Source: Deltaproteobacteria bacterium (GTDB taxonomy: Bacteria > Desulfobacterota > DSM-4660 > Desulfatiglandales > Desulfatiglandaceae). From it: a stretch of 64,000 bases of DNA. This document shows positions 1 through 64,000 of this stretch, piece after piece. Under the pieces are notes generated by a model that saw only the letters and a list, made by a program, of their open reading frames with translations, was not told the origin of the DNA and did not search any database. The stretch is taken from assembly GCA_019307945.1 (NCBI GenBank), contig JAFDIS010000001.1, forward strand, positions 62,001 to 126,000, given 5' to 3'. Numbering within the stretch: position 1 is the stretch's first letter; each line of letters begins with the position of its first letter. The position numbers were made by a program, and so were the translations under genes.

Positions 1-242
1 GCAATGCCAAGCCTTGAGATATCACTGATGCTTTTTGCCAGCAGGTCCCGTCCTTCGAAATTGATTTCACCGGTGTCGGGCCTGTAAATCCGGCTGATCA
101 GATTGAAGATGGTCGTCTTGCCTGCACCATTGGGCCCGATGATGGCATAAATTTCACCTTCCCTTACATTGAAATCAACTCCAGCCAACGCCTGAAGGCC
201 TCCGAAATTGATGCTCAGATCCTTTACCTCTAATAATTCCAT
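1..242 (-). CDS. Branched-chain amino-acid-type ABC transporter ATPase (LivG-like), N-terminal part
   Basis: Partial gene cut by the left edge. Translating the reverse strand from the ATG at 242 gives about 80 residues starting MELLEVKDLSINFGGLQAL. The Walker A motif GPNGAGKT follows, and then the 'RIYRPDTGEI' stretch typical of LivG-family ATPases of HAAT uptake systems. It would power import of a hydrophobic or carboxylic substrate with LivH/M permeases that must lie to the left. It lies about 150 bp downstream of the mutase small subunit on the same strand, so it may be the last visible member of the catabolic operon and hint at uptake of the operon's substrate. The Walker B and signature motifs lie outside the window. 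Confidence 0.9.
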   Translation of the reverse strand, partial: MELLEVKDLSINFGGLQALAGVDFNVREGEIYAIIGPNGAGKTTIFNLISRIYRPDTGEINFEGRDLLAKSISDISRLGI

Positions 243-390
243 GGCCGGCCTTTCCATGGATGGAAGCCACTCCCTCCCGGACTTGAAGAAATTCGTCCCC
301 TTAAGCTATTGGCTGTCTGTATTGGCGCCAGCCGTCTTCCTTTGGTGATTTTATTGGTGTTGGTTGATACCTGCCATGGATCGGCGGCAC
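243..390. other. Spacer between LivG-like gene and mutase small subunit
   Basis: About 150 bp with no convincing coding frame, no strong promoter and no clear hairpin terminator that I can see. Confidence 0.5.
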
Positions 391-798
391 TCAAGGCCCT
401 TTTGTTGAAAAGTAATCGTCGAGATATTCTATGACTTCTCTTGCCAGTGATCCACGAAAGACCCTGCTGACTCCCATTTCCAGAAGCTTTTCCTCGTCCT
501 CGGGAGGAATGATGCCCCCGATGATGACCGGAAGATCATCCGCCTCCTGCTTATGGAGTTCCTGCATCACCAGGGGGGTCAGGGTTAGGTGCTCACCCGA
601 GTGAAAGCTGATGCCAACCATGTCCACGTCTTCCTGGATAGCACTTTGAATCAGCATCTCTGGTGTATTATATAGGCCGAGATATATAACCTCATAGCCT
701 TCTGCCCGAAGCAGTGATGCCAGGACCTTCGCCCCCCTGTCGTGGCCGTCGAGTCCAAGCTTGGCTATCATGATGCGAACGTGCCTTCCGGACGCCAT
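391..798 (-). CDS. B12-binding small subunit of an acyl-CoA mutase
   Basis: About 135-residue cobalamin-binding domain of the methylmalonyl-CoA mutase class. The signature GLDGHDRGAKV (DxHxxG, whose His ligates cobalt) lies near the N terminus, followed by the SFHSGEH and IIGGIIPPED stretches of the Rossmann-like B12 fold. The length matches the free-standing small subunits of isobutyryl-CoA and 2-hydroxyisobutyryl-CoA mutases (family knowledge). The start at 798 is chosen because GGGAG lies 8 nt upstream. A longer frame to 903 exists, but its extra 35 residues do not look like the family. The large subunit is two genes upstream (2482-4146), separated by an FAD oxidoreductase gene, which is an unusual split. 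It should dock on the large subunit to carry adenosylcobalamin. Confidence 0.92.
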   Translation of the reverse strand: MASGRHVRIMIAKLGLDGHDRGAKVLASLLRAEGYEVIYLGLYNTPEMLIQSAIQEDVDMVGISFHSGEHLTLTPLVMQELHKQEADDLPVIIGGIIPPEDEEKLLEMGVSRVFRGSLAREVIEYLDDYFSTKGP

Positions 799-912
799 CT
801 CGCTGTCTCCCACATTTCGTTTTTCCCTGGAGGATCCAGGAAAACTCAAACCAGATCCCGGTGAGTCGCACCCCTGCGATAAACCGCAAGAAACCCCTTT
901 CACGCCAATCTC

Positions 913-2439
913 TTAGTACCGCGAATACTCCGGCAAGATCTCACTAGCGTAGTCCCTATTACTTACCCGACTCGCGGCGATGATACCTGCGTGGACGGCA
1001 GCGTCATTGGCAGCCATGGAGCATTCCGAACTGTCCGATGCAAGATAGAGGCCTTTCACGTGGGGAGACTTGGCCCGCGGCCTGGCGTCCCCCACCTGAA
1101 ATGGGGCCTGAGCCACTGGAACCAAGCTGTCGGAGACCGTATACAATGTCCAGGAAAGAGCCTCTTTAAATCCCGGATAATGTTCGGTCATGAATGCCAA
1201 CATCCGGTCATAGGCCAAATTGACCAGCTCCGGGTTGTGCGCCTCCTTGTCCGTCAGGGATACATAGGCGTCCACCAACTGCTTTCCGGCAGGCGCGCGT
1301 TGAGGATCCATGCCCGAGCTGTCCCAAAACCCCATTCTCACGTCACTGTCAAATCCATGTTCCCTGCCCGCGATCTTTGGGATAAATGTCAAATGCTCCT
1401 GTACAATTTTCCGATCAAGCCCGAAATACACGGCTCCTATTCCGGCGCTCCAGAATCCCTTGACACGCTTGACGAAGGTATAGGGAAAGTGTTTTTCGGG
1501 AATATACTGGAACATTTCGTTTACCAATCCGGAATTGATCACAACAGGGCAATCGATCTTCTCTTCCCCTCCCTCCATGTCCACCAGCACACCTTTCACC
1601 CTGCCCGCCTCGATCAATACCTCTTTTACCCTGGCCCGGGTCACCACCCGGCCGCCATTCTCTTTGATCACGTCACAAAATGAGAGAGGAATCTGGACAA
1701 ACCCCGGCAACCCCGGCGTAGAACACCCTCCAAATGAAAAACGCTTCCCTGCGCGCGCTACCGCACGATTCATCAAGATATTGTCACCGGCCGAGATGTT
1801 GGCGGGATCATTGATGGTGCAATTCATGGTCGCATTGACATAGTGAAATTCTTTGGTATTGTTGTTGTCGGTTCTGGCCTCCATCCACTCTTTAAGGCTG
1901 ATATGGTCATAGGAATGGGCCTCTTGTGCGGACATCCTCACCATCAAGCTGTTGATTTTTCCGGTCTCAGCCCTGCCCTTTTCATCCATCCAGGGGAAAT
2001 TACCGCCCCGCTCCGAACCGTTTTCAAAACGATAAAGCTTTCCCCCATGCCACCAACCCGCGCTTATCGCCGGATAGAGTGTTAAAGGCTTCCCCAGGTA
2101 GGAGAGGCATGTGTTGGTTCTCCCCTTTTCGGTCACCATGAGGGTATGGATGCCCGCTTCAAATGAGTACCCATCCAGAAGGCCCTGGCGAAACAACTCC
2201 TGGAGGCCCGGTTCGGACTTAACGTACCATGTGTGCGCCGAATCATTGATGGCCTTCCTATATGTTTCCGGGTCTTCGTCCTGGAGGCGGAAGGAAATAT
2301 CCCTTCCACCCACTCGAGATGCCTTTTCGAGAACCAAGACCTTCATACCTTCCTTCTTTGCCAATATGGCGCCGGCCGTGGGTCCCCCGACACCCGCGCC
2401 TATCACAATCACGTCAAACCTTTCGTTCCGCATGAACAT
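913..2439 (-). CDS. FAD-dependent oxidoreductase, phytoene-desaturase-like
   Basis: 508 residues with an N-terminal dinucleotide-binding motif (VIVIGAGVGGPTAGAILA) followed by the EKASRVGGR motif of the amine-oxidase/phytoene-dehydrogenase superfamily. A C-terminal FAD closure region is also present (KGLYLASDSSECSMAANDA). There is no signal peptide or membrane span. The substrate is unknown. Its position between the two mutase subunit genes suggests a redox step on the same acyl-CoA or its free acid, possibly desaturation of a ring or chain. An SD-like AGGGGAG lies directly before the first ATG (2439); the second ATG (2433) is better spaced. The fold is secure; the role is inferred from context only. 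Confidence 0.85.
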   Translation of the reverse strand: MFMRNERFDVIVIGAGVGGPTAGAILAKKEGMKVLVLEKASRVGGRDISFRLQDEDPETYRKAINDSAHTWYVKSEPGLQELFRQGLLDGYSFEAGIHTLMVTEKGRTNTCLSYLGKPLTLYPAISAGWWHGGKLYRFENGSERGGNFPWMDEKGRAETGKINSLMVRMSAQEAHSYDHISLKEWMEARTDNNNTKEFHYVNATMNCTINDPANISAGDNILMNRAVARAGKRFSFGGCSTPGLPGFVQIPLSFCDVIKENGGRVVTRARVKEVLIEAGRVKGVLVDMEGGEEKIDCPVVINSGLVNEMFQYIPEKHFPYTFVKRVKGFWSAGIGAVYFGLDRKIVQEHLTFIPKIAGREHGFDSDVRMGFWDSSGMDPQRAPAGKQLVDAYVSLTDKEAHNPELVNLAYDRMLAFMTEHYPGFKEALSWTLYTVSDSLVPVAQAPFQVGDARPRAKSPHVKGLYLASDSSECSMAANDAAVHAGIIAASRVSNRDYASEILPEYSRY

Positions 2440-2481
2440 CTCCCCTCTAGATTTCGTTGCTCAGAATATGCCGCACCCGCC

Positions 2482-4146
2482 TCAAAAAAAGGGGTGACTC
2501 ACGATTTCAAAGGGATCATAAGGTTCTCCCATGGCCACCCGAACGGTGCCCAGGACCTCGGCCAGCGTGGCATAGTTTCGGGCCGCTTCGATCATGGCCG
2601 GAATCAGGTTTTCGTGCTCTCCCGCCTCCGCCCTCAATTTTATCTCCCGGAGAGACTCCTTCACTGCATTTTCATCCCGGCTTTCCTTCAGGAGTTTCAA
2701 CCGGGAAACCTGCAATCTTTCAGCCTCAGGATTCACGCGATGAGCATCGCCCGCGCGGGGATCTTCCTCAATACGGAAGCGGTTCAGGCCCACCACAATG
2801 CGATCCTCATTCTCCACCTCCCTCTGATATCGGAGAGAGGCTTCATCCATTTGGGCGTCGATCCAGCCCGACTCCAAAGCGTCTTTCATACCGCCCTTGC
2901 CGTCGATCGCCTCCATGATTCGAACGGCCTCATGTTCGATTTGTTCGGTCAGCGATTCGATATAATAGCTCCCACCGAGAGGGTCCGCCACCCGCGCTAC
3001 ACCCGTTTCATACGCCAGAATTTGCTGAGTCCTGATGGCCAGCCTGACGGATTCTTCCGTGGGCAGCGCAATGGGCTCGTCATAGGAACAGCAATGAAGA
3101 GACTGAACACCCGCCAGCACGGCGGCGAGGGCTTGGTAGGCAACGCGAATGATATTGTTCCGGGCCTGGTGAGGAACCAGGGAACATCCTGCTGTGTGAA
3201 CCCCGAATTTGAATTTCCATGACCTTGGATCTTTGGCCCCGAAACGTTCCTTCATTATCTTCGCCCAGATACGACGCGCCGCCCTCAACTTGGCTATCTC
3301 CTCGAAGAAATCGATGTGGGCCGAACAGTAAAAGGCGAATCGGGGAGCAAATTCATCGATATCCAGACCCCGTTCCAAAACTCCCTGAATATAGAGAATG
3401 GCCATGGAAAAACCGAAAGCGAGTTCCTGGGGGGCGGTGAGGCCCTGTTCCCGTAAGTCGTACATGTTAACGTTGATGGGATACCAACGAGGCATATGGC
3501 GCGTGCAATATTCGATCACGTCCACCCCGGTCTTCAGAGCAAGGTCGATTGGGGAAGAGATCCTGAACCCGGCATACCGGCAATGAACCGGATCATTTTG
3601 CGTCGTTCCCGCGAGATCGCCCGGTTTGAATCCCTTGCTCTGCGCAAGGGCGATATATTGAGACAGGGCAACGGGTGTCTGGGTCGATGACGCGATCAGC
3701 GACATGCTGATCTTTTCCAGGGGCATATCCCTCATGAGCAGTTCCATGTCCTGGAGCGTACACATGGGTACACCCTGTACCCCGACTTCACCCGAAGCCC
3801 TCGGGTGATCGGAATCAATTCCCATGATGCTTGGATTGTCCGGGATCACATTCAGTCCGCTTGCCCCCTCCGCCACCAGATACTTCAATCTTTCGTTGGT
3901 ATCCTCAGGGGTACCGTACCCGCTCACCTCGCGTCGTGTCCAGTAGCGGCCTCGAAACATATTGCGATGGATTCCCCGCGTATAGGGATAGTCGCCGGGA
4001 TTCCCGATCTTCATCTTGTAGTCGAAACCGGAAATATCATCAGGACTGTAGAACTCCTTCAAAGGAAGGCCTGACCAAGTTTCCAGATCGGCAGGTTTTT
4101 CGTGATAAGCATCCGCCATTCCGGCGTCTTCCTTCTTCTCACCCAT
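2482..4146 (-). CDS. Acyl-CoA mutase large subunit (methylmalonyl-CoA mutase family)
   Basis: 554 residues covering the substrate-binding TIM barrel but no B12 domain, like IcmA/HcmA-type subunits. Family landmarks are GIDSDHPRASGEVG (about 109-122), LAGTTQND (178-185), FAPRFAF (266-272), KLRAARRIWAK (286-296) and DEPIALPTEESVRLA. Aligned by eye to Propionibacterium methylmalonyl-CoA mutase, three active-site positions differ. Tyr89 is Phe64. The carboxylate-binding Arg207 is Lys205. The catalytic His244 is Asp230, with its Tyr243 neighbour kept as Tyr229. The enzyme therefore probably rearranges a substrate other than methylmalonyl-CoA. It sits inside a ring-cleavage/beta-oxidation operon. 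The start is either Met1 (4146) or Met10 (4119), the latter with AAGGA upstream. Confidence 0.92.
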   Translation of the reverse strand: MGEKKEDAGMADAYHEKPADLETWSGLPLKEFYSPDDISGFDYKMKIGNPGDYPYTRGIHRNMFRGRYWTRREVSGYGTPEDTNERLKYLVAEGASGLNVIPDNPSIMGIDSDHPRASGEVGVQGVPMCTLQDMELLMRDMPLEKISMSLIASSTQTPVALSQYIALAQSKGFKPGDLAGTTQNDPVHCRYAGFRISSPIDLALKTGVDVIEYCTRHMPRWYPINVNMYDLREQGLTAPQELAFGFSMAILYIQGVLERGLDIDEFAPRFAFYCSAHIDFFEEIAKLRAARRIWAKIMKERFGAKDPRSWKFKFGVHTAGCSLVPHQARNNIIRVAYQALAAVLAGVQSLHCCSYDEPIALPTEESVRLAIRTQQILAYETGVARVADPLGGSYYIESLTEQIEHEAVRIMEAIDGKGGMKDALESGWIDAQMDEASLRYQREVENEDRIVVGLNRFRIEEDPRAGDAHRVNPEAERLQVSRLKLLKESRDENAVKESLREIKLRAEAGEHENLIPAMIEAARNYATLAEVLGTVRVAMGEPYDPFEIVSHPFF

Positions 4147-4167
4147 TTCTCTCGCGACCCCCGCCCG

Positions 4168-5316
4168 TTACAAAGGATTACTCAGATATTTTCGGGAAAT
4201 GACGATTCTCTGGATTTCGGAAGTACCTTCCACTATTCGCAGCAGGCGTACATCCCTGTAAAGCCTTTCAGCCGGGTGCTCTCTTATATAGCCCATGCCA
4301 CCGTGGATCTGAACATTGGCGTCCGCGGCCCGCCATGCAACTTCGGTGGCAAAGACCTTTGCCATGGAAGCTTCCGTATTTCTCTCGAGATCCGCTTCCA
4401 TATCCTTTGCCAGGGTGTAGACCATAAGACGCGCAGCCCATATCTCGGTGGCCATGTCCGCGATCATTCCCTGAATAAACTGCTGCTTTGCGATGGGCTT
4501 TCCAAAGGCCACCCTCTGGCTTGCATAATCACAGGCCATTTCAAAGGCTCTTTGTGCAGCGCCCAGTGCCGTTGCAGCCACTCCCAGCCGACCGAAGGCG
4601 AGCGTCTTCATTGCTACCGCGAAACCCTGGCCCGGCTTCCCCAGGAGGTTCCCGACCGGAACCGTGCAGTCTTCAAAAATCAGGCTGCCGGTCGCAGAAC
4701 CGTGCCATCCCATCTTTTTTTCCTCTTTTCCTTGAATAAATCCACGGGCACCCTTTTCCACAAGAACGGCACTGATTCCGCCATGGGCGCCGAGCTTCTT
4801 GTCAGTAACGACAATGACGGTCGCCACATCCGCCACCGGACCGTTTGTGATGAACTGTTTGGTTCCATTGATGACATAATAATCCCCACGGCGCTCGGCC
4901 GTAGTTTTTATCGCGCCTGCGTCGGAGCCTGCATCAGGTTCGGTCAATGCGAAGCAAGCGATCATCTCGCCGCTGGCTAGTTTGGGCAGGTATTTCTCTT
5001 TCTGCTCGTCACTTCCTTGGTAAAGGATTCCCTTTGAACCGATTCCGTTGTTCAGCAGGAAAAAACTGCCGAATCCCATATTCGTACGACCAAGTTCCTC
5101 CCGCAAAACCGCCAAACCCAGAGGCCCCATACCCGACCCGCCGTATTGCTCAGGTATGGTAAGTCCGAAAAGGCCTAGGTCTCTCGCCTTTTTCACCAAT
5201 TGATCCGGAACCCTCTCTTGTTCATCGATGAGGTACGCCAAAGGTTCCACTTCGTCTTCCACAAACCGCCGAACGGTTTGTTTAAGGATCTCAATTTCTT
5301 CAGGCAGCTCGATCAT
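4168..5316 (-). CDS. Acyl-CoA dehydrogenase
   Basis: 382-residue flavoenzyme of the acyl-CoA dehydrogenase family: an all-alpha N-terminal domain, a beta domain with CFALTEPDAGSD (near 140) and a C-terminal helical domain. The catalytic-base motif RIVEGTSEIQR is intact, so it should introduce an alpha,beta double bond into an acyl-CoA and pass electrons to ETF. It overlaps the upstream crotonase gene by 4 bp (ATGA), so translation is coupled. Together with the BadH- and BadI-like proteins it could play the role of cyclohexanecarboxyl-CoA (AliB/BadJ-type) or another alicyclic acyl-CoA dehydrogenase. The exact substrate cannot be read from the sequence. Confidence 0.93.
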   Translation of the reverse strand: MIELPEEIEILKQTVRRFVEDEVEPLAYLIDEQERVPDQLVKKARDLGLFGLTIPEQYGGSGMGPLGLAVLREELGRTNMGFGSFFLLNNGIGSKGILYQGSDEQKEKYLPKLASGEMIACFALTEPDAGSDAGAIKTTAERRGDYYVINGTKQFITNGPVADVATVIVVTDKKLGAHGGISAVLVEKGARGFIQGKEEKKMGWHGSATGSLIFEDCTVPVGNLLGKPGQGFAVAMKTLAFGRLGVAATALGAAQRAFEMACDYASQRVAFGKPIAKQQFIQGMIADMATEIWAARLMVYTLAKDMEADLERNTEASMAKVFATEVAWRAADANVQIHGGMGYIREHPAERLYRDVRLLRIVEGTSEIQRIVISRKYLSNPL

Positions 5317-6131
5317 TGCGGCTTTTCCTCAAAATCCCTATCTCTCCACGCAAGAGCTTGTTTCATTCCTTTCGAATTGACGATCTCCCAGAATTTTTCC
5401 ACGGTGTGGGTGAAGTGACTGATGGCGTCCAGTTCGCATGCAGCAATTATGCACTGCTTTAGACCCATGGCCTCCAGCGTTCTGTTGATTACCAGCTTGT
5501 TAACGGAGAGGAGGTCCACGGGGATTGCGGCCATCCTGCGGGCCAGAGCCATGCCTTCGGTTTCAAGCTCTTTAGCCCGCACCGCCTTGGCTACGAGCCC
5601 CCATTCAGCCGCCTGTTTTCCATCGATGGTATCACCTGTCAGCATCAGCATTTTTGCCCTCATGGGCCCGACCAGATACGCCCACATTTGCGTAAGCGGA
5701 GTTCCGATGCCTCTCACACCCGGGTGCCCGATTCTGGCATCCTCCGCAGCGATAACCACGTCGGCCAGGAGTGCCATGTCTGTGCCGCCCGCCAGACAAA
5801 CTCCATGGACCAGAACGATAATGGGTTTTTCACAATTCCACAGAGTCAACCATCTCTTTGCCACGTTTTCCAGTCTCTTTCGATCTTGCAGTATTGAACG
5901 TTGTCGATAGGCAAGCGTACCGCCCGGCTCTATATCATAACCCGCGGAAAAACCGCGCCCGGCCCCTTTGATCACGATCACCCGAATTTGAGGATCCGCT
6001 TCCGCATCCCCGATGGCCCGGACAATTTCCTCCTGCATGTCCACGCTCAAGGCATTCAGCTTTTCGGGTCGATTCAAGACGATCGTTGCCACACGGCTAT
6101 CCTTTCCCAGGAGTATATGCTCAAATTCCAT
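5313..6131 (-). CDS. Enoyl-CoA hydratase/isomerase (crotonase-fold) protein with altered active site
   Basis: 272-residue crotonase-fold protein with the oxyanion-hole region GRGFSAGYDI and the glycine-rich LAGGTDMALLADV segment. By eye, the two acid/base glutamates of classical enoyl-CoA hydratase are absent: the first aligns with Asp in GGTDM and the second with Gly in IGHPGVRG. It may therefore be an isomerase, hydrolase or specialised hydratase rather than a standard hydratase. GAGAGG lies 5 nt before the ATG at 6131; a GTG two codons upstream is less likely. The context is between two acyl-CoA dehydrogenases in the BadHI-type operon. Confidence 0.9.
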   Translation of the reverse strand: MEFEHILLGKDSRVATIVLNRPEKLNALSVDMQEEIVRAIGDAEADPQIRVIVIKGAGRGFSAGYDIEPGGTLAYRQRSILQDRKRLENVAKRWLTLWNCEKPIIVLVHGVCLAGGTDMALLADVVIAAEDARIGHPGVRGIGTPLTQMWAYLVGPMRAKMLMLTGDTIDGKQAAEWGLVAKAVRAKELETEGMALARRMAAIPVDLLSVNKLVINRTLEAMGLKQCIIAACELDAISHFTHTVEKFWEIVNSKGMKQALAWRDRDFEEKPQ

Positions 6132-6279
6132 AAGCACCTCTCATGTGCCAATCCCATTCTCTTGACTTCAGCCCTGCCCCCCCAGCGTCTTCTCACGGGC
6201 AAGGGGCAAAACAGAGACATATTCTCTTTTGGTCCCCCTGTGCGGTTAAGGAAAATGCCGTTCAGGGACGGAATGGATC

Positions 6280-7425
6280 TCACCCGTATCTCTTCAGAAG
6301 GTTCCGGGCGATTTGAATCCTCTGAATCTGATTTGTCCCTTCGATAATCTGTGTCGCTTTAGCATCGCGCATCATTTTCTCCACGGGATACTCCTTGGTA
6401 TACCCATATCCCCCCATTACCTGCACAGCATCCGTGGTTACTTTCATGGCCATGTCGGAAGCAAAGCATTTGGCCACAGAAGCGTAGTAATGTTGATCCC
6501 TCATGCCCTTGTCGACCGAGGATGCGATCTGATAAATAAGGGCCCTGGCGCATTCGACCTTTATGGCCATGTCGGCCAGCATGAAGGAGACGCCCTGAAA
6601 TTCCGCGATCGGTTTTCCAAACTGCTCTCTCTCCCTTGCATAGGCAACTGCGGCATCCATGGCACCCTGAGCTATCCCCAGTGCCATGGCCCCCACCAGT
6701 ACCCTGGTCTCCGTGAGGGACCGCAACACCAATTCCCATCCCTTGCCGACTTGTCCCAGTAGATTCTCGGCGGGAATTCTCATATTTTCAAAAACCAACT
6801 GCCGGGTTGGAGAGGCACGAAGTCCCATCTTGTTTTCGTTTTTCCCGATGGATAGGCCGGGTGTATCCTTGTCCACGAGGAATGCAGTCACACCGTCTCG
6901 TCTCATTGCCGGGTTAACAGTAGTAAAGAGCACATACAGGTCGGTTAGTCCGCTGTTGGAAATGAAACACTTTGTCCCATCGATGACGAAGCCGTCCCCG
7001 TCCTGCCTGGCCCGCGTGGTGAGGGAAAACGCGTCGGAACCGGCATTCGGTTCGGTCAGGGCGAATCCAACAAGATAGTCACCCCGTCCGACTCTCGGTA
7101 GATATTTGTCTCGCTGCATTTCATTGGCGCCACCCATAAACGCGCACATGCCTGCCTGATGATGCGCGATGGTATTGGCACAGGCACCATCCACCCGGGC
7201 GATTTCTTCCACAACGATACACGCCGACGTGTAATCCATTTCAGCGCCGCCATATCTTTCTGGGACCCGCAAATTGAACAATCCATAGTCCACGAACAAC
7301 TGGTGTAAATCCCACGGATATTCCTTGGTTTCGTCCACCTCCCTGGATCGATCGGCTATCTTTTCGCGGCACAATTTTCGAATCATGTCGCGCACCATTA
7401 TTTGTTCGTCGGTAAATGTGATCAT
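6280..7425 (-). CDS. Acyl-CoA dehydrogenase
   Basis: 381-residue acyl-CoA dehydrogenase with VGFALTEPNAGSDAFS in the middle domain, GGYGYTKEYPVEKMMRD, and an intact catalytic glutamate in QIIEGTNQIQR. It is a second, clearly different paralogue of the enzyme at 4168-5316, so the operon provides two successive dehydrogenations or two chain lengths. GAGGGT lies about 7 nt before the ATG. About 150 bp of apparently non-coding DNA separates it from the crotonase gene downstream. Electrons would go to ETF and the quinone pool, but no etfAB is present in this window. Confidence 0.93.
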   Translation of the reverse strand: MITFTDEQIMVRDMIRKLCREKIADRSREVDETKEYPWDLHQLFVDYGLFNLRVPERYGGAEMDYTSACIVVEEIARVDGACANTIAHHQAGMCAFMGGANEMQRDKYLPRVGRGDYLVGFALTEPNAGSDAFSLTTRARQDGDGFVIDGTKCFISNSGLTDLYVLFTTVNPAMRRDGVTAFLVDKDTPGLSIGKNENKMGLRASPTRQLVFENMRIPAENLLGQVGKGWELVLRSLTETRVLVGAMALGIAQGAMDAAVAYAREREQFGKPIAEFQGVSFMLADMAIKVECARALIYQIASSVDKGMRDQHYYASVAKCFASDMAMKVTTDAVQVMGGYGYTKEYPVEKMMRDAKATQIIEGTNQIQRIQIARNLLKRYG

Positions 7426-7468
7426 CGAAAGACCCTCGATAAAGGATTGAGAGCAATACCGGGATGTA

Positions 7469-8221
7469 TCAATCCACCATAGTGAGTCCGCCGCTAACGC
7501 TCAACACCTGTCCTGTAACAAAATCCGACAAGGGAGATGCGAAGAACAACACGGCATTGGCCAGCTCTTCGGGCGTGGCTTGCCGCCCCATGGGAATGGC
7601 TCTTTTCAATGCCTCCCGCAGTTTTTCCGTGGTTCCTTCTATGTGTCCCGGAGTCATGGTAGGACCGGGCGATACGCTGTTCACGTTGATCTTGTAACGT
7701 GCCACTTCCCTTGCCAGGGATTTGGTAAAGGCGATGACCCCGCCCTTGCAGCCCGCGTAAACGGTTTCGCCCAAACTGCCTACTCGACCCGCATCGCTGG
7801 AAATGTTTACAATCTTCCCACTCCTCTTTTCGATCATATGGGGCACCGTCCAGTAACAACAATTAACGGGTCCTCTATAGTTGACATCAATGATTTTCCG
7901 GCGAAACTCCTCCGTCGTTTCCCAGAAAGGTTGCGCCACGTCCCACCCCACATTGTTTACCAGGATATCGATGGTGCCGAACCTCGCCAGTGTCTCTTCA
8001 ACCATACTTTTCGTCTGGTCAATGCTGGCCACATCAACGTTGAGACAAAGCGTATCCACACCGTACTTATCCTTTATCAATGCTTCCGTCTCCGCCAATA
8101 CCGGCTGGTCGATATCGACCAGGGAGAGGTCAGCTCCGTATTCGGCCAGTTTCAGTGAAATTCCTTTTCCGATTCCCTTGGCCGCGCCTGTTACGATGGC
8201 CTTTTTCCCCTTGATGTCCAT
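7469..8221 (-). CDS. Short-chain dehydrogenase, 2-hydroxycyclohexanecarboxyl-CoA dehydrogenase (BadH)-like
   Basis: 250-residue SDR with the NAD-binding TGAAKGIGKG motif near the N terminus, NNVGWD, a catalytic Ser in ISSDAGRVGS and the YAGCK Tyr/Lys pair. The combination of NNxGWD, ISSDAxRVGSxGExVYA and the C-terminal GQVLSVSGGLTM closely follows BadH of Rhodopseudomonas palustris as I recall it. BadH oxidises 2-hydroxycyclohexane-1-carboxyl-CoA to the 2-keto form. The next gene upstream is BadI-like, the enzyme that cleaves that product, which supports the call. A strong SD (GAGGAGGT) precedes the ATG. Confidence 0.88.
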   Translation of the reverse strand: MDIKGKKAIVTGAAKGIGKGISLKLAEYGADLSLVDIDQPVLAETEALIKDKYGVDTLCLNVDVASIDQTKSMVEETLARFGTIDILVNNVGWDVAQPFWETTEEFRRKIIDVNYRGPVNCCYWTVPHMIEKRSGKIVNISSDAGRVGSLGETVYAGCKGGVIAFTKSLAREVARYKINVNSVSPGPTMTPGHIEGTTEKLREALKRAIPMGRQATPEELANAVLFFASPLSDFVTGQVLSVSGGLTMVD

Positions 8222-8302
8222 GGCACCTCCTCAATAATTCCCCTATGGGGCATGACGATCCGGACCGGTAATGCTCCGCCTTCAATGTATTAATAATGGC
8301 CG

Positions 8303-9085
8303 CTACTTCAGGAATTGCCGAAAGTCGGGCTTTCTCTTTTCCAGAAAACTCCTCCTGCCTTCCAAAGCCTCGTCGCTGGCGTAATATTGCCAGAGCCCTT
8401 CACCGGCCAGCCGTTGTTGGCCGTATATCCAGTCTGTCGGGGTATTGAGGGCGATCTTTAGAAAACCTAAGGCCGTGGGGCTCTTATCCAAGATTTCCTG
8501 GCACCAGGCGTCTACCTCTTCCATCAACTTGTCAGCAGGGACGACTTTGTTTACCAGGCCCATCTCGAGCGCCTCGCGAGCGGTATAAGTCCTGCACAGA
8601 AACCACATCTCCCTCGCCTTCTTCTCCCCGATAACGCGCGCAAGATATGCCGCTCCGAACCCCGCTTCGAAGCTGCCCACCTTGGGACCTACCTGGGCAA
8701 ACTTTGCGTTCTCCGAAGCAATGGTGAGATCGCAGAGGACGTGCATGATGTGCCCGCCTCCAACGGCCCACCCGTTGACCGCTGCTATCACAGGTTTTTG
8801 TGACATCCTTATCAGCCGTTCTACATCAAAAATCTTTTTCACCCCGCGGCTGTAACCCGCCTTTCCGCCGGTAATGTCCTCGGAATCACCTCCGGTGCAA
8901 AAGGCCTTCTTCCCCGCCCCTGTAAGGACAATAACACCTATGCCGTAGTCGTCCTTGGCGTCTTCCAGGGCCTGAATCATTTCCACGAGGGTTTTTGTCC
9001 TCAAGGGGTTGTGTTTTTCGGGGCGGTTGATGGTGATCTTGGCCACTCCCTCACTTTTTTCATACAAGATGTCTTCGAAATTCAT
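8303..9085 (-). CDS. 2-ketocyclohexanecarboxyl-CoA hydrolase (BadI)-like / MenB-family ring-cleaving enzyme
   Basis: 260 residues, the same length as BadI. This crotonase-superfamily protein has FCTGGD, the GWAVGGGHIMHVLCDLTIAS segment and FAQVGPKVGSFEAGFG, ending KRKPDFRQFLK much like BadI. BadI hydrolytically opens 2-ketocyclohexanecarboxyl-CoA to pimeloyl-CoA, while MenB performs the reverse-type ring closure. With the adjacent BadH-like SDR, ring opening is the favoured reading, although the ring could be a larger or substituted one. It is the first gene of the minus-strand operon, with SD AGGGAGG just before the ATG and a promoter about 120-150 bp upstream. The divergent tandem TetR gene probably controls it. 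Confidence 0.88.
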   Translation of the reverse strand: MNFEDILYEKSEGVAKITINRPEKHNPLRTKTLVEMIQALEDAKDDYGIGVIVLTGAGKKAFCTGGDSEDITGGKAGYSRGVKKIFDVERLIRMSQKPVIAAVNGWAVGGGHIMHVLCDLTIASENAKFAQVGPKVGSFEAGFGAAYLARVIGEKKAREMWFLCRTYTAREALEMGLVNKVVPADKLMEEVDAWCQEILDKSPTALGFLKIALNTPTDWIYGQQRLAGEGLWQYYASDEALEGRRSFLEKRKPDFRQFLK

Positions 9086-9114
9086 AATTCCTCCCTAATT
9101 ATAACGTATTTAAT

Positions 9115-9152
9115 AGTTATTTTTCTGATTATAGCACTAAATAACTGCTATA
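9115..9152. promoter_or_regulatory. Second dyad cluster in the badI-like leader
   Basis: Two nested inverted repeats are present. TATAGCA-N9-TGCTATA occupies 9130-9152 with perfect 7-bp arms. AGTTATTT (9115-9122) and AAATAACT (9139-9146) are perfect 8-bp arms separated by 16 bp. They lie in the 5' leader of the badI-like operon and could be a second regulator site or an RNA structure. Confidence 0.4.
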
Positions 9153-9204
9153 TTTCCATGCCTGAGTCGATCACCTATCTCCACAATAAAATTTCATTCT
9201 GAAA

Positions 9205-9233
9205 AATATAAATACGAATGAAATTCGTGTCAA
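9205..9233 (-). promoter_or_regulatory. Sigma-70-type promoter of the badI-like operon
   Basis: Reading the minus strand, TTGACA (9233-9228) is followed after exactly 17 nt by TATATT (9210-9205). This is a consensus -35 and a 5/6 -10 match. It would start transcription near 9198, leaving a leader of about 110 nt before the badI-like ATG. Confidence 0.7.
9214..9228. promoter_or_regulatory. Operator palindrome inside the badI-operon promoter
   Basis: ACGAATgaaATTCGT is a perfect 6-bp-arm palindrome with a 3-bp centre lying between the -35 and -10 boxes. An inverted partial copy (AATTTCATTC, 9190-9199) matches GAATGAAATT at 9216-9225, with 16 bp between the arms. Occupancy would block RNA polymerase. 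The likely ligand is the divergently encoded tandem TetR protein. Confidence 0.6.
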
Positions 9234-9396
9234 GAAAAACTTTTCCTGGCAAGTTCAGGGGCGCGGTGAAATTTTTTTCTTGACTTTTTGATTAATATTA
9301 GCCAATCTAACTCCATTTTATAAATAACCATTTTCAAAGAAGCAATCATTCTTTCCCGAATTAGCTTTATAAACTGCATGGGAGATTCTTGTAATC

Positions 9397-10566
9397 GTGA
9401 AAACCGAAAGGTCAAATAAGGATTTGATTATGAAGGCTGCTGAAACCCTTTTCTCCACCAGGGGTTTCTTGGAAACAAAGATTTCAGATATCGCCACGCA
9501 AGTGGGAGTAAGCGACAGTACAGTCTATGAACATTTCAAGAACAAGGAAGATATCCTCTTTTCCATACCCCGGGAAAAAACTCAGCAACTTATTGAAATC
9601 AACAAACAACACTTGAAAGGGTTGGTGGGAGCGGAGGTAAAGCTGAGAAAGCTGATATGGAATTATATAGACTTTCTCGTCATGAACGAGAGCTATACTT
9701 CTCTTTTGCTCTTCGAACTCAGATCCAACAGGGATTTCTATGAAACAGAGAATCATGAATTAATCAGGTTGTTTACAAGGGAATACAGCAATATTATCGT
9801 GGAAGGGCAAAAGGAGGGCTATTTTTCCACGCGGTTCAGGCCATCGATCGTGCTGCACATGATTTTCGGAACCATAGATCTCATCTTGATCACCTGGCTT
9901 GTGGAGAGGAGACCCAAGGACCCTCTGGAACTCTTTGACGGGCTCTTTGATCTCTTTTGCCACGCAATTCGGGTCAGAGAGACAGAGGCGGGAACCAAGG
10001 GCAAAAAAGAACGGATCCTACATGCCGCGACCCAAGTTTTCTCTCGTGTCGGTTTTCAGAAGGCACGCATACAGGACATCGCCGGATTGGCCGGAGTCGG
10101 AGATGCCACCATCTATCAATACTTCTCCAACAAAGAAGAGATCCTATTCGCCTTGCCGGTAGCAAACACTCTGGAATTACTTTCTATTCAGGAAGAACAC
10201 CTGAACGGCTTCAAAGACACGGATCTCAAACTGAATGTGCTTCTGAAGGACTATCTGGACTTCCTTGACTCTCACAAGGAATACAGTTCCATTTGTCTCT
10301 TTGACCTGAGGTATAATAAAAATTTTTATAATAAGGAAGCTTATCATCTCTTTCGTAGATTCGCGCGGGTTTTCTATAACGTCATTGAGGAAGGGATCCG
10401 GAAGGGGCACTTCAGACAGACGCTCAATCCGTATCTGGCCACGAAGCTGATCTTCGGGATTACCGATCACATTATCCTGTCCTGGATCAAATTCGGACGA
10501 CCCAAAAGGCTGGCCCTGGTTTCAAACACGGTGTGTGGTCTGGTTTTGAAGGCCCTCCAACCGTAA
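9397..10566 (+). CDS. Tandem TetR-family regulator (two full TetR units in one polypeptide)
   Basis: 389 residues containing two complete TetR/AcrR proteins. Unit 1 spans residues 5-192, with a helix-turn-helix around 27-52 (ISDIATQVGVSDSTVYEHF). A short linker around 193-202 follows. Unit 2 spans 203-389, with its HTH around 225-250 (IQDIAGLAGVGDATIYQYF). The two C-terminal ligand domains also match each other (LFELRSNRDFY versus LFDLRYNKNFY; HMIFGTIDLILITW versus KLIFGITDHIILSW), so this is an internal duplication. TetR proteins normally act as homodimers, so this chain may form a covalent pseudo-dimer. It starts at GTG 9397, with GGAG upstream. It is divergent from the badI-like operon and is the natural candidate repressor, probably sensing an acyl-CoA. 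Confidence 0.93.
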   Translation: MKTERSNKDLIMKAAETLFSTRGFLETKISDIATQVGVSDSTVYEHFKNKEDILFSIPREKTQQLIEINKQHLKGLVGAEVKLRKLIWNYIDFLVMNESYTSLLLFELRSNRDFYETENHELIRLFTREYSNIIVEGQKEGYFSTRFRPSIVLHMIFGTIDLILITWLVERRPKDPLELFDGLFDLFCHAIRVRETEAGTKGKKERILHAATQVFSRVGFQKARIQDIAGLAGVGDATIYQYFSNKEEILFALPVANTLELLSIQEEHLNGFKDTDLKLNVLLKDYLDFLDSHKEYSSICLFDLRYNKNFYNKEAYHLFRRFARVFYNVIEEGIRKGHFRQTLNPYLATKLIFGITDHIILSWIKFGRPKRLALVSNTVCGLVLKALQP

Positions 10567-10613
10567 GGCCGTAATAGTACCAGCGCTCGGTGTTTTGAAC
10601 ACCCGCCTAATGA

Positions 10614-11003
10614 TCGATCCCGCGCCATCGCCTCTATATCCACCGATTTCACAGCATGGCCTATTTTCTGGAGTTCTTGAAGGCCGTGACCGGAGAAGAG
10701 TTGGGGCCGTCGGAACTGTTGCGCCGCGGCGAACGGATTTGGAATCTCTACAAGCTCCTCAATGTCCGGGTCGGCTTGACCCGCCGCGACGATCAAGCCC
10801 CGGCAGCATGGTTCGAGCCCAAGAAAATCGGGGATCGCGAATTCCTTTTGATGGATTATTACCGGAGCACGCACATCACGAGGGAAGACACGGTGCGGAT
10901 GCTGACCGAGTACTACGAGGCCAGAGGCTGGGACAAGAACACGGGCGTCCCTACCCCCGCCAAGCTCAAGGAACTTGCACTCGAAGATTTCGATTCACGA
11001 TAG
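10614..11003 (+). pseudogene. C-terminal remnant of tungsten aldehyde:ferredoxin oxidoreductase
   Basis: An open stretch after an in-frame stop at 10611. From the Met codon at 10656 about 115 residues match the last domain of aldehyde ferredoxin oxidoreductases: FLKAVTGEEL, LLRRGERIWNLYKLLNVR, a run of RRDD, and the terminal YYEARGWDKNTGVPTP. The W-pterin and [4Fe-4S] domains (about 500 residues) are absent; the tandem TetR gene lies directly upstream. It is therefore a decayed gene end rather than a working enzyme. A MoeA-like gene and a PadR regulator next door suggest the former presence of a W/Mo enzyme locus. It overlaps the end of the convergent padR-like gene by 9 bp. Confidence 0.8.
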
Positions 11004-11543
11004 ACCCTCGTGGGTATTCCCTGGTTCAAGAAAAGATGAAGCCTCATTCACGAGCCACTGAAGCCAGGCTTCCAGAGTGGTCATCTTGAATCCTAGGACC
11101 AGATTGTTATAAGGATCTTTTTCTTCTTGTCTTCTTTCCTTTATTCTCTCCCTGATCCGCTCCAGGACCTCAACCTGGGCCGCCAGCAATTCTCTTCCTC
11201 CCTTCAAAGAAAGGCGATGGAAGAAAAAGAGCTTGGCGAGAAATTCTATCCTCAGGTCCCTGACATGTTCCGTGGGGTGATGAAGCCAGTGATCAAAGGC
11301 CTCTTCTCCCTGCCGGGTAAGGGAAAAAACCCTTTTCGATGGTCGAGTCGCCTGAGTTTCCAGGCTGGATATCACCAGCCCGTCCCTCTCCAGCCTTTTG
11401 AGGAGGCTATAGAGCTGGCTGGTACCGACATACCAGGTGACGGCCAGGGAGCTATCCAGGAACTGTAGGATCTCATAGCCGTGTTTGGGCCCTGACATCA
11501 GGGCCCCGAGCACTGCGTATTCCGAGGCGGGACGAGTCTTCAT
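10995..11543 (-). CDS. PadR-family transcriptional regulator
   Basis: 182 residues. The N-terminal winged helix shows the PadR pattern (EYAVLGALMSGPKHGYEILQ, then QLYSLLKRLERDGLV). A C-terminal helical dimerisation part of the Vir_act_alpha_C type follows, with a charged helix around residues 120-145 (ERIRERIKERRQEEK). The ligand is unknown. The gene ends inside the aldehyde oxidoreductase remnant. No good SD precedes the ATG. It may have controlled the lost oxidoreductase or the MoeA-like gene beyond it. Confidence 0.88.
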   Translation of the reverse strand: MKTRPASEYAVLGALMSGPKHGYEILQFLDSSLAVTWYVGTSQLYSLLKRLERDGLVISSLETQATRPSKRVFSLTRQGEEAFDHWLHHPTEHVRDLRIEFLAKLFFFHRLSLKGGRELLAAQVEVLERIRERIKERRQEEKDPYNNLVLGFKMTTLEAWLQWLVNEASSFLEPGNTHEGLS

Positions 11544-11764
11544 GTGTTAGGATACCGGCCTTGAGCTGTCGGCAAAGAGCAAATGAAAGGTCAAAGGTAA
11601 AATCATGCTCCACATCCTCGGTCATCCAACAGGCTATTAAAAACCACTACGCTTGTCGATGCTCAAGTTTGTTTCCATCCACAAATGGCCCTTTTTGTCC
11701 ACGCGGATTTTAGACACCCAGCCGAGTACCGTCTTCTCTTTTTCTTCGGTTTTCTGATTCCCGA
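11544..11764. other. Intergenic stretch downstream of the MoeA-like gene
   Basis: About 220 bp between two minus-strand genes. I see no coding frame, no clear hairpin with a T-run and no confident promoter. Confidence 0.4.
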
Positions 11765-12829
11765 CTATTTGCCGAAAGGACAAATCGGATAATGACATTT
11801 TTCGCAATTGAGGCAAAGGCCTCCATGGGCCATTTCTGCAAGATCCTTTCGAGTGATCTTCTCTCCTGCCAGGACCCTGGGAAGCATCAAATCAAACACC
11901 GTAGCCCTATAAAAGAGCACACAGGCGGGAAGCCCCATGATCGGCACGTTTCTTACTCTCGCATAGAGGAACATTGCGCCTGGAAGTACGGGACTTCCAT
12001 AGACGAGATCCTCAGCGCCGGCATCCTTTACCGCCATACGACTAACATCGTCAGGATCAACGCTCATCCCTCCTGCCACGAGAACAAGGCGGACACCCTT
12101 ATCTATGAAGCGCATGATGGTATCCGCTATAATCGTTCTCTCATCAGGGCAAAAAGCGATCTCGTCCAGCGAAGAATCAAAAAATTTTAACTTTTTTCGC
12201 AGGATAGGAGCAAATTTGTCCTCTATGCGTCCATAATAGATCTCATTTCCCGTAATCACGGCGCCCGCACTTGGTGTACTGAACGGCTTGACCGAGAAGA
12301 TCCCTTTCTCCTGACGGGCAACACCAAGGGCCCGATCAAGGAATTCTCCCCGAATCACCAGAGGAATAGCCCTTGTTCCGGCGACGATTTCGCCCTTTTC
12401 CACAACTGTGTTGTTGTGCCGGGCAGCGCAGGTGACGTCCGGAATCATATTGAAACGGGTGAGGGCTTCAACCTCTACTTTCAAGAGCCCTCGCAGCGCG
12501 GCCTTGAGCGCTATTTTACCCTCCGCAGGATTGCCGTCGTGTATCACATTGTCTCCGCACAGGGCATCGGCCATCAGCCGGGCGGCATCGTCTTCATGAT
12601 ACTCTCCCGCCCCGATATGGAGCACAAAAAGATTTTCCTTTCCAAGACGCCTCAAGTGCTCCAAGTCCTCTTCCCTCACCACATGACCTTTCTTGAAAGC
12701 AGCCCCTTTGAATCGCCCCGGCCGAATCTCTGTTATATCATGGGCCAGTACTTTACCGACCGCCTCATCCAGAGGGATGACCTCCGCCATTGATGAATAT
12801 TTGCTTGTCAAGACCGCTTCGCCCTTCAT
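11765..12829 (-). CDS. MoeA-like molybdopterin-binding protein with C-terminal cysteine cluster
   Basis: About 354 residues. It contains the MoaB/MogA-type molybdopterin-binding fold (AGAVITGNEIYYGRIED, then VLVAGGMSVDPDDVSRMAV) preceded by a MoeA-like N-terminal region (IPLDEAVGKVLAHDIT). This suggests metal insertion into, or binding of, molybdopterin for Mo or W enzymes. The C terminus carries closely spaced cysteines (CLNCEKCHYPICPFGK), which look like an Fe-S or Zn site and are unusual for MoeA. The start is taken as ATG 12829 because GAGGAG lies 8 nt upstream; an in-frame TTG at 12874 is weaker. The aldehyde oxidoreductase remnant nearby fits a W-cofactor theme. Confidence 0.8.
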   Translation of the reverse strand: MKGEAVLTSKYSSMAEVIPLDEAVGKVLAHDITEIRPGRFKGAAFKKGHVVREEDLEHLRRLGKENLFVLHIGAGEYHEDDAARLMADALCGDNVIHDGNPAEGKIALKAALRGLLKVEVEALTRFNMIPDVTCAARHNNTVVEKGEIVAGTRAIPLVIRGEFLDRALGVARQEKGIFSVKPFSTPSAGAVITGNEIYYGRIEDKFAPILRKKLKFFDSSLDEIAFCPDERTIIADTIMRFIDKGVRLVLVAGGMSVDPDDVSRMAVKDAGAEDLVYGSPVLPGAMFLYARVRNVPIMGLPACVLFYRATVFDLMLPRVLAGEKITRKDLAEMAHGGLCLNCEKCHYPICPFGK

Positions 12830-12872
12830 TGGCTGGAACTCCTCACATGGTTTGCACGGACGGTAGTCCGGC

Positions 12873-12893
12873 AATATTCTATTTTGGAATATT
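12873..12893. promoter_or_regulatory. Perfect dyad upstream of the MoeA-like gene
   Basis: AATATTC (12873-12879) and GAATATT (12887-12893) form a perfect 7-bp-arm inverted repeat with a 7-bp centre, about 45-65 bp before the chosen start codon. This is a plausible operator for a Mo/W-responsive or PadR-type regulator; the binding protein is unknown. Confidence 0.45.
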
Positions 12894-12962
12894 ACATATT
12901 ATAATTTCCAGAAAACAGTCAATTCAAAATTCCTTCCCTTGGACCACAGGGAACCAGGGGGA

Positions 12963-13032
12963 GTGTGAATTTTCATACCACTCAACGGAAGCGATTTACC
13001 CACTGAGTTGGTAAAACTTTTCACACACCCAA
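12963..13032. promoter_or_regulatory. Two TGTGAA/TTTTCACAC-type sites between the MoeA-like and transglutaminase genes
   Basis: GTGTGAATTTTCATACCAC (12963-12981) and a related GGTAAAACTTTTCACACA stretch (13011-13028) lie about 50 bp apart. Both resemble the near-palindrome at 29961-29980. The rest of the 390-bp interval 12830-13220 shows AT-rich DNA without a convincing gene. Confidence 0.3.
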
Positions 13033-13220
13033 TTTTCTCTTCACCGGTCGATAGCTATAACTCTACGAAATAACAATGATTTATTGGCGAACCCGTTTGG
13101 CCGGCAAATTGCAGACCTCATTTGACAAAACAAACAGGACTCAATGCTCCTGAAGCTGAAGGAAAAAGGGCCTACTGCGGTATAAGCTCAAAATCGAAAG
13201 CCGAACGGGATGATTATAGC

Positions 13221-13976
13221 ATGCCAATCTCAGCCATTAGTTCCAACATCGACATCACCCCATTGATCCCTCCGCAACCCCCGAAACCCGATTCCGTCGT
13301 GGATGTTCTTCCCAAACCGGAAGAAGGAAAGGATACACTGTTCGTTCTGCTCCAGAACATGGCGACCCTGAAACTCGCCGTGATCCAGTGGACTCCCGAG
13401 CCCGGCGACGGTGCGGGATACGAGGCCTATCTCCAATATCCCAATGCGGAAATCGCCGCACTTGCAGCCACAATTGTCTCCCCCGCTCAGTCCAACGACC
13501 AAAAGATGTATGAAATCGAACAGTGGGTCCAGGACAATATCACCTACGTTTCGGACCTGGAAAACTACAGCACACCGGAGCTCTGGACCTATCCCACGGT
13601 TACGCTGGAGAGGAGGTCGGGCGACTGTGAGGACGGGGCCTTCTTGCTGCACAGCCTGGCACTACACGCAGGCGTGCCCTCAGACAGGCTACGCACCTAC
13701 GGTGGAATCGTCTGGGCCGACGACCTTGGCCTTTCCACAGCAGGACACGCCTGGACCGCCTATCGACGTGAACTCGATGACCAGTGGATCATCCTGGATT
13801 GGTGTTACTGGGCACAGAACACACCCATAGCCGAACGCACGCCCATGCGGGAGGACTACAAGTACGTTGATGACTACTTTTTCGTGGACGTCAAAGGCAC
13901 CACAGAGACCCCTTACACGAATCGTGTTCGGTACGCCTATGTGCAAAAAGGCTCTCTTTTGAATGTGAGAGCTTGA
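13221..13976 (+). CDS. Transglutaminase-like cysteine peptidase/amidase superfamily protein
   Basis: About 251 residues from Met at 13221. The papain-like transglutaminase core is visible: Cys in RSGDCEDGAFLLHSLA, His in STAGHAWTAYR and Asp in WIILDWCYW, in the usual Cys-His-Asp order. There is no signal peptide, and the N terminus is proline-rich (LIPPQPPKPD). Proteins of this fold can be peptidases, amidases or inactive scaffolds, and the target here is unknown. An upstream TTG at 13122 would add 33 residues without family character. It stands alone, with a palindromic hairpin after the stop. Confidence 0.8.
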   Translation: MPISAISSNIDITPLIPPQPPKPDSVVDVLPKPEEGKDTLFVLLQNMATLKLAVIQWTPEPGDGAGYEAYLQYPNAEIAALAATIVSPAQSNDQKMYEIEQWVQDNITYVSDLENYSTPELWTYPTVTLERRSGDCEDGAFLLHSLALHAGVPSDRLRTYGGIVWADDLGLSTAGHAWTAYRRELDDQWIILDWCYWAQNTPIAERTPMREDYKYVDDYFFVDVKGTTETPYTNRVRYAYVQKGSLLNVRA

Positions 13977-14039
13977 AAAAGGCAGCAGATCAAGGACTCA
14001 ACCGGTGTCGCCCGAAGGCCTGCATTTTCCGCGGTGTCC

Positions 14040-14074
14040 GAAAAGGAACGATCAAATCGGGCTTTTTCCTTTTC
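14040..14074 (+). terminator. Hairpin terminator after the transglutaminase-like gene
   Basis: GAAAAGGAA (14040-14048) pairs perfectly with TTCCTTTTC (14066-14074), with a second small CGAT/ATCG pairing inside. The 3' arm is T-rich, consistent with a rho-independent terminator. Confidence 0.45.
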
Positions 14075-14198
14075 TTACTCCTCCCAGGCATGCTATTTTT
14101 GACACCGTAGCGCCTCTTCTTTCCGACTCATCACCCTGCGAGGGCTTTCAAATCATTCCGTGCCGCAAACGGTCGATCCATTGCAGCGAGGTATGAGC

Positions 14199-16028
14199 AT
14201 GCCGGCAAGAATGGAAAAAAGATTCACCGATATCCTGAACGCCATGGAGGACGGGATCTATATCATAGGACAGGATCTCGTCCTAGAATTCATGAACAAT
14301 ACCATGATTAAGGATTTCGGAGAGGGCATCGGCGATAAGTGCTACCACGTAATCAACCGCCTCGATGCTGTCTGTCCCTGGTGCAGGGCGGAAGAAGTTT
14401 TTTCCGGAAAAAGCGTGCGATGGGAACATCAGGCCACCCACCTTGGGAAGGTCTTCGACCTGACGGAATTGCCCCTGAGGCATGAGGACGGAAGCCTCTC
14501 GAAACTCACCATTTGTCGTGATATCACCCGACGAAAATTGAGAGAAGACCGCATCAGGGCCACCGAAGAGGACTATCAGCGCCTCTTCGAGCACGTGGGC
14601 TGCGGTGTATACATCAGCAGCAAGGAAGGAAAATTCCTGGATGCCAATCAAGCACTCCTCGACATGCTGGGCTATGACAGCAAGGAAGAATTCCTTCGCA
14701 TGGATATTACTCGAGATCTTTACATGCGTCCCGAAGACCGTCGCAGCTTCCAGGAAATGATCGAAAGGGACGGTCAGGTCATTGACTACGAGGTACAATT
14801 CAAGCGCAGGGACGGCACCCCCGTTTCGGTGCAACTAACAAGCCATGTCCGGTATGATCAGAACGGCGACGTCCTCGGGTACGAAGGAATTATCGTCGAT
14901 CAGACCCAACGGAAGAAAATGGAAAAAAGGCTCCAGGAGGCCCACGATTTCCTCAACAAGTTCATACTGAATTCGCCCAATGCCATCATGGCCACGGACA
15001 TGAAGGGGAGTATCATCATCTGGAATCCCGGAGCCGAGGAGACCCTCGGGTACCGGGCCGAGGAGGTCATAGGCAAGATGAACATTGCAGGCATCTATCC
15101 GCCCGGCATGGCCAGGAAGGTGATGAAAATGCTGCGCAGTCCGGAGTACGGCGGCAGGGGCAAACTCCGATCCTATCCCATCGTATTCGTCAGGCGGGAC
15201 GGCGAAATCGTTGAGGGCAATCTTTCCGCGGCCATCATCCATGACGAAAAAGGCAACGAGTTGGCATCCTTCGGGATCTTCGTGGATCTCAGGGAACGAC
15301 TGAAGATGGAGGAAAAACTTCGTCAAACCAGGGAACAACTGCTCCAGTCTGAAAAACTAGCCGCCATGGGCCGTCTCACGTCCCAGATCGCCCATGAACT
15401 GAACAACCCCATCTACGGCATCATGAACACCCTGGAATTGCTCAAGACCGAGATTCCGCCGGAGAGCAAAAGGCGCAGGATCTTGGAGATGGCGCTCTCC
15501 GAAACCGTTAGGCTCTCGGAACTGCTACGAAAAATGCTCTCTTTCTCAAAGCCAGACGAAGAAGAGAGACAGCCCACTGACATCAATGTGATCCTGGATG
15601 AAATCCTCCTGTTGCATGAAAAGCAGCTCAGGGAAAACAACATACGTATCCGCACATTTTTTGACGAGGCCCTGCCCACGGCCTTCGCTTCCAAGAACCA
15701 GTTGCGGCAGGTTTTCCTCAACATGATCTCAAATGCCAGAGACGCAATGCCGGAAGGCGGCACCTTGACCGTATCCACCCGGCCGGACGACGGCAGAATT
15801 CATATCGAGATCTCCGACACGGGTACAGGAATCGAAAAGGAACACCTGGACAAGATCTTTGACGCCTTCTTCACCACGAAGGCCAGCGTGAAAGGGGTGG
15901 GCCTGGGCCTTTCCGTGTGCTACGGATTCATCAAGGAGCACGGGGGGGACATAGAGGTCCGCAGTGACAAGGGATCCGGGACCACCTTCGTGATCACCCT
16001 CCCCGCTTACCTGCGAAAGGAGCCCTGA
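14199..16028 (+). CDS. PAS-domain sensor histidine kinase
   Basis: About 609 residues with no membrane span, so a cytoplasmic sensor. There are three PAS-type domains (roughly 5-110, 125-240, 250-375); the first has VCPWCRAEEVF, and the second and third are canonical (CGVYISSKEGKFLDANQALL; NAIMATDMKGSIIIWNPG). The HisKA phospho-acceptor lies in QIAHELNNPIYG. The HATPase domain has an N-box (LNMISNARDAMPEGG), G1 (SDTGTGIEKEH) and GVGLGLSVCYGF. GCGAGG is best spaced for the ATG at 14199. The likely partner is the HTH-receiver protein 475 bp downstream, although they are not co-transcribed for certain. The two Cys of the first PAS could bind a redox ligand. Confidence 0.9.
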   Translation: MPARMEKRFTDILNAMEDGIYIIGQDLVLEFMNNTMIKDFGEGIGDKCYHVINRLDAVCPWCRAEEVFSGKSVRWEHQATHLGKVFDLTELPLRHEDGSLSKLTICRDITRRKLREDRIRATEEDYQRLFEHVGCGVYISSKEGKFLDANQALLDMLGYDSKEEFLRMDITRDLYMRPEDRRSFQEMIERDGQVIDYEVQFKRRDGTPVSVQLTSHVRYDQNGDVLGYEGIIVDQTQRKKMEKRLQEAHDFLNKFILNSPNAIMATDMKGSIIIWNPGAEETLGYRAEEVIGKMNIAGIYPPGMARKVMKMLRSPEYGGRGKLRSYPIVFVRRDGEIVEGNLSAAIIHDEKGNELASFGIFVDLRERLKMEEKLRQTREQLLQSEKLAAMGRLTSQIAHELNNPIYGIMNTLELLKTEIPPESKRRRILEMALSETVRLSELLRKMLSFSKPDEEERQPTDINVILDEILLLHEKQLRENNIRIRTFFDEALPTAFASKNQLRQVFLNMISNARDAMPEGGTLTVSTRPDDGRIHIEISDTGTGIEKEHLDKIFDAFFTTKASVKGVGLGLSVCYGFIKEHGGDIEVRSDKGSGTTFVITLPAYLRKEP

Positions 16029-16502
16029 AGGCCCCAGTTTCTCGTCCGTCCCGCCACCATCCCCTCGAGGACGTGTTTTCGGCAATGAAACGAACCGACT
16101 TCGCCCCTTTTGGGCACATTATTTTCCCGGGGGTTTCCTCTCAGCTCGATCTTCGAACATATCCCGGTTTACATTTATTATAGGTATTTTCGTTTTTCTA
16201 TTTTTTCATATGCAAGATACAGATCCCTCCCTACTCGCCTTTAGTTTTTGGTACGGCAGCAAACAATGCTACGGTCTTTGAGTAGCCTTCTGTATGCTAT
16301 GTCCGTAAATATTCACAAGATAACAATATATTATCAATTCTTTTAATGGGATCTCAGAGGTTCACATTTTGATCCTTATAAAAGGCTCCAACCCGCGAGC
16401 GCTTCCCAAAAAATGAATTGTCCCCATTTTTTTGTTGACAACTGGTAAATTCTATAATAAATGAAATAATCATACTGCAGCGGTACCAGGAGGCATCCAC
16501 TC
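16029..16502. other. AT-rich intergenic region before the HTH-receiver gene
   Basis: About 470 bp with no gene. It becomes AT-rich towards the right. TTGACA (16435-16440), embedded in the palindrome GTTGACAAC (16434-16442), and TATAAT (16453-16458) are both present, but they are only 12 nt apart, so no ideal sigma-70 pair is seen. The promoter of the following operon probably lies here. Confidence 0.4.
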
Positions 16503-17078
16503 ATGGAAGACGTTTTGACCGTTTACAAGGCAAGCCAATATTGCCGCGTGTCACCAAAAACCATCATTAACTGGATCGAGGCTGGCCATATCAAGGCGTA
16601 CAAGACCGTGGGCGGGCACCGCCGAATAAACCGGGAAGACCTCGAGACATTCATGCGAAAACAGGGGATTCCAATGCCTGAAAAACCAGACGAAGACGGC
16701 AAAAAGAGAATCCTGGTGGTGGACGACGACCCCATCATCGTGGAGACCATCGTTCAAGCCCTGGAGGAAGAGGAATTCGATTATGAGGTGATCTCAGCTT
16801 CCGATGGTTTTGAGGCCGGGTTGCAGGTAAACCATTTCAAGCCGCATCTATTGATCCTGGACATCATGATGCCGGATATCAACGGCTACGAAGTCTGCAG
16901 AAAGATCAAGGAGACGGAAGAAACGAAAGATACGAAAATCATCGTGCTTTCCGCTTACCTTGATGAAGAAAAGTTCAAGAAAATGAAGGAATACGGGGCG
17001 GACCTATGTTTTTCAAAGCCCCTGCCACTCCCCCAATTAAGACAGGAAGTGGCCAGATTGCTGGGCCTGGCTTCATGA
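16503..17078 (+). CDS. Response regulator with N-terminal MerR/excisionase-type HTH and C-terminal receiver
   Basis: 191 residues in inverted order compared with standard response regulators. Residues 5-55 form an excisionase/BldC-like winged helix (YKASQYCRVSPKTIINWIEAG, then TVGGHRRINREDLE). Residues 68-188 form a receiver domain with the DDD acidic pocket (ILVVDDDP), phospho-acceptor Asp in LLILDIMMP and Lys in FSKPLP. It should bind DNA and be switched by phosphorylation, perhaps by the kinase at 14199-16028. AGGAGG precedes the ATG. It is followed after 36 bp by metF1, so it probably heads and may control the methylenetetrahydrofolate reductase operon. Confidence 0.9.
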   Translation: MEDVLTVYKASQYCRVSPKTIINWIEAGHIKAYKTVGGHRRINREDLETFMRKQGIPMPEKPDEDGKKRILVVDDDPIIVETIVQALEEEEFDYEVISASDGFEAGLQVNHFKPHLLILDIMMPDINGYEVCRKIKETEETKDTKIIVLSAYLDEEKFKKMKEYGADLCFSKPLPLPQLRQEVARLLGLAS

Positions 17079-17114
17079 CGATCAGAGACAAAAACGGATA
17101 ACGAAAGGGTGACA

Positions 17115-17990
17115 ATGAAACTGAAAGAATCCCTTGAGAAAAAAAGGTTCGTCGTCACATCGGAAGTCCAGGCGCCCCTGGACGAAAGTCCGGATCAACT
17201 CGTCAAGAGCCTTGAACTGATCAGGGGTCGAATGGACGGCGTTACGATCCCGGAGATCCAAATCGAAGGAATTGTGAGCGATACCATCAAGGTCTGTGAA
17301 CTCCTGAACGAGAACCGCTTTGATGCGATCTACCAGACCACGACCCGGGACAAGAACCGCATTCAGTTACAGAAGGATCTTCTGCGCGCCCATAATTCAG
17401 GCGTGGAGAATCTCCTCGTTTTCACCGAGGACTATCGCATCACGGGTGACAGTCTCCAGGAAATGATGTTCTTTCACGTGGACGCGGGAAAATTGCAGTC
17501 CGTCCTTCAGCACATGCGGGAAGGGAGAACCGTGGACGGACATGAAATTGGGAAGGCGACCGATTTCGTGGTGGGAAGCGGTGTGGAGTCAGGCTGGGGA
17601 AAGGATGTTCCCGACCTGGAATTGAAGGAGATGGAGGCCCTGGCCGAGATCGGCGTCGGATATTTTCTCTCCACACCGGTGTTCGACGTGGATCAATTCG
17701 CAAGGTTCCTAAAACAGGTCGATACCTTCGGAATCCCGGTCATCGCGGAAGTGATGATCCTGAGGACCGCAGGTATGGCAAGGTTCTTAAATCGGCATAT
17801 CAAATCAGGCATGGTCCCGGAATGGCTGATCAAGAAACTGGCGGAAGCGCCGGACAAGGAGAAGGCCAGCATCGAGATCTTCGCCGATACGGTAAAAGGG
17901 CTCAAAGACCTATGCCAGGGCGTACACATCATCACCATTGGAGGGGAAGAAAAGCTGCGTTACTACCTCGATGCGGCAACACTGAGATGA
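17115..17990 (+). CDS. Divergent methylenetetrahydrofolate reductase (MetF) paralogue
   Basis: 291-residue TIM-barrel protein of the MetF family. The conserved TSEV (catalytic Glu region), QTTTRDKNR and a C-terminal MARFLNRHIKSGMVP / QGVHIITIGGEE pattern match the second MetF at 25128-26018. It differs at conserved places. The canonical VLCLTGDSV segment reads LVFTEDYRITG, and the folate-binding QTQ-type segment reads LSTPVFD. It may have different specificity or act as a non-catalytic subunit. Start 17115 (ATG) has AAAGGG just upstream. It lies between the HTH-receiver gene and the NuoG/FdhA-like gene. Family assignment is good; activity is uncertain. Confidence 0.85.
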   Translation: MKLKESLEKKRFVVTSEVQAPLDESPDQLVKSLELIRGRMDGVTIPEIQIEGIVSDTIKVCELLNENRFDAIYQTTTRDKNRIQLQKDLLRAHNSGVENLLVFTEDYRITGDSLQEMMFFHVDAGKLQSVLQHMREGRTVDGHEIGKATDFVVGSGVESGWGKDVPDLELKEMEALAEIGVGYFLSTPVFDVDQFARFLKQVDTFGIPVIAEVMILRTAGMARFLNRHIKSGMVPEWLIKKLAEAPDKEKASIEIFADTVKGLKDLCQGVHIITIGGEEKLRYYLDAATLR

Positions 17991-18138
17991 CATCAGCCCA
18001 CGAATAGATCCAGGGCAGAAGCAGGGCTCCGATTCATTGCACCCTCCGGACACGCAGGCCCACTGCTTCGCAGAGGATTCCCCCGGTTTCGGAAACGGGT
18101 CGCTTATAGATGAAAACTCAGGCAAGGGGACCGTAGCA

Positions 18139-20784
18139 TTGGAAACGATTACCCTCACCATCAATGACAAGGTCATCAACTGCCCTTCAGGAATCAGCAT
18201 CCTCCAGGCCGCACGGCGTGAGGGAATCAAGATTCCGACACTCTGTGATCATCCGGCCCTGGAGTCCGTCGGCGCATGCCGCCTGTGTCTGGTGGAGGAC
18301 AAGGGCGGCCGGCTGATGGCATCCTGTGTGACGCCGGCCTCGGAGGGTCAGGTCCTCAAAACCGACTCGCCCAGAGTCCTTGCCCACAGGAAAAACATTG
18401 TACGGTTGCTGTTGGCCGAACACCCCGAATCCTGCCTTGTCTGTAACAAGGGAAACCGGTGCGACCTGCGGGCCATCGCCGCGTCTCTGGGAATCGGAGA
18501 GACGAATCTATATCCCATGCCGCATGCCCGCACCATGGAGCAGGCCAACCCTTTTCTGGTGAGAGATCTCACAAAGTGCGTGCTGTGCGGGAAGTGTATC
18601 CGGGCCGACCATGAACTTGTGGTGGTAGGGGCCATTGACTACAACCGTAGGGGATTCCTTTCCCGGCCTGAAACGGTCCATGAGAGACCACTGGAAGAAT
18701 CCACCTGCGCCTTCTGCGGAACGTGCGTGTCCATTTGCCCCACCGGCGCTTTGTCCGTGAAGAATGCCCATTTTGTGGGAACCCCCGAGAAGGAAAAGTC
18801 CTCCGTGTGCGGGTTTTGCGGTGTCGGATGCTCCCTCGTCCTGGGTTCCGCCGCCGGTCGGATCGTGGAAGTGAATCCGGCAGATGAGCCCTCAACGGTG
18901 AATGGACCCACGCTCTGTCTTCGCGGTCACTTTGCCCACGACTACCTGCACTCCGAAAATCGTCTCACGACGCCCAGAGTCAGAAAGAACGGAGAACTTG
19001 AAGACATCTCGTGGAACGACGCCGTTTCGAGGGTCGCTGAAAGACTTCTGGAGATCCGGGAAAAACACGGCCCCCAGAGCATAGGCTTTTTGGGGTCGTC
19101 GAAATGTACCAATGAGGAAAACTACCTCTTCCAGAAAATGGCACGTGCGGTCTTCAGGACCAACAACCTGGACACCTCCGGAATGGCCCCGGCCCGCGCG
19201 GTTCTGGAAGAAATCAAGGGGTTGAAAAGGGGGCGGCGGAGTACGGCCCCGCTCAAGGACCTGGAAAAAACGGATTTGCTCTTTGTGATGGGAGTGGACC
19301 CGTCACACTCGTCTCCCGTTCTGGCATATCACCTCAAGAGGGCTTCTCGCAAGGGAATCCCCCTGGTCGTTGTGGATCCCCGCGAAATCGAATTGGCTCG
19401 GTTTGCAACCTGTCGATTGCAGGTAAGACCCGCCACGGACGCACTGCTCCTAAACGGCATAGCCGCCCTGTTGAGGGAAGGGGTAAACGGCCGACGGTAC
19501 GGTGACGGTACCACGTCCCTCAGGGGTTTTGCCGAGCATGAAAAACAACTGGCCTCCCTGGACCTCAACGAGGTCTGCCGCCTTTCCGGTGTGGGCGAAG
19601 AAGCACTGGAAAGAACGGCAAAACTCCTCCGCGGGAAAAGGCCCATCTTCGTAGTGGGCCGAGGGGTTTTTCACCAGAAGGCTTGCCGGGATACCATGAA
19701 AGCCCTTTCCAACCTCTCCCTGCTCACGGGCGACACGGGTTCGGGAAGATCCTGGCTATATGCCCCCACCTATGAAAACAACGAGGCGGGGGCATGGGAC
19801 ATGGGCGTCTCCCCGGACACCCTTCCCGGGGGAAAACCCTTGGGTGCGAAGGCGTTTCGAAGTCATTGGGAAAGGGCCTGGGATGTGATGCTCTCCCCCG
19901 ACCCCGGACTCAACGTGATTCGAATGATCCGGGAAGCGGAAAAAGGGAATCTGAAGGCCCTTTATGTGATGGGTGAAAATCCGGTTCGGGCACTTCCGCA
20001 GCCGGAATATGTAACCCGTGCGCTGGAAAATCTGGAGTTCTTGGTGGTCCAGGACATCCTGGACAATGAGACATCGAGGGTTGCCGACGTGATCCTTCCG
20101 GGCGCTGCTTTCTCCGAAAAAATGGGTTCCTTCACCAACATGGAGGGAAGGATCCAGAGGTTTGAAGCAGCGGTACCACCCCCCGGCCAATCAAAACCCG
20201 ACTTGGAGATTATCAACCTCCTGCTCAAAGAGATGGGCCAAGCTTCCCTGGGCGGTTCTGTGGACAAGCTGAGAAAAGAGATTGCAAAGCTTATCCCTGA
20301 ATATGGGGATCTACCCTCCTCCGCGGGAGAGGCCTGGGTTCGAGAGGCCGAATCCGAAGGCACGGATCCGCAAGAAGAACCATTGTTCTTCCCGATCCCC
20401 GAATTGAAGAGCCCCGAACACGACGATGCGTTTCCTTTCACGGTGATTCTGCGCTCTTTTCGCGCCCATCTCGGGAGCGGCACCAGAACGAGTCGATCCG
20501 AACGAGTTGAGGAAAAGGGGTGGCGCGGAGAAGTGGAGATGTCCGCACGGGACTGCGAATCCCTGGGCATCCGTGATGGAGACAGGATCCGTGTGGTCTC
20601 CCCCCACGGTGCCGTCGAGCGGGAAGTAAAGATAGAGACCGGGCTGTCTTCCGGCCTGGTGGTCGTACCGAGAGCTTTTGGGGACAATGATGCAATGAAC
20701 CTGTTCCCGTTCAAAGAAAGGAAAGAAAGCAATTTCACCGGGTGGATCACCTGTCCGGCAAGAGTGGAAAGACGCGCGAGGTAA
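18139..20784 (+). CDS. NuoG/FdhA-like molybdopterin-fold iron-sulfur protein without catalytic Cys/Sec
   Basis: About 881 residues from a TTG start at 18139 (SD AAGGGGA 8 nt upstream). The order is an N-terminal [2Fe-2S] domain (CDHPALESVGACRLC... C), a NuoG-type His/Cys [4Fe-4S] site (HPESCLVCNKGNRC), and two [4Fe-4S] ferredoxin motifs (CVLCGKCIRAD; CAFCGTCVSICP). These are followed by a molybdopterin-oxidoreductase fold with its own cluster (CGFCGVGC... CLRG) and a C-terminal beta domain. In formate dehydrogenases a Cys or Sec followed by His sits in the NNxD...C/U-H loop. Here that loop reads NNLDTSGMAPARAV, with no Cys, Sec or His, and the Lys after the last cluster Cys is Arg. It is therefore probably an electron conduit like NuoG, not a formate dehydrogenase. 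Confidence 0.88.
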   Translation: METITLTINDKVINCPSGISILQAARREGIKIPTLCDHPALESVGACRLCLVEDKGGRLMASCVTPASEGQVLKTDSPRVLAHRKNIVRLLLAEHPESCLVCNKGNRCDLRAIAASLGIGETNLYPMPHARTMEQANPFLVRDLTKCVLCGKCIRADHELVVVGAIDYNRRGFLSRPETVHERPLEESTCAFCGTCVSICPTGALSVKNAHFVGTPEKEKSSVCGFCGVGCSLVLGSAAGRIVEVNPADEPSTVNGPTLCLRGHFAHDYLHSENRLTTPRVRKNGELEDISWNDAVSRVAERLLEIREKHGPQSIGFLGSSKCTNEENYLFQKMARAVFRTNNLDTSGMAPARAVLEEIKGLKRGRRSTAPLKDLEKTDLLFVMGVDPSHSSPVLAYHLKRASRKGIPLVVVDPREIELARFATCRLQVRPATDALLLNGIAALLREGVNGRRYGDGTTSLRGFAEHEKQLASLDLNEVCRLSGVGEEALERTAKLLRGKRPIFVVGRGVFHQKACRDTMKALSNLSLLTGDTGSGRSWLYAPTYENNEAGAWDMGVSPDTLPGGKPLGAKAFRSHWERAWDVMLSPDPGLNVIRMIREAEKGNLKALYVMGENPVRALPQPEYVTRALENLEFLVVQDILDNETSRVADVILPGAAFSEKMGSFTNMEGRIQRFEAAVPPPGQSKPDLEIINLLLKEMGQASLGGSVDKLRKEIAKLIPEYGDLPSSAGEAWVREAESEGTDPQEEPLFFPIPELKSPEHDDAFPFTVILRSFRAHLGSGTRTSRSERVEEKGWRGEVEMSARDCESLGIRDGDRIRVVSPHGAVEREVKIETGLSSGLVVVPRAFGDNDAMNLFPFKERKESNFTGWITCPARVERRAR

Positions 20785-20790
20785 GAACGA

Positions 20791-21264
20791 ATGAAAGCAA
20801 GAGAGGTCGACCGGGGCCGGTTGAATGCCATCATTCAGGAATCCCGAGGAGAGAAATGGGGGCTGATACCCCTGCTCCAGAAGGTTCAGGAAGAATTTGG
20901 CTATGTGCCTCCCGTGGCCATTGAGCCCATTGCAGAGGCCTTCAATCTTTTCCCGTCCCAGGTCCAGGGGGTGATTACATTCTATGCCGGTTTCAGCCTG
21001 GAGCCGAAAGGCAAATACGTGGTGCGTGTCTGCCGCGGGACGGCGTGCCACGTGAGGGGAAGCAGGAGCATACTCAGGCTGATGAGAAAAGAACTGGGGC
21101 TCGAAGAGGGACAGACGAGCGAGGATTACCAGTTCACACTGGAAACCGTTGCGTGCCTGGGCGCCTGCTTTCTCGCACCCACCATGATGGTGAACCAAAC
21201 GTATTTTGGAAAACTGTCTCCAGCCAAGGTGACCAGTGTGCTGGACCAGTACCGGAAGGCGTGA
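20791..21264 (+). CDS. NuoE-like [2Fe-2S] subunit (24 kDa family)
   Basis: 157 residues. A helical N-terminal half (LIPLLQKVQEEFGYVP) is followed by a thioredoxin-fold [2Fe-2S] domain with four cysteines: CRGTACHVRGS and, later, ETVACLGACFLAP. This is typical of NuoE, HoxE and HydC proteins, which take electrons from the NuoF flavin. It follows the NuoG-like gene by 6 bp, with SD GAGGTAAG, and overlaps the next gene by one base (TGATG), showing translational coupling and probable membership of one complex. Confidence 0.93.
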   Translation: MKAREVDRGRLNAIIQESRGEKWGLIPLLQKVQEEFGYVPPVAIEPIAEAFNLFPSQVQGVITFYAGFSLEPKGKYVVRVCRGTACHVRGSRSILRLMRKELGLEEGQTSEDYQFTLETVACLGACFLAPTMMVNQTYFGKLSPAKVTSVLDQYRKA

Positions 21265-24200
21265 TGGAAAGACTCAACTCCATAGGGCAGCTCGAGTGGT
21301 TCAGGAACAAGATCAGGGCCGGACGGGAAAAAGGCAAGACAGAGGTCCATGTATGCATGACCGGATGCCGTGCCTATGGCTCGGCCGACGTGCTGGGCGC
21401 GCTCCGGGAAGAGGTAAAGAAGCATGGCCTTTCCAAGGATGTGGAAATCCGATCCACGGGATGCCACGGTTTTTGCGCCAAGGCTCCGGTCATAGCCATT
21501 GAGCCCCTCGGGATCCAATACCAGGAAGTGTCTCCCGAGGATATCCCTGAGATCGTGGACGCCACCCTGAAAAAGGACAGGCTCTTGGATCGTCTTGCCT
21601 ACCGGGACCCCTCGACAGGAAAACCCATCTACTATCGCAACCAGATCCCATTCTACAAACGACAGGAAAGACGCGTCCTTGCCAGGTGCGGAAGGATAGA
21701 CCCAACCAGGCTCGAAGACTATCTGGCTGAAGGAGGCTATGAGGCCCTGGTGAAAGCCCTCTCCGGCATGACGCCCGAGCAGGTTATCGAGGAGGTCAAA
21801 AAGGCCAAACTACGGGGACGGGGCGGGGCCGGTTTTCCAACGGGCGTGAAATGGGAATTCGCCAGACGGGCGCAAGGCGAGCCCAAGTACGTGATCTGCA
21901 ACGCTGACGAAGGAGACCCGGGCGCTTTTATGGATCGGGCCATGCTGGAAGGCGATCCCCATGCCGTCCTTGAAGGAATGCTCATCGGCGCCTACGCCAT
22001 GGGTGCGGAATACGGCTTCATCTATGTCCGGGAAGAATACCCCATCGCGGTGAAGCACCTGGAAATCGCCCTGGAGCAACTACGAAGCCTCGGTCTCCTG
22101 GGGGAAAACATCCTGGGTACGGGGTTTGACTTTGAACTCTCCCTGAAGATGGGTGCCGGTGCATTCGTCTGCGGCGAAGAAACCGCCCTGATGGCCTCCA
22201 TCGAAGGGAAGCGGGGTATGCCGCGGGCCAGACCCCCCTTCCCCGCCGAATCAGGGCTGGACGGGAAACCGACCAATATCAACAACGTGGAGACCTGGGC
22301 GAACGTCCCCATGATCATCACCAAGGGGGCGGAATGGTACGGCCTGGTGGGGACGGAAAACAGCAAGGGGACCAAGATCTTTTCTCTTGCAGGGAAGGTG
22401 AACAATACGGGCCTCGTCGAAGTCCCCATCGGGGTTCCCATAAGGGAGGTGATCTTCGACATCGGGGGAGGGATCCCCAAGGGACGCCAATTCAAGGCCG
22501 TACAGATGGGCGGCCCTTCCGGGGGATGCGTGCCTTCACAGTATCTGAACCTCCCCATTGACTACGATACGCTTCAGCGTATCGGGGCGATCATGGGCTC
22601 GGGCGGCATGGTGGTCATGGACGAAAACAACTGCATGGTGGAAATCGCCCGGTTTTTCCTGAGCTTCACCCAGTCCGAATCCTGCGGCAAATGCGCCCCC
22701 TGCCGCCTCGGGACCACGCAACTGCTCGAAATCCTCACGCGTATCACCCGTGGTCAGGGACGGATAGAAGACATTGATCTGATTCAGGACCTTGGCCGGA
22801 CCATTACCGAGGCGTCCCTCTGCGGTCTGGGCCAGACCTGCGCCAAACCCGCCCTGTCCACGTTGCGCTATTTCGCCAAGGAATACGAGGATCACATCCT
22901 GGAGCATCGATGCGCCGGGGCAACCTGTGATTCCATGGTGATCTCCGCCTGTCAGCACGCCTGCCCTGCCGGCATTGACGTACCCAACTATGTGGCGGCC
23001 ATCGCCGAAGGAAAATATGAGCTGGCCGTGGAGATCATTCGCGAGCGGAACCCCTTTCCCGCCGTATGCGGCAGAATCTGCATTCATCCGTGCGAGTTCA
23101 AGTGCAGGAGGGGTGAATTGGACGATCCCGTGGCCATCCGTTCCCTGAAGCGATTTGCGTCGGACTGGTATTTCAACAACGTGGGAACTCGAAGAGAACC
23201 ATTCCCTGTCACGCGTGATTATAAGGTGGCCGTAGTAGGAGCGGGTCCCGCCGGGCTCACCTGCGCCTACTTCCTGGCCAAGATGGGGTACGGGGTCACG
23301 GTATTCGAAAGCCAACCGGTTGCGGGCGGGATGCTGGGTATAACCGTTCCGGAATTCCGCCTTCCCCGTCAGGTGATCCAGCAGGAGATTGATTATATCG
23401 AAAGCTGCGGGGTCGAAATCCGATACAATACCCCCATCGACGCCGGACACACAGTGGACGACCTGATGAACGAGGGATACGGGGCGGTCTTCATCGCCGC
23501 AGGGGCCCAGGCCAGCAAGCGGATCGGAATCCCGGGGGAAGAAGAAGGCCTGGAGGGGCTCCATTACGGCCTTTCCTTCCTCACCGGTGTCAAGACCGGC
23601 CGCGAAATCGCGCTCGCAGGAAGGGTCCTGGTGGTGGGCGGGGGAAACGTGGCCATTGACGTGGCCCGGACCGCCCTGCGGGTAGGGGCCGATGACGTGC
23701 AGTTGTTCTGCCTCGAGGCCCGGGACGAGATGCCGGCTTGGAAAAAGGAAGTAGAAGAGGCCATCGAAGAAGGGATCGTCATCAATCCTTCGTGGGGACC
23801 CAAGGAAATCATCCATGACGGAGAGAAGGTGACCGGCATCAAATTCGTCCGTTGTACCTCGGTCTTCGATATGGAGGGAAATTTCAATCCTGCCTTCGAC
23901 GAAAACGAAATCCAGGCCGTGGAGGCGGATCACGCCATCATCTCCATTGGTCAGGCCCCGGACATGTCCTTCCTCTCTGAAGACAGCAGGCTCGAGCGAG
24001 CACTGTGGGGGGCCCTCATAGTGGATGAAAAGACACTATCCACGAACATACCGGGGATATTTGCGGGGGGCGACTTTACTACGGGACCTACCTATGTCAT
24101 CAGGGCCATCGCATCGGGCAGGAGGGCCGCCGTTTCCATTGACCGCTACCTGCGGGGGGAGACGGGCGACTTCACCATCCTGGATGAGAAGACCCGACTC

Positions 24201-24392
24201 GCCGAAGAGGCGAAGCTTGCACTGGATGAGGATACCGGGGAAGAAAAGCGGAGGGTGCCCGTTGAAATGGCGGACCCCAAGGACAGGGTCAGGGATTTCA
24301 GGGAAGTGGAAAAGGGTTTTACCGAGGACCAGGCACTGTATGAGGCCACCAGGTGCCTGCGGTGCGATCTGGAAGAAGACAGGGGTGAGTGA
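21264..24392 (+). CDS. NuoF-GltD fusion flavoprotein (NADH-binding subunit fused to NADPH/FAD module)
   Basis: About 1042 residues. Residues 1-100 are a thioredoxin-like [2Fe-2S] domain (CMTGCRAYGS... TGCHGFC). Residues about 130-560 are NuoF: FMN/NADH site LRGRGGAGFPTG and NADEGDPGAFMDR, then CGEETALMASIEGKRG, and the [4Fe-4S] motif SCGKCAPCRLGT. Residues about 570-650 carry a GltD-type Fe-S domain (CQHACPAGIDVP... CGRICIHPCEFKC). Residues about 655-970 form the FAD/NADPH-binding glutamate-synthase-beta/NfnB-like part (VVGAGPAGLTCAYFLAKMG; VVGGGNVAIDVARTALR). Two flavin sites with separate pyridine nucleotide sites in one chain recall flavin-based bifurcating enzymes. The ATG at 21264 overlaps the nuoE stop; a longer upstream frame is only overlap. 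Confidence 0.93.
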   Translation: MERLNSIGQLEWFRNKIRAGREKGKTEVHVCMTGCRAYGSADVLGALREEVKKHGLSKDVEIRSTGCHGFCAKAPVIAIEPLGIQYQEVSPEDIPEIVDATLKKDRLLDRLAYRDPSTGKPIYYRNQIPFYKRQERRVLARCGRIDPTRLEDYLAEGGYEALVKALSGMTPEQVIEEVKKAKLRGRGGAGFPTGVKWEFARRAQGEPKYVICNADEGDPGAFMDRAMLEGDPHAVLEGMLIGAYAMGAEYGFIYVREEYPIAVKHLEIALEQLRSLGLLGENILGTGFDFELSLKMGAGAFVCGEETALMASIEGKRGMPRARPPFPAESGLDGKPTNINNVETWANVPMIITKGAEWYGLVGTENSKGTKIFSLAGKVNNTGLVEVPIGVPIREVIFDIGGGIPKGRQFKAVQMGGPSGGCVPSQYLNLPIDYDTLQRIGAIMGSGGMVVMDENNCMVEIARFFLSFTQSESCGKCAPCRLGTTQLLEILTRITRGQGRIEDIDLIQDLGRTITEASLCGLGQTCAKPALSTLRYFAKEYEDHILEHRCAGATCDSMVISACQHACPAGIDVPNYVAAIAEGKYELAVEIIRERNPFPAVCGRICIHPCEFKCRRGELDDPVAIRSLKRFASDWYFNNVGTRREPFPVTRDYKVAVVGAGPAGLTCAYFLAKMGYGVTVFESQPVAGGMLGITVPEFRLPRQVIQQEIDYIESCGVEIRYNTPIDAGHTVDDLMNEGYGAVFIAAGAQASKRIGIPGEEEGLEGLHYGLSFLTGVKTGREIALAGRVLVVGGGNVAIDVARTALRVGADDVQLFCLEARDEMPAWKKEVEEAIEEGIVINPSWGPKEIIHDGEKVTGIKFVRCTSVFDMEGNFNPAFDENEIQAVEADHAIISIGQAPDMSFLSEDSRLERALWGALIVDEKTLSTNIPGIFAGGDFTTGPTYVIRAIASGRRAAVSIDRYLRGETGDFTILDEKTRLAEEAKLALDEDTGEEKRRVPVEMADPKDRVRDFREVEKGFTEDQALYEATRCLRCDLEEDRGE

Positions 24393-25039
24393 TGATCAGA
24401 TCCATTACGCGAAAAAAATCCGAAGAGGAAATCGATCGGCTGCTCTCAGGACTTGGAAGGATCTTCCTGATCGGCTGCGGCACATGTGTCACCTTGACAC
24501 GCACGGGAGGCGCGCCCGAGGTGGCTCAAATGAAGGAGCAGCTCACGGAAAAAGGAAAGCTCGTCACCGGCAGCACGGTCTTGCCCGTTGCCTGCGACAA
24601 CCTGACCGGCGAGACACTGAGGGAATTCGGGCCACAGATGGATCTGGCCGACGCGCTTCTGGTGATGACCTGCGCTTTCGGCGTTCAGACGGTGGCGCGT
24701 CAGATGAAGACCATGGTGGTCCCGGCCCTCGATACGCTGTTTATAGGGAAAGAGACAGGCCCTGGTAGGTTTGACGAGGTGTGTACCCAGTGCGGGACCT
24801 GTATCATCGGGGAGACCGGAGGAATTTGCCCCGTCACCACCTGTCACAAGGGACTGGTCAACGGGCCTTGCGGGGGTACCGACAACGGCAAATGTGAAAT
24901 CGACCCCGAGAAAGACTGCGCATGGACCCTCATATATAATCGGCTCAAAGAACTGGACCGGCTGGACTCCATGCGTGTGCTCCAGAAACCCCGAAATCAC
25001 CAGGGGGAGCCGAGGCCCGGGAAAATCGCCTTTGGTTAG
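24392..25039 (+). CDS. metV: MetV-type zinc/iron-sulfur subunit of methylenetetrahydrofolate reductase
   Basis: 215 residues matching the 'methylenetetrahydrofolate reductase C-terminal' (MetV) family. The N-terminal half has FLIGCGTCVTLTRTGG and LPVACDNLT. The C-terminal half carries a cysteine-rich block (CTQCGTCIIGETGGICPVTTC, then NGPCGGTDNGKCEID). In acetogens MetV partners MetF to form the reductase of the Wood-Ljungdahl methyl branch. The ATG at 24392 overlaps the stop of the NuoF-GltD gene, and an AGGGGTGA SD lies upstream. This ties the NADH-type module physically to folate reduction. MetF2 follows 88 bp downstream. Confidence 0.9.
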   Translation: MIRSITRKKSEEEIDRLLSGLGRIFLIGCGTCVTLTRTGGAPEVAQMKEQLTEKGKLVTGSTVLPVACDNLTGETLREFGPQMDLADALLVMTCAFGVQTVARQMKTMVVPALDTLFIGKETGPGRFDEVCTQCGTCIIGETGGICPVTTCHKGLVNGPCGGTDNGKCEIDPEKDCAWTLIYNRLKELDRLDSMRVLQKPRNHQGEPRPGKIAFG

Positions 25040-25127
25040 TAGACGATTTCCATCAACCCATTTCGGGCATGAGTGATCCTTTTACCGGACCCAATGAATA
25101 GAATCAGTGCATGACGAGGTAAGACAT

Positions 25128-26018
25128 ATGGTTTCCCGTTTCAAAGATGCCCTGGAGTCAGGAAAATTCGTGGTGACCTCTGAGGTGGCCCCTCCCAAGG
25201 GCACAAACCTCGAAAAGATGAAACACCACGTGGAACTCCTCAAAGACAAGGTGGATGCCATGAATGTGACGGACCATCAGAGTTCCGTCATGCGGTTTCC
25301 TTCCCTGGGCGGAGCACTCCTTGTCAAGGAAATGGGGGGTGAGCCGATTCTGCAGATGACCTGCCGCGACCGCAACCGCATGGCCCTCCAGGCGGACCTC
25401 CTCTTTGCCTCGAGCCGCGGGATCAACAATGTCCTGTGTCTCACCGGAGACTCGGTGATCCTGGGTGACCACAAAGGGGCCAAGAGCGTCTTCGACCTGG
25501 ACTCATCTCAATTGCTTGCCGCGGTCAGGCAGTTGGAAAAGGGCAAGGACCTGGGAGGCAGCGATCTGGACGGAGGAGTTTCCTTTTGTGCGGGCGCCAT
25601 CGTCACTCCGGAAGCAAATCCGCTGGAACCGCAGCTCATCAAGTTTGAAAAGAAGATAGAGGCCGGCGCCGAATTCATCCAGACCCAGGCCGTGTATGAT
25701 CTGGATCGTTTCCAGAAGTTCATGGAATATGCCAGGCAGTTTCCCGTCAAGATCCTGGCCGGCGTCATCCTCCTGACCTCGGCCCCCATGGCGCGTTTCA
25801 TGAACAAGAACGTGGCGGGAGTGACCGTCCCCAAGGAGTTGATCGACGAAATGGCCGCGGCGCCCAAGGGCCGAGGCATCGACACGGGGATCAAGATCGC
25901 CGGCCGCATGATCCGGAGGATCCGCGACGAAAAGATGTGTGACGGTGTTCACATCATGGCCATCGGCAGGGAGGAACTGGTGCCCGCGATCATGGAAGCC
26001 GGGGGCATCCTGTCCTGA
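25128..26018 (+). CDS. metF: Methylenetetrahydrofolate reductase MetF
   Basis: 296-residue TIM-barrel flavoenzyme reducing 5,10-methylene- to 5-methyl-tetrahydrofolate. The catalytic Glu sits in VVTSEVAPPKG. VTDHQSSVMR, QMTCRDRNR, LCLTGDSV followed by GDHKGAKSVFDLDS, and FIQTQAVYDLD are all canonical. Unlike the paralogue at 17115-17990 it keeps the folate-binding Gln region. ATG 25128 is preferred (GAGG upstream) over a GTG at 25107. It is the last gene of the operon with metV. It should run in the Wood-Ljungdahl pathway, in either the oxidative or the reductive direction. Confidence 0.93.
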   Translation: MVSRFKDALESGKFVVTSEVAPPKGTNLEKMKHHVELLKDKVDAMNVTDHQSSVMRFPSLGGALLVKEMGGEPILQMTCRDRNRMALQADLLFASSRGINNVLCLTGDSVILGDHKGAKSVFDLDSSQLLAAVRQLEKGKDLGGSDLDGGVSFCAGAIVTPEANPLEPQLIKFEKKIEAGAEFIQTQAVYDLDRFQKFMEYARQFPVKILAGVILLTSAPMARFMNKNVAGVTVPKELIDEMAAAPKGRGIDTGIKIAGRMIRRIRDEKMCDGVHIMAIGREELVPAIMEAGGILS

Positions 26019-26121
26019 GTCTCCCTTCTCTGCCTCCCGGGGATCCCCTACCGGAGTATCGAAAAAATAAAGTCAAAACAGCATCTTACATAATAACAGC
26101 CCACGCTACGGGATAGAATTC

Positions 26122-26883
26122 CTACGAGGCCCTCAAGGCCTGGAAGGCCCCCTTCTGCAAAATTTCACCGCGTGTGCCGATGACAACCTGGTCCATGGGG
26201 ATCTTCTTTCCGGCTGCGTCCATGGCCCTCTGGAGGATCACCGGAAGGCCGGAACAGCAGGGGACCTCCATGACCAGAACCGTGATGCTCCGGATGCCGG
26301 CGGTCTTAAAAATCTCGGTGAATTTTTCGATATATGCGGCCACGTCGTCGAACTTGGGGCAACCGATCATCACGACCCTGCCTTCCAGGAAGTCCGCGTG
26401 AAAATTGGCATAGGCCGCCGCTACACAGTCAGCCGCCACCAGGAGATCGGCACCTTTGAGGAAAGGGGCCGTGGGCGGGATCAGGTTGATCTGAACGGGC
26501 CAGTGGGTCAGCCTGTTGGATGAACGCCCCTCGGTTTCCTTTCCCCCCACCCCCTTATCGAGCCCCGACGGCTCAAAGACATGAACCTGGCTGGACGGAC
26601 AAGCGGGGGCCATGGCAAAAGGTTCCGGGCCCCGGTTTTTTTTCTTGAGGTACTCCTCCACGGCCTCCTCATCAAAATCCTCGGCCTCACGCTCGACGAC
26701 ACGTAACGCCCCGTTGGGACACTCGCCCAGGCACGCTCCGAGGCCGTCGCAGTATTTTTCGGCCACCAGACGGGCCTTGCCGTCCACAATTTCGATGGCC
26801 CCCTCCGCGCAACTGGGTACGCACTCACCACAGCCGTCACACAATTCGTCATCAATCTCGATTATCTTTCTCATTACTTTCAT
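26122..26883 (-). CDS. Two-cluster ferredoxin-domain protein
   Basis: About 253 residues from ATG 26883, which has GAGGAGGAG 5 nt upstream. Residues 5-65 hold a bacterial-ferredoxin-like pair: CDGCGECVPSC and YCDGLGACLGECP. The second has Leu where a classical motif has its second Cys, a pattern common in related anaerobe proteins. The remaining 180 residues form an uncharacterised domain (DLLVAADCVAAAYANFH; VVMIGCPKFDD; VMEVPCCSGLPVIL) with further cysteines. It probably transfers electrons. It overlaps the upstream HD-domain gene by 32 bp and lies downstream of hcp, as commonly seen in anaerobic hcp loci. Confidence 0.85.
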   Translation of the reverse strand: MKVMRKIIEIDDELCDGCGECVPSCAEGAIEIVDGKARLVAEKYCDGLGACLGECPNGALRVVEREAEDFDEEAVEEYLKKKNRGPEPFAMAPACPSSQVHVFEPSGLDKGVGGKETEGRSSNRLTHWPVQINLIPPTAPFLKGADLLVAADCVAAAYANFHADFLEGRVVMIGCPKFDDVAAYIEKFTEIFKTAGIRSITVLVMEVPCCSGLPVILQRAMDAAGKKIPMDQVVIGTRGEILQKGAFQALRAS

Positions 26884-27619
26884 GAGCTCCTCCTCGCAAC
26901 AGCTCGTTACGCGCCAGAGACTTGCCACTCTCGGTCAGGAAGGATTTTTCAATGATTTTCCGGAGATGTTCCGGGGCGGTAGCCTCCTGTTTCTGTTTCT
27001 CTTCCAGGTTGGCGATCAGGTCCGCGTCGTACAGGCAACTAAAGTTGATCGTCTCTTCCTCGCGCGGATGGTGATGATGGCCTATGATGTCACAGACTTC
27101 TTCGATCAAATCATCCCCGGCGCCCAACCGGCTCAGGATTTCCCTCGCAATGGGAGGCCCCTCTTCTTCCTGGTACCGGGCTGCGGTGCTTTCGTATTTT
27201 CTTTCAGCTTCCTTGATTCCAATGTCATGAAGATAGGCCGCACAGAGGATAACTGCCAGATTTCCCCTTTCTTCCCGCCCGATTTTCTCAGCAAACCGCG
27301 CCACCCGCGTGGCGTGCCCTATCCGTTTGAAATCCTGTCTAAAATAGCGTTTCATCTCGATCGCTACCCTGTCCTTGAGGAGGTCTTCCCTCTGGGCGAG
27401 GAGCTCCGCCGGCATGTTCCCTATACACTGGGCGGCATAGGGGCAATATGAGGCACAACCGAAATCGAGATTCGGGTTCAAGAAACGATGACCGCATTTG
27501 GGACACTTGCGGGTGCTGTCGTCCTTGAAAAACTCCACTTCGGTCCCACACTCCGGGCATTTTGCTTCAAATATGGCCCCAGGTTTCCAGTACTGCATAT
27601 CCTGTCCAGGGCATTTCAT
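26852..27619 (-). CDS. Zinc-ribbon HD-domain phosphohydrolase
   Basis: 255 residues. The N-terminal region contains a zinc ribbon (CPECGTEVEF... CPKCGHRF) and extra cysteines (GCASYCPYAAQC). The HD domain follows, with metal-binding residues in GHATRVARFAEKIG, the HD pair in AAYLHDIGIKEAE, and GHHHHPREEE. HD proteins hydrolyse nucleotides or phosphodiesters; the substrate here is not evident. It sits between hcp and the ferredoxin protein on the minus strand. SD CGGAGGAAG precedes the ATG and lies beside an unusual hairpin. Confidence 0.85.
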   Translation of the reverse strand: MKCPGQDMQYWKPGAIFEAKCPECGTEVEFFKDDSTRKCPKCGHRFLNPNLDFGCASYCPYAAQCIGNMPAELLAQREDLLKDRVAIEMKRYFRQDFKRIGHATRVARFAEKIGREERGNLAVILCAAYLHDIGIKEAERKYESTAARYQEEEGPPIAREILSRLGAGDDLIEEVCDIIGHHHHPREEETINFSCLYDADLIANLEEKQKQEATAPEHLRKIIEKSFLTESGKSLARNELLRGGAHESNEKDNRD

Positions 27620-27633
27620 GGTCTTCCTCCGCT

Positions 27634-27681
27634 TCGTGGATCCACGAAACCGAGGACCTTTCGGGTCCCCGTTTTCGTGGT
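27634..27681 (-). promoter_or_regulatory. Overlapping hairpins between hcp and the HD-domain gene
   Basis: CCACGAAA (27643-27650) pairs with TTTCGTGG (27674-27681), extended inward to a 39-nt imperfect hairpin. The same left arm also forms a perfect 16-bp palindrome, TTCGTGGATCCACGAA (27634-27649), that ends next to the HD gene's SD. The two pairings exclude each other. This could be an hcp terminator or attenuator, or a translation switch. Confidence 0.45.
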
Positions 27682-27710
27682 ACCGGTCTCAACTTAAACT
27701 TTCTACTTGC

Positions 27711-29375
27711 CTACTTGCCCGCCATTATCGCCTCAACATCCTCTTCGACCGTGCCGGTGGGTTTGATATCAAATTTTTCCACCAGCACGTTGAGGACATT
27801 AGGTGAAACAAAGGCAGGCAGGGTCGGTCCAAGGCGGATACCCTTCACGCCGAGGTAAAGCAGCGCCAGGAGCACGGCCACGGCCTTTTGTTCATACCAG
27901 CCTATGTCAAAGGAGAGGGGTAGTTCGTTGATATCCTCGAGGCCGAAAACCTCTTTCAGTTTGAGCGCGATCACCACCAGCGAGTAGCAGTCATTGCACT
28001 GTCCGGCGTCGAGAATCCGGGGTATCCCTCCGATGTCGCCCAGGTCGAGCTTGTTGTAGCGATACTTGGCGCAGCCGGCGGTCAGAATCACGGCAGTGGG
28101 GGGAAGCGCTTTGGCCACTTCCGTGAAGTACTCCCTGGACTTGTGCCGCCCGTCACAGCCCGCCATGACAACGAAACGCTTGATGGCCCCTGATTTCACC
28201 GCATCCACCACCTTGTCGGCCAGGGCCAGTACCTGATTGTGGGCGAAGCCCCCGACTATCTGGCCTGTTTCGATTTCCGTGGGTGGAGCGCATTTCTTGG
28301 CCAGCTCGATGATTTCGGAAAAATCCTTTGCTCCGCCCTCCGGCCGGTCCTCGATGTGCTTGGCACCGGGGTATTTCACCACCCCTGTGGTGAAAAGCCT
28401 GTCCAGGTACGTATTGTCCTTTTTCAGCGGCACCAGGCAGTTCGTGGTCAGAAGAATGGGTCCGTTGAAGGATTCGAATTCCTTGTTCTGGTGCCACCAT
28501 GAACTACCATAATTCCCTACAAAATGATCATATTTCTTGAATTCAGGGTAATAGTGAGCCGGAAGCATTTCGCCGTGAGTGTAAACATCCACGCCCGTGC
28601 CTTCGGTCTGTTTCAGGAGCTCTTCCATATCCTTCAAATCATGGCCGCTGATCAAGATGCCAGGGTTGCCGCCCACACCAATATTGACCTGCGTGATTTC
28701 GGGATTACCGTAAGTGGAAGTGTTTGCCTCGTCCAAAAGCGCCATGGTGGCCACGGCCGTTTCCCCTGCCTTCAACACCAACGCCACCATCTCATCCACG
28801 GAGTGGTCTCTGGTGGTGGAGGCGAGGGCCTCCATGATAAAGGCGTAGACCTCGTCCTTCTCATATCCCAGAATGGCCGCGTGATCCGCATAGGCCGCGA
28901 TTCCCTTGGTCCCGATGATAAGGAGTTCCCTCAGGGAACGCACATCCTCGTTTTCGGTGGCGAGAATACCCACCTGCTTGGCCTTTTCCTCGAACTCGGA
29001 TTCGTCATCCGAATACCAAAGCGCCGCATCGTGCAGGTCTTCCGCAAAATCCTGCCCATGTTTTTCCCTGTATGCCGCCAGGAACTTTTCTTTGAGGTCG
29101 TCCCGAACTTTCAGGCCCTTCCTGACATGATCCACGAACCATTCATTGGTCCAGTTCACGTTCGTAATGGTCGCAAAAAGCCCCTTGGTCACAAACGTAT
29201 CTGCCTCGCGATCCCTGATACCCAGTTCCCTTGCCTTTTCGGCGTAGATTGAAATCCCCTTCAACACGTAAATGAAGAGGTCCTGGAGAATGGCCAGATC
29301 ATCCGGTTTGCCGCAAACGCCCTTGACCGTGCACCCTGAATTTTTCGCCGTCTCCTGGCACTGAAAACAAAACAT
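27711..29375 (-). CDS. hcp: Hybrid-cluster protein (hydroxylamine reductase), class I
   Basis: 554 residues. The N-terminal Fe-S motif [13 protein letters not shown] then CGK (spacing C-x2-C-x8-C-x5-C) marks the strict-anaerobe class. Hybrid-cluster ligands are visible downstream: His/Glu in [10 protein letters not shown] and [11 protein letters not shown], Cys in [21 protein letters not shown], and [18 protein letters not shown]. The protein removes nitric oxide or hydroxylamine and protects against nitrosative stress in the cytoplasm. Its promoter carries an FNR/HcpR-like palindrome at -41.5. No hcr reductase is adjacent; the ferredoxin-domain protein two genes downstream may supply electrons. 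Confidence 0.97.
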
Positions 29376-29463
29376 GATGTCTCCTCCCTTTCGTTAAAAT
29401 GTTGATCTTCACCTGCCGCCCACCCGTGAGATTTGAATCCTACGAATCCCTGTGTTGAGAGCC

Positions 29464-29505
29464 ATCATATCAACACAAATAAGGTTTCCAATTGACCTAG
29501 GTCAA
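29464..29505 (-). promoter_or_regulatory. hcp promoter with FNR/HcpR-type activator site
   Basis: TTGACCTAGGTCAA (29492-29505) is a perfect 14-bp palindrome of the TTGAC-N4-GTCAA type described for the CRP/FNR regulator HcpR. On the minus strand a TATGAT -10 box sits at 29469-29464, implying a start near 29457. The palindrome centre (29498.5) is then at -41.5, the exact class II activator position. The leader is about 80 nt. Confidence 0.75.
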
Positions 29506-29593
29506 GAAACAGCATTTTTTCACCGAAAATTTTTGCCGAGAATCTGTGACGCAATAGGCCCGATCACCCCCTCCCCGGCCGGAGGGGACCCGT

Positions 29594-29665
29594 CTATCCG
29601 TCCAACACTTTTCGAACGGCGCTCAGCAAGGCTTCCACCTCGAAAGGCTTTTCAACGAGACCTGG
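29594..29665 (-). pseudogene. Remnant of a response-regulator receiver C terminus
   Basis: The minus strand encodes LVEKPFEVEALLSAVRKVLDG followed by a stop. This is the typical end of a receiver domain, with its KPF motif. Nothing receiver-like precedes it, so only the last 20-25 residues survive. It indicates gene decay in the 29.4-30.2 kb interval. Confidence 0.55.
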
Positions 29666-29719
29666 GAACGCCGCGATGAGATCACACCGGATGAAAGGCG
29701 GCACCGCAGGCTCCAGCCG

Positions 29720-29935
29720 ATGGTCCTTTTCAAGCTCTTGCCGAGAACCAATTGCAAGGAATGTGGGGAAAGCAATTGTTTCAACTTCGCCCTGAAGCTT
29801 GCTTCGGGTGATAGAACCCTCGAGCAATGCCCTTCCTTACACACCGATCCGGGTCTTCAAACCCAAAAGGATCAACTCGAAGACATCCTACACTCCCAAA
29901 GACCTGCACCTCCTGCTCCTCCCGGGGACTCTTGA
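29720..29935 (+). CDS. Small [4Fe-4S] domain protein or CdhE/AcsC-type fragment
   Basis: 71 residues. LLPRTNCKECGESNC, FALKLASGD and a later EQCPSL match the N-terminal Fe-S domain (PF04060 type, C-x2-C-x4-C-x16-C) of the corrinoid iron-sulfur protein large subunit and of RnfB-like proteins. Stand-alone versions exist, but there is no SD before the ATG and the remaining CdhE domain is missing. I cannot decide between a tiny working Fe-S protein and a remnant. It adjoins the receiver remnant on the opposite strand. Confidence 0.4.
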   Translation: MVLFKLLPRTNCKECGESNCFNFALKLASGDRTLEQCPSLHTDPGLQTQKDQLEDILHSQRPAPPAPPGDS

Positions 29936-30232
29936 TGCGGTGCATAATTGCACACCATTCGGTGTAAAAATTTTCACACCTTGTATACGAATTTTGCTGA
30001 ATTCATCATTGAGGAGGTGACGGATCCCGGCTTTTCCGACTCAACCGTGTTTCGAACCACAGCCCTGCCAGGCTCCCGGCACAAAATTCGGCCCGCGCCC
30101 CGATTACTTATCCCTGCCGGTGGGGACAGTGGCCCGAACGTCACCGGTGACGGCTGTATCGAGAAAACAAGCATGTTGGAATTCGCCGATCTCTACGGCC
30201 TGACGCCGTGAGTCCTCCACTCGCGCAACCCT
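29936..30232. promoter_or_regulatory. Intergenic stretch with a near-palindrome
   Basis: GGTGTAAAAATTTTCACACC (29961-29980) is an 18/20 palindrome, and ACACC-ATTC-GGTGT (29952-29965) overlaps its left side. The rest is non-coding as far as I can see. The element resembles the sites at 12963-13032, so the same regulator could bind both regions. Confidence 0.35.
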
Positions 30233-31615
30233 TCATTCAACGACCCGGGCCCGCTCCCGCAGCAAGGAAAGAGCCCAGGCTGCCCGATCGACGGTATGGT
30301 AGGCCGAAAGCCCCTTGATCCCCTCGAACTTCTCTGTGATTTCATTGGTGAAAGGGCCATAGAACCATGCGACAACAGGTTTTTTCACGCAAGGGTCCAC
30401 CTCGTCGGAAAGGACCCCCGAGGCGTCCAGAAAAGCGTATTCATCCGGGTCTAGGGCCAGGCTGATGCACAAGACTCCGTCCACCTCGGGGTCAGCCAGA
30501 ACGGCTCTCAAGGTCTGTCGGTAGGTCTCACGAATCCCGTGGGTCATAACCGAGGGCCAGGTGTCCAGTGGATTTCCCAGAGGCATCCATTCAGGAGAAA
30601 GGGCCCCCAGGACGCGTAACGTCTCGGGCCTCAGGCGAGCCAACCTCAAGCCGTAACGCTCCAGGGCGTCACTTGCTGCAATTCCGCCCGCCCCGGTTGC
30701 CGTGATCACCGCTATCCGATCGCCCTTGAGCGGCGGCTGATGAAGCAAGGTCCTCACGGCGTCCCCCATCTTGTCGCCCTGGTGCAGAAACAGGAGCCCC
30801 GCCTGTCTCAGCGCGGTCCTGCAAACCACGAAATCTCCGGCCATACTTCCACTGTGAGATGCGGCCGCCCGGGCCCCGCTCTCACTCTCACCGGTCTTGA
30901 AGACCACGATGGGCTTTTGCCGTGCCACACGTTGCGCGATGGAAAGGAATTTTCGCCCATGACGGACGCCCTCCATGTGAACGGCGATCACTTCGACTCC
31001 CCTGTCCCGTCCCAGGTATTCGAGGCATTCGCAGAAGCCCACGTCGCAGGCGTTGCCGATATCTATCCCTTTCCCGATCTTTCCTGTGAAGTTGTCGGCC
31101 CCCACGAAAAAAAGGCCTGACTGGCAGACCAGACCGATGGGCGCCTTGTCCCGTGACAAGGGCATGAAGGAGGTGGTGAAGGAGTTAAAGTTGTTGACCA
31201 CGCCCAGGGTGTTGGGGCCCAGGACGCGAGGACCCCCGGCTCGTGCTATTTCGGCGATCTGCATCTGGAGCCTTTTCCCTGCGGCGTCTGCGTCTGCGAA
31301 CCCCTGACCTACCACGATGGCGGCCTTTACACCGGCTGCCCCACACTCGCGAATGGTCGGCACCACAAGATCCCGCGGAAGTGTGATCACCGCGAGGTCC
31401 ACGGGGCGATGGATCTCCCGTATCCTCGAGTATGCCTTCACACCCAGGATCATATCCGCCTGTGGGTTGACGGGAAAAACCTCTCCCTGGAACCCGCTCC
31501 GGAGCATGTTCTCCATGAGGTTGAATGAATCGGGTCCGCTCTTGCGGCTCACCCCCACAACGGCCACGCTTCGTGGTTCCATGAAGAATTTCAGGACGTC
31601 TCCCAATTTTTCCAT
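30233..31615 (-). CDS. ADP-forming acyl-CoA synthetase alpha-type protein
   Basis: 460 residues. It has a CoA-binding Rossmann domain (residues about 10-130; RSVAVVGVSRKSGPDSFN) and two succinyl-CoA-ligase-like domains. The predicted phospho-His lies in ARAAASHSGSMAGD. This is the alpha part of NDP-forming acetyl/acyl-CoA synthetases, which interconvert acyl-CoA + ADP + Pi with acid + CoA + ATP and conserve energy in anaerobes. The ATP-grasp beta part is not fused and is not encoded nearby, so the partner must be elsewhere. A good SD (GGGAGGT) precedes the ATG. The C-terminal region is complete. Confidence 0.88.
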   Translation of the reverse strand: MEKLGDVLKFFMEPRSVAVVGVSRKSGPDSFNLMENMLRSGFQGEVFPVNPQADMILGVKAYSRIREIHRPVDLAVITLPRDLVVPTIRECGAAGVKAAIVVGQGFADADAAGKRLQMQIAEIARAGGPRVLGPNTLGVVNNFNSFTTSFMPLSRDKAPIGLVCQSGLFFVGADNFTGKIGKGIDIGNACDVGFCECLEYLGRDRGVEVIAVHMEGVRHGRKFLSIAQRVARQKPIVVFKTGESESGARAAASHSGSMAGDFVVCRTALRQAGLLFLHQGDKMGDAVRTLLHQPPLKGDRIAVITATGAGGIAASDALERYGLRLARLRPETLRVLGALSPEWMPLGNPLDTWPSVMTHGIRETYRQTLRAVLADPEVDGVLCISLALDPDEYAFLDASGVLSDEVDPCVKKPVVAWFYGPFTNEITEKFEGIKGLSAYHTVDRAAWALSLLRERARVVE

Positions 31616-31853
31616 CCACGGACCTCCCGCAGGGCACGGCTCGTCCGCCAGGGACCATGCTTGCCCTCATCGGCTTCCGAGATTCTTTTCAGCAGCCCTT
31701 TGAAGAACTACTCTCCTTGTCGATGCCCGGATCAAAATTCGCCTCAGAATATTTGTTTATCATTACGTAAACTGTGTTTTCCTTTTCCTCACCTCCCCTG
31801 CGCACGCTACGTTTTTCAACACCCCGTTGTGCCCCCTGGCATGCGCCATCGCT
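31616..31853. other. Intergenic spacer
   Basis: About 240 bp between two minus-strand genes. No gene, clear terminator or promoter recognised. Confidence 0.4.
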
Positions 31854-32852
31854 CTACCCTATCGCGATTTCACCCAGGGCTGCACGACAAAGATCACTGA
31901 TCGTCGTGAGGAGGAGGTTGTGCTCCGGGGCCCGCTTCCGAAGATTCAGAAAGCACATGGGACAGAGCGTGACCATGATTCGGGCGCCGGCATCGGCCGC
32001 GTCTTTCAGGTTTTGATGCTTGATCCGGTTTGACATCTCATAGTCACGCGGTACCAGGCTCCCACCGCAGCATAGCGCGCGGACCCCTTCAAAGGATCGA
32101 GAGGGCTTGCGGGCTCCGATCAGTTCGAAAAGATCGTCTACAAAGGCGTCTTTCTCAGGTGTGTAGCGCGAGGCGCACGGCCGCTGGTAGGCCACCGACA
32201 CGTCAAGAGGTCTTATCCGTTCCTCCAATTCCTTCATCCGTCGATAGAGAAACTCCGGCCAGGACACGACCCTGAAGGGAACCTCCACCCCGAACTCGGG
32301 TGCCTTGACCTTGAAAAATGTATAGCAATCGTCGTGAAAACAGACGATCTCCCTGGCACCGCAACGGGCCACCTCTTCCACAACGGCTGCTGCGTGTTCT
32401 TCCACGGGACTCTCCATGCCTATGTGATAGAATCCTATGCCGCAGAAATACCGGCCCCCTTTCAGAAACGTAGCCCCCTCGAAAAGAACGCCTTCAAACA
32501 GGTGTGGCGTCATGGGCCAGACCGTACAGAGATCAATGACCGGGCCGTCTTCGGACCCTGTCCGAATCTCCGAGGGCATGGAATAAGCCAGTTCCATGTT
32601 CTGTTTGGCCTTTTCGAACCTCTTGAACTCGCCCTGCGCCTCCTGTCGCTTGATTATGAGTGAAAAGGGATTCGCCTTTTCAGGGCAGATCTCATCGCAA
32701 CCCATGCAGGAGACGCACTCCGAGATCACCCGGGAAGGATCACCGTCGATTATTTTCTTGAATTCTTTCCGCGCGTCCTCCTCGTCGATTTCGATATAGG
32801 GACACCAGGAGAGGCAATCCCCGCATACGGTACACCGATCTTCGTGGAACAT
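31854..32852 (-). CDS. CCG-domain iron-sulfur oxidoreductase subunit (HdrD/GlpC-like)
   Basis: About 332 residues from ATG 32852, which has AAAGGGGA 9-10 nt upstream; a longer frame to 32969 has no SD. The N-terminal 80 residues hold two [4Fe-4S] motifs (CTVCGDCLSWCP; CVSCMGCDEICP). Two cysteine-rich CCG-like domains follow (CFHDDCYTFF region; RALCCGGSLVP and TLCPMCFLNL). Such proteins carry electrons in heterodisulfide-reductase, lactate or glycolate-type dehydrogenases. No catalytic partner such as an FAD subunit is adjacent, so the donor is unknown. Confidence 0.87.
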   Translation of the reverse strand: MFHEDRCTVCGDCLSWCPYIEIDEEDARKEFKKIIDGDPSRVISECVSCMGCDEICPEKANPFSLIIKRQEAQGEFKRFEKAKQNMELAYSMPSEIRTGSEDGPVIDLCTVWPMTPHLFEGVLFEGATFLKGGRYFCGIGFYHIGMESPVEEHAAAVVEEVARCGAREIVCFHDDCYTFFKVKAPEFGVEVPFRVVSWPEFLYRRMKELEERIRPLDVSVAYQRPCASRYTPEKDAFVDDLFELIGARKPSRSFEGVRALCCGGSLVPRDYEMSNRIKHQNLKDAADAGARIMVTLCPMCFLNLRKRAPEHNLLLTTISDLCRAALGEIAIG

Positions 32853-33125
32853 GATGCATTCCCCTTTCTTGAAGTCATAGCGCCAGTCCCTCATACCCAA
32901 AAGAGGCCTGATAAGCAAGCCCCATTCGGAGCGGTATGCGGTATGCTGAACGGGGCCGGCTACCCTCATCCCTTTCCAGTCGAGTCGTGGGGTACGGGAG
33001 ATCCCTCATGGCCTCGTCGATTTCCGCTCTTGTATCGGGCGGGCCCGTGCCAAGCACGGCCCTGGAAAAGAGTGTTTTGCCGGCAGAGCCCGCGAACCCA
33101 CTCCTGGACAGGATGATAGGATGTG
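32853..33125. other. Upstream region of the CCG protein
   Basis: About 270 bp without a convincing gene; the promoter of the CCG protein probably lies here. No standout motif. Confidence 0.35.
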
Positions 33126-34763
33126 CTATCGATCCTTGAACCGGATCAGGGAAGGATCGTAATCCGGGGGTTCTTGGTAGCCAAGGAGATTCAAGATCGT
33201 TGAGGCCACGTTGGAAAGGCCCCGCTTTCCCAGGTCCGCCATGAAGTATTCGCCCCCGTAACCCGGGTCGAAGATGGCAAAGGGCACCGGATTCAGGGTG
33301 TGGGCGGTCTTCACGACTCTATCTCCGTTCTCGTCCAGCGTGTACATGACATCGGAATTCCCGTGGTCCGCGGTCACCAGGGCAATACCCTGCAGCCCTT
33401 CTATCACCTCCAGCAGTTTCCCCACGCAAACGTCCACCGTCTCCACCGCCTTCACCGCCGCTTCCAGGTTCCCGGTGTGACCCACCATGTCGCCGTTGGC
33501 GAAATTGAGCCTCCCGAACCGGTAGGAATCCTTTGTCAGGAGTTCCGAAACCACCCGGGTGATATCAGGGGCCTTCATTGCGGGGGCCTTGTCGAATTCG
33601 ATCCGGTCGGAAGGCACCTCCACGTAGGTTTCGAGGTTAGGATCGATATACCCGGACCGGTTCCCGTTCCAGAAGTAGGTGACATGGCCGAATTTCTGGG
33701 TCTCGGAGACTGCAAAAGAGCGGACACCTTCGGCGCACAGATACTCGCTTACGGTACGTTCAATGGTTGGGGGTTCCACCAGGAAGTTGGGGGGGATATG
33801 AAGGTCGCCGTCGTACTCCATCATCCCGGCGTAGAGGACATCGGGAAGGGGACCACGGTCGAACTCGTGAAAGTCTTTCTCGGTGAATGCCCGCGAGATC
33901 TCGATTGCCCGATCCCCGCGGAAATTGAAGTTGATGACCACGTCACCGTCCCTAACGGGCCCCACGGGATTTCCATCCCCATCGACCACCACAAAGGCGT
34001 CCATGTACTGGTCCGTAATCTCGGGGTCTTCCGAATAATAGGTCCGCACGGCATCCTCGGCGGACGGAAAAGGGCGGGCCTTGCCCAGCACGTGCGCCTC
34101 CCACCCCCGCCGGACGATGCTCCAGTCCGCGCCGTAGCGGTCCATGGTGACCCTCATCCGGCCCCCGCCCGAGGCGATACGGTAGTCGCAGCCTGACGAC
34201 CGGGAGATCTCTCGAAGCCTATTCTCGGTGGGAACCACATAATCGAGGGCCGACCTTTCTCCCACGTCCCGGCCGTCCAGAAGGGCATGAACCCGCACGC
34301 GCCCAAGACCCTTTTGGGCGCATCGGTCCACCAGGGCATAGAGTTGATCAATGTGGGAATGGACGTTTCCGTCCGACAGAAGCCCCAGGAAGTGCACCGT
34401 GCCACCTGCCTTAGCCCTTTCCTCCACCGCTTTCCAGAGCCGGCCCTGAAACACGGCCCCCGTCTCTATGGCCTTGTTCACGAGCCTGGCGCCCTGGTCG
34501 AACACCCTGCCCGCGCCCAGGGCGTTGTGCCCCACCTCGCTGTTGCCCATGTCCCCGTCGGTGGGAAGCCCCACCGCGGTTCCATGGGCCTGCAATTCAC
34601 AATAGAAATCCGAGGCCCAAAGCCTGTCCAGCGTGGGAGTGTGGGCCAGGTAGACCGCGTTTCCCTCCTGCCTCGCGCCCACCCCGATCCCGTCCATGAT
34701 GATCAAGAGCAGAGGTCCCCGTCTGCCGTGGAAAGATGAAAGCTTTTCAAGATGAAGTGCCAC
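33126..34763 (-). CDS. gpmI: 2,3-bisphosphoglycerate-independent phosphoglycerate mutase
   Basis: About 545 residues, normal for GpmI. It interconverts 3- and 2-phosphoglycerate using two metal ions. The catalytic Ser lies in GDMGNSEVGHNALGAG, and metal-binding motifs IIMDGIG, DGRDVGERSALDYV and TADHGNSDVMYT are present. GTG 34763 is chosen as the start (AAGGAG upstream, and the family N terminus LLLIIMDGIGVG follows). The open frame continues much further upstream, but there it runs opposite a real SUMF1-like reading. It follows the SUMF1-like gene by 16 bp, so they may be co-transcribed although functionally unrelated. Confidence 0.95.
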   Translation of the reverse strand: MALHLEKLSSFHGRRGPLLLIIMDGIGVGARQEGNAVYLAHTPTLDRLWASDFYCELQAHGTAVGLPTDGDMGNSEVGHNALGAGRVFDQGARLVNKAIETGAVFQGRLWKAVEERAKAGGTVHFLGLLSDGNVHSHIDQLYALVDRCAQKGLGRVRVHALLDGRDVGERSALDYVVPTENRLREISRSSGCDYRIASGGGRMRVTMDRYGADWSIVRRGWEAHVLGKARPFPSAEDAVRTYYSEDPEITDQYMDAFVVVDGDGNPVGPVRDGDVVINFNFRGDRAIEISRAFTEKDFHEFDRGPLPDVLYAGMMEYDGDLHIPPNFLVEPPTIERTVSEYLCAEGVRSFAVSETQKFGHVTYFWNGNRSGYIDPNLETYVEVPSDRIEFDKAPAMKAPDITRVVSELLTKDSYRFGRLNFANGDMVGHTGNLEAAVKAVETVDVCVGKLLEVIEGLQGIALVTADHGNSDVMYTLDENGDRVVKTAHTLNPVPFAIFDPGYGGEYFMADLGKRGLSNVASTILNLLGYQEPPDYDPSLIRFKDR

Positions 34764-34779
34764 TACTGCATGTTCTCCT

Positions 34780-35616
34780 TCACTCCGCTTCCCTGACAAC
34801 CCTGAAACCGAGATTTTTGAGACGGCTTGCGGGGTGGGCGTAGTTGCGGTTCGCGCACCGGCACTGCCAGGCGTGCTTGAACCAGCTTCCGCTCCGGCGC
34901 ACCTTCTTGGTCCCGGTGGGGGGACCCTTGGGATCCACGGCCGGCCCCGAAGGATAGGGCCCATACCAGTCAAAGCACCACTCCCAGACATTACCGTGCA
35001 TGTCGTAGAGGCCCCAGGCATTGGGGGCGTAGTTGGCCACATAGGTACAGGCGTCCGTGGGCAGGCCGCGTTTCTGATTCGAGGCAACACATTCGTCAGA
35101 TTTCAGGCTGTTATTGGCGAACATAGCCTGGTCGCAAGAAATCTCGTCACCCCAGCAATAGGCGGTCCGGCTGCCTGCCCGGCACGCATATTCCCATTCG
35201 GCCTCCGTTGGAAGGCGGTATCGGCCCTCATTGAGGGCATTGAGTTTTTCGATAAATTCCATCGCGTCGTACCACGAGACTTTCACTACGGGTCTTCGCG
35301 GGTGCCTGCCCCGTTTGAAAAATCCAAAGAAACGGCTTCCCATAAGTTTCCGCCACTGCCCTCGGGTCACCTCGGTGGTCTGCAGATAAAAAGGTCTGGA
35401 AATGGTTACTCGATGAAGGACCTCATCGCGGTCTCTGTTTGCCTCGTCCGGGGGGCTTCCCATGAGAAAAGTGCCCGCCGGAATGAGAACGAACTCCATG
35501 CCAACGGAGTTGACGAACTTGCGATCCTGGGACAGGGCGGCGCCGGGCGGCGTAGACAGATTCGCCGCCGCCAGAAACACCATGATCCCCACCAAAACGC
35601 CTACTCGCCGGTTCAT
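34780..35616 (-). CDS. Secreted SUMF1/formylglycine-generating-enzyme-like protein
   Basis: 278 residues with an N-terminal signal peptide (hydrophobic residues about 8-25). The SUMF1 fold shows VLIPAGTFLMGS, LQTTEVTRGQWRKLMG, RLPTEAEWEYACRAGS, GLYDMHGNVWEWCFDWYG and the C-terminal RSGSW...NLGFRVV. In true formylglycine-generating enzymes two cysteines follow the GSF motif. By eye the first is Lys here (GSWFKH), so sulfatase maturation is doubtful. It is probably a periplasmic or surface protein of unknown role. The divergent CoA-disulfide-reductase-type gene starts about 190 bp upstream. Confidence 0.85.
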   Translation of the reverse strand: MNRRVGVLVGIMVFLAAANLSTPPGAALSQDRKFVNSVGMEFVLIPAGTFLMGSPPDEANRDRDEVLHRVTISRPFYLQTTEVTRGQWRKLMGSRFFGFFKRGRHPRRPVVKVSWYDAMEFIEKLNALNEGRYRLPTEAEWEYACRAGSRTAYCWGDEISCDQAMFANNSLKSDECVASNQKRGLPTDACTYVANYAPNAWGLYDMHGNVWEWCFDWYGPYPSGPAVDPKGPPTGTKKVRRSGSWFKHAWQCRCANRNYAHPASRLKNLGFRVVREAE

Positions 35617-35696
35617 GGGGCCTCCTTTCCTCGCCGAAAATGCTCACGCTTATTGGGAGAATAGCACGTCGTTCCCCTCGTTCAAAGACAAAAACA

Positions 35697-35725
35697 TTGC
35701 ACTCAAAAGGCCCCTCTCGTATAAG
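35697..35725 (+). promoter_or_regulatory. Sigma-70-type promoter of the CoA-disulfide/persulfide reductase gene
   Basis: TTGCAC (35697-35702), a 17-bp spacer, then TATAAG (35720-35725). Transcription would start near 35732, giving a leader of about 75 nt. Confidence 0.65.
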
Positions 35726-35727
35726 GG

Positions 35728-35760
35728 ACCGAACGGAAAATACCCCCTCCCCTGTTCGGT
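35728..35760 (+). promoter_or_regulatory. Inverted repeat at the transcription start of the reductase gene
   Basis: ACCGAAC (35728-35734) and GTTCGGT (35754-35760) are perfect 7-bp arms 19 bp apart. They begin just after the -10 box. This could be a repressor site for a sulfur- or redox-responsive regulator or a leader hairpin. Confidence 0.4.
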
Positions 35761-35806
35761 GGGGCATGGATCCGTTTTCAGCGTTTTCAGGAGGGAGAAA
35801 GAGAGC

Positions 35807-37534
35807 ATGAGTCGACAAGTTCTGATCATCGGGGCCGTGGCCCTGGGCCCCAAGGCTGCATGCCGTTTCAAGCGCCTTGAGCCGGAATCAAGGGTCGTCA
35901 TGATCGACCAGGGAGAAATTATTTCCTACGGGGGCTGCGGCATTCCATATTTCATTTCCGGGGACGTGAGTGAGCCGGACCAACTCCAGTCCACCAGTTT
36001 TCACATGCTTCGCGATCCACGGTTTTTCCGGGACGTCAAGGACGTGGAGGTCCTGACCCGCACCAGGGCCCTTTCCATCAACAGAAAACAAAAGGTCGTG
36101 GCCGTGCGCGACGAGAGGAGCGGCGAAACAAGCGAAATGCCGTATGACCTCCTGGTCCTGGCAACGGGAAGCGTCCCCAACCGCCTCCCCATCCCGGGAA
36201 CCGATCTCGACGGAGTTTTCACGGTGAGCAATATTGAGGAGGCCGTTGCCATCAGAAACCGGGTGTCCCGGGGCCTTGTGGAACAGGCGGTGGTGGTTGG
36301 CGCCGGCGCCATCGGGCTGGAGGTGGCCGAGGCCCTGTCGGATCTTTGGGGTGTCGAGACCTCCGTCGTGGAGATCAGAGATCAAATACTGGCGGGTTTT
36401 CTAGGCCGCAACCTTGCCCGAATGGCCCATCGCCATCTTCAGACCCGGGGCGTTGAGGTCAATACGGGCGAGACCGTTTTGCGTTTCGAGGGCGAGGGAA
36501 AGGTGGAGCGCGTGGTTACGGACCAAAGGATCCTCAAGGCCGACCTGGTGATCATGGCCGTAGGAGTCAGGCCCAACGCCCACCTGGCCCGCGAGGCGGG
36601 ATTGGAACTGACACCCGGCGGCGGGGTGGCGGTCAATGAACGGCTTCAGACTTCGGATCCCGCCATCTACGCGGGGGGGGATTGCGTGGAGATTACCCAT
36701 CTCATCACCGGGAAACCGGCCCATTTCCCTCTGGGCTCCCTGGCCAACCGGCAGGGCCGCGTGATCGGAACCAATCTGGCGGGGGGTAATGCGGTATTCG
36801 AAGGGGCGGTAGGAAGCTGGGTCATGAAGATTTTCGACATCTCCGTGGCCGGAGCGGGCCTTACCCTGGGGGCGGCCAAAACCGCCGGTTTCGACGCTGC
36901 AAGCACCCTGGTGGTCCAGTTCGACCGGGCCCACTTCTTCCCTGAAAAGGACCTGATGTACCTTGAACTGGTGGTGGAAAAAGGTTCCGGAAGGGTACTG
37001 GGGATCCAGGGCCTGGGGAACAAGGGCGACGGCATGGTGGGGCGGATCAACGCCGTGGCTGCAATCCTCAAGGACCGGCCCACCACTGCGGATATCAGCA
37101 ACCTGGAACTCCCTTACTCCCCGCCCTTTTCCTCCGCCATGGACATCCTGAACGCCCTTGGAAACACAGCGGAAAACATGCTTGAGGGAAGGAACCGGAC
37201 CGCTGATCCCGATTTCTTTGCACAATGTTGGGAAGAACGGGGAACGGGCGAGACCCTCGTGATCGACTGCAGGGCTCCCCGGAACGCCGAGCCCTATGTC
37301 CGGTCCCACCCGTGGCACTGGAAAAACATTCCCCAGGACGAATTGCGCAGGCGCCTCGACGAAGTCCCGCGGGATCGCAAACTTCTCCTGGTTTGTAACA
37401 CCGGGGTGCGTTCCTTTGAAGCACAGCGGATCCTGGATCAGGCGGGAATCTCCGACACCCTGAATGTCCAGGGCGGGGTGGCGGCATTGAAAAAATGCGG
37501 GCTTGACCCTGCGGGCGAGCAGGACGACGGATAA
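35807..37534 (+). CDS. CoA-disulfide/persulfide reductase with C-terminal rhodanese domain
   Basis: 575 residues. Residues 1-450 form a pyridine-nucleotide-disulfide oxidoreductase: an FAD site starting VLIIGAVALGPKAA, a single redox Cys in SYGGCGIPYFISG, an NAD site with VVVGAGAIGLEVAEAL, and the dimerisation domain. Residues about 470-570 form a rhodanese domain with active Cys in LLVCNTGVRS. The architecture matches NADH-dependent persulfide reductases and CoA-disulfide reductase-rhodanese fusions, which reduce persulfides, polysulfide or CoA-disulfide. GGAGGGAG precedes ATG 35807; the longer upstream frame runs against the SUMF1 gene and is discarded. It fits a sulfur-metabolising anaerobe. 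Confidence 0.92.
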   Translation: MSRQVLIIGAVALGPKAACRFKRLEPESRVVMIDQGEIISYGGCGIPYFISGDVSEPDQLQSTSFHMLRDPRFFRDVKDVEVLTRTRALSINRKQKVVAVRDERSGETSEMPYDLLVLATGSVPNRLPIPGTDLDGVFTVSNIEEAVAIRNRVSRGLVEQAVVVGAGAIGLEVAEALSDLWGVETSVVEIRDQILAGFLGRNLARMAHRHLQTRGVEVNTGETVLRFEGEGKVERVVTDQRILKADLVIMAVGVRPNAHLAREAGLELTPGGGVAVNERLQTSDPAIYAGGDCVEITHLITGKPAHFPLGSLANRQGRVIGTNLAGGNAVFEGAVGSWVMKIFDISVAGAGLTLGAAKTAGFDAASTLVVQFDRAHFFPEKDLMYLELVVEKGSGRVLGIQGLGNKGDGMVGRINAVAAILKDRPTTADISNLELPYSPPFSSAMDILNALGNTAENMLEGRNRTADPDFFAQCWEERGTGETLVIDCRAPRNAEPYVRSHPWHWKNIPQDELRRRLDEVPRDRKLLLVCNTGVRSFEAQRILDQAGISDTLNVQGGVAALKKCGLDPAGEQDDG

Positions 37535-37535
37535 A

Positions 37536-37576
37536 CCCCGGGAACCGGGGTCATCTACCGGGGTGAGCGCCCCCGG
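37536..37576. terminator. Paired GC hairpins between convergent genes
   Basis: CCCCGG-GAA-CCGGGG (37536-37550) and CCGGGG...CCCCGG (37558-37576) lie between the reductase gene and mlaA, which converge. No T-run follows, so termination strength is uncertain. Confidence 0.5.
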
Positions 37577-37585
37577 AGAACTCGA

Positions 37586-38476
37586 CTATTTCTTGATCTT
37601 GGCCTTCCGGTGCTGGTGGTAGGCGTCCCTCATGGCCACATAGGGGTCCAGGGCGGCCTTCTTCATGGATTCATATTCCCCGATCTCGAGGGAGACCCTG
37701 TTCACGCCCTTCTCGTATCCCTTGACCGCTATTTTGTCTCTGGTGGAGGGGATCACGTAATTGAGGGGGTCAAGAAAGGAATCCCCGGCAAACCCCACCG
37801 TATCCCTGAGGCTCGACGGCCCCAGGAAGGGCCAGCAGATGTAAAACCCCGGCCCGATCCCCAGAAGCCCCAAGGTTTGCCCCAGGTCTTCGTCCTGGGG
37901 GCCCTTGTCCCAGACGATTTTCGCCACGTCCTGGAGCCCCCCGAAACCTGCCGTGGAGTTCACCACGAACCGCAGGATTTCCCACCCGAACCCCTCGATC
38001 TTACCCTGCAGGAGGCAATTGACGGCCCGGATGGGGGTTTTCAGGTTGGTGAAGAAATTTCGGATGGAAACACGCAGGAGTTGGGGAACCACGAACCTGT
38101 AGCCTTGGGCCACGGGCTTGAGGACCCAAAAGTAAAGCCTGTCGTTGAACTCGAAAAAGACGCGGTTTACTGGTTCCAGGGGGTCCGGCAGGGCGTCCAG
38201 TGGTTCCTCATCTTCCAGGTCTTCGAATTCATCCGGCCGGATCTTTTCCCTTGTGGCCGCCTCAGCGAGAAGCACGGCAGAGCCGCCGGCCGAAATTTCT
38301 TCCTCCTCCACGTAGGATGGGGGCACGGAGATCGTAAGACCGTGCACCCCCTCCTCTTCGTGGGGCAGGGCGCCCGCGGAGCCCGGCCCCATCATGAAGA
38401 GGCCCACGAACAGGAGGAGAGTCAGCGAATAGACTTTCCGCCCTGCGGGGTGACTGTTCGCCTCCGGACAGGTCAT
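37586..38476 (-). CDS. mlaA: MlaA/VacJ family phospholipid-retrograde-transport protein
   Basis: 296 residues. It has a cleavable signal segment, an acidic linker (about 70-95) and the MlaA domain: DPLEPVNRVFFEFND, RNFFTNLKTPIRAVNCLLQGK, GQTLGLLGIGPGFYICWPFLGPS. MlaA removes misplaced phospholipids from the outer leaflet of the outer membrane and passes them to MlaC. E. coli MlaA is a lipoprotein; no lipobox Cys is visible here (the signal ends with Gly/Ala residues), so anchoring may differ. The ATG overlaps the mlaC stop by 4 bp. It is the last gene of the mlaEFDCA operon. Confidence 0.95.
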   Translation of the reverse strand: MTCPEANSHPAGRKVYSLTLLLFVGLFMMGPGSAGALPHEEEGVHGLTISVPPSYVEEEEISAGGSAVLLAEAATREKIRPDEFEDLEDEEPLDALPDPLEPVNRVFFEFNDRLYFWVLKPVAQGYRFVVPQLLRVSIRNFFTNLKTPIRAVNCLLQGKIEGFGWEILRFVVNSTAGFGGLQDVAKIVWDKGPQDEDLGQTLGLLGIGPGFYICWPFLGPSSLRDTVGFAGDSFLDPLNYVIPSTRDKIAVKGYEKGVNRVSLEIGEYESMKKAALDPYVAMRDAYHQHRKAKIKK

Positions 38477-39081
38477 GTACCCGACTCCACCTTGGCCTTC
38501 AGCTTCTTGATCAATTTCTTGTAGGAGGAGCCCACGATAATACTGTTGAACTGCCTGCGATAGTTGTTGATGAGACTTACCCCCTGGATGGAAATGTCAT
38601 AAACGTACCATTGCCCGTCCTTTCTCTTAACCCTATACTTAACGGGAATCTCCGTTTCCTTTCGGGTGACGATCTTTACCTTGACGATGCCGTAATCGCC
38701 GTCCACCGCTTCACCCTCATAGATCACTTTTTCCCCTGAGTAGCCTTCGACACGGTCGAGGTAGGTACGCTCCAAAAGGTGTCCGAAAAGCCGGATAAAC
38801 TCCTTTTTCTCGGCAGGCGTTCTCTTTCGCCAATGCCTGGCCAGGGTACGCCGGGACATCTCCTCCCAATCGAAGCGCTCGTCCACAACCGCCCGGATGC
38901 GGCGCCTGCGATCCGCAGCGTGTGCTTCCCCCTTCAAGGCGGGGTCGCTGACAATCTTGAGGATCTTGTCCGTGGTCTCCCGGATCTGATCCGTGGGTGT
39001 ACCGGCCCACCCGATCCCATTCCCCGCCCCGACGACCACGATCCCCCAAAGGACAAACAAAAACCTTCTCAGAAGCCTCAT
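38473..39081 (-). CDS. mlaC: MlaC periplasmic phospholipid-binding protein
   Basis: About 202 residues from ATG 39081 (GGAGGT upstream; a TTG at 39111 is weaker). A signal peptide (RRFLFVLWGIVVVGAG) is followed by the Tgt2/MlaC domain with RFDWEEMSRRTLARHWRKRTPAEKKEF and VYDISIQGVSLINNYR near the end. It ferries lipid between MlaA and the MlaFED complex. It lies 45 bp from mlaD and overlaps mlaA by 4 bp. Confidence 0.94.
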   Translation of the reverse strand: MRLLRRFLFVLWGIVVVGAGNGIGWAGTPTDQIRETTDKILKIVSDPALKGEAHAADRRRRIRAVVDERFDWEEMSRRTLARHWRKRTPAEKKEFIRLFGHLLERTYLDRVEGYSGEKVIYEGEAVDGDYGIVKVKIVTRKETEIPVKYRVKRKDGQWYVYDISIQGVSLINNYRRQFNSIIVGSSYKKLIKKLKAKVESGT

Positions 39082-39126
39082 CACGACCTCCAGCAAATGC
39101 ACAGGCGCCAACGGTTTCCCGGGCCC

Positions 39127-39570
39127 TTACAATTTACCGAACACGTAATTCGAGATCAGTTGTTCGAGATCCACGGCCGACTGCGTTTCACGGATTCTTT
39201 CGCCTGGTTTCAACACTCTATCGGATCCACCCGGCGTGATCTCCACATATTTCTCGCCGATCAACCCCTTGGTCTTCACCGATGCAATGGCGTCTTCCTG
39301 AATCTTGAGATTCGTCGGCAAAGCTATAACGGTCCTGGCCTCATAGTCGTCCAGCACGACCTTCTTCACGCGCCCCACTTCCACCCCGGCGATAACCACT
39401 GAAGAGCCGGTCTTGAGCCCGCCGACGTTGGAGAAGACCGCTTCGATTTCATATCCATCACCTCCCAGGACTTCCATCCGTCCCAGCTTGATGGAAAGGT
39501 AGCCGAGACAGAGGATCCCCGCGATCATAAACACGCCCACAGCCAGTTCGAGGTCCAGTTTACGCATCAT
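39127..39570 (-). CDS. mlaD: MlaD MCE-domain membrane-anchored protein
   Basis: 147 residues. One N-terminal transmembrane helix (about 8-26) is followed by a single MCE domain (YEIEAVFSNVGGLKTGSSVVIAGVEVGRV; GLIGEKYVEITPGG). It forms the hexameric periplasmic ring on the MlaE permease. A 203-bp gap separates it from mlaF, wider than the other junctions in this operon. Confidence 0.95.
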   Translation of the reverse strand: MMRKLDLELAVGVFMIAGILCLGYLSIKLGRMEVLGGDGYEIEAVFSNVGGLKTGSSVVIAGVEVGRVKKVVLDDYEARTVIALPTNLKIQEDAIASVKTKGLIGEKYVEITPGGSDRVLKPGERIRETQSAVDLEQLISNYVFGKL

Positions 39571-39773
39571 TCACTCCTCAGGGTCTGGCCCCGCAGGACG
39601 CAGCAGACCCCTCTCCTTTTGCCCGCGGTTCACCGCAGGCTTCCAAGTAGCGCCCCACGGGGAGGCCCGCGATACGACACCCGGCCCTTCTCTGACCGCA
39701 TTCATGCACGGCGAAAGCCCCAGCATTGTGGGCCGGTGGTCCGAGTGCTCATTCTTCGGCGGGAAGTACCCCT
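39571..39773. other. Spacer between mlaF and mlaD
   Basis: About 200 bp inside an otherwise compact operon. No gene, promoter or clear hairpin identified. Confidence 0.4.
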
Positions 39774-40541
39774 TCAAGCCCCCGCAGCCTTCCCCACCCT
39801 CCCCTTGATCGTGGTACAGGTGGTCCCTTCCATGAATTCCCGCACCACCGGATCGTGCGAATCCACGAAATCTTCGGGAAGCCCTTCCGCGAACACCACT
39901 CCCGAACGTAACATGGCCACCCGGTCCACGATATCGAAGACCCGCGGGATTTCGTGTGTCACGATGACTCCCGTGAATGAAAGTCTCCTGTGGAGGGTAT
40001 CGATCAATTGAAGAATAGACAGTCCGATCACCGGATCCAGGCCCGTTGTAGGTTCATCAAAAAGCATGATTTCCGGTTCCGAGACCAGCGCCCTGGCAAG
40101 TGCCGCCCGTTTCACCATCCCACCGCTTATCTGGGAAGGGTACTTGTATTCGGCCCCCGAAAGGCCCACATTTTCCAGTTCCTTCAAAACGCGTTCCCGG
40201 ATGACGTCGTCACTCAGCCTGGTCTTTTCCTTGAGGGGAAAAGCCACGTTTTCAAACACCGTCAAGGAATCGAACAATGCCCCTCCCTGGAACAGAAAAC
40301 CCAGACGACTCCGGAGTTCGATCAGGGCTCGACCCTTGAGACCCTCGAGGTCCTTGCCGTCCACCACCACCCTTCCCCGATCGGGTCTCATGAGTCCCGC
40401 TATGTGTTTGAGCAGGACGCTCTTTCCCTCTCCGCTCCCACCGATAAGAGCCACCACCTCGCCCTTGCGGATGCTGAGGTTGACTCCCCTCAGCACCTCA
40501 TTGCCGTCGAATGACTTGTAGACTTCCCGAATTTCAATCAT
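39774..40541 (-). CDS. mlaF: MlaF ABC transporter ATPase
   Basis: 255 residues with Walker A GGSGEGKSVLLK, an ISGGMVKRAALARAL signature in which the usual LSGG-type motif is varied, and Walker B IMLFDEPTTGLDP. This pattern is typical of MlaF/Ttg2A. It energises lipid movement through MlaE. It follows mlaE by 15 bp. Confidence 0.96.
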   Translation of the reverse strand: MIEIREVYKSFDGNEVLRGVNLSIRKGEVVALIGGSGEGKSVLLKHIAGLMRPDRGRVVVDGKDLEGLKGRALIELRSRLGFLFQGGALFDSLTVFENVAFPLKEKTRLSDDVIRERVLKELENVGLSGAEYKYPSQISGGMVKRAALARALVSEPEIMLFDEPTTGLDPVIGLSILQLIDTLHRRLSFTGVIVTHEIPRVFDIVDRVAMLRSGVVFAEGLPEDFVDSHDPVVREFMEGTTCTTIKGRVGKAAGA

Positions 40542-40556
40542 GGGCTTATCAGCTTT

Positions 40557-41339
40557 TTATCCGAACAGGAGCGAGGTCATGAAGTAATCCCAAATGAGGA
40601 CCAAGACCGAGGACATAACCACCGCCTGAGTCGTGGCCTTGGAGACTCCCTCGGCGCCGAATCCGGTGAAAATGGAGGTGTAAAACCCCTTGTAGCAACA
40701 GACCCACGCGATGATGATTCCGAAACTCAAGGATTTGTACAATCCTTCCAGGACGTCGGCCATCTCCACATAATTCGCCATCTCCCCGAAGTAGACCCCC
40801 GCGCCTACTCCCAGGAGCTTGCCGCCCGTAAGATAACCGCCGTAGATCCCCACCACGTCGAAAACGGCCGACAGCAGCGGAAGCGATATGACGGCGGCGA
40901 CAAGATTGGGCACGACCAGGTATCGATAGGGGTTGAGGCCCATGAGTTCCAGCGCGTCGATCTGCTCACTGATCCTCATGATACCGATCTCGGCCGTGAT
41001 GGCGGAGCCCGCTCTACCGGTCACCATCAGGGCGGTGATCACCGGTCCCAGTTCCTTAATCAAAGCCAATCCCACCATGGGCCCGAGAAAGGCGTCGGAT
41101 CCGAACCGGCTCAAGCTGTAAAACCCCTGGAACCCCAAAACCATTCCGGAAAAGCACCCCGTCAGGAGGATGACCACCATTGACTGGAATCCGATGAAAC
41201 GGATTTGCTTGAGCACGCGCAACATCTTGAGGGGCGGGATAACGGCATAGAAGAATGCCTTGCCCAGAAAAACCCCCATCACGCCCATTCTGTCAGTGTA
41301 CAAGAGCGTCCAAGCGCCGAGTTTCCTGATGAATTTCAT
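40557..41339 (-). CDS. mlaE: MlaE phospholipid permease
   Basis: About 260 residues from ATG 41339. A multi-span inner-membrane permease with the MlaE signatures GLALIKELGPVITALMVTGRAGSAITAEIG and DALELMGLNPYRYLVVPN, which form the coupling/TM core. The open frame extends to 41504 and into livF, but those residues are Cys/Ser-rich and unlike the family. It is the first gene of mlaEFDCA and lies about 140 bp after livF. Confidence 0.95.
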   Translation of the reverse strand: MKFIRKLGAWTLLYTDRMGVMGVFLGKAFFYAVIPPLKMLRVLKQIRFIGFQSMVVILLTGCFSGMVLGFQGFYSLSRFGSDAFLGPMVGLALIKELGPVITALMVTGRAGSAITAEIGIMRISEQIDALELMGLNPYRYLVVPNLVAAVISLPLLSAVFDVVGIYGGYLTGGKLLGVGAGVYFGEMANYVEMADVLEGLYKSLSFGIIIAWVCCYKGFYTSIFTGFGAEGVSKATTQAVVMSSVLVLIWDYFMTSLLFG

Positions 41340-41481
41340 GCGCGCCAGTCTTCCAGATCTTTGAATGGATGTCAAAGAATTTTCGATGGAACGAAGCCCC
41401 TTTTCGGGCGTCTCAATCCCGGCAAAATCGGATGCGGCGCAGGTGAAAACGTGACATGCGGAAAGGCAAACAGGGCAGTAT

Positions 41482-42201
41482 CTACACGGCCAGAAACCGC
41501 TCACAGACTCCAGCGCTTAGCTCGTGCATCGGGCTGTCGTGGCAAACAGCGCCGTGGTCCACGATGAACGCCCGGTCACATATCCTTCCGGCGAAGCCGA
41601 GGTTCTGCTCGGCAAGCAATACGGTCACCCTGTCCTGCTTCAGGTTCTCCAATGTGGCGGCCAGTTGGTCCACGATCACCGGGGCCAATCCCTCGGAGGG
41701 TTCATCCAGAATCATCAGTTCAGGATTCCCCATGAGAGTACGCGCAATGGTCAACATTTGCTGCTCGCCGCCGCTGATCCGGCCGCCGAGCCGGTCTTTA
41801 TGCACCTGGAGATTCGGGAATAGATCATAGAGCCTTTCCGGCGTCCACGGTTCAAACCCCGCCCGGGGGGGTCTCCTGCCCACTTCCAGATTCTCCGCAA
41901 CCGTGAGTCCGGCGAAAATCCTTCTGTCTTCCGGGACGTAGCCCATACCCAGCGAACAGATCTTGTAGGTGGGCAACCCGGCAATCGAACGCCCCTTGAA
42001 AAGGATTTCCCCCTGCTTCGGGCTCACCAGCCCCATCACGCTCTTGAGTGTCGTGCTTTTTCCAGCCCCGTTTCGACCCAGCAGGACGGCGGCTTCACCC
42101 CTCCGTATGGAAAAGGTCATGTCGAAGAGAATCTGCGCTTTTCCGTAATAGGTGCGGACTCCCTTGACTTCCAATATCTTTTCCTTCCCGTGCCGCTGCA
42201 T
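41482..42201 (-). CDS. livF: Branched-chain amino-acid-type ABC transporter ATPase LivF
   Basis: 239 residues with Walker A LLGRNGAGKSTTLK, signature ISGGEQQMLTIARTLMG and Walker B LMILDEPSEGLAP, plus the YVPEDRRIFAGLTVAENL segment diagnostic of LivF. It forms an ATPase pair with LivG. It is the last gene of the livJ-HM-G-F set on the minus strand. Confidence 0.95.
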   Translation of the reverse strand: MQRHGKEKILEVKGVRTYYGKAQILFDMTFSIRRGEAAVLLGRNGAGKSTTLKSVMGLVSPKQGEILFKGRSIAGLPTYKICSLGMGYVPEDRRIFAGLTVAENLEVGRRPPRAGFEPWTPERLYDLFPNLQVHKDRLGGRISGGEQQMLTIARTLMGNPELMILDEPSEGLAPVIVDQLAATLENLKQDRVTVLLAEQNLGFAGRICDRAFIVDHGAVCHDSPMHELSAGVCERFLAV

Positions 42202-42229
42202 TTCCCCCGCAATCTCCCTCCGGTAACCG

Positions 42230-42979
42230 TCACCTAGCGTACGATCCTAGATAGATACGCCGCACCTCATGGTTGTCTCGTACCTCCGCCGGAGATCCCT
42301 GTGCGATCAGCACGCCGTGGTTGAGGACGATAATACGATCCGCATGTGCAAACACCACATCCATGTCGTGCTCTGTAAACAGGACCCCGATTGCACGCTC
42401 GCTTGCGATTTTGCCTATGAGTTTCATCAGAGTGAGCCTCTCCTTGATACCCATTCCGGCCGTGGGCTCATCCATCAGCAGCAGCCTAGGCCGATTCGCC
42501 AGGGCCATGGCCAGTTCGACCCTCTTGAGGTCGCCATAGGCAAGAATCCCGCAGGGCCGGGCCCACTGGGATTCCACCCCCACCACGCGCAGCAGATCCA
42601 TGGCCTGCTCCACGAATAGGCGCGACACGGTGCGATGAACCGTGCTCAATCGCCCCCTGGCCGACAAAAAGACCATTTGGACGTTTTCAAGAACGGTCAT
42701 GGAAGGAAACGTTGCAGTGACTTGAAAAGTCCTGCCCACCCCGAGGGCGCAGATGTTGTGCGGCTTCATCCCGGTAGTGTCTTGTCCCAGGATCTTCACG
42801 GAGCCTCGGTCGGGTGTCAACTGTCCGTTGATCACGTTGAAGCAGGTGGACTTTCCGGCGCCGTTGGGCCCTATCATGGCGAGGAGTTCGCCCTCTTCCA
42901 GATCAAAGCTCACCCCTTTTACCGCCTCCACGCCGCCGAATGATTTGTATAGTCCGTCAACCTGCAACAATTTTGTCAT
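42230..42979 (-). CDS. livG: Branched-chain amino-acid-type ABC transporter ATPase LivG
   Basis: About 249 residues from ATG 42979, which lies directly after the permease stop (TGAAATG). Walker A is IGPNGAGKSTCFN; FQVTATFPSMTVLENV is the Q-loop region; the signature is replaced by ILAYGDLKRVELAMAL, as is usual in LivG; Walker B is LLLMDEPTAGM. It pairs with LivF. Confidence 0.95.
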   Translation of the reverse strand: MTKLLQVDGLYKSFGGVEAVKGVSFDLEEGELLAMIGPNGAGKSTCFNVINGQLTPDRGSVKILGQDTTGMKPHNICALGVGRTFQVTATFPSMTVLENVQMVFLSARGRLSTVHRTVSRLFVEQAMDLLRVVGVESQWARPCGILAYGDLKRVELAMALANRPRLLLMDEPTAGMGIKERLTLMKLIGKIASERAIGVLFTEHDMDVVFAHADRIIVLNHGVLIAQGSPAEVRDNHEVRRIYLGSYAR

Positions 42980-42980
42980 T

Positions 42981-44849
42981 TCATCCGGACCTTTCGCTCC
43001 CGGCTTCCTGATCCCCCGGCTCTTTCGCAAATCGCGCACTGAAATATCCAGCGATCCCCTGCGGAAAGCACACCACCAACAGGATAAAGATGGAGCCCAG
43101 AATCAAGCGCCAAAAATGGACCCTCGAGATGAGATCTTCCAGTCCGATAAAGGCCGCCGAACCCACGACCGGACCTGACAGGGAATGAATACCTCCCAAC
43201 AGGACACTGAGAAGTATGTCGAAAGAGCGAGGAATGGACATTTCATACGGAAAGACACTGCCCTTGCTGAAGACATAGATCCCACCGGCGAGACCGGCGA
43301 ACATGCCCGCCACGGCAAAGGAATACCACTGGCGGCGCCGGACGTGGATCCCGATGGCGGCGGCCCGCAATCGGGAATCCCTGCAGGCCCGCATGGCGTA
43401 CCCGAAAGGGGTAAAGAGCAGATAGCGTAGAGCCAGGATGCCGCCGCCGCTGATGATGATCGCAAGGTAATAAAAAATGACCTCATTACCAGCCCACGGG
43501 CTGGGCCAGATCCCCAGGACTCCGTCGTCACCCCCCGTAAATCTCCCCCACTGACAAACCACGGCCCAGCAGATCTGGGCGAAGGCGAGCGTCAGCATGG
43601 CCAGGTAAACTCCGGACAGCCGCACGCAAAACCATCCGATCACCAGGGCCAACAAGGCCATGCACGTGGGCGCCAGCAGCAATGCCAGTTCCATGGGGGT
43701 ATTCACATGGTGCACGAAAAGGGCCGCGGCATAGGCTCCGCCCCCAAAAAACGCGGCATGTCCGAAAGAGACCATACCACCCGGGCCGGTAATGAAAAAA
43801 AGGCTCATGCATGCAAGGGCGAACATGGCGATTTCACCGATCAGGATGAGCTGGAAACTTCCGGCAAAAAGGGGAAAGGCCAGGAGCACCGCCGCCAGCA
43901 CCGCTCCGGTCACGCGGAGTTTTCGAGAAGCCTTCCTCAACGGCCATTGGGCCAATTCCGATACGGTGTGCTCCACGCCCTCCGGCTTTCCCAGCAGACC
44001 GTAAGGGCGTATGACGAGGACGACGGCCATGACGAAAAACATCATGACCAGCGTACTCTGAGGAATAAACAAAACACCGAATGATGTGAGTTCACCCAGG
44101 ATCAGCGCCGCCAGAAACGCCCCCGGGATGCTGCCCATCCCCCCCACCACCACGACGACAAAAGCGGCGGCGATGACATTGAGGTCCATCAGCAGATCAG
44201 CGCCCCCCTTGGGAAGTTGGACGGCGCCGCCGAGACCGGCCAAAAAAGAGCCAAGAAAAAAGACACCGGTAAAAAGCCTCTTCTGGTTGACCCCGAGGGC
44301 CGCGAGCATTTCCCGATCCTCAGTAGCCGCCCTGACCAACACACCCCACCGGGTGCGGTTCAGCAGAAACCAGAGTCCAACGAGAACCAGGGGAGCGATG
44401 AGGATCAGGGCAATGTCATACTCGGGCATGAGGGCGCCCAAAATTTGGATACTTCCGTCCAGGCCGGGGGCCCGGGGACCCAGGAGATCTTCCGCGCCGA
44501 AGACCCACAGCGCAAGGTCCTGGATAACGAGGAGCACGGCGAAGGTGGCCATCAGCATGAAAAGCTCCGGGGCCCGGTAGATCCTTCTCAACAGGAGGAC
44601 TTCCACAACCGTCCCCAAGAGACCCACCACCACGGCGGCGATAAGAATTCCGCCCCAGAACCAGAATCCGCCCTTCGGGAGCCAGGAGATCGCGAAATAG
44701 GCCACATAGGCGCCCACCATGTAAAAGGAACCGTGGGCCATATTGACCACACGACTGACGCCGAAAATCAGGGACAGGCCGGCTGCCACCAGGAACAAGG
44801 CCGAAGCATTGGACAGGCCGGTGAGGAATTGTACGATGAAGGGCCCCAA
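42981..44849 (-). CDS. Fused LivH-LivM permease
   Basis: 622 residues. Residues about 1-290 match LivH (NASALFLVAAGLSLIFGVSRVVNMAHGSFYM; GGMGSIPGAFLAALILGE). Residues about 310-610 match LivM (SLFFITGPGGMVSFGHAAFFGGGAYAAAL; AVAGMFAGLAGGIYV). Normally these are two proteins that form a heterodimer; here they are one polypeptide with roughly 16-18 membrane spans. TTG start, with GAGGT upstream. It lies between the substrate-binding protein gene and livG. Confidence 0.94.
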   Translation of the reverse strand: MGPFIVQFLTGLSNASALFLVAAGLSLIFGVSRVVNMAHGSFYMVGAYVAYFAISWLPKGGFWFWGGILIAAVVVGLLGTVVEVLLLRRIYRAPELFMLMATFAVLLVIQDLALWVFGAEDLLGPRAPGLDGSIQILGALMPEYDIALILIAPLVLVGLWFLLNRTRWGVLVRAATEDREMLAALGVNQKRLFTGVFFLGSFLAGLGGAVQLPKGGADLLMDLNVIAAAFVVVVVGGMGSIPGAFLAALILGELTSFGVLFIPQSTLVMMFFVMAVVLVIRPYGLLGKPEGVEHTVSELAQWPLRKASRKLRVTGAVLAAVLLAFPLFAGSFQLILIGEIAMFALACMSLFFITGPGGMVSFGHAAFFGGGAYAAALFVHHVNTPMELALLLAPTCMALLALVIGWFCVRLSGVYLAMLTLAFAQICWAVVCQWGRFTGGDDGVLGIWPSPWAGNEVIFYYLAIIISGGGILALRYLLFTPFGYAMRACRDSRLRAAAIGIHVRRRQWYSFAVAGMFAGLAGGIYVFSKGSVFPYEMSIPRSFDILLSVLLGGIHSLSGPVVGSAAFIGLEDLISRVHFWRLILGSIFILLVVCFPQGIAGYFSARFAKEPGDQEAGSERSG

Positions 44850-44930
44850 GACAGTGGTACCTCACTCACACGCAACGGCAGGACAAGCCGCCCTTTTGGG
44901 CCTGGTTCACGAGGGCACAGGGGGAGCATC

Positions 44931-46145
44931 TTAGTCCCGCGGACGCAGCGACCTCACCTCCGCGTCACCGGGCAGATACTCCCTGCCGTCCGCGTACCGC
45001 CAGTCTCTCATGACGCCTTTACCGTTCTTGAGCGTCGTGTAGCCCACGAAAGTGCCCATGGTGGACTGATGGTCGATCTTGCGGAAAGTAATGGGGCCGA
45101 AAGGAGAAGGAAAGGTGAGTCCCTCCATGGCCCGTACCATCCGGTCGGTATTGGTATCACCCGCTCTGTTGAGCATGCTGGCGACGGCCAATACCATATT
45201 GTAGCCCACGACCGATCCCATGCGGGGGTAATCGTTGTACTTTTTTCGGTAGGCCTCGAGAAACCGAGTGTGAGCCCGCGTCTTGATATCGTACCAGGGA
45301 TACCCGGTCACCAGCCAGCCTTCAGGCGCCTCCCCTCTCAATGGATCCAGGTATTCCGGCTCTCCCGTGAGAAGGCTTACCATGAAGCGACCCTTGAAAA
45401 AACCCCTCAATTTTCCCTCGCGCACAAACTTTGCCAGGTCTCCGCTGAAGGTCACGTTGTAGACCGCCTGCGGGTCGGCCTTGGCGAGGGCCTGGATCTC
45501 GGAACCGGCGTCAATCTTGAACAGGGCGGGCCATTGTGCGGCCACGAATTGCACGTCGGGCCGCTTCGCCTTCAGAATCCTGACAAAGGATTTGACCGCG
45601 TCTTTTCCATATGCGTAGTTCGGCGCGATGGTGGCCCACCGCCTTGCGGGGTTCTTGGCCGCTTCCTCGGCAAGCATGGCCGCCTGCATGTATGTGGAAG
45701 GCCTCAATCGGAAGGTGTAACGATTTCCCTTAGCCCAAACCAACGCATCGGACAACGGCTCGGCGGCAAGATAAAACACCCTGTTCCTCTTGGCGAAATC
45801 TGTCAATGCCAGCCCCACGTGTGAAAAGAAAGAACCCATGAGCAACGCCACTTTGTCCCTGCGCACCAATTCCTCGGCGATCTTAACCGCGTTGCCCGGC
45901 TTTCCCGCATCGTCCCGGGATATCACTTCCAGTTTCTTTCCCCCGATACCCCCACTGTTGTTGATTTCCTCAACAGCCAACCGCCACCCGTTCCGGTAAG
46001 GGATGGTAAAATTCGTGAGTTTGCTGTAGGTGTTGATCTCACCCACCGTGATGGCGCCCCCGGCAAAGCTCAAAGGAACCGCCAACGCCGCTGCTATAAA
46101 ATTCATGGCAAAGCAAATCATGACAATCCTTACCACTCTCATCAT
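44931..46145 (-). CDS. ABC transporter substrate-binding protein (LivJ-like)
   Basis: 404 residues. A signal peptide of about 28 residues ending SFAGG is followed by a type I periplasmic-binding fold (GEINTYSKLTNFTIPYRNGW; SRDDAGKPGNAVKIAEELV; WATIAPNYAYGKDAVKSF). Such proteins bind branched amino acids, amides or aromatic/aliphatic acids. The context with catabolic acyl-CoA genes makes an organic acid plausible. A strong SD (AAGGAGGGAG) precedes the first of two ATG codons. A divergent marR gene and a palindrome lie upstream. Confidence 0.92.
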   Translation of the reverse strand: MMRVVRIVMICFAMNFIAAALAVPLSFAGGAITVGEINTYSKLTNFTIPYRNGWRLAVEEINNSGGIGGKKLEVISRDDAGKPGNAVKIAEELVRRDKVALLMGSFFSHVGLALTDFAKRNRVFYLAAEPLSDALVWAKGNRYTFRLRPSTYMQAAMLAEEAAKNPARRWATIAPNYAYGKDAVKSFVRILKAKRPDVQFVAAQWPALFKIDAGSEIQALAKADPQAVYNVTFSGDLAKFVREGKLRGFFKGRFMVSLLTGEPEYLDPLRGEAPEGWLVTGYPWYDIKTRAHTRFLEAYRKKYNDYPRMGSVVGYNMVLAVASMLNRAGDTNTDRMVRAMEGLTFPSPFGPITFRKIDHQSTMGTFVGYTTLKNGKGVMRDWRYADGREYLPGDAEVRSLRPRD

Positions 46146-46392
46146 CTCCCTCCTTCATCCGAGGTTTCCCTCAGATGTCCAATCGTCCGAACGCCTGTCA
46201 AGGGCCCTATTCACCTCGACCCCACCGGCGGCCGATGCCGGGGGGCAGAGGCGGGTACCCCCACTCCTTGACCCAGCCGGTCTGGAGCTATTAGACCCGA
46301 GAAGATACGGCTCTCCGGCGTATCTTCACCCATCGTCGAGCGCGGAACGGTCCCTTATCATCAATCAATCGCCGTTGCATATCGTCTATTGT

Positions 46393-46406
46393 GTACAATA
46401 TTGTAC
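46393..46406. promoter_or_regulatory. Perfect palindrome between livJ-like and marR genes
   Basis: GTACAATATTGTAC is a perfect 14-bp palindrome, with GTG/CAC-like flanks, in the 440-bp divergent interval 46146-46587. It is a good candidate operator for the adjacent MarR protein. The rest of the interval shows no gene. Confidence 0.55.
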
Positions 46407-46587
46407 CACGCAACCTCTACGGGGGGTGTCATGAAAAGTCAAGCCGAAACTTCGGTGACCTTTCGGCCGCGATGAAAATGCGATGCTTTTTGCTTGCAAA
46501 AATTTATTTGGTATGCCAAGCAATACGGCAAGACGGGTAGCGGTGATCTACCGGCGCACCACAGTCTCCAAACATCACTATGAGAGG

Positions 46588-47043
46588 ATGATTCCCATTT
46601 CCGTGTCCCACGACCGCCTAATTTACCTCCTGTTTTCCGCCCAGCAGACCCTCAAGACTTACCTGCGGCAGGTGTTGACCTCCGCAGGAATCGCTGGAAC
46701 CCCGGCCCAAGCAGGCATCCTTTTTCTTCTGAAAGAGCAGGACGGGCGCAGCATGAGTGAGCTGAGCAGGGCCCTTTCAAGTGACAACTCCACGGTGACG
46801 GGCCTCATCGACCGCCTCCAAAAGGCCGGCCTGGTCAGAAGGGAAAACAGTGCCGCAGATCGCCGCATGTATCGCATATTCATCACGGAACAGGGGCTGG
46901 CCGAAATACGCAGGCTCACCCCCCTCATTCACCGCGTGAACGAGGAAATCAAGGCCGGTTTCACTGAAGAGCAGATGGAATCGTTCAAGGCGGTCCTGCG
47001 CAGCTTTTTTTCAAAGTTTTCAAGTGGACCGCGAGGTAATTGA
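46588..47043 (+). CDS. MarR-family transcriptional regulator
   Basis: About 151 residues from ATG 46588. The winged-helix core is clear: TPAQAGILFLLKEQDGRSMSELSRAL, recognition helix SDNSTVTGLIDRLQKAGLV, and wing RRENSAADRRMYRIFIT. MarR proteins sense small aromatic or acyl ligands and repress divergent transporters. GAGAGG immediately precedes the ATG, so the exact start is uncertain; upstream in-frame codons (from 46483) look non-coding. It heads a tight plus-strand operon with an acyl-CoA-dehydrogenase-like gene 2 bp downstream. Confidence 0.9.
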   Translation: MIPISVSHDRLIYLLFSAQQTLKTYLRQVLTSAGIAGTPAQAGILFLLKEQDGRSMSELSRALSSDNSTVTGLIDRLQKAGLVRRENSAADRRMYRIFITEQGLAEIRRLTPLIHRVNEEIKAGFTEEQMESFKAVLRSFFSKFSSGPRGN

Positions 47044-47045
47044 AA

Positions 47046-48182
47046 ATGGGCGATCAGCGACGACCATCAGCGCACGATCTGCTTGGCGGAGTGTCGAGAT
47101 TCGCGGAACAGGAAATCGCCTCCTGCTCCGGTCTGAGCCAAATGACCCGATTCCCGGAAACCCTCTGGAGACGCATGGGGACCGAAGGACTTCTCGGACT
47201 GTCGATCCCCCCTGAGTACGGCGGCGGCGGGGCGGGGTATCCGGAGATGACCCGGTGCGGGGAGATACTCGTGGCTCGGGGCGGCAACCTCGGCGTGGCC
47301 GTTTCCTGGATGATCCATCTGGCCGTGGCACGTTTCCTCCTTCTCAGACTAGGCACGACGCAGCAGCGAGAAAGGTATCTGCCGTCCATGGCCTCCGGGA
47401 CCCTCACGGGTTCCCTGGCGATCTCTGAGCCTGACACCGGCGCCCATCCTCGCTTCATCAAAACGATCGCCCGTCCCGAGAACGGACACTTCGTCCTTGA
47501 CGGCCGCAAGTCCTATCTCACCAATGGCCCGATCGCCGATTTTTACGTGGTGGTTGCAGCCACCGGAGAGTCTGCCGGAAAAAGGGAGTTCACCGCCTTT
47601 GTGGTGGATCGCCGCACACCCGGCTTGACGGTCACCGAGCCCATTCACCTTGATTTTCTGAGGCCCTCGCCCCACGGTGGAATCCGTCTCGAAAACTGTG
47701 TCGTTCCCGCCCGCGCCGTCCTCGGCCCCCCGGGCGCGGCTTACGAGAGCATAGTCAAACCATTTCGCGACCTGGAAGACGTCCTTATGATGGGGCCTGT
47801 GACCGGAGGACTTGCAAGGCTGCGGGATTTGCTTGTCTCGGTCCTGCGCCCGGAGCGAGAGGCGATCAAGGCTGAGGCTCTGGATTCCCTGGGCCTATTC
47901 GAATCTCTGCTACAATGCCTCCGCGTGATGGCACTTGAGGCGGCCCGCGCGATGGAGGGTGGTGAAAATGAACGGAAATCGCTTTCCGTCCGACTGGGTT
48001 TCCGTGACCTGGCGGAAAAGGCACTGGAGTTGATGGACGAGATCTGCGAGCGTTCCCCCCGCCCTCCCAAGGACACTTTCTCCTTCCTTCGCAAGGACCT
48101 CGGGGCAGCGGTAAGCATCGCACGGAACGTTGCGCGAATCAAACGGATCAAGCTGGCCCAGGGCCTGCTTGAAGGAGATTGA
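47046..48182 (+). CDS. Acyl-CoA-dehydrogenase-like protein with altered catalytic segment
   Basis: About 378 residues; GAGGT lies 10 nt before ATG 47046. The N-terminal and middle domains match the family (LLGLSIPPEYGGGG; GSLAISEPDTGAHPR; FVLDGRKSYLTNGPIADFY). In the C-terminal helix region, where canonical enzymes have YEGTxxIQR with the catalytic Glu, this protein reads SIARNVARIKR. The Glu aligns by eye with Arg. The base might be at the alternative position used by isovaleryl-CoA dehydrogenase, or the protein may not be a dehydrogenase. It is in an operon with MarR, MoxR and VWA genes. Confidence 0.82.
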   Translation: MGDQRRPSAHDLLGGVSRFAEQEIASCSGLSQMTRFPETLWRRMGTEGLLGLSIPPEYGGGGAGYPEMTRCGEILVARGGNLGVAVSWMIHLAVARFLLLRLGTTQQRERYLPSMASGTLTGSLAISEPDTGAHPRFIKTIARPENGHFVLDGRKSYLTNGPIADFYVVVAATGESAGKREFTAFVVDRRTPGLTVTEPIHLDFLRPSPHGGIRLENCVVPARAVLGPPGAAYESIVKPFRDLEDVLMMGPVTGGLARLRDLLVSVLRPEREAIKAEALDSLGLFESLLQCLRVMALEAARAMEGGENERKSLSVRLGFRDLAEKALELMDEICERSPRPPKDTFSFLRKDLGAAVSIARNVARIKRIKLAQGLLEGD

Positions 48183-48185
48183 TGA

Positions 48186-49130
48186 ATGGAGAAGAAATAC
48201 CTCACGAAATTCGAGACTGCCGAAGGCATCCGTGACGGGTTCAAGAAGACAGGTTACGTCTGTTCCCGGCAGGTGGCCACCACGCTCTACCTTGCCTACC
48301 ACCTGGACAAGCCTATCCTGGTGGAGGGCCCCGCGGGCGTGGGCAAAACGGAACTGGCCAAGAGCGCTTCCTTGTATCTCGAAGCACCCCTCATCCGACT
48401 TCAGTGTTACGAGGGGCTGGACGAGTCCAAGGCCCTTTACGAGTGGAAGTACGGCAAGCAATTGCTCTATACGCAGATCCTCAAGGATAAACTGAATGAG
48501 ATACTGGACGGCGCCGGAGATCTGGAAAGCTCCATGGAAAAGCTGCATGCCCATGACGACATCTTCTTCTCTCCGCGATTCCTCGAGCCCCGTCCCCTGC
48601 TCCGCGCACTACAGCAGAAGGAAGGAGCCGTGCTCCTGGTCGATGAGGTGGACAAATCGGATCAGGAATTCGAGGCATTCCTTCTGGAAATCCTTTCCGA
48701 TTTCCAGGTCTCCGTCCCGGAAATCGGAACGATCCGCGCCCAGGAAAAACCCTTTGTCTTCCTCACCAGTAACAACACCCGGGAAATGAGTGAGGCCCTC
48801 AAGCGCAGATGCCTCCACCTGTATATCCCCTTTCCCGACGTCCGGCAGGAAAAGGAAATCATCCGCGTGCGAGTGCCGGGACTGGCCGACCGCCTCCGGC
48901 ACCAGATCGTCTCCTTCGTTCACGAGCTCCGGAGGCTGGATCTCAAGAAGGCCCCTTCCATCAGTGAAACCATAGACTGGGCCCGGGTGCTCCTGCTGCT
49001 CCACGCATCTTCTCTGAGCGCATCCCTCATCCGGGACACGCTCAACGTTTTGCTGAAGTTCGAAGAAGACATGGAGGTGGCCGGTGACAACCTCCACGAC
49101 ATGGTCCGCCGGGCCGTGGTAAAGACATGA
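48186..49130 (+). CDS. MoxR-type AAA+ ATPase (CoxD-like)
   Basis: 314 residues with Walker A EGPAGVGKTELAKS, Walker B AVLLVDEVDKSD, the sensor-1 SNN and an arginine-finger region (EALKRRCLHLYIPFPD). MoxR ATPases act as chaperones that mature metal cofactor enzymes or complexes together with a VWA protein. Its partner follows 4 bp downstream. It starts 3 bp after the acyl-CoA-dehydrogenase-like gene, with AAGGAGA upstream. Confidence 0.93.
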   Translation: MEKKYLTKFETAEGIRDGFKKTGYVCSRQVATTLYLAYHLDKPILVEGPAGVGKTELAKSASLYLEAPLIRLQCYEGLDESKALYEWKYGKQLLYTQILKDKLNEILDGAGDLESSMEKLHAHDDIFFSPRFLEPRPLLRALQQKEGAVLLVDEVDKSDQEFEAFLLEILSDFQVSVPEIGTIRAQEKPFVFLTSNNTREMSEALKRRCLHLYIPFPDVRQEKEIIRVRVPGLADRLRHQIVSFVHELRRLDLKKAPSISETIDWARVLLLLHASSLSASLIRDTLNVLLKFEEDMEVAGDNLHDMVRRAVVKT

Positions 49131-49134
49131 CATT

Positions 49135-50478
49135 ATGGAACAGATGCTTCAGGAGTTCATATCCGCCCTTCGCGCCTCCGGCGTGAGGATCTCCGTGGCC
49201 GAGACTATCGAGGCCTTCAGGGCCGTTTCCCTGGTGGGCTACGCAAAACGAGCCACCCTCAAGGACGCCCTGTCAGCCACACTTCCAAAATCTCTGCAGG
49301 AAAAGGAGATCTTCGAAGAATGCTTTGACCGCTACTTCGCGCTTGACCGCTTCTCGGGGGACCATGGGGAACCCTCCTCTACCGCCCCTGAACCCGACGG
49401 CTCCGAATCGCCCCTCAGCCGTATGGTGTTGGAGGGGGACCGGGACGGTCTTGCCGTGGCCATGCGCCGCGCAGCCAGAGAGGTTGACCTTTCGGGAATC
49501 CGCTTTTTCACACAAAAAAGCCTCTACATTCAACGGATCCTGCAGCGCATGGGCGCGGAGCGTATGGATGGGGACATCGAGAACCTCACGGCGCGGGGAG
49601 ATGGGTCTTCCCGGGGAAAGGCGGCCTTCCTCCGACAGGCCCGGGAAATATTGTACGAGAATGTGCGGGACTTCGTAGAACAGCAGTTTCCGCTCTTTTC
49701 CAAGGCCGTAACAAAGGAGATCATGGAGCGTTACCTGCGCGGGGTACGCCTCTCCAATCTGGAGCAACGTGATTATGAACGAATGAAGGTGATCATCAAG
49801 AAGATGGTCAAACGGCTCAATGACCTTCATTCCAGAAGGAAGAAGGCCGCAAAGACCGGGTGCCCGGACCTGAAAAAGACCCTTAGAGAAAACGTGGCTT
49901 ACCAGGGGCTGCTGTTTGATCTGCACTGGAAGGCCAGGAAGATGGACCGGCCCGACATCCTCGCCCTTTGCGACGTGAGCCGCTCGGTGGAAACCGTTGC
50001 CCGCTTCATGCTCCTGTTTCTTTACAGCCTGAGCGAGTCAATCGCCAGGATTCGCTCTTTTATTTTCTGTTCCAACCTAGTGGAGGTGACCCACGTCTTC
50101 GAAGAGTACGGACTGGACGAAGCCCTGGAACGCCTCCAGAAAGGGGTCGACCTGGGGATCCGGTTGGGCAGGACGGACTACGGCCAGGCCTTCCGGGATT
50201 TCAAGGCGGGATGGCTCGACTTCGTGACCCCGAAGACGACGATTCTGATCCTGGGCGATGCGCGAAACAACCGCGGAAACCCGGAGACCGGGATCCTGAG
50301 ACTCCTTCGAGAAAGAAGCCGCCGCATCATCTGGCTCAATCCGGAGCCCCCCACCTTCTGGGGTATCGGAGATTCGGAGATGAAGCGCTACGCCCCTTAC
50401 TGTTACCTGGCCCGCGAGTGCAGCACGATCCTTCACATGCAGCGGGTCGTGGACTTTCTTCTCAAAACGAAGCAGTAA
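49135..50478 (+). CDS. VWA-domain protein (CoxE-like)
   Basis: 447 residues. The N-terminal half is helical and charged, typical of the CoxE family. The C-terminal von Willebrand factor A domain has an intact metal-ion-dependent adhesion site: DVSRS (about residue 280), Thr in LGRTDYG and Asp in LILGDARNN. It is expected to bind Mg2+ and work with the adjacent MoxR ATPase in assembling or activating a target. No molybdenum CO-dehydrogenase (the classic CoxDE client) is present here. Confidence 0.92.
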   Translation: MEQMLQEFISALRASGVRISVAETIEAFRAVSLVGYAKRATLKDALSATLPKSLQEKEIFEECFDRYFALDRFSGDHGEPSSTAPEPDGSESPLSRMVLEGDRDGLAVAMRRAAREVDLSGIRFFTQKSLYIQRILQRMGAERMDGDIENLTARGDGSSRGKAAFLRQAREILYENVRDFVEQQFPLFSKAVTKEIMERYLRGVRLSNLEQRDYERMKVIIKKMVKRLNDLHSRRKKAAKTGCPDLKKTLRENVAYQGLLFDLHWKARKMDRPDILALCDVSRSVETVARFMLLFLYSLSESIARIRSFIFCSNLVEVTHVFEEYGLDEALERLQKGVDLGIRLGRTDYGQAFRDFKAGWLDFVTPKTTILILGDARNNRGNPETGILRLLRERSRRIIWLNPEPPTFWGIGDSEMKRYAPYCYLARECSTILHMQRVVDFLLKTKQ

Positions 50479-50550
50479 ATCGCTCGGGGTGCGTGTTCAC
50501 ACGAGCGCAGAGCGACTTTCTCCCCGACAGTAGGGTTCTCGAAGACAAAT

Positions 50551-50614
50551 GAAGCCGGATCCGGGCAAGGCCGGAGCCGGCTTCATGGCTGACCTAAAAG
50601 CCGCGTCAGCTTTT
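50551..50614. terminator. Bidirectional terminator hairpins between VWA gene and dctP
   Basis: GAAGCCGG (50551-50558) pairs with CCGGCTTC (50577-50584). A second stem, GCTGAC (50588-50593) and GTCAGC (50605-50610), followed by TTTT, overlaps the dctP stop codon. These lie between convergent genes. Confidence 0.6.
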
Positions 50615-51709
50615 CAGCGAATATTTCTTGACGATGTCATTGTAGTAGGCCTTCTCCGAGATGCTGCCCCAGGTGCCCACCACTTTCTGGAATTTCTTGA
50701 AGTCTTCGTTCACTTTCTTGGCCATGGGGCTCTTGGCCGCCTCCTCTTCCCGGACCTCTTCTGCAAACTGCCGCAGCTTGTTCAACACGGCGTCGGGGAA
50801 CTTGATCACTTCCACCTTGTGCTTGGTGATCAAGGTCTGAAGCGCGGCACCGTTGAACCCGTCAAACTGAGTCAGTATCCAGACCTCGCTTTCGAAGCAG
50901 GCCGCGTCGATGATGTGCTTGAGGTCCGCGGGAAGGGAATCATACGCCTTCTTGTTGAAGAAGTACTCCAGGACCGAGCCCGGCTCGTGCCAACCGGGAT
51001 AGTAGTAATACTTGGCGGCCTGGTAAAAACCCATGCGAAGGTCGTGCATGGGGCCCACCCATTCGGTGGCATCGATAACGCCGCGCTCCAGGTTCGTAAA
51101 GATCTCGCCTCCGGGTGTGAGGACCACGGTGCCCCCGGCCTTGGCCACCACCTTGCCGCCAAGCCCCGGGATCCGCATCTTGAGGCCCTTGTAGTCGTCG
51201 ATGGTGTTGATCTTTCGGTTGAACCACCCGCCCATCTGGACGCCCGTGGAGCCGCCCGGCCTGGGGACCAGGTTGAAAGGCGCGTAGGCCTCTTCCCAGA
51301 GTTTCAGACCGTTTCCCGAGTGCATCCACGCGTACATCCCCTGTGCATTGAGACCGAAGGGCACAGCACAGAACCACTGAGAGGCCGGTTCCTTGCCCGC
51401 CCAGTAATAGGACGCGGAACTTCCCACCTGCACCGTCCCATTGGAGACGGCGTCGAAGCTCCCGAAAGGCGGGACGAGTTCTCCTCCTGCATAGACTTCG
51501 ATCTTGAGCCTGCCGTCGGACATCTCTTCCACGCGCTTGGCGAAGCGGTCGGCGCCCGTTTGCAGGACCGGCAGCTTGGGCGGCCAGGTGGTCACCATGC
51601 GCCACCGGTAGCTCTTCTTGGCGATCACTGCGGGCGCCTGGATGGCCGTGGCGGCCACGGCGGCCGCGGTTCCCGCTCCTGCCTTTTTCAGGAATTCACG
51701 TCTCTTCAT
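50606..51709 (-). CDS. TRAP transporter substrate-binding protein (DctP family)
   Basis: 367 residues with a Tat-type signal (KRREFLKKAGAG) and an alanine-rich segment ending AVIAKK. The mature protein has the DctP/TakP fold: MVTTWPPKLPVLQTG, VYAGGELVPPFGSFDAVSNG, MGGWFNRKINTIDDYKGLKMRIPGLGGKV. The last part contains the carboxylate-binding Arg region of the family, and GATEWVGP-like residues resemble the 2-oxo-acid-binding TakP subgroup. It captures an organic acid in the periplasm for DctQM. It is encoded 113 bp downstream of dctM. Confidence 0.95.
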   Translation of the reverse strand: MKRREFLKKAGAGTAAAVAATAIQAPAVIAKKSYRWRMVTTWPPKLPVLQTGADRFAKRVEEMSDGRLKIEVYAGGELVPPFGSFDAVSNGTVQVGSSASYYWAGKEPASQWFCAVPFGLNAQGMYAWMHSGNGLKLWEEAYAPFNLVPRPGGSTGVQMGGWFNRKINTIDDYKGLKMRIPGLGGKVVAKAGGTVVLTPGGEIFTNLERGVIDATEWVGPMHDLRMGFYQAAKYYYYPGWHEPGSVLEYFFNKKAYDSLPADLKHIIDAACFESEVWILTQFDGFNGAALQTLITKHKVEVIKFPDAVLNKLRQFAEEVREEEAAKSPMAKKVNEDFKKFQKVVGTWGSISEKAYYNDIVKKYSLKS

Positions 51710-51822
51710 CGCAGTCCTCCTTGGATTTTGGGTTGTTAAGCGCGGCGCACATGTCCTTCAGTTTAGGCGAGGAAAGGCCCGACGTCAAGCGGGGATTCCC
51801 ATGGGATTTCCCGGTACGCCGC

Positions 51823-53148
51823 CTAGTCTCCAAACACCACCTTGGGAAGCCATGTGGCCAGTTCCGGGAAGAACACCACGATGGCCAATCCAACCAGTTG
51901 AAACGCCACAAACGGGATAATCCCGCGATATATATGCCCCGTGGTGATCTCCGGGGGAGTTACCGCCTTCAGGTAAAAGAGAGAAAATCCGAACGGAGGC
52001 GTCATGAAGGACGTCTGGAGGTTCACCGCCAGGAGGATACAGAACCATACCGGGTCGAAGCCGAATTCCAGCATGATCGGCGCCAGCACGGGCACGTGGA
52101 TGAAGGTGATCTCGATGAAATCCAGGAAAAACCCCACGAAAAAGATCACGCCCATCACAATGGCAAGGACCGCCGCGTGACTGTATTTGTGGGCCAGGGC
52201 CCCCAGGAAATTCCGCACCAGGTGATCACCGCCCAAGCCCCGGAACACGAGGCCGAAGGCCGCGGCCCCGCACAGGATGATGAAGACCATGCAGGTGAGC
52301 CTCGTGGTAGTGATCATGACCTCGCGGAGGAGCTGGAGATTGAACTTCCGGTTGACCGCGGTCAGCAGGGTGGCGCCCACGGCGCCCACGGCGGCGGCCT
52401 CGGTGGGTGAAGCAATGCCTGCGAAGATGCTGCCCAACACCGCCACCATGAGAAACAGGGGAGGAATCATGGCCTTTCCCACGCGCAGGGCCAGATCTCG
52501 AGAGGAAATGGCATCCAGCTCTTCCCTGGGAAGGGCAGGCGCCACACCCGGTCTCGTGTAAGCGGCAATCAGGATGTAGATGATGTAGAGGATCACCAGC
52601 AGGAGCCCGGGTAGGACCGCGCCCACGAAGAGGTCCCCCACGGAAACTCCCACGATGTCCCCGATGAGCACAAGAACAATGCTGGGCGGGATGATCTGCC
52701 CCAGGGTCCCGGAGGCGGAAACGGTGCCCGTGGCCAATTCCGGCTGGTAATTGCGCCGTAGCATAGTCGGCACGGCCAAAAGTCCCATGGTCACCACCGT
52801 GGCTCCCACGATCCCGGTGGACGCGCCCAGGAGGGCCCCCACCACCACCACGGAGATGGCGAGCCCGCCGCGCAGCCTCCCGAACACCATGCCCATGGTG
52901 TCCAGCAGCTCTTCGGCCAGGCCCGATCGTTCGAGCATCACCCCCATAAAAACGAAAAGCGGCACCGCCGCCAAAGTCACGTTCGTCATCCGGCCCCAGA
53001 TTCTCAGGGGCAAGAGGTCGAAAAAGGACCACCCAAACCCGATCAGCCCGAAGAAGAGCGCCGTTCCCAGCAATGTCATGGCCACGGGGAACCCGAACAT
53101 GAGCAGGATGCTCATGGCCAGGAACATCCATCCGGCGAGGTATTCCAT
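51823..53148 (-). CDS. TRAP transporter large permease (DctM)
   Basis: 441 residues with about 12 membrane segments; motifs FLVFMGVML-like (PLFVFMGVMLERSG), STGIVGATVVTMG and ASGTLGQIIPPSIVLVL typify DctM. It is the Na+/H+-driven channel of the TRAP system. It overlaps dctQ by one base. Confidence 0.95.
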   Translation of the reverse strand: MEYLAGWMFLAMSILLMFGFPVAMTLLGTALFFGLIGFGWSFFDLLPLRIWGRMTNVTLAAVPLFVFMGVMLERSGLAEELLDTMGMVFGRLRGGLAISVVVVGALLGASTGIVGATVVTMGLLAVPTMLRRNYQPELATGTVSASGTLGQIIPPSIVLVLIGDIVGVSVGDLFVGAVLPGLLLVILYIIYILIAAYTRPGVAPALPREELDAISSRDLALRVGKAMIPPLFLMVAVLGSIFAGIASPTEAAAVGAVGATLLTAVNRKFNLQLLREVMITTTRLTCMVFIILCGAAAFGLVFRGLGGDHLVRNFLGALAHKYSHAAVLAIVMGVIFFVGFFLDFIEITFIHVPVLAPIMLEFGFDPVWFCILLAVNLQTSFMTPPFGFSLFYLKAVTPPEITTGHIYRGIIPFVAFQLVGLAIVVFFPELATWLPKVVFGD

Positions 53149-53678
53149 CAGGAACCCTCCTCGGGCGGCGCCTCAAGGCCCAAGATTTGAAACAGGCTGT
53201 GCAAGCCGAGTGAAATTCCCTGAAAGGTGAAAAGAACGAAGCCCACGGTGATGGTCCCCTTGAGGATAAAGCGGAACGGGATCCCGCCCGGGTCCGGCGA
53301 CCCTTCCATGATGATCCAGGAATTGTAGGTAAACTTGGCGGAAGTAATGATGACCATGATGCAGCCTGGGATCAGGAAAAAGATGGTCCCCAGCAGGTTC
53401 GTCCACGCGCGCCCCTTGGGGCTCATCCTCTGGTACACGATATCCACCCGGACGTGGGCGTCGTAGAGCAGGGTATATCCTGCTCCCATCAAAAAAATGA
53501 ACGCAAACAGATGCCATTCCAGTTCCTGCGTGAAGACGAAGCTCGTATTGAACAGATATCGCATCACCACGTCGATGAAGACCACGAGCACGAGACCCAG
53601 GGTCACCCAGGCGACACCCCGACCCACCCATTCGTTAACGCCATCGATCCATCTGCAGAGGTTTTTGAGGAAATTCAA
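53148..53678 (-). CDS. TRAP transporter small permease (DctQ)
   Basis: 176 residues with four predicted membrane helices, including the conserved ELEWHLFAFIFLMGAGYTL region. It completes the DctPQM set. It overlaps the DctM gene start and is first in the operon. The 160-bp gap upstream separates it from the divergent MFS gene. Confidence 0.93.
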   Translation of the reverse strand: MNFLKNLCRWIDGVNEWVGRGVAWVTLGLVLVVFIDVVMRYLFNTSFVFTQELEWHLFAFIFLMGAGYTLLYDAHVRVDIVYQRMSPKGRAWTNLLGTIFFLIPGCIMVIITSAKFTYNSWIIMEGSPDPGGIPFRFILKGTITVGFVLFTFQGISLGLHSLFQILGLEAPPEEGS

Positions 53679-53838
53679 ATTCCTTCTCCCGGATCTCTAT
53701 CGTGCGCGCATACTCTCGGCCTTTTCAGGGCATGGCGTGTATACTAGAAAAAGTAACGGGGGTCAAGGGGTTTCTGAATCGGGTTCAGATACGCCGTTGA
53801 CTTGGCCCTCTTGCTTTCTGTAATATCCTCACTTCCTC

Positions 53839-55134
53839 TTGTCTTTCGTGAGCACGGAAAGCACCGGCGGAGTGCGTCAGTCCGAAAAACTCGGGAAGGA
53901 ACCTAAACCCTTGAAGAACACAGATCCCAGAGAACCCCTGAGTCCCAGAGAAAAGAGGCTCCTCCTCATCACCTGTTTCGGCCATTTCATGAGCCACTTC
54001 AACATGCTCGTATTTCCGGCGGTGGTGATCCCTTTGTCCAACCGACTGCACCTGGACATGGCGCAAGTACTGGGACTTTCTTTCTGGATGTACCTGCTCT
54101 TCGGCCTCATGGCGCTTCCCTGGGGAATCATAGGGGACCGTGTAGGGGCGAAATCTTTGATGATGTTGTTTTTTGCCGGCGCAGGCCTGAGCGGTCTTGC
54201 GGCTGGTTACTTGCTCGACTCTCCGCCCGCATTTTCGGCGACTCTCGCGGCCCTGGGGCTCTTTTCGGCGATTTACCATCCCATAGGCCTGGGCCTTATC
54301 GCCAAGGAAATGGAGCGGGTGAGTATAGGCATGGGATATAACGGCATGTTCGGGAACCTGGGACTCGCCATAGCGCCCCTCCTTGCAGGCCTGGTCACTT
54401 GGATCTGGGGTCCGCGGGCCGCTTATCTGATGGTGGGTATCATGAACCTGGCAGGAATCGCAATGCTGGCGCGCTTTCCCCTCTCACGCTCCGCTCCCCG
54501 GCAGGAGGACCCGGACGGGACTGACAACGGCCTCCTTGGTCCCTTCGTCATCCTCCTCGCCGCCATGATGCTGGGGGGGTTCGTATATCGCGGGGGCACG
54601 GTGGTCCTTCCCGCCTATTTCGAGCTCAAGAATCAGGGGATATACACCGCACTGGCCGGAGTCTTCGGAGCAGGCCTTTCAGGAAACCTGGTGGCCACCA
54701 CCATCACCTCCATGATCTTCCTGGTGGGGATGCTGGGCCAATACACCGGCGGCCGGGCGGCGGAGCGTTTCGATGCCCGGCGCGTCTATCTGATCTTTCA
54801 CTGCGTCACCATCCCGGCCGCGTTGCTCATGAGCGTGGTCATGGATCTGCCTCTGGTATTGTCGGCCACGGTCTACTTTTTCTTCCTCCTGGGAATGCAG
54901 CCTGCGGAGAACACCCTGGTGGCCGCACTCACGCCGCGCCGCTTTCATCACTCCGCGTTCGGAATGAAATTCGTGCTGACCTTCGGAGTGGGTTCCCTGG
55001 CCGTCAAGGCCGTGGGGAGCATCGAAAAAGGCTGGGGCATCGAATCGGTCTATCCGGCTCTCGGTCTCGTCTCGGTGGTGTTGGTGGCCACCATCTTCCT
55101 GCTGATCAGGAAAACGGGGGATCTGAAGACCTGA
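53839..55134 (+). CDS. MFS transporter
   Basis: 431 residues with a charged cytosolic N terminus of about 40 residues and 12 predicted membrane spans. The loop motif between helices 2 and 3 is PWGIIGDRVGAKSLM (a G-x3-D-R-x-G variant). LGLFSAIYHPIGLGLIAKEM is typical of the fosmidomycin-resistance/oxalate-type MFS groups. The substrate is unknown. The start is uncertain: TTG 53839 or GTG 53848, with no clear SD for either. Its end overlaps the convergent VanZ-like gene by 29 bp. Confidence 0.85.
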   Translation: MSFVSTESTGGVRQSEKLGKEPKPLKNTDPREPLSPREKRLLLITCFGHFMSHFNMLVFPAVVIPLSNRLHLDMAQVLGLSFWMYLLFGLMALPWGIIGDRVGAKSLMMLFFAGAGLSGLAAGYLLDSPPAFSATLAALGLFSAIYHPIGLGLIAKEMERVSIGMGYNGMFGNLGLAIAPLLAGLVTWIWGPRAAYLMVGIMNLAGIAMLARFPLSRSAPRQEDPDGTDNGLLGPFVILLAAMMLGGFVYRGGTVVLPAYFELKNQGIYTALAGVFGAGLSGNLVATTITSMIFLVGMLGQYTGGRAAERFDARRVYLIFHCVTIPAALLMSVVMDLPLVLSATVYFFFLLGMQPAENTLVAALTPRRFHHSAFGMKFVLTFGVGSLAVKAVGSIEKGWGIESVYPALGLVSVVLVATIFLLIRKTGDLKT

Positions 55135-55510
55135 GGCTGTCCGGCTCTCCACTGCGCCGATCCCACATCCAATGGATCCAGGCCGCCAAAAACGCCCCGG
55201 CCCCGTCGGCCGCAAGGTCTGCGAACGAGGCGTCTCTTCCGGGCACAAAGGATTGGTGAAATTCATCGAGTGCGCCGTAAGCAGCCGCGGCTACTGCTGC
55301 GATGAGGGCCCACGAGAGCCTTACGGAGGCGGCTTCACCGCGTGCGGTGCGGGCGTAGAGCAAGGCCAAGACCCCGAACACGGCAGCGTGCATCAATTTG
55401 TCCTGGCCCTGGAACAAATCCGGTCCCGGCACATCGCGGACGGAGGATGCCGAAAAGATGAGGGCCATCCAGCCCAGGGAAAGGAGGGCGAAAACGGTTC
55501 TTTTTTTCAC
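55106..55510 (-). CDS. VanZ-like membrane protein
   Basis: 134 residues with about four membrane helices. VanZ pattern: SLGWMALIFSASS, QDKLMHAAVFGVLALLYAR and ALDEFHQSFVPGRDASFADLAADGAGAFLAAW. The GRDxSxxDxxxD segment is the family's conserved motif. GTG start. VanZ-like proteins often accompany XrtA/exosortase exopolysaccharide loci, and such a locus lies about 2 kb to the right. Confidence 0.9.
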   Translation of the reverse strand: MKKRTVFALLSLGWMALIFSASSVRDVPGPDLFQGQDKLMHAAVFGVLALLYARTARGEAASVRLSWALIAAVAAAAYGALDEFHQSFVPGRDASFADLAADGAGAFLAAWIHWMWDRRSGEPDSLRSSDPPFS

Positions 55511-55538
55511 GCCTTATGAACTCCATTCCCGCCGGGTA

Positions 55539-57254
55539 TCAGAGATACCCTTTCTGGCCCAGGAAGAGCATGATCTCCTGGGCCGCCTCCTCGGGGGAGA
55601 TGTCGGTGGTATCGATTCTGACTTCGGGGTTTTCCGGGACCTCGTAAGGATCGTCCACTCCGGTGAACCCCTTTATGAGACCGGCCCTAGCCTTGGCGTA
55701 CATGCCCTTGCGATCCCGCTTCTCGCACTCCTCCACAGGGGTGGAGACATGCACCTCTACGAAGCCTCCGTAGTTCTCGATTTCCGAGCGGACCTCCCGC
55801 CGTGTGGCCGCGTACGGCGCGATGGGCGCGCAGATGGCTATCCCGCGGTTCTTGGTGATTTCGCCCGCCACGAAACCGATTCTTCGTACATTGATATCCC
55901 GGTGTTCCTTTGAAAATCCCAGTTCGCTGGAAAGATTCCGGCGCACGATATCACCGTCGAGGAGAGTGACGGGACGATCTCCCATCTCCAGGAACCGCGA
56001 ATAAAGGACACGGGCTATCGTGGACTTGCCCGCGCCCGAAAGACCTGTGAGAAAAACGGTGAAACCCTGGCGCTGGGGACTCGGATAGGCGCGGCGCAAT
56101 TCGGAGACTACCTCAGGAAAAGTGGCCCACTCCGGAACCTTCCTGCCGGCCCGGATTCGTCTTCGGATGTCCGACCCCGAAAGAGAGATGGTCTGAAGAC
56201 CTTGGGGGACCCGATCGAGGGTCCTGTATTCGTCCTCGAAGGGCAGATAGACCATCTCCTTGAAAGGCACCACCTCCACCCCGATTTCCTCTGCATACCG
56301 CTCCGCCAGGACGCACGCCTCCTCCTTCCCGTAAAAAGGTCTACCCCCGCCGTCCGCACCTGGACTCGCATGATCCCGGCCTACAATGAAATGTGTGCAC
56401 CCGTAATTGCGGGCAATGATCATATGCAGGAGGGCTTCCCTTGGGCCGGCCATGCGGGCCGCCAGGGGCAGGAGGTTCAGGAGGAAGGAGTCCGGAGGGT
56501 AGTGTTTCACCACGGCCCTGTAACATCTGGCCCTGGTGTAATGGTCGAAATCACCGGGCCCCGTGGTCCCTGCCAGGGGCAGCAGGAGGAGGTTGGCCTT
56601 GGCCCGTCTCATGGCCTCGAGGGTCATCTCGAACTGGGCCCGATGAATTGGGTTTCGCGTCTGAAATCCCACCACGCGGTGCCAGCCGAGTCTTCGGTAA
56701 AAGGATCTGATCTCGGGGGGGGTGAGCCGAAGCTGCTTGAAATCAAAATGAAGAGGAAGGCTCAGGACCTCCACCCGGCCGCCCATATAAAATGCGGGGC
56801 CCATCCCCTTGAGATATGCCACGCCCGGATGCGCCGGGTCCTGCGTCCCGTACACGCGCTCGGCCTCCTTTTCGGGCTCCGCCGGCCAGAGGTCTTCCAC
56901 GTGCATCACGGCCAGGAGAAAACCTTCAGGATCCCTGAGACAGACCGATTGGCCTGCCTCAAGTCCACGGGCTGTGGTCTCCGAGATATGCAGACACACG
57001 GGCAGGGGCCACAGGAGCCCGCTTTGCAGTCTCATGCGGTCCAGCACCGACTCGTAGTCGGGCCGTGTCATGAATCCCTGGAGCGGGGAAAACACGCCCG
57101 TGGAAATGAGTTCCAGGTCGCAGAGCTGGCGCTCGTTCAGTGTGATGTCAGGGAGGCTCAGGGCGATCTCCTTGAGTAGTGCGGCCCTGTCAGCGTCCAC
57201 CGATCGATCGACGAGCGATCCCCCGTATGGTTCCGTCAATGCAACATGCTTCAT
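55539..57254 (-). CDS. Bifunctional sulfate adenylyltransferase / adenylylsulfate kinase
   Basis: 571 residues. Residues 1-390 are ATP sulfurylase (GFQTRNPIHRAQFE; VGRDHASPGADG; SLSGSDIRRRIRAG). Residues about 395-571 are APS kinase with P-loop FLTGLSGAGKST, DGDIVRRNLSSELGFSKEHRDIN and KGMYAKARAGLIKGFTGVDDPYE, all intact. It makes APS from sulfate and phosphorylates it to PAPS, the donor for sulfotransferases or assimilation. A pure dissimilatory sulfate reducer needs only APS. The intact kinase, next to exopolysaccharide genes, suggests PAPS for polymer sulfation or assimilation. Confidence 0.95.
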   Translation of the reverse strand: MKHVALTEPYGGSLVDRSVDADRAALLKEIALSLPDITLNERQLCDLELISTGVFSPLQGFMTRPDYESVLDRMRLQSGLLWPLPVCLHISETTARGLEAGQSVCLRDPEGFLLAVMHVEDLWPAEPEKEAERVYGTQDPAHPGVAYLKGMGPAFYMGGRVEVLSLPLHFDFKQLRLTPPEIRSFYRRLGWHRVVGFQTRNPIHRAQFEMTLEAMRRAKANLLLLPLAGTTGPGDFDHYTRARCYRAVVKHYPPDSFLLNLLPLAARMAGPREALLHMIIARNYGCTHFIVGRDHASPGADGGGRPFYGKEEACVLAERYAEEIGVEVVPFKEMVYLPFEDEYRTLDRVPQGLQTISLSGSDIRRRIRAGRKVPEWATFPEVVSELRRAYPSPQRQGFTVFLTGLSGAGKSTIARVLYSRFLEMGDRPVTLLDGDIVRRNLSSELGFSKEHRDINVRRIGFVAGEITKNRGIAICAPIAPYAATRREVRSEIENYGGFVEVHVSTPVEECEKRDRKGMYAKARAGLIKGFTGVDDPYEVPENPEVRIDTTDISPEEAAQEIMLFLGQKGYL

Positions 57255-57393
57255 GGTGAACCTTCAACCCGGCCTTCAAAACTGCCTATGAACTCCATCC
57301 CCCGTGGGGGGCGGTGCGTCCCGCGGGGAGGGCAAGTCTCGCTGCGTACACGGATCCCGCTCGAGATCAGGGCCCCCGGAAATGAGCCGACCC

Positions 57394-58563
57394 TTATGTA
57401 TCATCCTTCTTGAGACGGGAAAAAAGGGATGGACGCCTCCCTTCGGAGACGGAACTTTCCTTTGGTTCCCTTGACTTCATCCGGCCGCTCAACTGAATGA
57501 TTCTCAGTACCAGCCGCATACGGCTCTCCATGCTAGTCTTCAGCATTCGGAAAAGTTCCGCCACTACCTGGTCCCGCTCATCACGCCTTCGGGAAAGCAT
57601 GGTCACCCGCTGGTCGAGCCCCTCCAGAAGTCCTTCCAGGAAACGCACTCGGCTCTCCATTCGGCCCAGGCGTTCTTCCCAGCCCGCAGGTGCCGTTTCC
57701 GCGGGTCCTACCGATTCCCTGACCGGAGCCGTCTCATCTTCAGCCCTGAAAAAGATCCCGGCATTCTTGCGCTCCTCGACCACGGTCTCGATCAAGTCCC
57801 GATCGATGCGTGCCGCCTCATCCGCGAAACCATACACCAGCGCCGTGTCACAGAGGATGTTGATGATCCGCGGTATGCCCCGGGAGTATTCATGCACCGC
57901 CCGGATCGCCTCCGGCGTGAAGATCTCAAGGTTTCCGGACCCTGCCACATGAAGCCGGTGTCGTATGTAGTTTGCCACCTCCTCGGAGGCCAGGCCGTTG
58001 AGGTGGCAGTGGACCGTCACCCGTTGAGCGAACTGCTCCATGCCCGTGCGCATCAGCTTGAACTTCAGTTCCGGCTGCCCCACGAGGATGATCTGGATAA
58101 GGTGGTGTTTCTCCGATTCCAGATTGGAGAGCATGCGGATCTCTTCCAGTGTCTTTGCGGGCAGGTTCTGGGCCTCGTCAACGATGAGTACCACACGTTT
58201 GCCGGCGGCGAACTGAGCGAGAAGAAACGCGTTGAAGGCGTCCAGCATCTCCGCCTTGTCCTTGCCGGCCACCGCGATCTCGTATTCCTGGCAAATGACC
58301 TTGATTAACTGGGCCGGAGACACATCCGTGTGGGTCACGATGCCCACAAGGATGTTCTGCTGAATCTTTCGAAGCAGAAAATTGATCAGGGTGGTCTTCC
58401 CCGATCCGATCTCGCCGGTGATGACCACGAATCCCTTGTTTTCAGAAATCGCGTATTCCAGGTGGGTATAGGCGTTCTCATGACCCTGGCTCATATACAG
58501 ATAGTCAGGGTCCGGCAGCAAATTGAACGGTTTTTCCTTGAACCCGTAGAAGGACTCGTACAT
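57394..58563 (-). CDS. XrtA/PEP-CTERM-associated ExeA-like ATPase
   Basis: About 389 residues from ATG 58563, just after the upstream stop. The MYESFYGFKEKPFNLLPDPDYLYMS-type opening (first 20 residues) and the AAA core (Walker A ITGEIGSGKTTLIN; Walker B VVLIVDEAQNL; RGIPRIINILCD sensor) match the ExeA-like ATPase of exosortase-A polysaccharide loci. A C-terminal coiled-coil and basic tail follow. Its role is likely assembly or control of capsule/EPS export. The longer frame to 58671 overlaps the kinase gene and is rejected. Confidence 0.9.
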   Translation of the reverse strand: MYESFYGFKEKPFNLLPDPDYLYMSQGHENAYTHLEYAISENKGFVVITGEIGSGKTTLINFLLRKIQQNILVGIVTHTDVSPAQLIKVICQEYEIAVAGKDKAEMLDAFNAFLLAQFAAGKRVVLIVDEAQNLPAKTLEEIRMLSNLESEKHHLIQIILVGQPELKFKLMRTGMEQFAQRVTVHCHLNGLASEEVANYIRHRLHVAGSGNLEIFTPEAIRAVHEYSRGIPRIINILCDTALVYGFADEAARIDRDLIETVVEERKNAGIFFRAEDETAPVRESVGPAETAPAGWEERLGRMESRVRFLEGLLEGLDQRVTMLSRRRDERDQVVAELFRMLKTSMESRMRLVLRIIQLSGRMKSREPKESSVSEGRRPSLFSRLKKDDT

Positions 58564-58570
58564 GGAATTC

Positions 58571-59407
58571 TCAATCCCGCGCCTTGTTGAACACGGTGCC
58601 CACGAGAGGCCTGTCCCGGAGCAACTCCAGGGCTCGCGTGAGGTCTTTCCTGGTGCATTTTTCCGCCTCAACCACCAGGAGCACTCCGTCCACGAACCGC
58701 GAGAAAGAGATTGGATCCGCCGAGGTGAGCAGCGAGGAGCAGTCGAATATGATGAATCGCTCGGAGTAACGTTCCTTCATCTCCTTGACCAGCGACTCCA
58801 TCCGCGGCGCTCCCAGGTGTTCCGACGAATTGGGCAGGGCCTTTCCCGCGGGCAGAATGGTCAGCTTTTCGATGCCGGGATTCACCATGAGATCCGCGAT
58901 GTCGGCACCGCCCACCAGGTGGTCCGAAAGTCCGCCGTCTTCCTTGAACCCGAAGTACCTGTGAATGGACGGTGTCCTGAGGTCCGCATCCACCAGCAGG
59001 ACCGTTCGGTCCAGTTCCAGGGAAATGCTGACGGCAAGATTCACGGCGGTCAACGTCTTGCCCTCCCCGGGACCGGGGCTCGTGACCAGGAGGCTGTTTC
59101 CGCTCAATTCTTTCATCCGCTTGAGAATCTGAGTGCGAAGGATCTTGATCTGGTCGGTCATTCTATTGTCGGGAAACAGGGAGACGATCTTGTTCTTCCT
59201 GAGGGTGGACGGATCCACCTGGATGACCTTGGTGCGCTGATACACCGGGTTGATTTCATGCCGGTCCGGCCCGGGCGGTGTCGCGGCCTTTTGGCCCGAC
59301 TCCACGCGTTGCGCTTCCCGGTCCTCCTGTCCCGGGAGACCCGCACCCGCCTGATCCATCCTGCGCGTTTCCTTGGCCTTCTCCAGGGCCTTTTTCAGCT
59401 TGCTCAT
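58571..59407 (-). CDS. Cytoplasmic tyrosine autokinase of exopolysaccharide system (CpsD/Wzc-like)
   Basis: 278 residues. A charged N-terminal tail (SKLKKALEKAKE) is followed by a ParA/MinD-type kinase fold with Walker A SPGPGEGKTLTAVN, Walker A' VLLVDADLRTPS and Walker B FIIFDCSSLL. BY-kinases phosphorylate themselves and pair with the Wzz-like partner to control polymer length. The partner is encoded 66 bp upstream. Few C-terminal tyrosines are present, so autophosphorylation sites may be elsewhere. Confidence 0.92.
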   Translation of the reverse strand: MSKLKKALEKAKETRRMDQAGAGLPGQEDREAQRVESGQKAATPPGPDRHEINPVYQRTKVIQVDPSTLRKNKIVSLFPDNRMTDQIKILRTQILKRMKELSGNSLLVTSPGPGEGKTLTAVNLAVSISLELDRTVLLVDADLRTPSIHRYFGFKEDGGLSDHLVGGADIADLMVNPGIEKLTILPAGKALPNSSEHLGAPRMESLVKEMKERYSERFIIFDCSSLLTSADPISFSRFVDGVLLVVEAEKCTRKDLTRALELLRDRPLVGTVFNKARD

Positions 59408-59473
59408 GGCTTTTCCTCACTAAGATTTTTGGTCCGCTTCGCCGTGCGCGGCATTCCTGCGCGGCGTTCTCAC

Positions 59474-61237
59474 CTAGATTCCCATTCCGAGCGCGATCCG
59501 CCGCTGCACCTTGATCCACAGGATATCGAGAGGCATCACAAAGGCATTGACCAGCGCCAGGCACGCGGCGATCAGGCCCAGGACCAGGAGAAGCAGGAGG
59601 ACCCTTTTGGCTAGCCTTGCGCGCCGCTCCCGCGCCGTTTCGGTCAGCGAAATCACGGAGAGAACCGGCGCCCCCGAAAGTGCGGCAAGTTCCTCGGGGC
59701 TCTTGATGGTCTGATCCAGGCTTTCCCTGCCCGCCGCCATCCCGACGCCGGCGCCCAGTGCCAGCACGAAGCCTATTAGAATGATGGCAAGGCGATTGGG
59801 CTTGTCCGGCTTTTCCGGAAACTGGGCCGGGTCGATGATTGTGAACCGCTCTCCCCGCTGGGTCTCCTCCATGCCCTGGGCCACCCGCGCCTCCATCAGC
59901 TTGTTTGCGATCTCATTGTACCTCTGCTTGGCCATCTCATAATCCCGGGTCAGGGCGTTGTACTGCTTTTCCACCAGGGGCGCCCGCGCGATCTTGCGTT
60001 CCAAGCCGCGCAATTCCTTCCTTATGCGGGCCTTTTCCTCCAGAAGGCTTTTGATCTCCATCTCCGCGGAGGCGATCTGGGTCTTCAGGTTGATATAGGC
60101 CGGATTGTCCGGTTTCGCTTCCTCCTTCGAGGCCCGTGTCACAGATTTGGATGCGGCCACTTCAGCTTCTAGCGCCGCCTCTTCCCGGGCCAGCCGGACG
60201 ACGTCGGGATGCTTATCCCCGAGCTTCCCCTTCAATTGGGCCAGCTTCCCCCGCACATCCTCAAGCCGCCGGAGCTTCGCGGTCTGGTCTTCCGTGTCTC
60301 CCACCTGGGCCTCCAGTTCACTAATCTCCTTCTTCAACTTCCTGATGTCTGGGTGTTTTTCAGACAGGCTGGCCCTGAAGCTGACCAACTGGAGACGCAG
60401 GAACTTGAGGCGTTCCTTCGGGTTCATGATGGTTTTGCCTTCTTCCGTGACTACGGGAGTCAGGGGATCGACGCCGGCGATCTGTCCCTCCAAGTAGATC
60501 TTTCGCTCCTTGAGGGAACGAAGCTGCATGTCGAGATTGTCCAAATCGCGGTTCAACCGCGAGACGGCCTGCATGTTGATGGCGTTGTATTCGGGCAGCT
60601 CACCGATGTGCGCCCTCTTGAACTTCGTAATCTTGTTTTCCAGCTCGTCGATCCGCCCTTTCAGTTCCTCCAGTTCCTGTTCGAAGAAGGAGGTGGTGTT
60701 GCTCGCCCTCTGCTCACGTGTCTTCAGGTTCTCCTCCAGATAGAGTGAAGCCAGGGTGTTGGTCACCCTCTGGACCGCACCGGGATCTTTTCCCTCATAG
60801 GAGAGTGTGAAAGCAATGGTGGCGGGACTCTGCCGGCCGGAGCGCTTGTCGATCACATCCGCGCTTATGGTCTCCAAATGGATGTCGTCCCGCATCTGCT
60901 CAATGATCTCTTCCGTCGTGTAACGGTCTCTCAAGTCCCGGTACAGCCCGAAGCGATTGATGATCTCCAGCAAGTTCGTGCGGCTCATGATCTGCTGGGT
61001 GATCATCTGCAACCGCTCCTCCACGTAACTCGTAACCGTGGTCTTGACGTATTCGGGAGGAATCTGTTGTTCCTCTATGAGGATCGTACACTGGGATTTG
61101 TAGATGGGGGGCAGGAGAAAGGCCACCGTCACGCCAGCGGCCAGGATGAGCAAGAACGTGACCAGAAAGCTCTTGCGGCGCCTCCTGAAAACGCCTTTCA
61201 AGTCCCTGAATTCCTCTCTTTCTTCGATCATCTCCAT
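59474..61237 (-). CDS. Polysaccharide chain-length determinant / co-polymerase (Wzz-GumC type)
   Basis: 587 residues. Two membrane helices (about 22-44 and 480-505) flank a long periplasmic coiled-coil domain with many heptad-like helices (residues about 180-450). A further hydrophobic helix lies near 545-565, where a typical protein would end earlier. FTIIDPAQFPEKPDKPNR just before the second helix is the proline-rich PCP motif. It controls the length of the exopolysaccharide and activates the separate kinase. SD GAGGT lies upstream. Confidence 0.93.
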   Translation of the reverse strand: MEMIEEREEFRDLKGVFRRRRKSFLVTFLLILAAGVTVAFLLPPIYKSQCTILIEEQQIPPEYVKTTVTSYVEERLQMITQQIMSRTNLLEIINRFGLYRDLRDRYTTEEIIEQMRDDIHLETISADVIDKRSGRQSPATIAFTLSYEGKDPGAVQRVTNTLASLYLEENLKTREQRASNTTSFFEQELEELKGRIDELENKITKFKRAHIGELPEYNAINMQAVSRLNRDLDNLDMQLRSLKERKIYLEGQIAGVDPLTPVVTEEGKTIMNPKERLKFLRLQLVSFRASLSEKHPDIRKLKKEISELEAQVGDTEDQTAKLRRLEDVRGKLAQLKGKLGDKHPDVVRLAREEAALEAEVAASKSVTRASKEEAKPDNPAYINLKTQIASAEMEIKSLLEEKARIRKELRGLERKIARAPLVEKQYNALTRDYEMAKQRYNEIANKLMEARVAQGMEETQRGERFTIIDPAQFPEKPDKPNRLAIILIGFVLALGAGVGMAAGRESLDQTIKSPEELAALSGAPVLSVISLTETARERRARLAKRVLLLLLVLGLIAACLALVNAFVMPLDILWIKVQRRIALGMGI

Positions 61238-61262
61238 GGGCTACCTCTGTGTGTTCGTCGTG

Positions 61263-62492
61263 TTAGATCTTCTTGGGGAACCGGAAATTCACCGACACCC
61301 AGGCTCGATGCCGGTCCTTTTTCTGGTCCGTACTCAAGCTCTTGTCGTAATCATGGGAGTAATTATAACCAAACGATAGGGAATAGTCCTCCGTGAGTCG
61401 GTAGTGAAGAGAGGGTGTAAGGTCCACGTATCGCCGGTTCTCATCGTGAAACTTGCCCTCCGACTTCACGTAATAAAGGCTGGCCGAAAAGCGGGCCTCC
61501 AGTCGCTGGTGGAGCCTCAGGCCGGTGTTGGCATAAAGGCGCTGTCTTTCCACCGGCTCCCCGAAGGAGCTATAACTGAGATCCCTGTTGTATCCTGCGG
61601 TATAATACTGCGTCTCCCCTTGATGCTTGAGGGATATATCCGCGACCCATCCCCATTTCCGATCCTTCTCCTTCACGCGCGTATACGTAACCCCCACCGG
61701 AAACCCGAAGGCATTGTATACGACCTGGGGCTGTGTCAGGGTGTAATCGATATATGTGCGCCTCACCCCCAAAAAGGCGTTGGTGCTCAAGGTCTCGGTA
61801 AAAAAATGGGCCACGCCCACGGAAAGTCCATAGTTGTCCACCTCACTGGCCTTGGACTCGGTATTGGAGTAATAGGGCTGGAGGATCCATTCGCTTCGCT
61901 CGTTCTTCATGCGGCGCTTGTAGGAACCCACCACGGAATCGTAGGTATAGTCGATGTTCCCCCGCCAGTCGTACCGGTAGTCCCCGTGGAAGTAGTCCAG
62001 AGCGGCCTCCGAGAGCAGGTCGGGGCTATAGCTGACTCCCCCGCCGCCCGTCCAGCGGTTGCGGTCGGCCCGCACCCCTACCAGGCCCGTCTCTTCCAGC
62101 TCGGACTCCAGAGTTGTGTCTTTGATGTAAGATGCCCTGCCCGTAACGGTCCACCTCTCAGTGCACCGGTAGGTCCCGTCGAATTCATAGCGCTGATTTT
62201 CGGTATCCAGTTGATCCTCCTCCGCATACCGCACCACGTCCACCAGCGCCCGGCCGTCCGCCTCCAGTCGTTGTGTACTGTAGTCGAACGTAATTCCAGG
62301 GCTCACGGTGGCGATGTAGTCGTCCTGCTCATTCCTGCGCAGGAAGGACACATTGTCATTGTACTCCCCGCGCACATCGAGCGAGGGCACCAGGGTCATG
62401 TCGGCGCCCCGCGCCGGGGTCGACCCCAAAAGGATCCCTGTGGCCACGAGAAAAAGGCCCACAGGGAATAAAAACAAGATAGTCCGTTTCAT
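61263..62492 (-). CDS. Outer-membrane beta-barrel protein of the PEP-CTERM exopolysaccharide system
   Basis: About 409 residues from ATG 62492 (G-rich SD). A signal peptide ending TPARGAD is followed by amphipathic beta-strands alternating throughout (for example YNDNVSFLRRNEQDDYIATVSPGITFDYS) and a C-terminal aromatic-ending strand HRAWVSVNFRFPKKI. It resembles TIGR03016/EpsL-like outer-membrane proteins of XrtA loci. It is probably the barrel that helps export the polymer. Confidence 0.85.
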   Translation of the reverse strand: MKRTILFLFPVGLFLVATGILLGSTPARGADMTLVPSLDVRGEYNDNVSFLRRNEQDDYIATVSPGITFDYSTQRLEADGRALVDVVRYAEEDQLDTENQRYEFDGTYRCTERWTVTGRASYIKDTTLESELEETGLVGVRADRNRWTGGGGVSYSPDLLSEAALDYFHGDYRYDWRGNIDYTYDSVVGSYKRRMKNERSEWILQPYYSNTESKASEVDNYGLSVGVAHFFTETLSTNAFLGVRRTYIDYTLTQPQVVYNAFGFPVGVTYTRVKEKDRKWGWVADISLKHQGETQYYTAGYNRDLSYSSFGEPVERQRLYANTGLRLHQRLEARFSASLYYVKSEGKFHDENRRYVDLTPSLHYRLTEDYSLSFGYNYSHDYDKSLSTDQKKDRHRAWVSVNFRFPKKI

Positions 62493-62557
62493 TGCCCCCC
62501 CGAATTCAAGCATTAACACATGTGAAGGCACCATGCTTCGGCCGGACAGGGCGCCCT

Positions 62558-63115
62558 TCAGGGGACCACCACCACGTCCCCGCGCTTGAGCACGATGTTC
62601 TGATCCAGGGCCTTGCCTTTTTCCACGTCCTTGTAATTGAAGGGAATCTTGCGAGTATTGCCCCCTTCCTGCCGCAGGATCAGGATCTTGCCCGCCGATG
62701 CATACGGATTGAGGCCGCCTGCCATGGCAAGAATCTGCATCACATTGGTTTCGAGGTCGATGGGAAACACGCCGGGCTTGTTCACCTTGCCGATCACGTA
62801 GGCGGTCAAACTGTTGATCTTGAGCAGCATGACAGTCACCGTGGCGTCAGGGACATAGTCGGCCAGCTTTCGCTGCACCTCGGCCCGTAGCCCCGCTACC
62901 GTGAGGTCCCTCACATCGATGTCACCTATCAGTGGGAAGGAAATCACCCCATCGGGCGGCACCAGCACCTCCCGGCTCAGGGATTCGTCTTTCCACACGG
63001 AGATCTCGAGGACATCTCCCGGTCCGATCCGATATTTCATCTCCGCCGCGCCCCCCGCACCTGCCAGGAACACGAAACACACGCATGCCACCCCAATGAA
63101 AACCCATTTCTTCAT
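62558..63115 (-). CDS. Wza-like polysaccharide export periplasmic protein
   Basis: 185 residues. The signal peptide (first 24 residues) lacks a clear lipobox. The Poly_export domain (MKYRIGPGDVLEISVWKDESLSREV; PLIGDIDVRDLTVAGLRAEV) and a SLBB domain (AYVIGKVNKPGVFPIDLETNV; LNPYASAGKILILRQ) follow. It is shorter than Wza and lacks the C-terminal outer-membrane helix, as in TIGR03027-type proteins that rely on a separate barrel, here the next gene. It is the first gene of the EPS operon. Confidence 0.93.
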   Translation of the reverse strand: MKKWVFIGVACVCFVFLAGAGGAAEMKYRIGPGDVLEISVWKDESLSREVLVPPDGVISFPLIGDIDVRDLTVAGLRAEVQRKLADYVPDATVTVMLLKINSLTAYVIGKVNKPGVFPIDLETNVMQILAMAGGLNPYASAGKILILRQEGGNTRKIPFNYKDVEKGKALDQNIVLKRGDVVVVP

Positions 63116-63582
63116 TTTCCATACCCTCTGCTACCGTCTCATGGTTGGCCCCGCACAGGGGATTCTCTCACATTCCTTTCCCGTCACATACTGAATTAAT
63201 CATTTTTATCCTTGATTGGATCATTTTGTCAATTCACATTTCATTTCCCGTGAATTCGGCTCTCTCTGCCTTGAGGCGACCCCGACATTGGAGTCCCATG
63301 TGCACAAATGGGACGATTTGAGCTCGATCGGATGCCGCAAGGCATGAAAATTCCGTGGATTCTCTGTCTTCATCGGTTGGAGGCGGGCATTGCTTAAGTA
63401 CCTTTTGGAATAACAAGTTACTTGAGTTTTCATGCAATATATATTAGTTTCCGTTACGGCCCGTGGTTCTGGTACGGGATGTCTTCACAGGAGTCAGGGC
63501 CCGGCCCCCGACCCGTGGCGTGACGGGTGTCTGGAGCTTTCGCGGGGGGGGGGCGAAGGCGGCGCGGAAGAGAGGAAAAGAC
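63116..63582. other. Intergenic region with an inverted repeat upstream of the EPS operon and thrC
   Basis: About 465 bp between divergent genes. GTCCCAT (63293-63299) and ATGGGAC (63308-63314) form perfect 7-bp arms with an 8-nt loop. No sigma-54 -24/-12 element and no known riboswitch could be recognised. The right third is very GC-rich. Confidence 0.45.
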
Positions 63583-64000
63583 GTGAAGCTCCATCGATTT
63601 CCCAAGAAGATCCGTGAGCGTCTGGTGCCCGAACCTTTCGGAACCATGCGCTACCAGTGCCTCGGATGCGAAGAGTCATTCGGCATCGAACGCCTGCTTT
63701 ACACCTGCCCCGCCTGCGGCAGCGTCCTCATGCTCCGCCACGAAGATGAGGAATCCCTTGTTCGGGTGGGAGGTGAGGTGTGGCGGGACCTTTTCGATTA
63801 TCGCCGGATGCTGAATCACCCTCCCCTGAAAGGGATCTTTCGTTATTACGAGTTCATCGCCCCGGTCATCCCGCTGGAGGAGATCGTTTACCTCGGCGAA
63901 GGCCACACGCCGCTTGTGGAGGCCAACTCCACCTTGCAGGAATTGGCGGGTGCATCATTCTATTTCAAGAACGACGGCCTTAATCCGAGTGCCAGTTTCA
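63583..64000 (+). CDS. thrC: Threonine synthase, N-terminal part
   Basis: Partial gene running off the right edge (139 codons visible). It starts at GTG 63583 with AGAGGA upstream. A zinc-ribbon-like opening (YQCLGCEESF... CPACG) is followed by the threonine-synthase pattern YLGEGHTPLVEANS and NDGLNPSASF. The PLP lysine would come just past the window. It converts O-phosphohomoserine to threonine. A related tryptophan-synthase-beta-fold enzyme is possible but less likely. Confidence 0.85.
   Translation, partial: MKLHRFPKKIRERLVPEPFGTMRYQCLGCEESFGIERLLYTCPACGSVLMLRHEDEESLVRVGGEVWRDLFDYRRMLNHPPLKGIFRYYEFIAPVIPLEEIVYLGEGHTPLVEANSTLQELAGASFYFKNDGLNPSASF

Follow-up and report, generated by a model that had tools for sequence, protein, structure and literature searches.

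The locus at positions 9397 to 10566 of a 64,000-nucleotide stretch of DNA from a Deltaproteobacteria bacterium (contig JAFDIS010000001.1; the whole analysed stretch is called the window here) raises the question of what a regulator from a family of homodimers does with two complete units on one chain, how such a chain arose and which genes it controls. The first-pass annotation described the product as two full TetR proteins joined head to tail and similar over their whole length. This description held up, as Pfam finds TetR_N twice and TetR_C_4 twice in the 389-aa protein, so that both domains that define the TetR family (the helix-turn-helix and the all-helical C-terminal ligand domain) occur in duplicate, and BLASTP aligns residues 1-195 with residues 196-389 over 170 residues with no gap (40% identity, 64% positives, E 4e-49), which rules out a chance likeness of the halves. 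The start codon is GTG, and the orthologue at locus L015 likewise has GTG at the matching position. The protein and its parts are placed as follows.

9397..10566, plus strand: double TetR (FadR-type) regulator, 389 aa (from the ORF, Pfam, NCBIfam and the AlphaFold2 model)
9415..9969, plus strand: N-terminal TetR/FadR half, residues 7-191, with the helix-turn-helix at residues 29-46, ISDIATQVGVSDSTVYEH
9970..10002, plus strand: variable linker, residues 192-202 (from orthologue comparison and model pLDDT)
10003..10557, plus strand: C-terminal TetR/FadR half, residues 203-387, with the helix-turn-helix at residues 225-242, IQDIAGLAGVGDATIYQY

At the DNA level the halves can no longer be matched, which means that the duplication is not a recent one. 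The register from one half to the next is 196 residues and the FadR protein of B. subtilis has 194, therefore two whole FadR units have been joined with almost no linker added. The linker residues have a mean identity of 15% among orthologues and include the lowest pLDDT of the model (residues 197-200). Since both halves are kept in four orthologues and their helix-turn-helix motifs are about equally conserved (mean identities of 65% and 63%), neither half is decaying. Across orthologues, the recognition helix reads DST(V/I)YEHF in N halves and (G/A)D(A/G)T(I/V)Y(Q/N/K)(Y/H)F in C halves, a fixed difference that fits an unequal reading of half-sites without demonstrating it.

Among solved proteins, FadR of B. 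subtilis and of B. halodurans come closest in sequence, and for each half FadR is also the closest in structure. The protein reaches 209.6 bits, in two stretches, with the NCBIfam model of Bacillus FadR (NF053878), whose cut-off is 200, and because this score sums both halves, the FadR membership of a single half is less certain. In Foldseek and VIA comparisons the halves match FadR structures with a TM of 0.89 by target length and an rmsd of 1.7-2.4 A. FadR of Bacillus, whose ligand is a long-chain acyl-CoA, is a homodimer of chains of about 194 aa, and what is found here instead is a 389-aa double chain, kept in four orthologues. From sequence, we assign the regulator to the FadR (acyl-CoA-sensing) subfamily as a double-TetR repressor with both halves of FadR type.

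The AlphaFold2 model of the 389-aa chain, built from a 36-row alignment, has a pLDDT of 89.7 and a pTM of 0.82 and shows the TetR helix pattern twice. The top whole-chain Foldseek match of this model is Mce3R (9b7y), and across both halves the rmsd to it is 18.8 A in Foldseek and 16.3 A in VIA; with 16-19 A over both halves, the model does not demonstrate that the halves are placed relative to each other as in Mce3R. The model of a member of the large double-TetR family lies 4.9 A from Mce3R over 286 residues in both halves. A swap of alpha-9 between the halves, to which the VIA ranges (5..389) pointed, was dropped, as the FadR entry concerned aligns in place (5..190) with the sister model, where the last few residues alone jump. 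The covalent pseudo-dimer proposed in the first-pass annotation is thus the best reading, as the model sets the halves together with good confidence and Mce3R folds in this way, while the geometry itself stays a matter of modelling and analogy.

We scanned one genome per species for orthologues and then searched the genomes of the class and of the phylum. Three orthologues were recovered, with 63% (L015), 53% (L011) and 51% (L124) identity, and both halves are kept in all of them; as these come from other genomes, an assembly artefact or a fusion particular to this metagenome-assembled genome is ruled out. More distant double TetRs also came up in the one-genome-per-species scan. Double FadR-type TetRs at E 1e-60 or better occur in 10 of 85 genomes of the class and in 24 of 395 (6%) of the phylum, where they are thus common. 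The description of such a chain as unusual for the family is true of the textbook TetR and too strong beyond it, given Mce3R, 204 predicted actinomycete proteins and the 6% of sampled phylum genomes. The source genome itself (G000) encodes three double TetRs, namely the present protein, C59 (L002/L154) and C172 (L161:1051-2328), the latter two from two other lineages. Two seemingly half-length genes turned out to be double TetRs broken in the assemblies: a supposed natural split in G001 (L103/L163, C78) is a run of N in an assembly gap, and the short TetR gene in G391 (L141/L164, C52) is a double TetR cut by the end of its contig.

The regulator gene is divergent to a long operon, and the features of this side of the locus are the following.

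9086..9396, no strand assigned: divergent intergenic region of 311 bp with promoters and putative operators
9205..9233, minus strand: sigma-70-type promoter of the badI-like operon, TTGACA - 17 nt - TATATT, 11 of 12 consensus positions
9214..9228, no strand assigned: candidate operator (inferred), the perfect palindrome ACGAATTTCATTCGT (ACGAAT-GAA-ATTCGT) in the promoter spacer
9190..9225, no strand assigned: wider inverted repeat AATTTCATTC - 16 - GAATGAAATT spanning the -10 region, an alternative operator
8303..9085, minus strand: BadI/MenB-like ring hydrolase, probable first gene of the target operon (from family searches and orthologous loci)
391..8221, minus strand: rest of the probable target operon, with an SDR, an acyl-CoA dehydrogenase, an enoyl-CoA hydratase, a second acyl-CoA dehydrogenase, a methylmalonyl-CoA-mutase-like subunit, an FAD oxidoreductase and a B12-binding subunit

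The SDR is BadH-like, and the scores for the BadI and BadH families lie below their curated cut-offs; the substrate of the operon is probably a cyclic acyl-CoA. The badI gene of the three other orthologous loci is 82-84% identical to that of the window and divergent to the double TetR, and the arrangement of an acyl-CoA dehydrogenase and badI divergent to the double TetR is present in all four orthologous loci, while no badI and acyl-CoA dehydrogenase neighbours were found at the other double TetR loci examined. A badI gene at such identity is rare (4 of 390 genomes), and the double TetR stands beside it in three of these four. The fourth genome, G159, has the operon with a different neighbour and without such a regulator beside it, which counts against our preferred explanation; at L159 (G159 C18) the divergent neighbours of the badI operon are a 168-aa protein (7809-8315) and an FAD oxidoreductase (8395-10026). 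Because the linkage extends across distant families, the spread is patchy and the GC content of the regulator gene is lower than that of the window (45.5% against 56.4%), the data suggest that the gene set moves horizontally.

As a separate observation, the catabolic set at 391-9085 (minus strand) is unusual in that a BadI/MenB-like ring hydrolase occurs together with an FAD oxidoreductase, a methylmalonyl-CoA-mutase-like subunit and a B12-binding subunit encoded separately; judging from the genes, the set may serve to cleave rings by way of a carbon-skeleton mutase. In G085 and G159 badI likewise has mutase and FAD genes nearby, and in G159 the B12 gene as well. On the other side of the regulator, a 115-aa reading frame (10656-11003, plus strand) is a remnant of an aldehyde ferredoxin oxidoreductase that covers positions 291-385 of AFOR_C alone. 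As an intact 659-aa AOR stands directly beside the orthologous regulator in G085 (L153:3950-5929), the AOR gene was probably lost in the window.

A single sigma-70 site with 11 of 12 consensus positions is no more than shuffled sequences give; the conservation of TTGACACGAA, which lies in the badI direction in the intergenic region of three of the four orthologous loci, and of an exact 18-mer common to the promoters of the window and L015 in otherwise diverged surrounding DNA supports the badI promoter. The candidate palindrome (on the other strand ACGAAT-TTC-ATTCGT) sits between the -35 and the -10 of this promoter. We chose the motif on the window before counting it in the orthologous intergenic regions, where it occurs within two or three mismatches in all three others (shuffle frequencies of 0.015, 0.025 and 0.135), and among these loci a palindrome-like site near the badI promoter is kept in L015 and L124 alone, each with one intact or nearly intact half-site (GCAAATAAGATTCGT in L015, ACGAGTATGATTCAA in L124). 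The asymmetric operator that the first-pass annotation had envisaged finds no support here, since the best candidate site is perfectly palindromic, despite the fixed divergence of the recognition helices. The consensus of the FadR box is TGAATGA-N4-TCATTCA, and a search for this Bacillus box in the intergenic region gave no match above chance. In addition, a 17-nt inverted repeat (88%) at 9229-9284, formed from GTCAAGAAAAACTTTTC and GAAATTTTTTTCTTGAC, corresponds to back-to-back -35-like elements of the divergent promoters.

Taken as a whole, we consider it likely that this is a FadR-type double-TetR pseudo-dimer that represses the divergent badI-like operon until an acyl-CoA binds. One whole FadR-like gene would have been duplicated in tandem and fused by read-through into a double repressor, whose two halves would pair inside the chain as in a normal TetR dimer, so that the two helix-turn-helix motifs could sit together on a single operator between the -35 and the -10 of the badI-like operon. 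The regulator would then repress the divergent operon, and probably also the promoter of its own gene within these 311 bp, and a pathway acyl-CoA (probably cyclic) would bind, spread the helix-turn-helix motifs and make the repressor leave, which would release the operon. By a rule of thumb, repression of the divergent neighbour goes with an intergenic region of under 200 bp, to which Mce3R is an exception (PMC3511530); the 311 bp found here exceed this limit and count against repression of the divergent operon.

The tree of 117 TetR halves speaks for a history of its own. In the window clade the N halves form the sister group of the C halves (support 99/87), each a distinct lineage over four genomes (100/100 and 100/99), and the nearest outgroup of the window clade consists of single-domain FadR-type proteins (92/62, moderate support; L097-L109). 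In the large double family (L013, L018, L091, L113 and others, with C59 among them), the N and C halves fall in two older, separate clades, and a tree that keeps the C halves (or the N halves) from the two groups in a single clade is rejected (AU p 0.0002 and 4e-111, values that are optimistic as the constraint groups were named after inspection of the tree). Since the halves are sister clades and a common origin with the large family is rejected, the fusion in the window probably arose separately, through duplication of a whole FadR gene. The main escape from this reading is gene conversion: all double FadR-type TetRs could descend from one ancient fusion, with the closeness of the halves here as a later product of conversion. 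The frequency of double TetRs in the phylum and the plausibility of conversion between adjacent repeats speak for it, but both the rejected constraints and the moderately supported single-domain outgroup stand against it, and we regard it as very unlikely. We lean instead, with some reserve, towards the view that FadR-type regulators of this phylum have given rise to single-chain TetR pseudo-dimers several times independently: through duplication of a whole gene in the window clade, along an older route in the large family, and again in other lineages, among them C172 and L136-L138. If this is true, covalent pairing is a recurrent means by which the two half-sites and the two ligand pockets of acyl-CoA repressors become free to diverge.

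Two other explanations concern what the joined chain does. Two chains might pair N half with N half and C half with C half, giving a bivalent regulator for two different palindromic operators or two ligands, and the short linker (about 11 residues), the presence of more than one inverted repeat in the intergenic region, the conserved difference between the recognition helices and the failure of the whole model to superpose on Mce3R would all agree with it. We nevertheless hold this arrangement to be unlikely, as the model sets the halves against each other confidently by its pTM, the model from the sister double-TetR family fits Mce3R over both halves, and Mce3R, the only solved double TetR, rejects such an arrangement. 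A less improbable possibility, although still a doubtful one, is that the fusion is functionally near-neutral, with pairing inside the chain, the same palindrome and ligand for both halves and no gain over a FadR homodimer; this is a narrower version of our preferred explanation, so our confidence in the two overlaps. That the best candidate operator of the window is the perfect palindrome ACGAAT-N3-ATTCGT and that single-chain FadR-type sisters are known in the tree are in its favour, but the halves have remained two lineages in four genomes with fixed differences in their recognition helices, and at the matching sites of L015 and L124 only one half is intact. The repressing pseudo-dimer stays the reading that we prefer.

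What is new here is the history, namely the probably separate origin; joined TetR switches are already known. Mce3R is the only double TetR repressor for which we found a solved structure, and the probably independent origin makes the present protein a useful comparison for double TetRs. Together with its single-domain sisters it forms a natural before-and-after pair within one subfamily, which allows a direct test of how covalent pairing affects the symmetry of operators and the sensing of ligands in a family of homodimers. It is also a candidate regulator, and a possible biosensor part, for the anaerobic breakdown of cyclic acyl-CoAs. Literature searches for a TetR called tandem or single-chain returned nothing relevant under those names, and no article in the collection searched brought together as many as four of FadR, TetR family, Desulfobacterota, anaerobic and cyclohexane.

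Among known systems, the closest parallel in architecture is Mce3R of M. tuberculosis (Rv1963c, PDB 9b7y), which cryo-EM on DNA shows with intramolecular M1-M2 pairing, as in the Mce3R kind in general around a four-helix bundle; its units form a homodimer and bind non-palindromic 25-bp sites, its halves fall in different TetR subgroups, and its authors cite 204 double TetRs predicted in actinomycetes (PMC11667970). Both proteins have two complete TetR units per chain of about 400 aa, and as the Mce3R gene adjoins a lipid-related operon that Mce3R represses, the regulator of the window adjoins its probable target operon. The intramolecular pseudo-dimer of Mce3R carries two different helix-turn-helix motifs, a geometry that the window protein would probably adopt too. 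The identity in the structural alignment is 17-18%, and no full-length kinship in sequence to Mce3R was found (phmmer, 50 residues at E 4.8e-7; best stretch of the family profile, 57 residues), so the window protein is not an Mce3R orthologue; it also differs in origin, by probable self-duplication of a FadR unit. In contrast to the Mce3R halves from different subgroups, the window halves are 40% identical to each other; the helix-turn-helix spacing is 204 aa in Mce3R and 196 aa here, and the best candidate site of the window is palindromic, unlike the Mce3R sites. FadR (YsiA) of B. subtilis and B. halodurans (PDB 3whb/3whc, 5gp9/5gpc) shares its sequence signature with the window protein and its fold with the two halves, but it is a 194-aa homodimer and not a 389-aa fusion. 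The large double family of the phylum agrees with the window protein in size, architecture and subfamily, and some of its members adjoin acyl-CoA genes, but it differs in having no such badI operon beside it and in having its halves in separate old clades.
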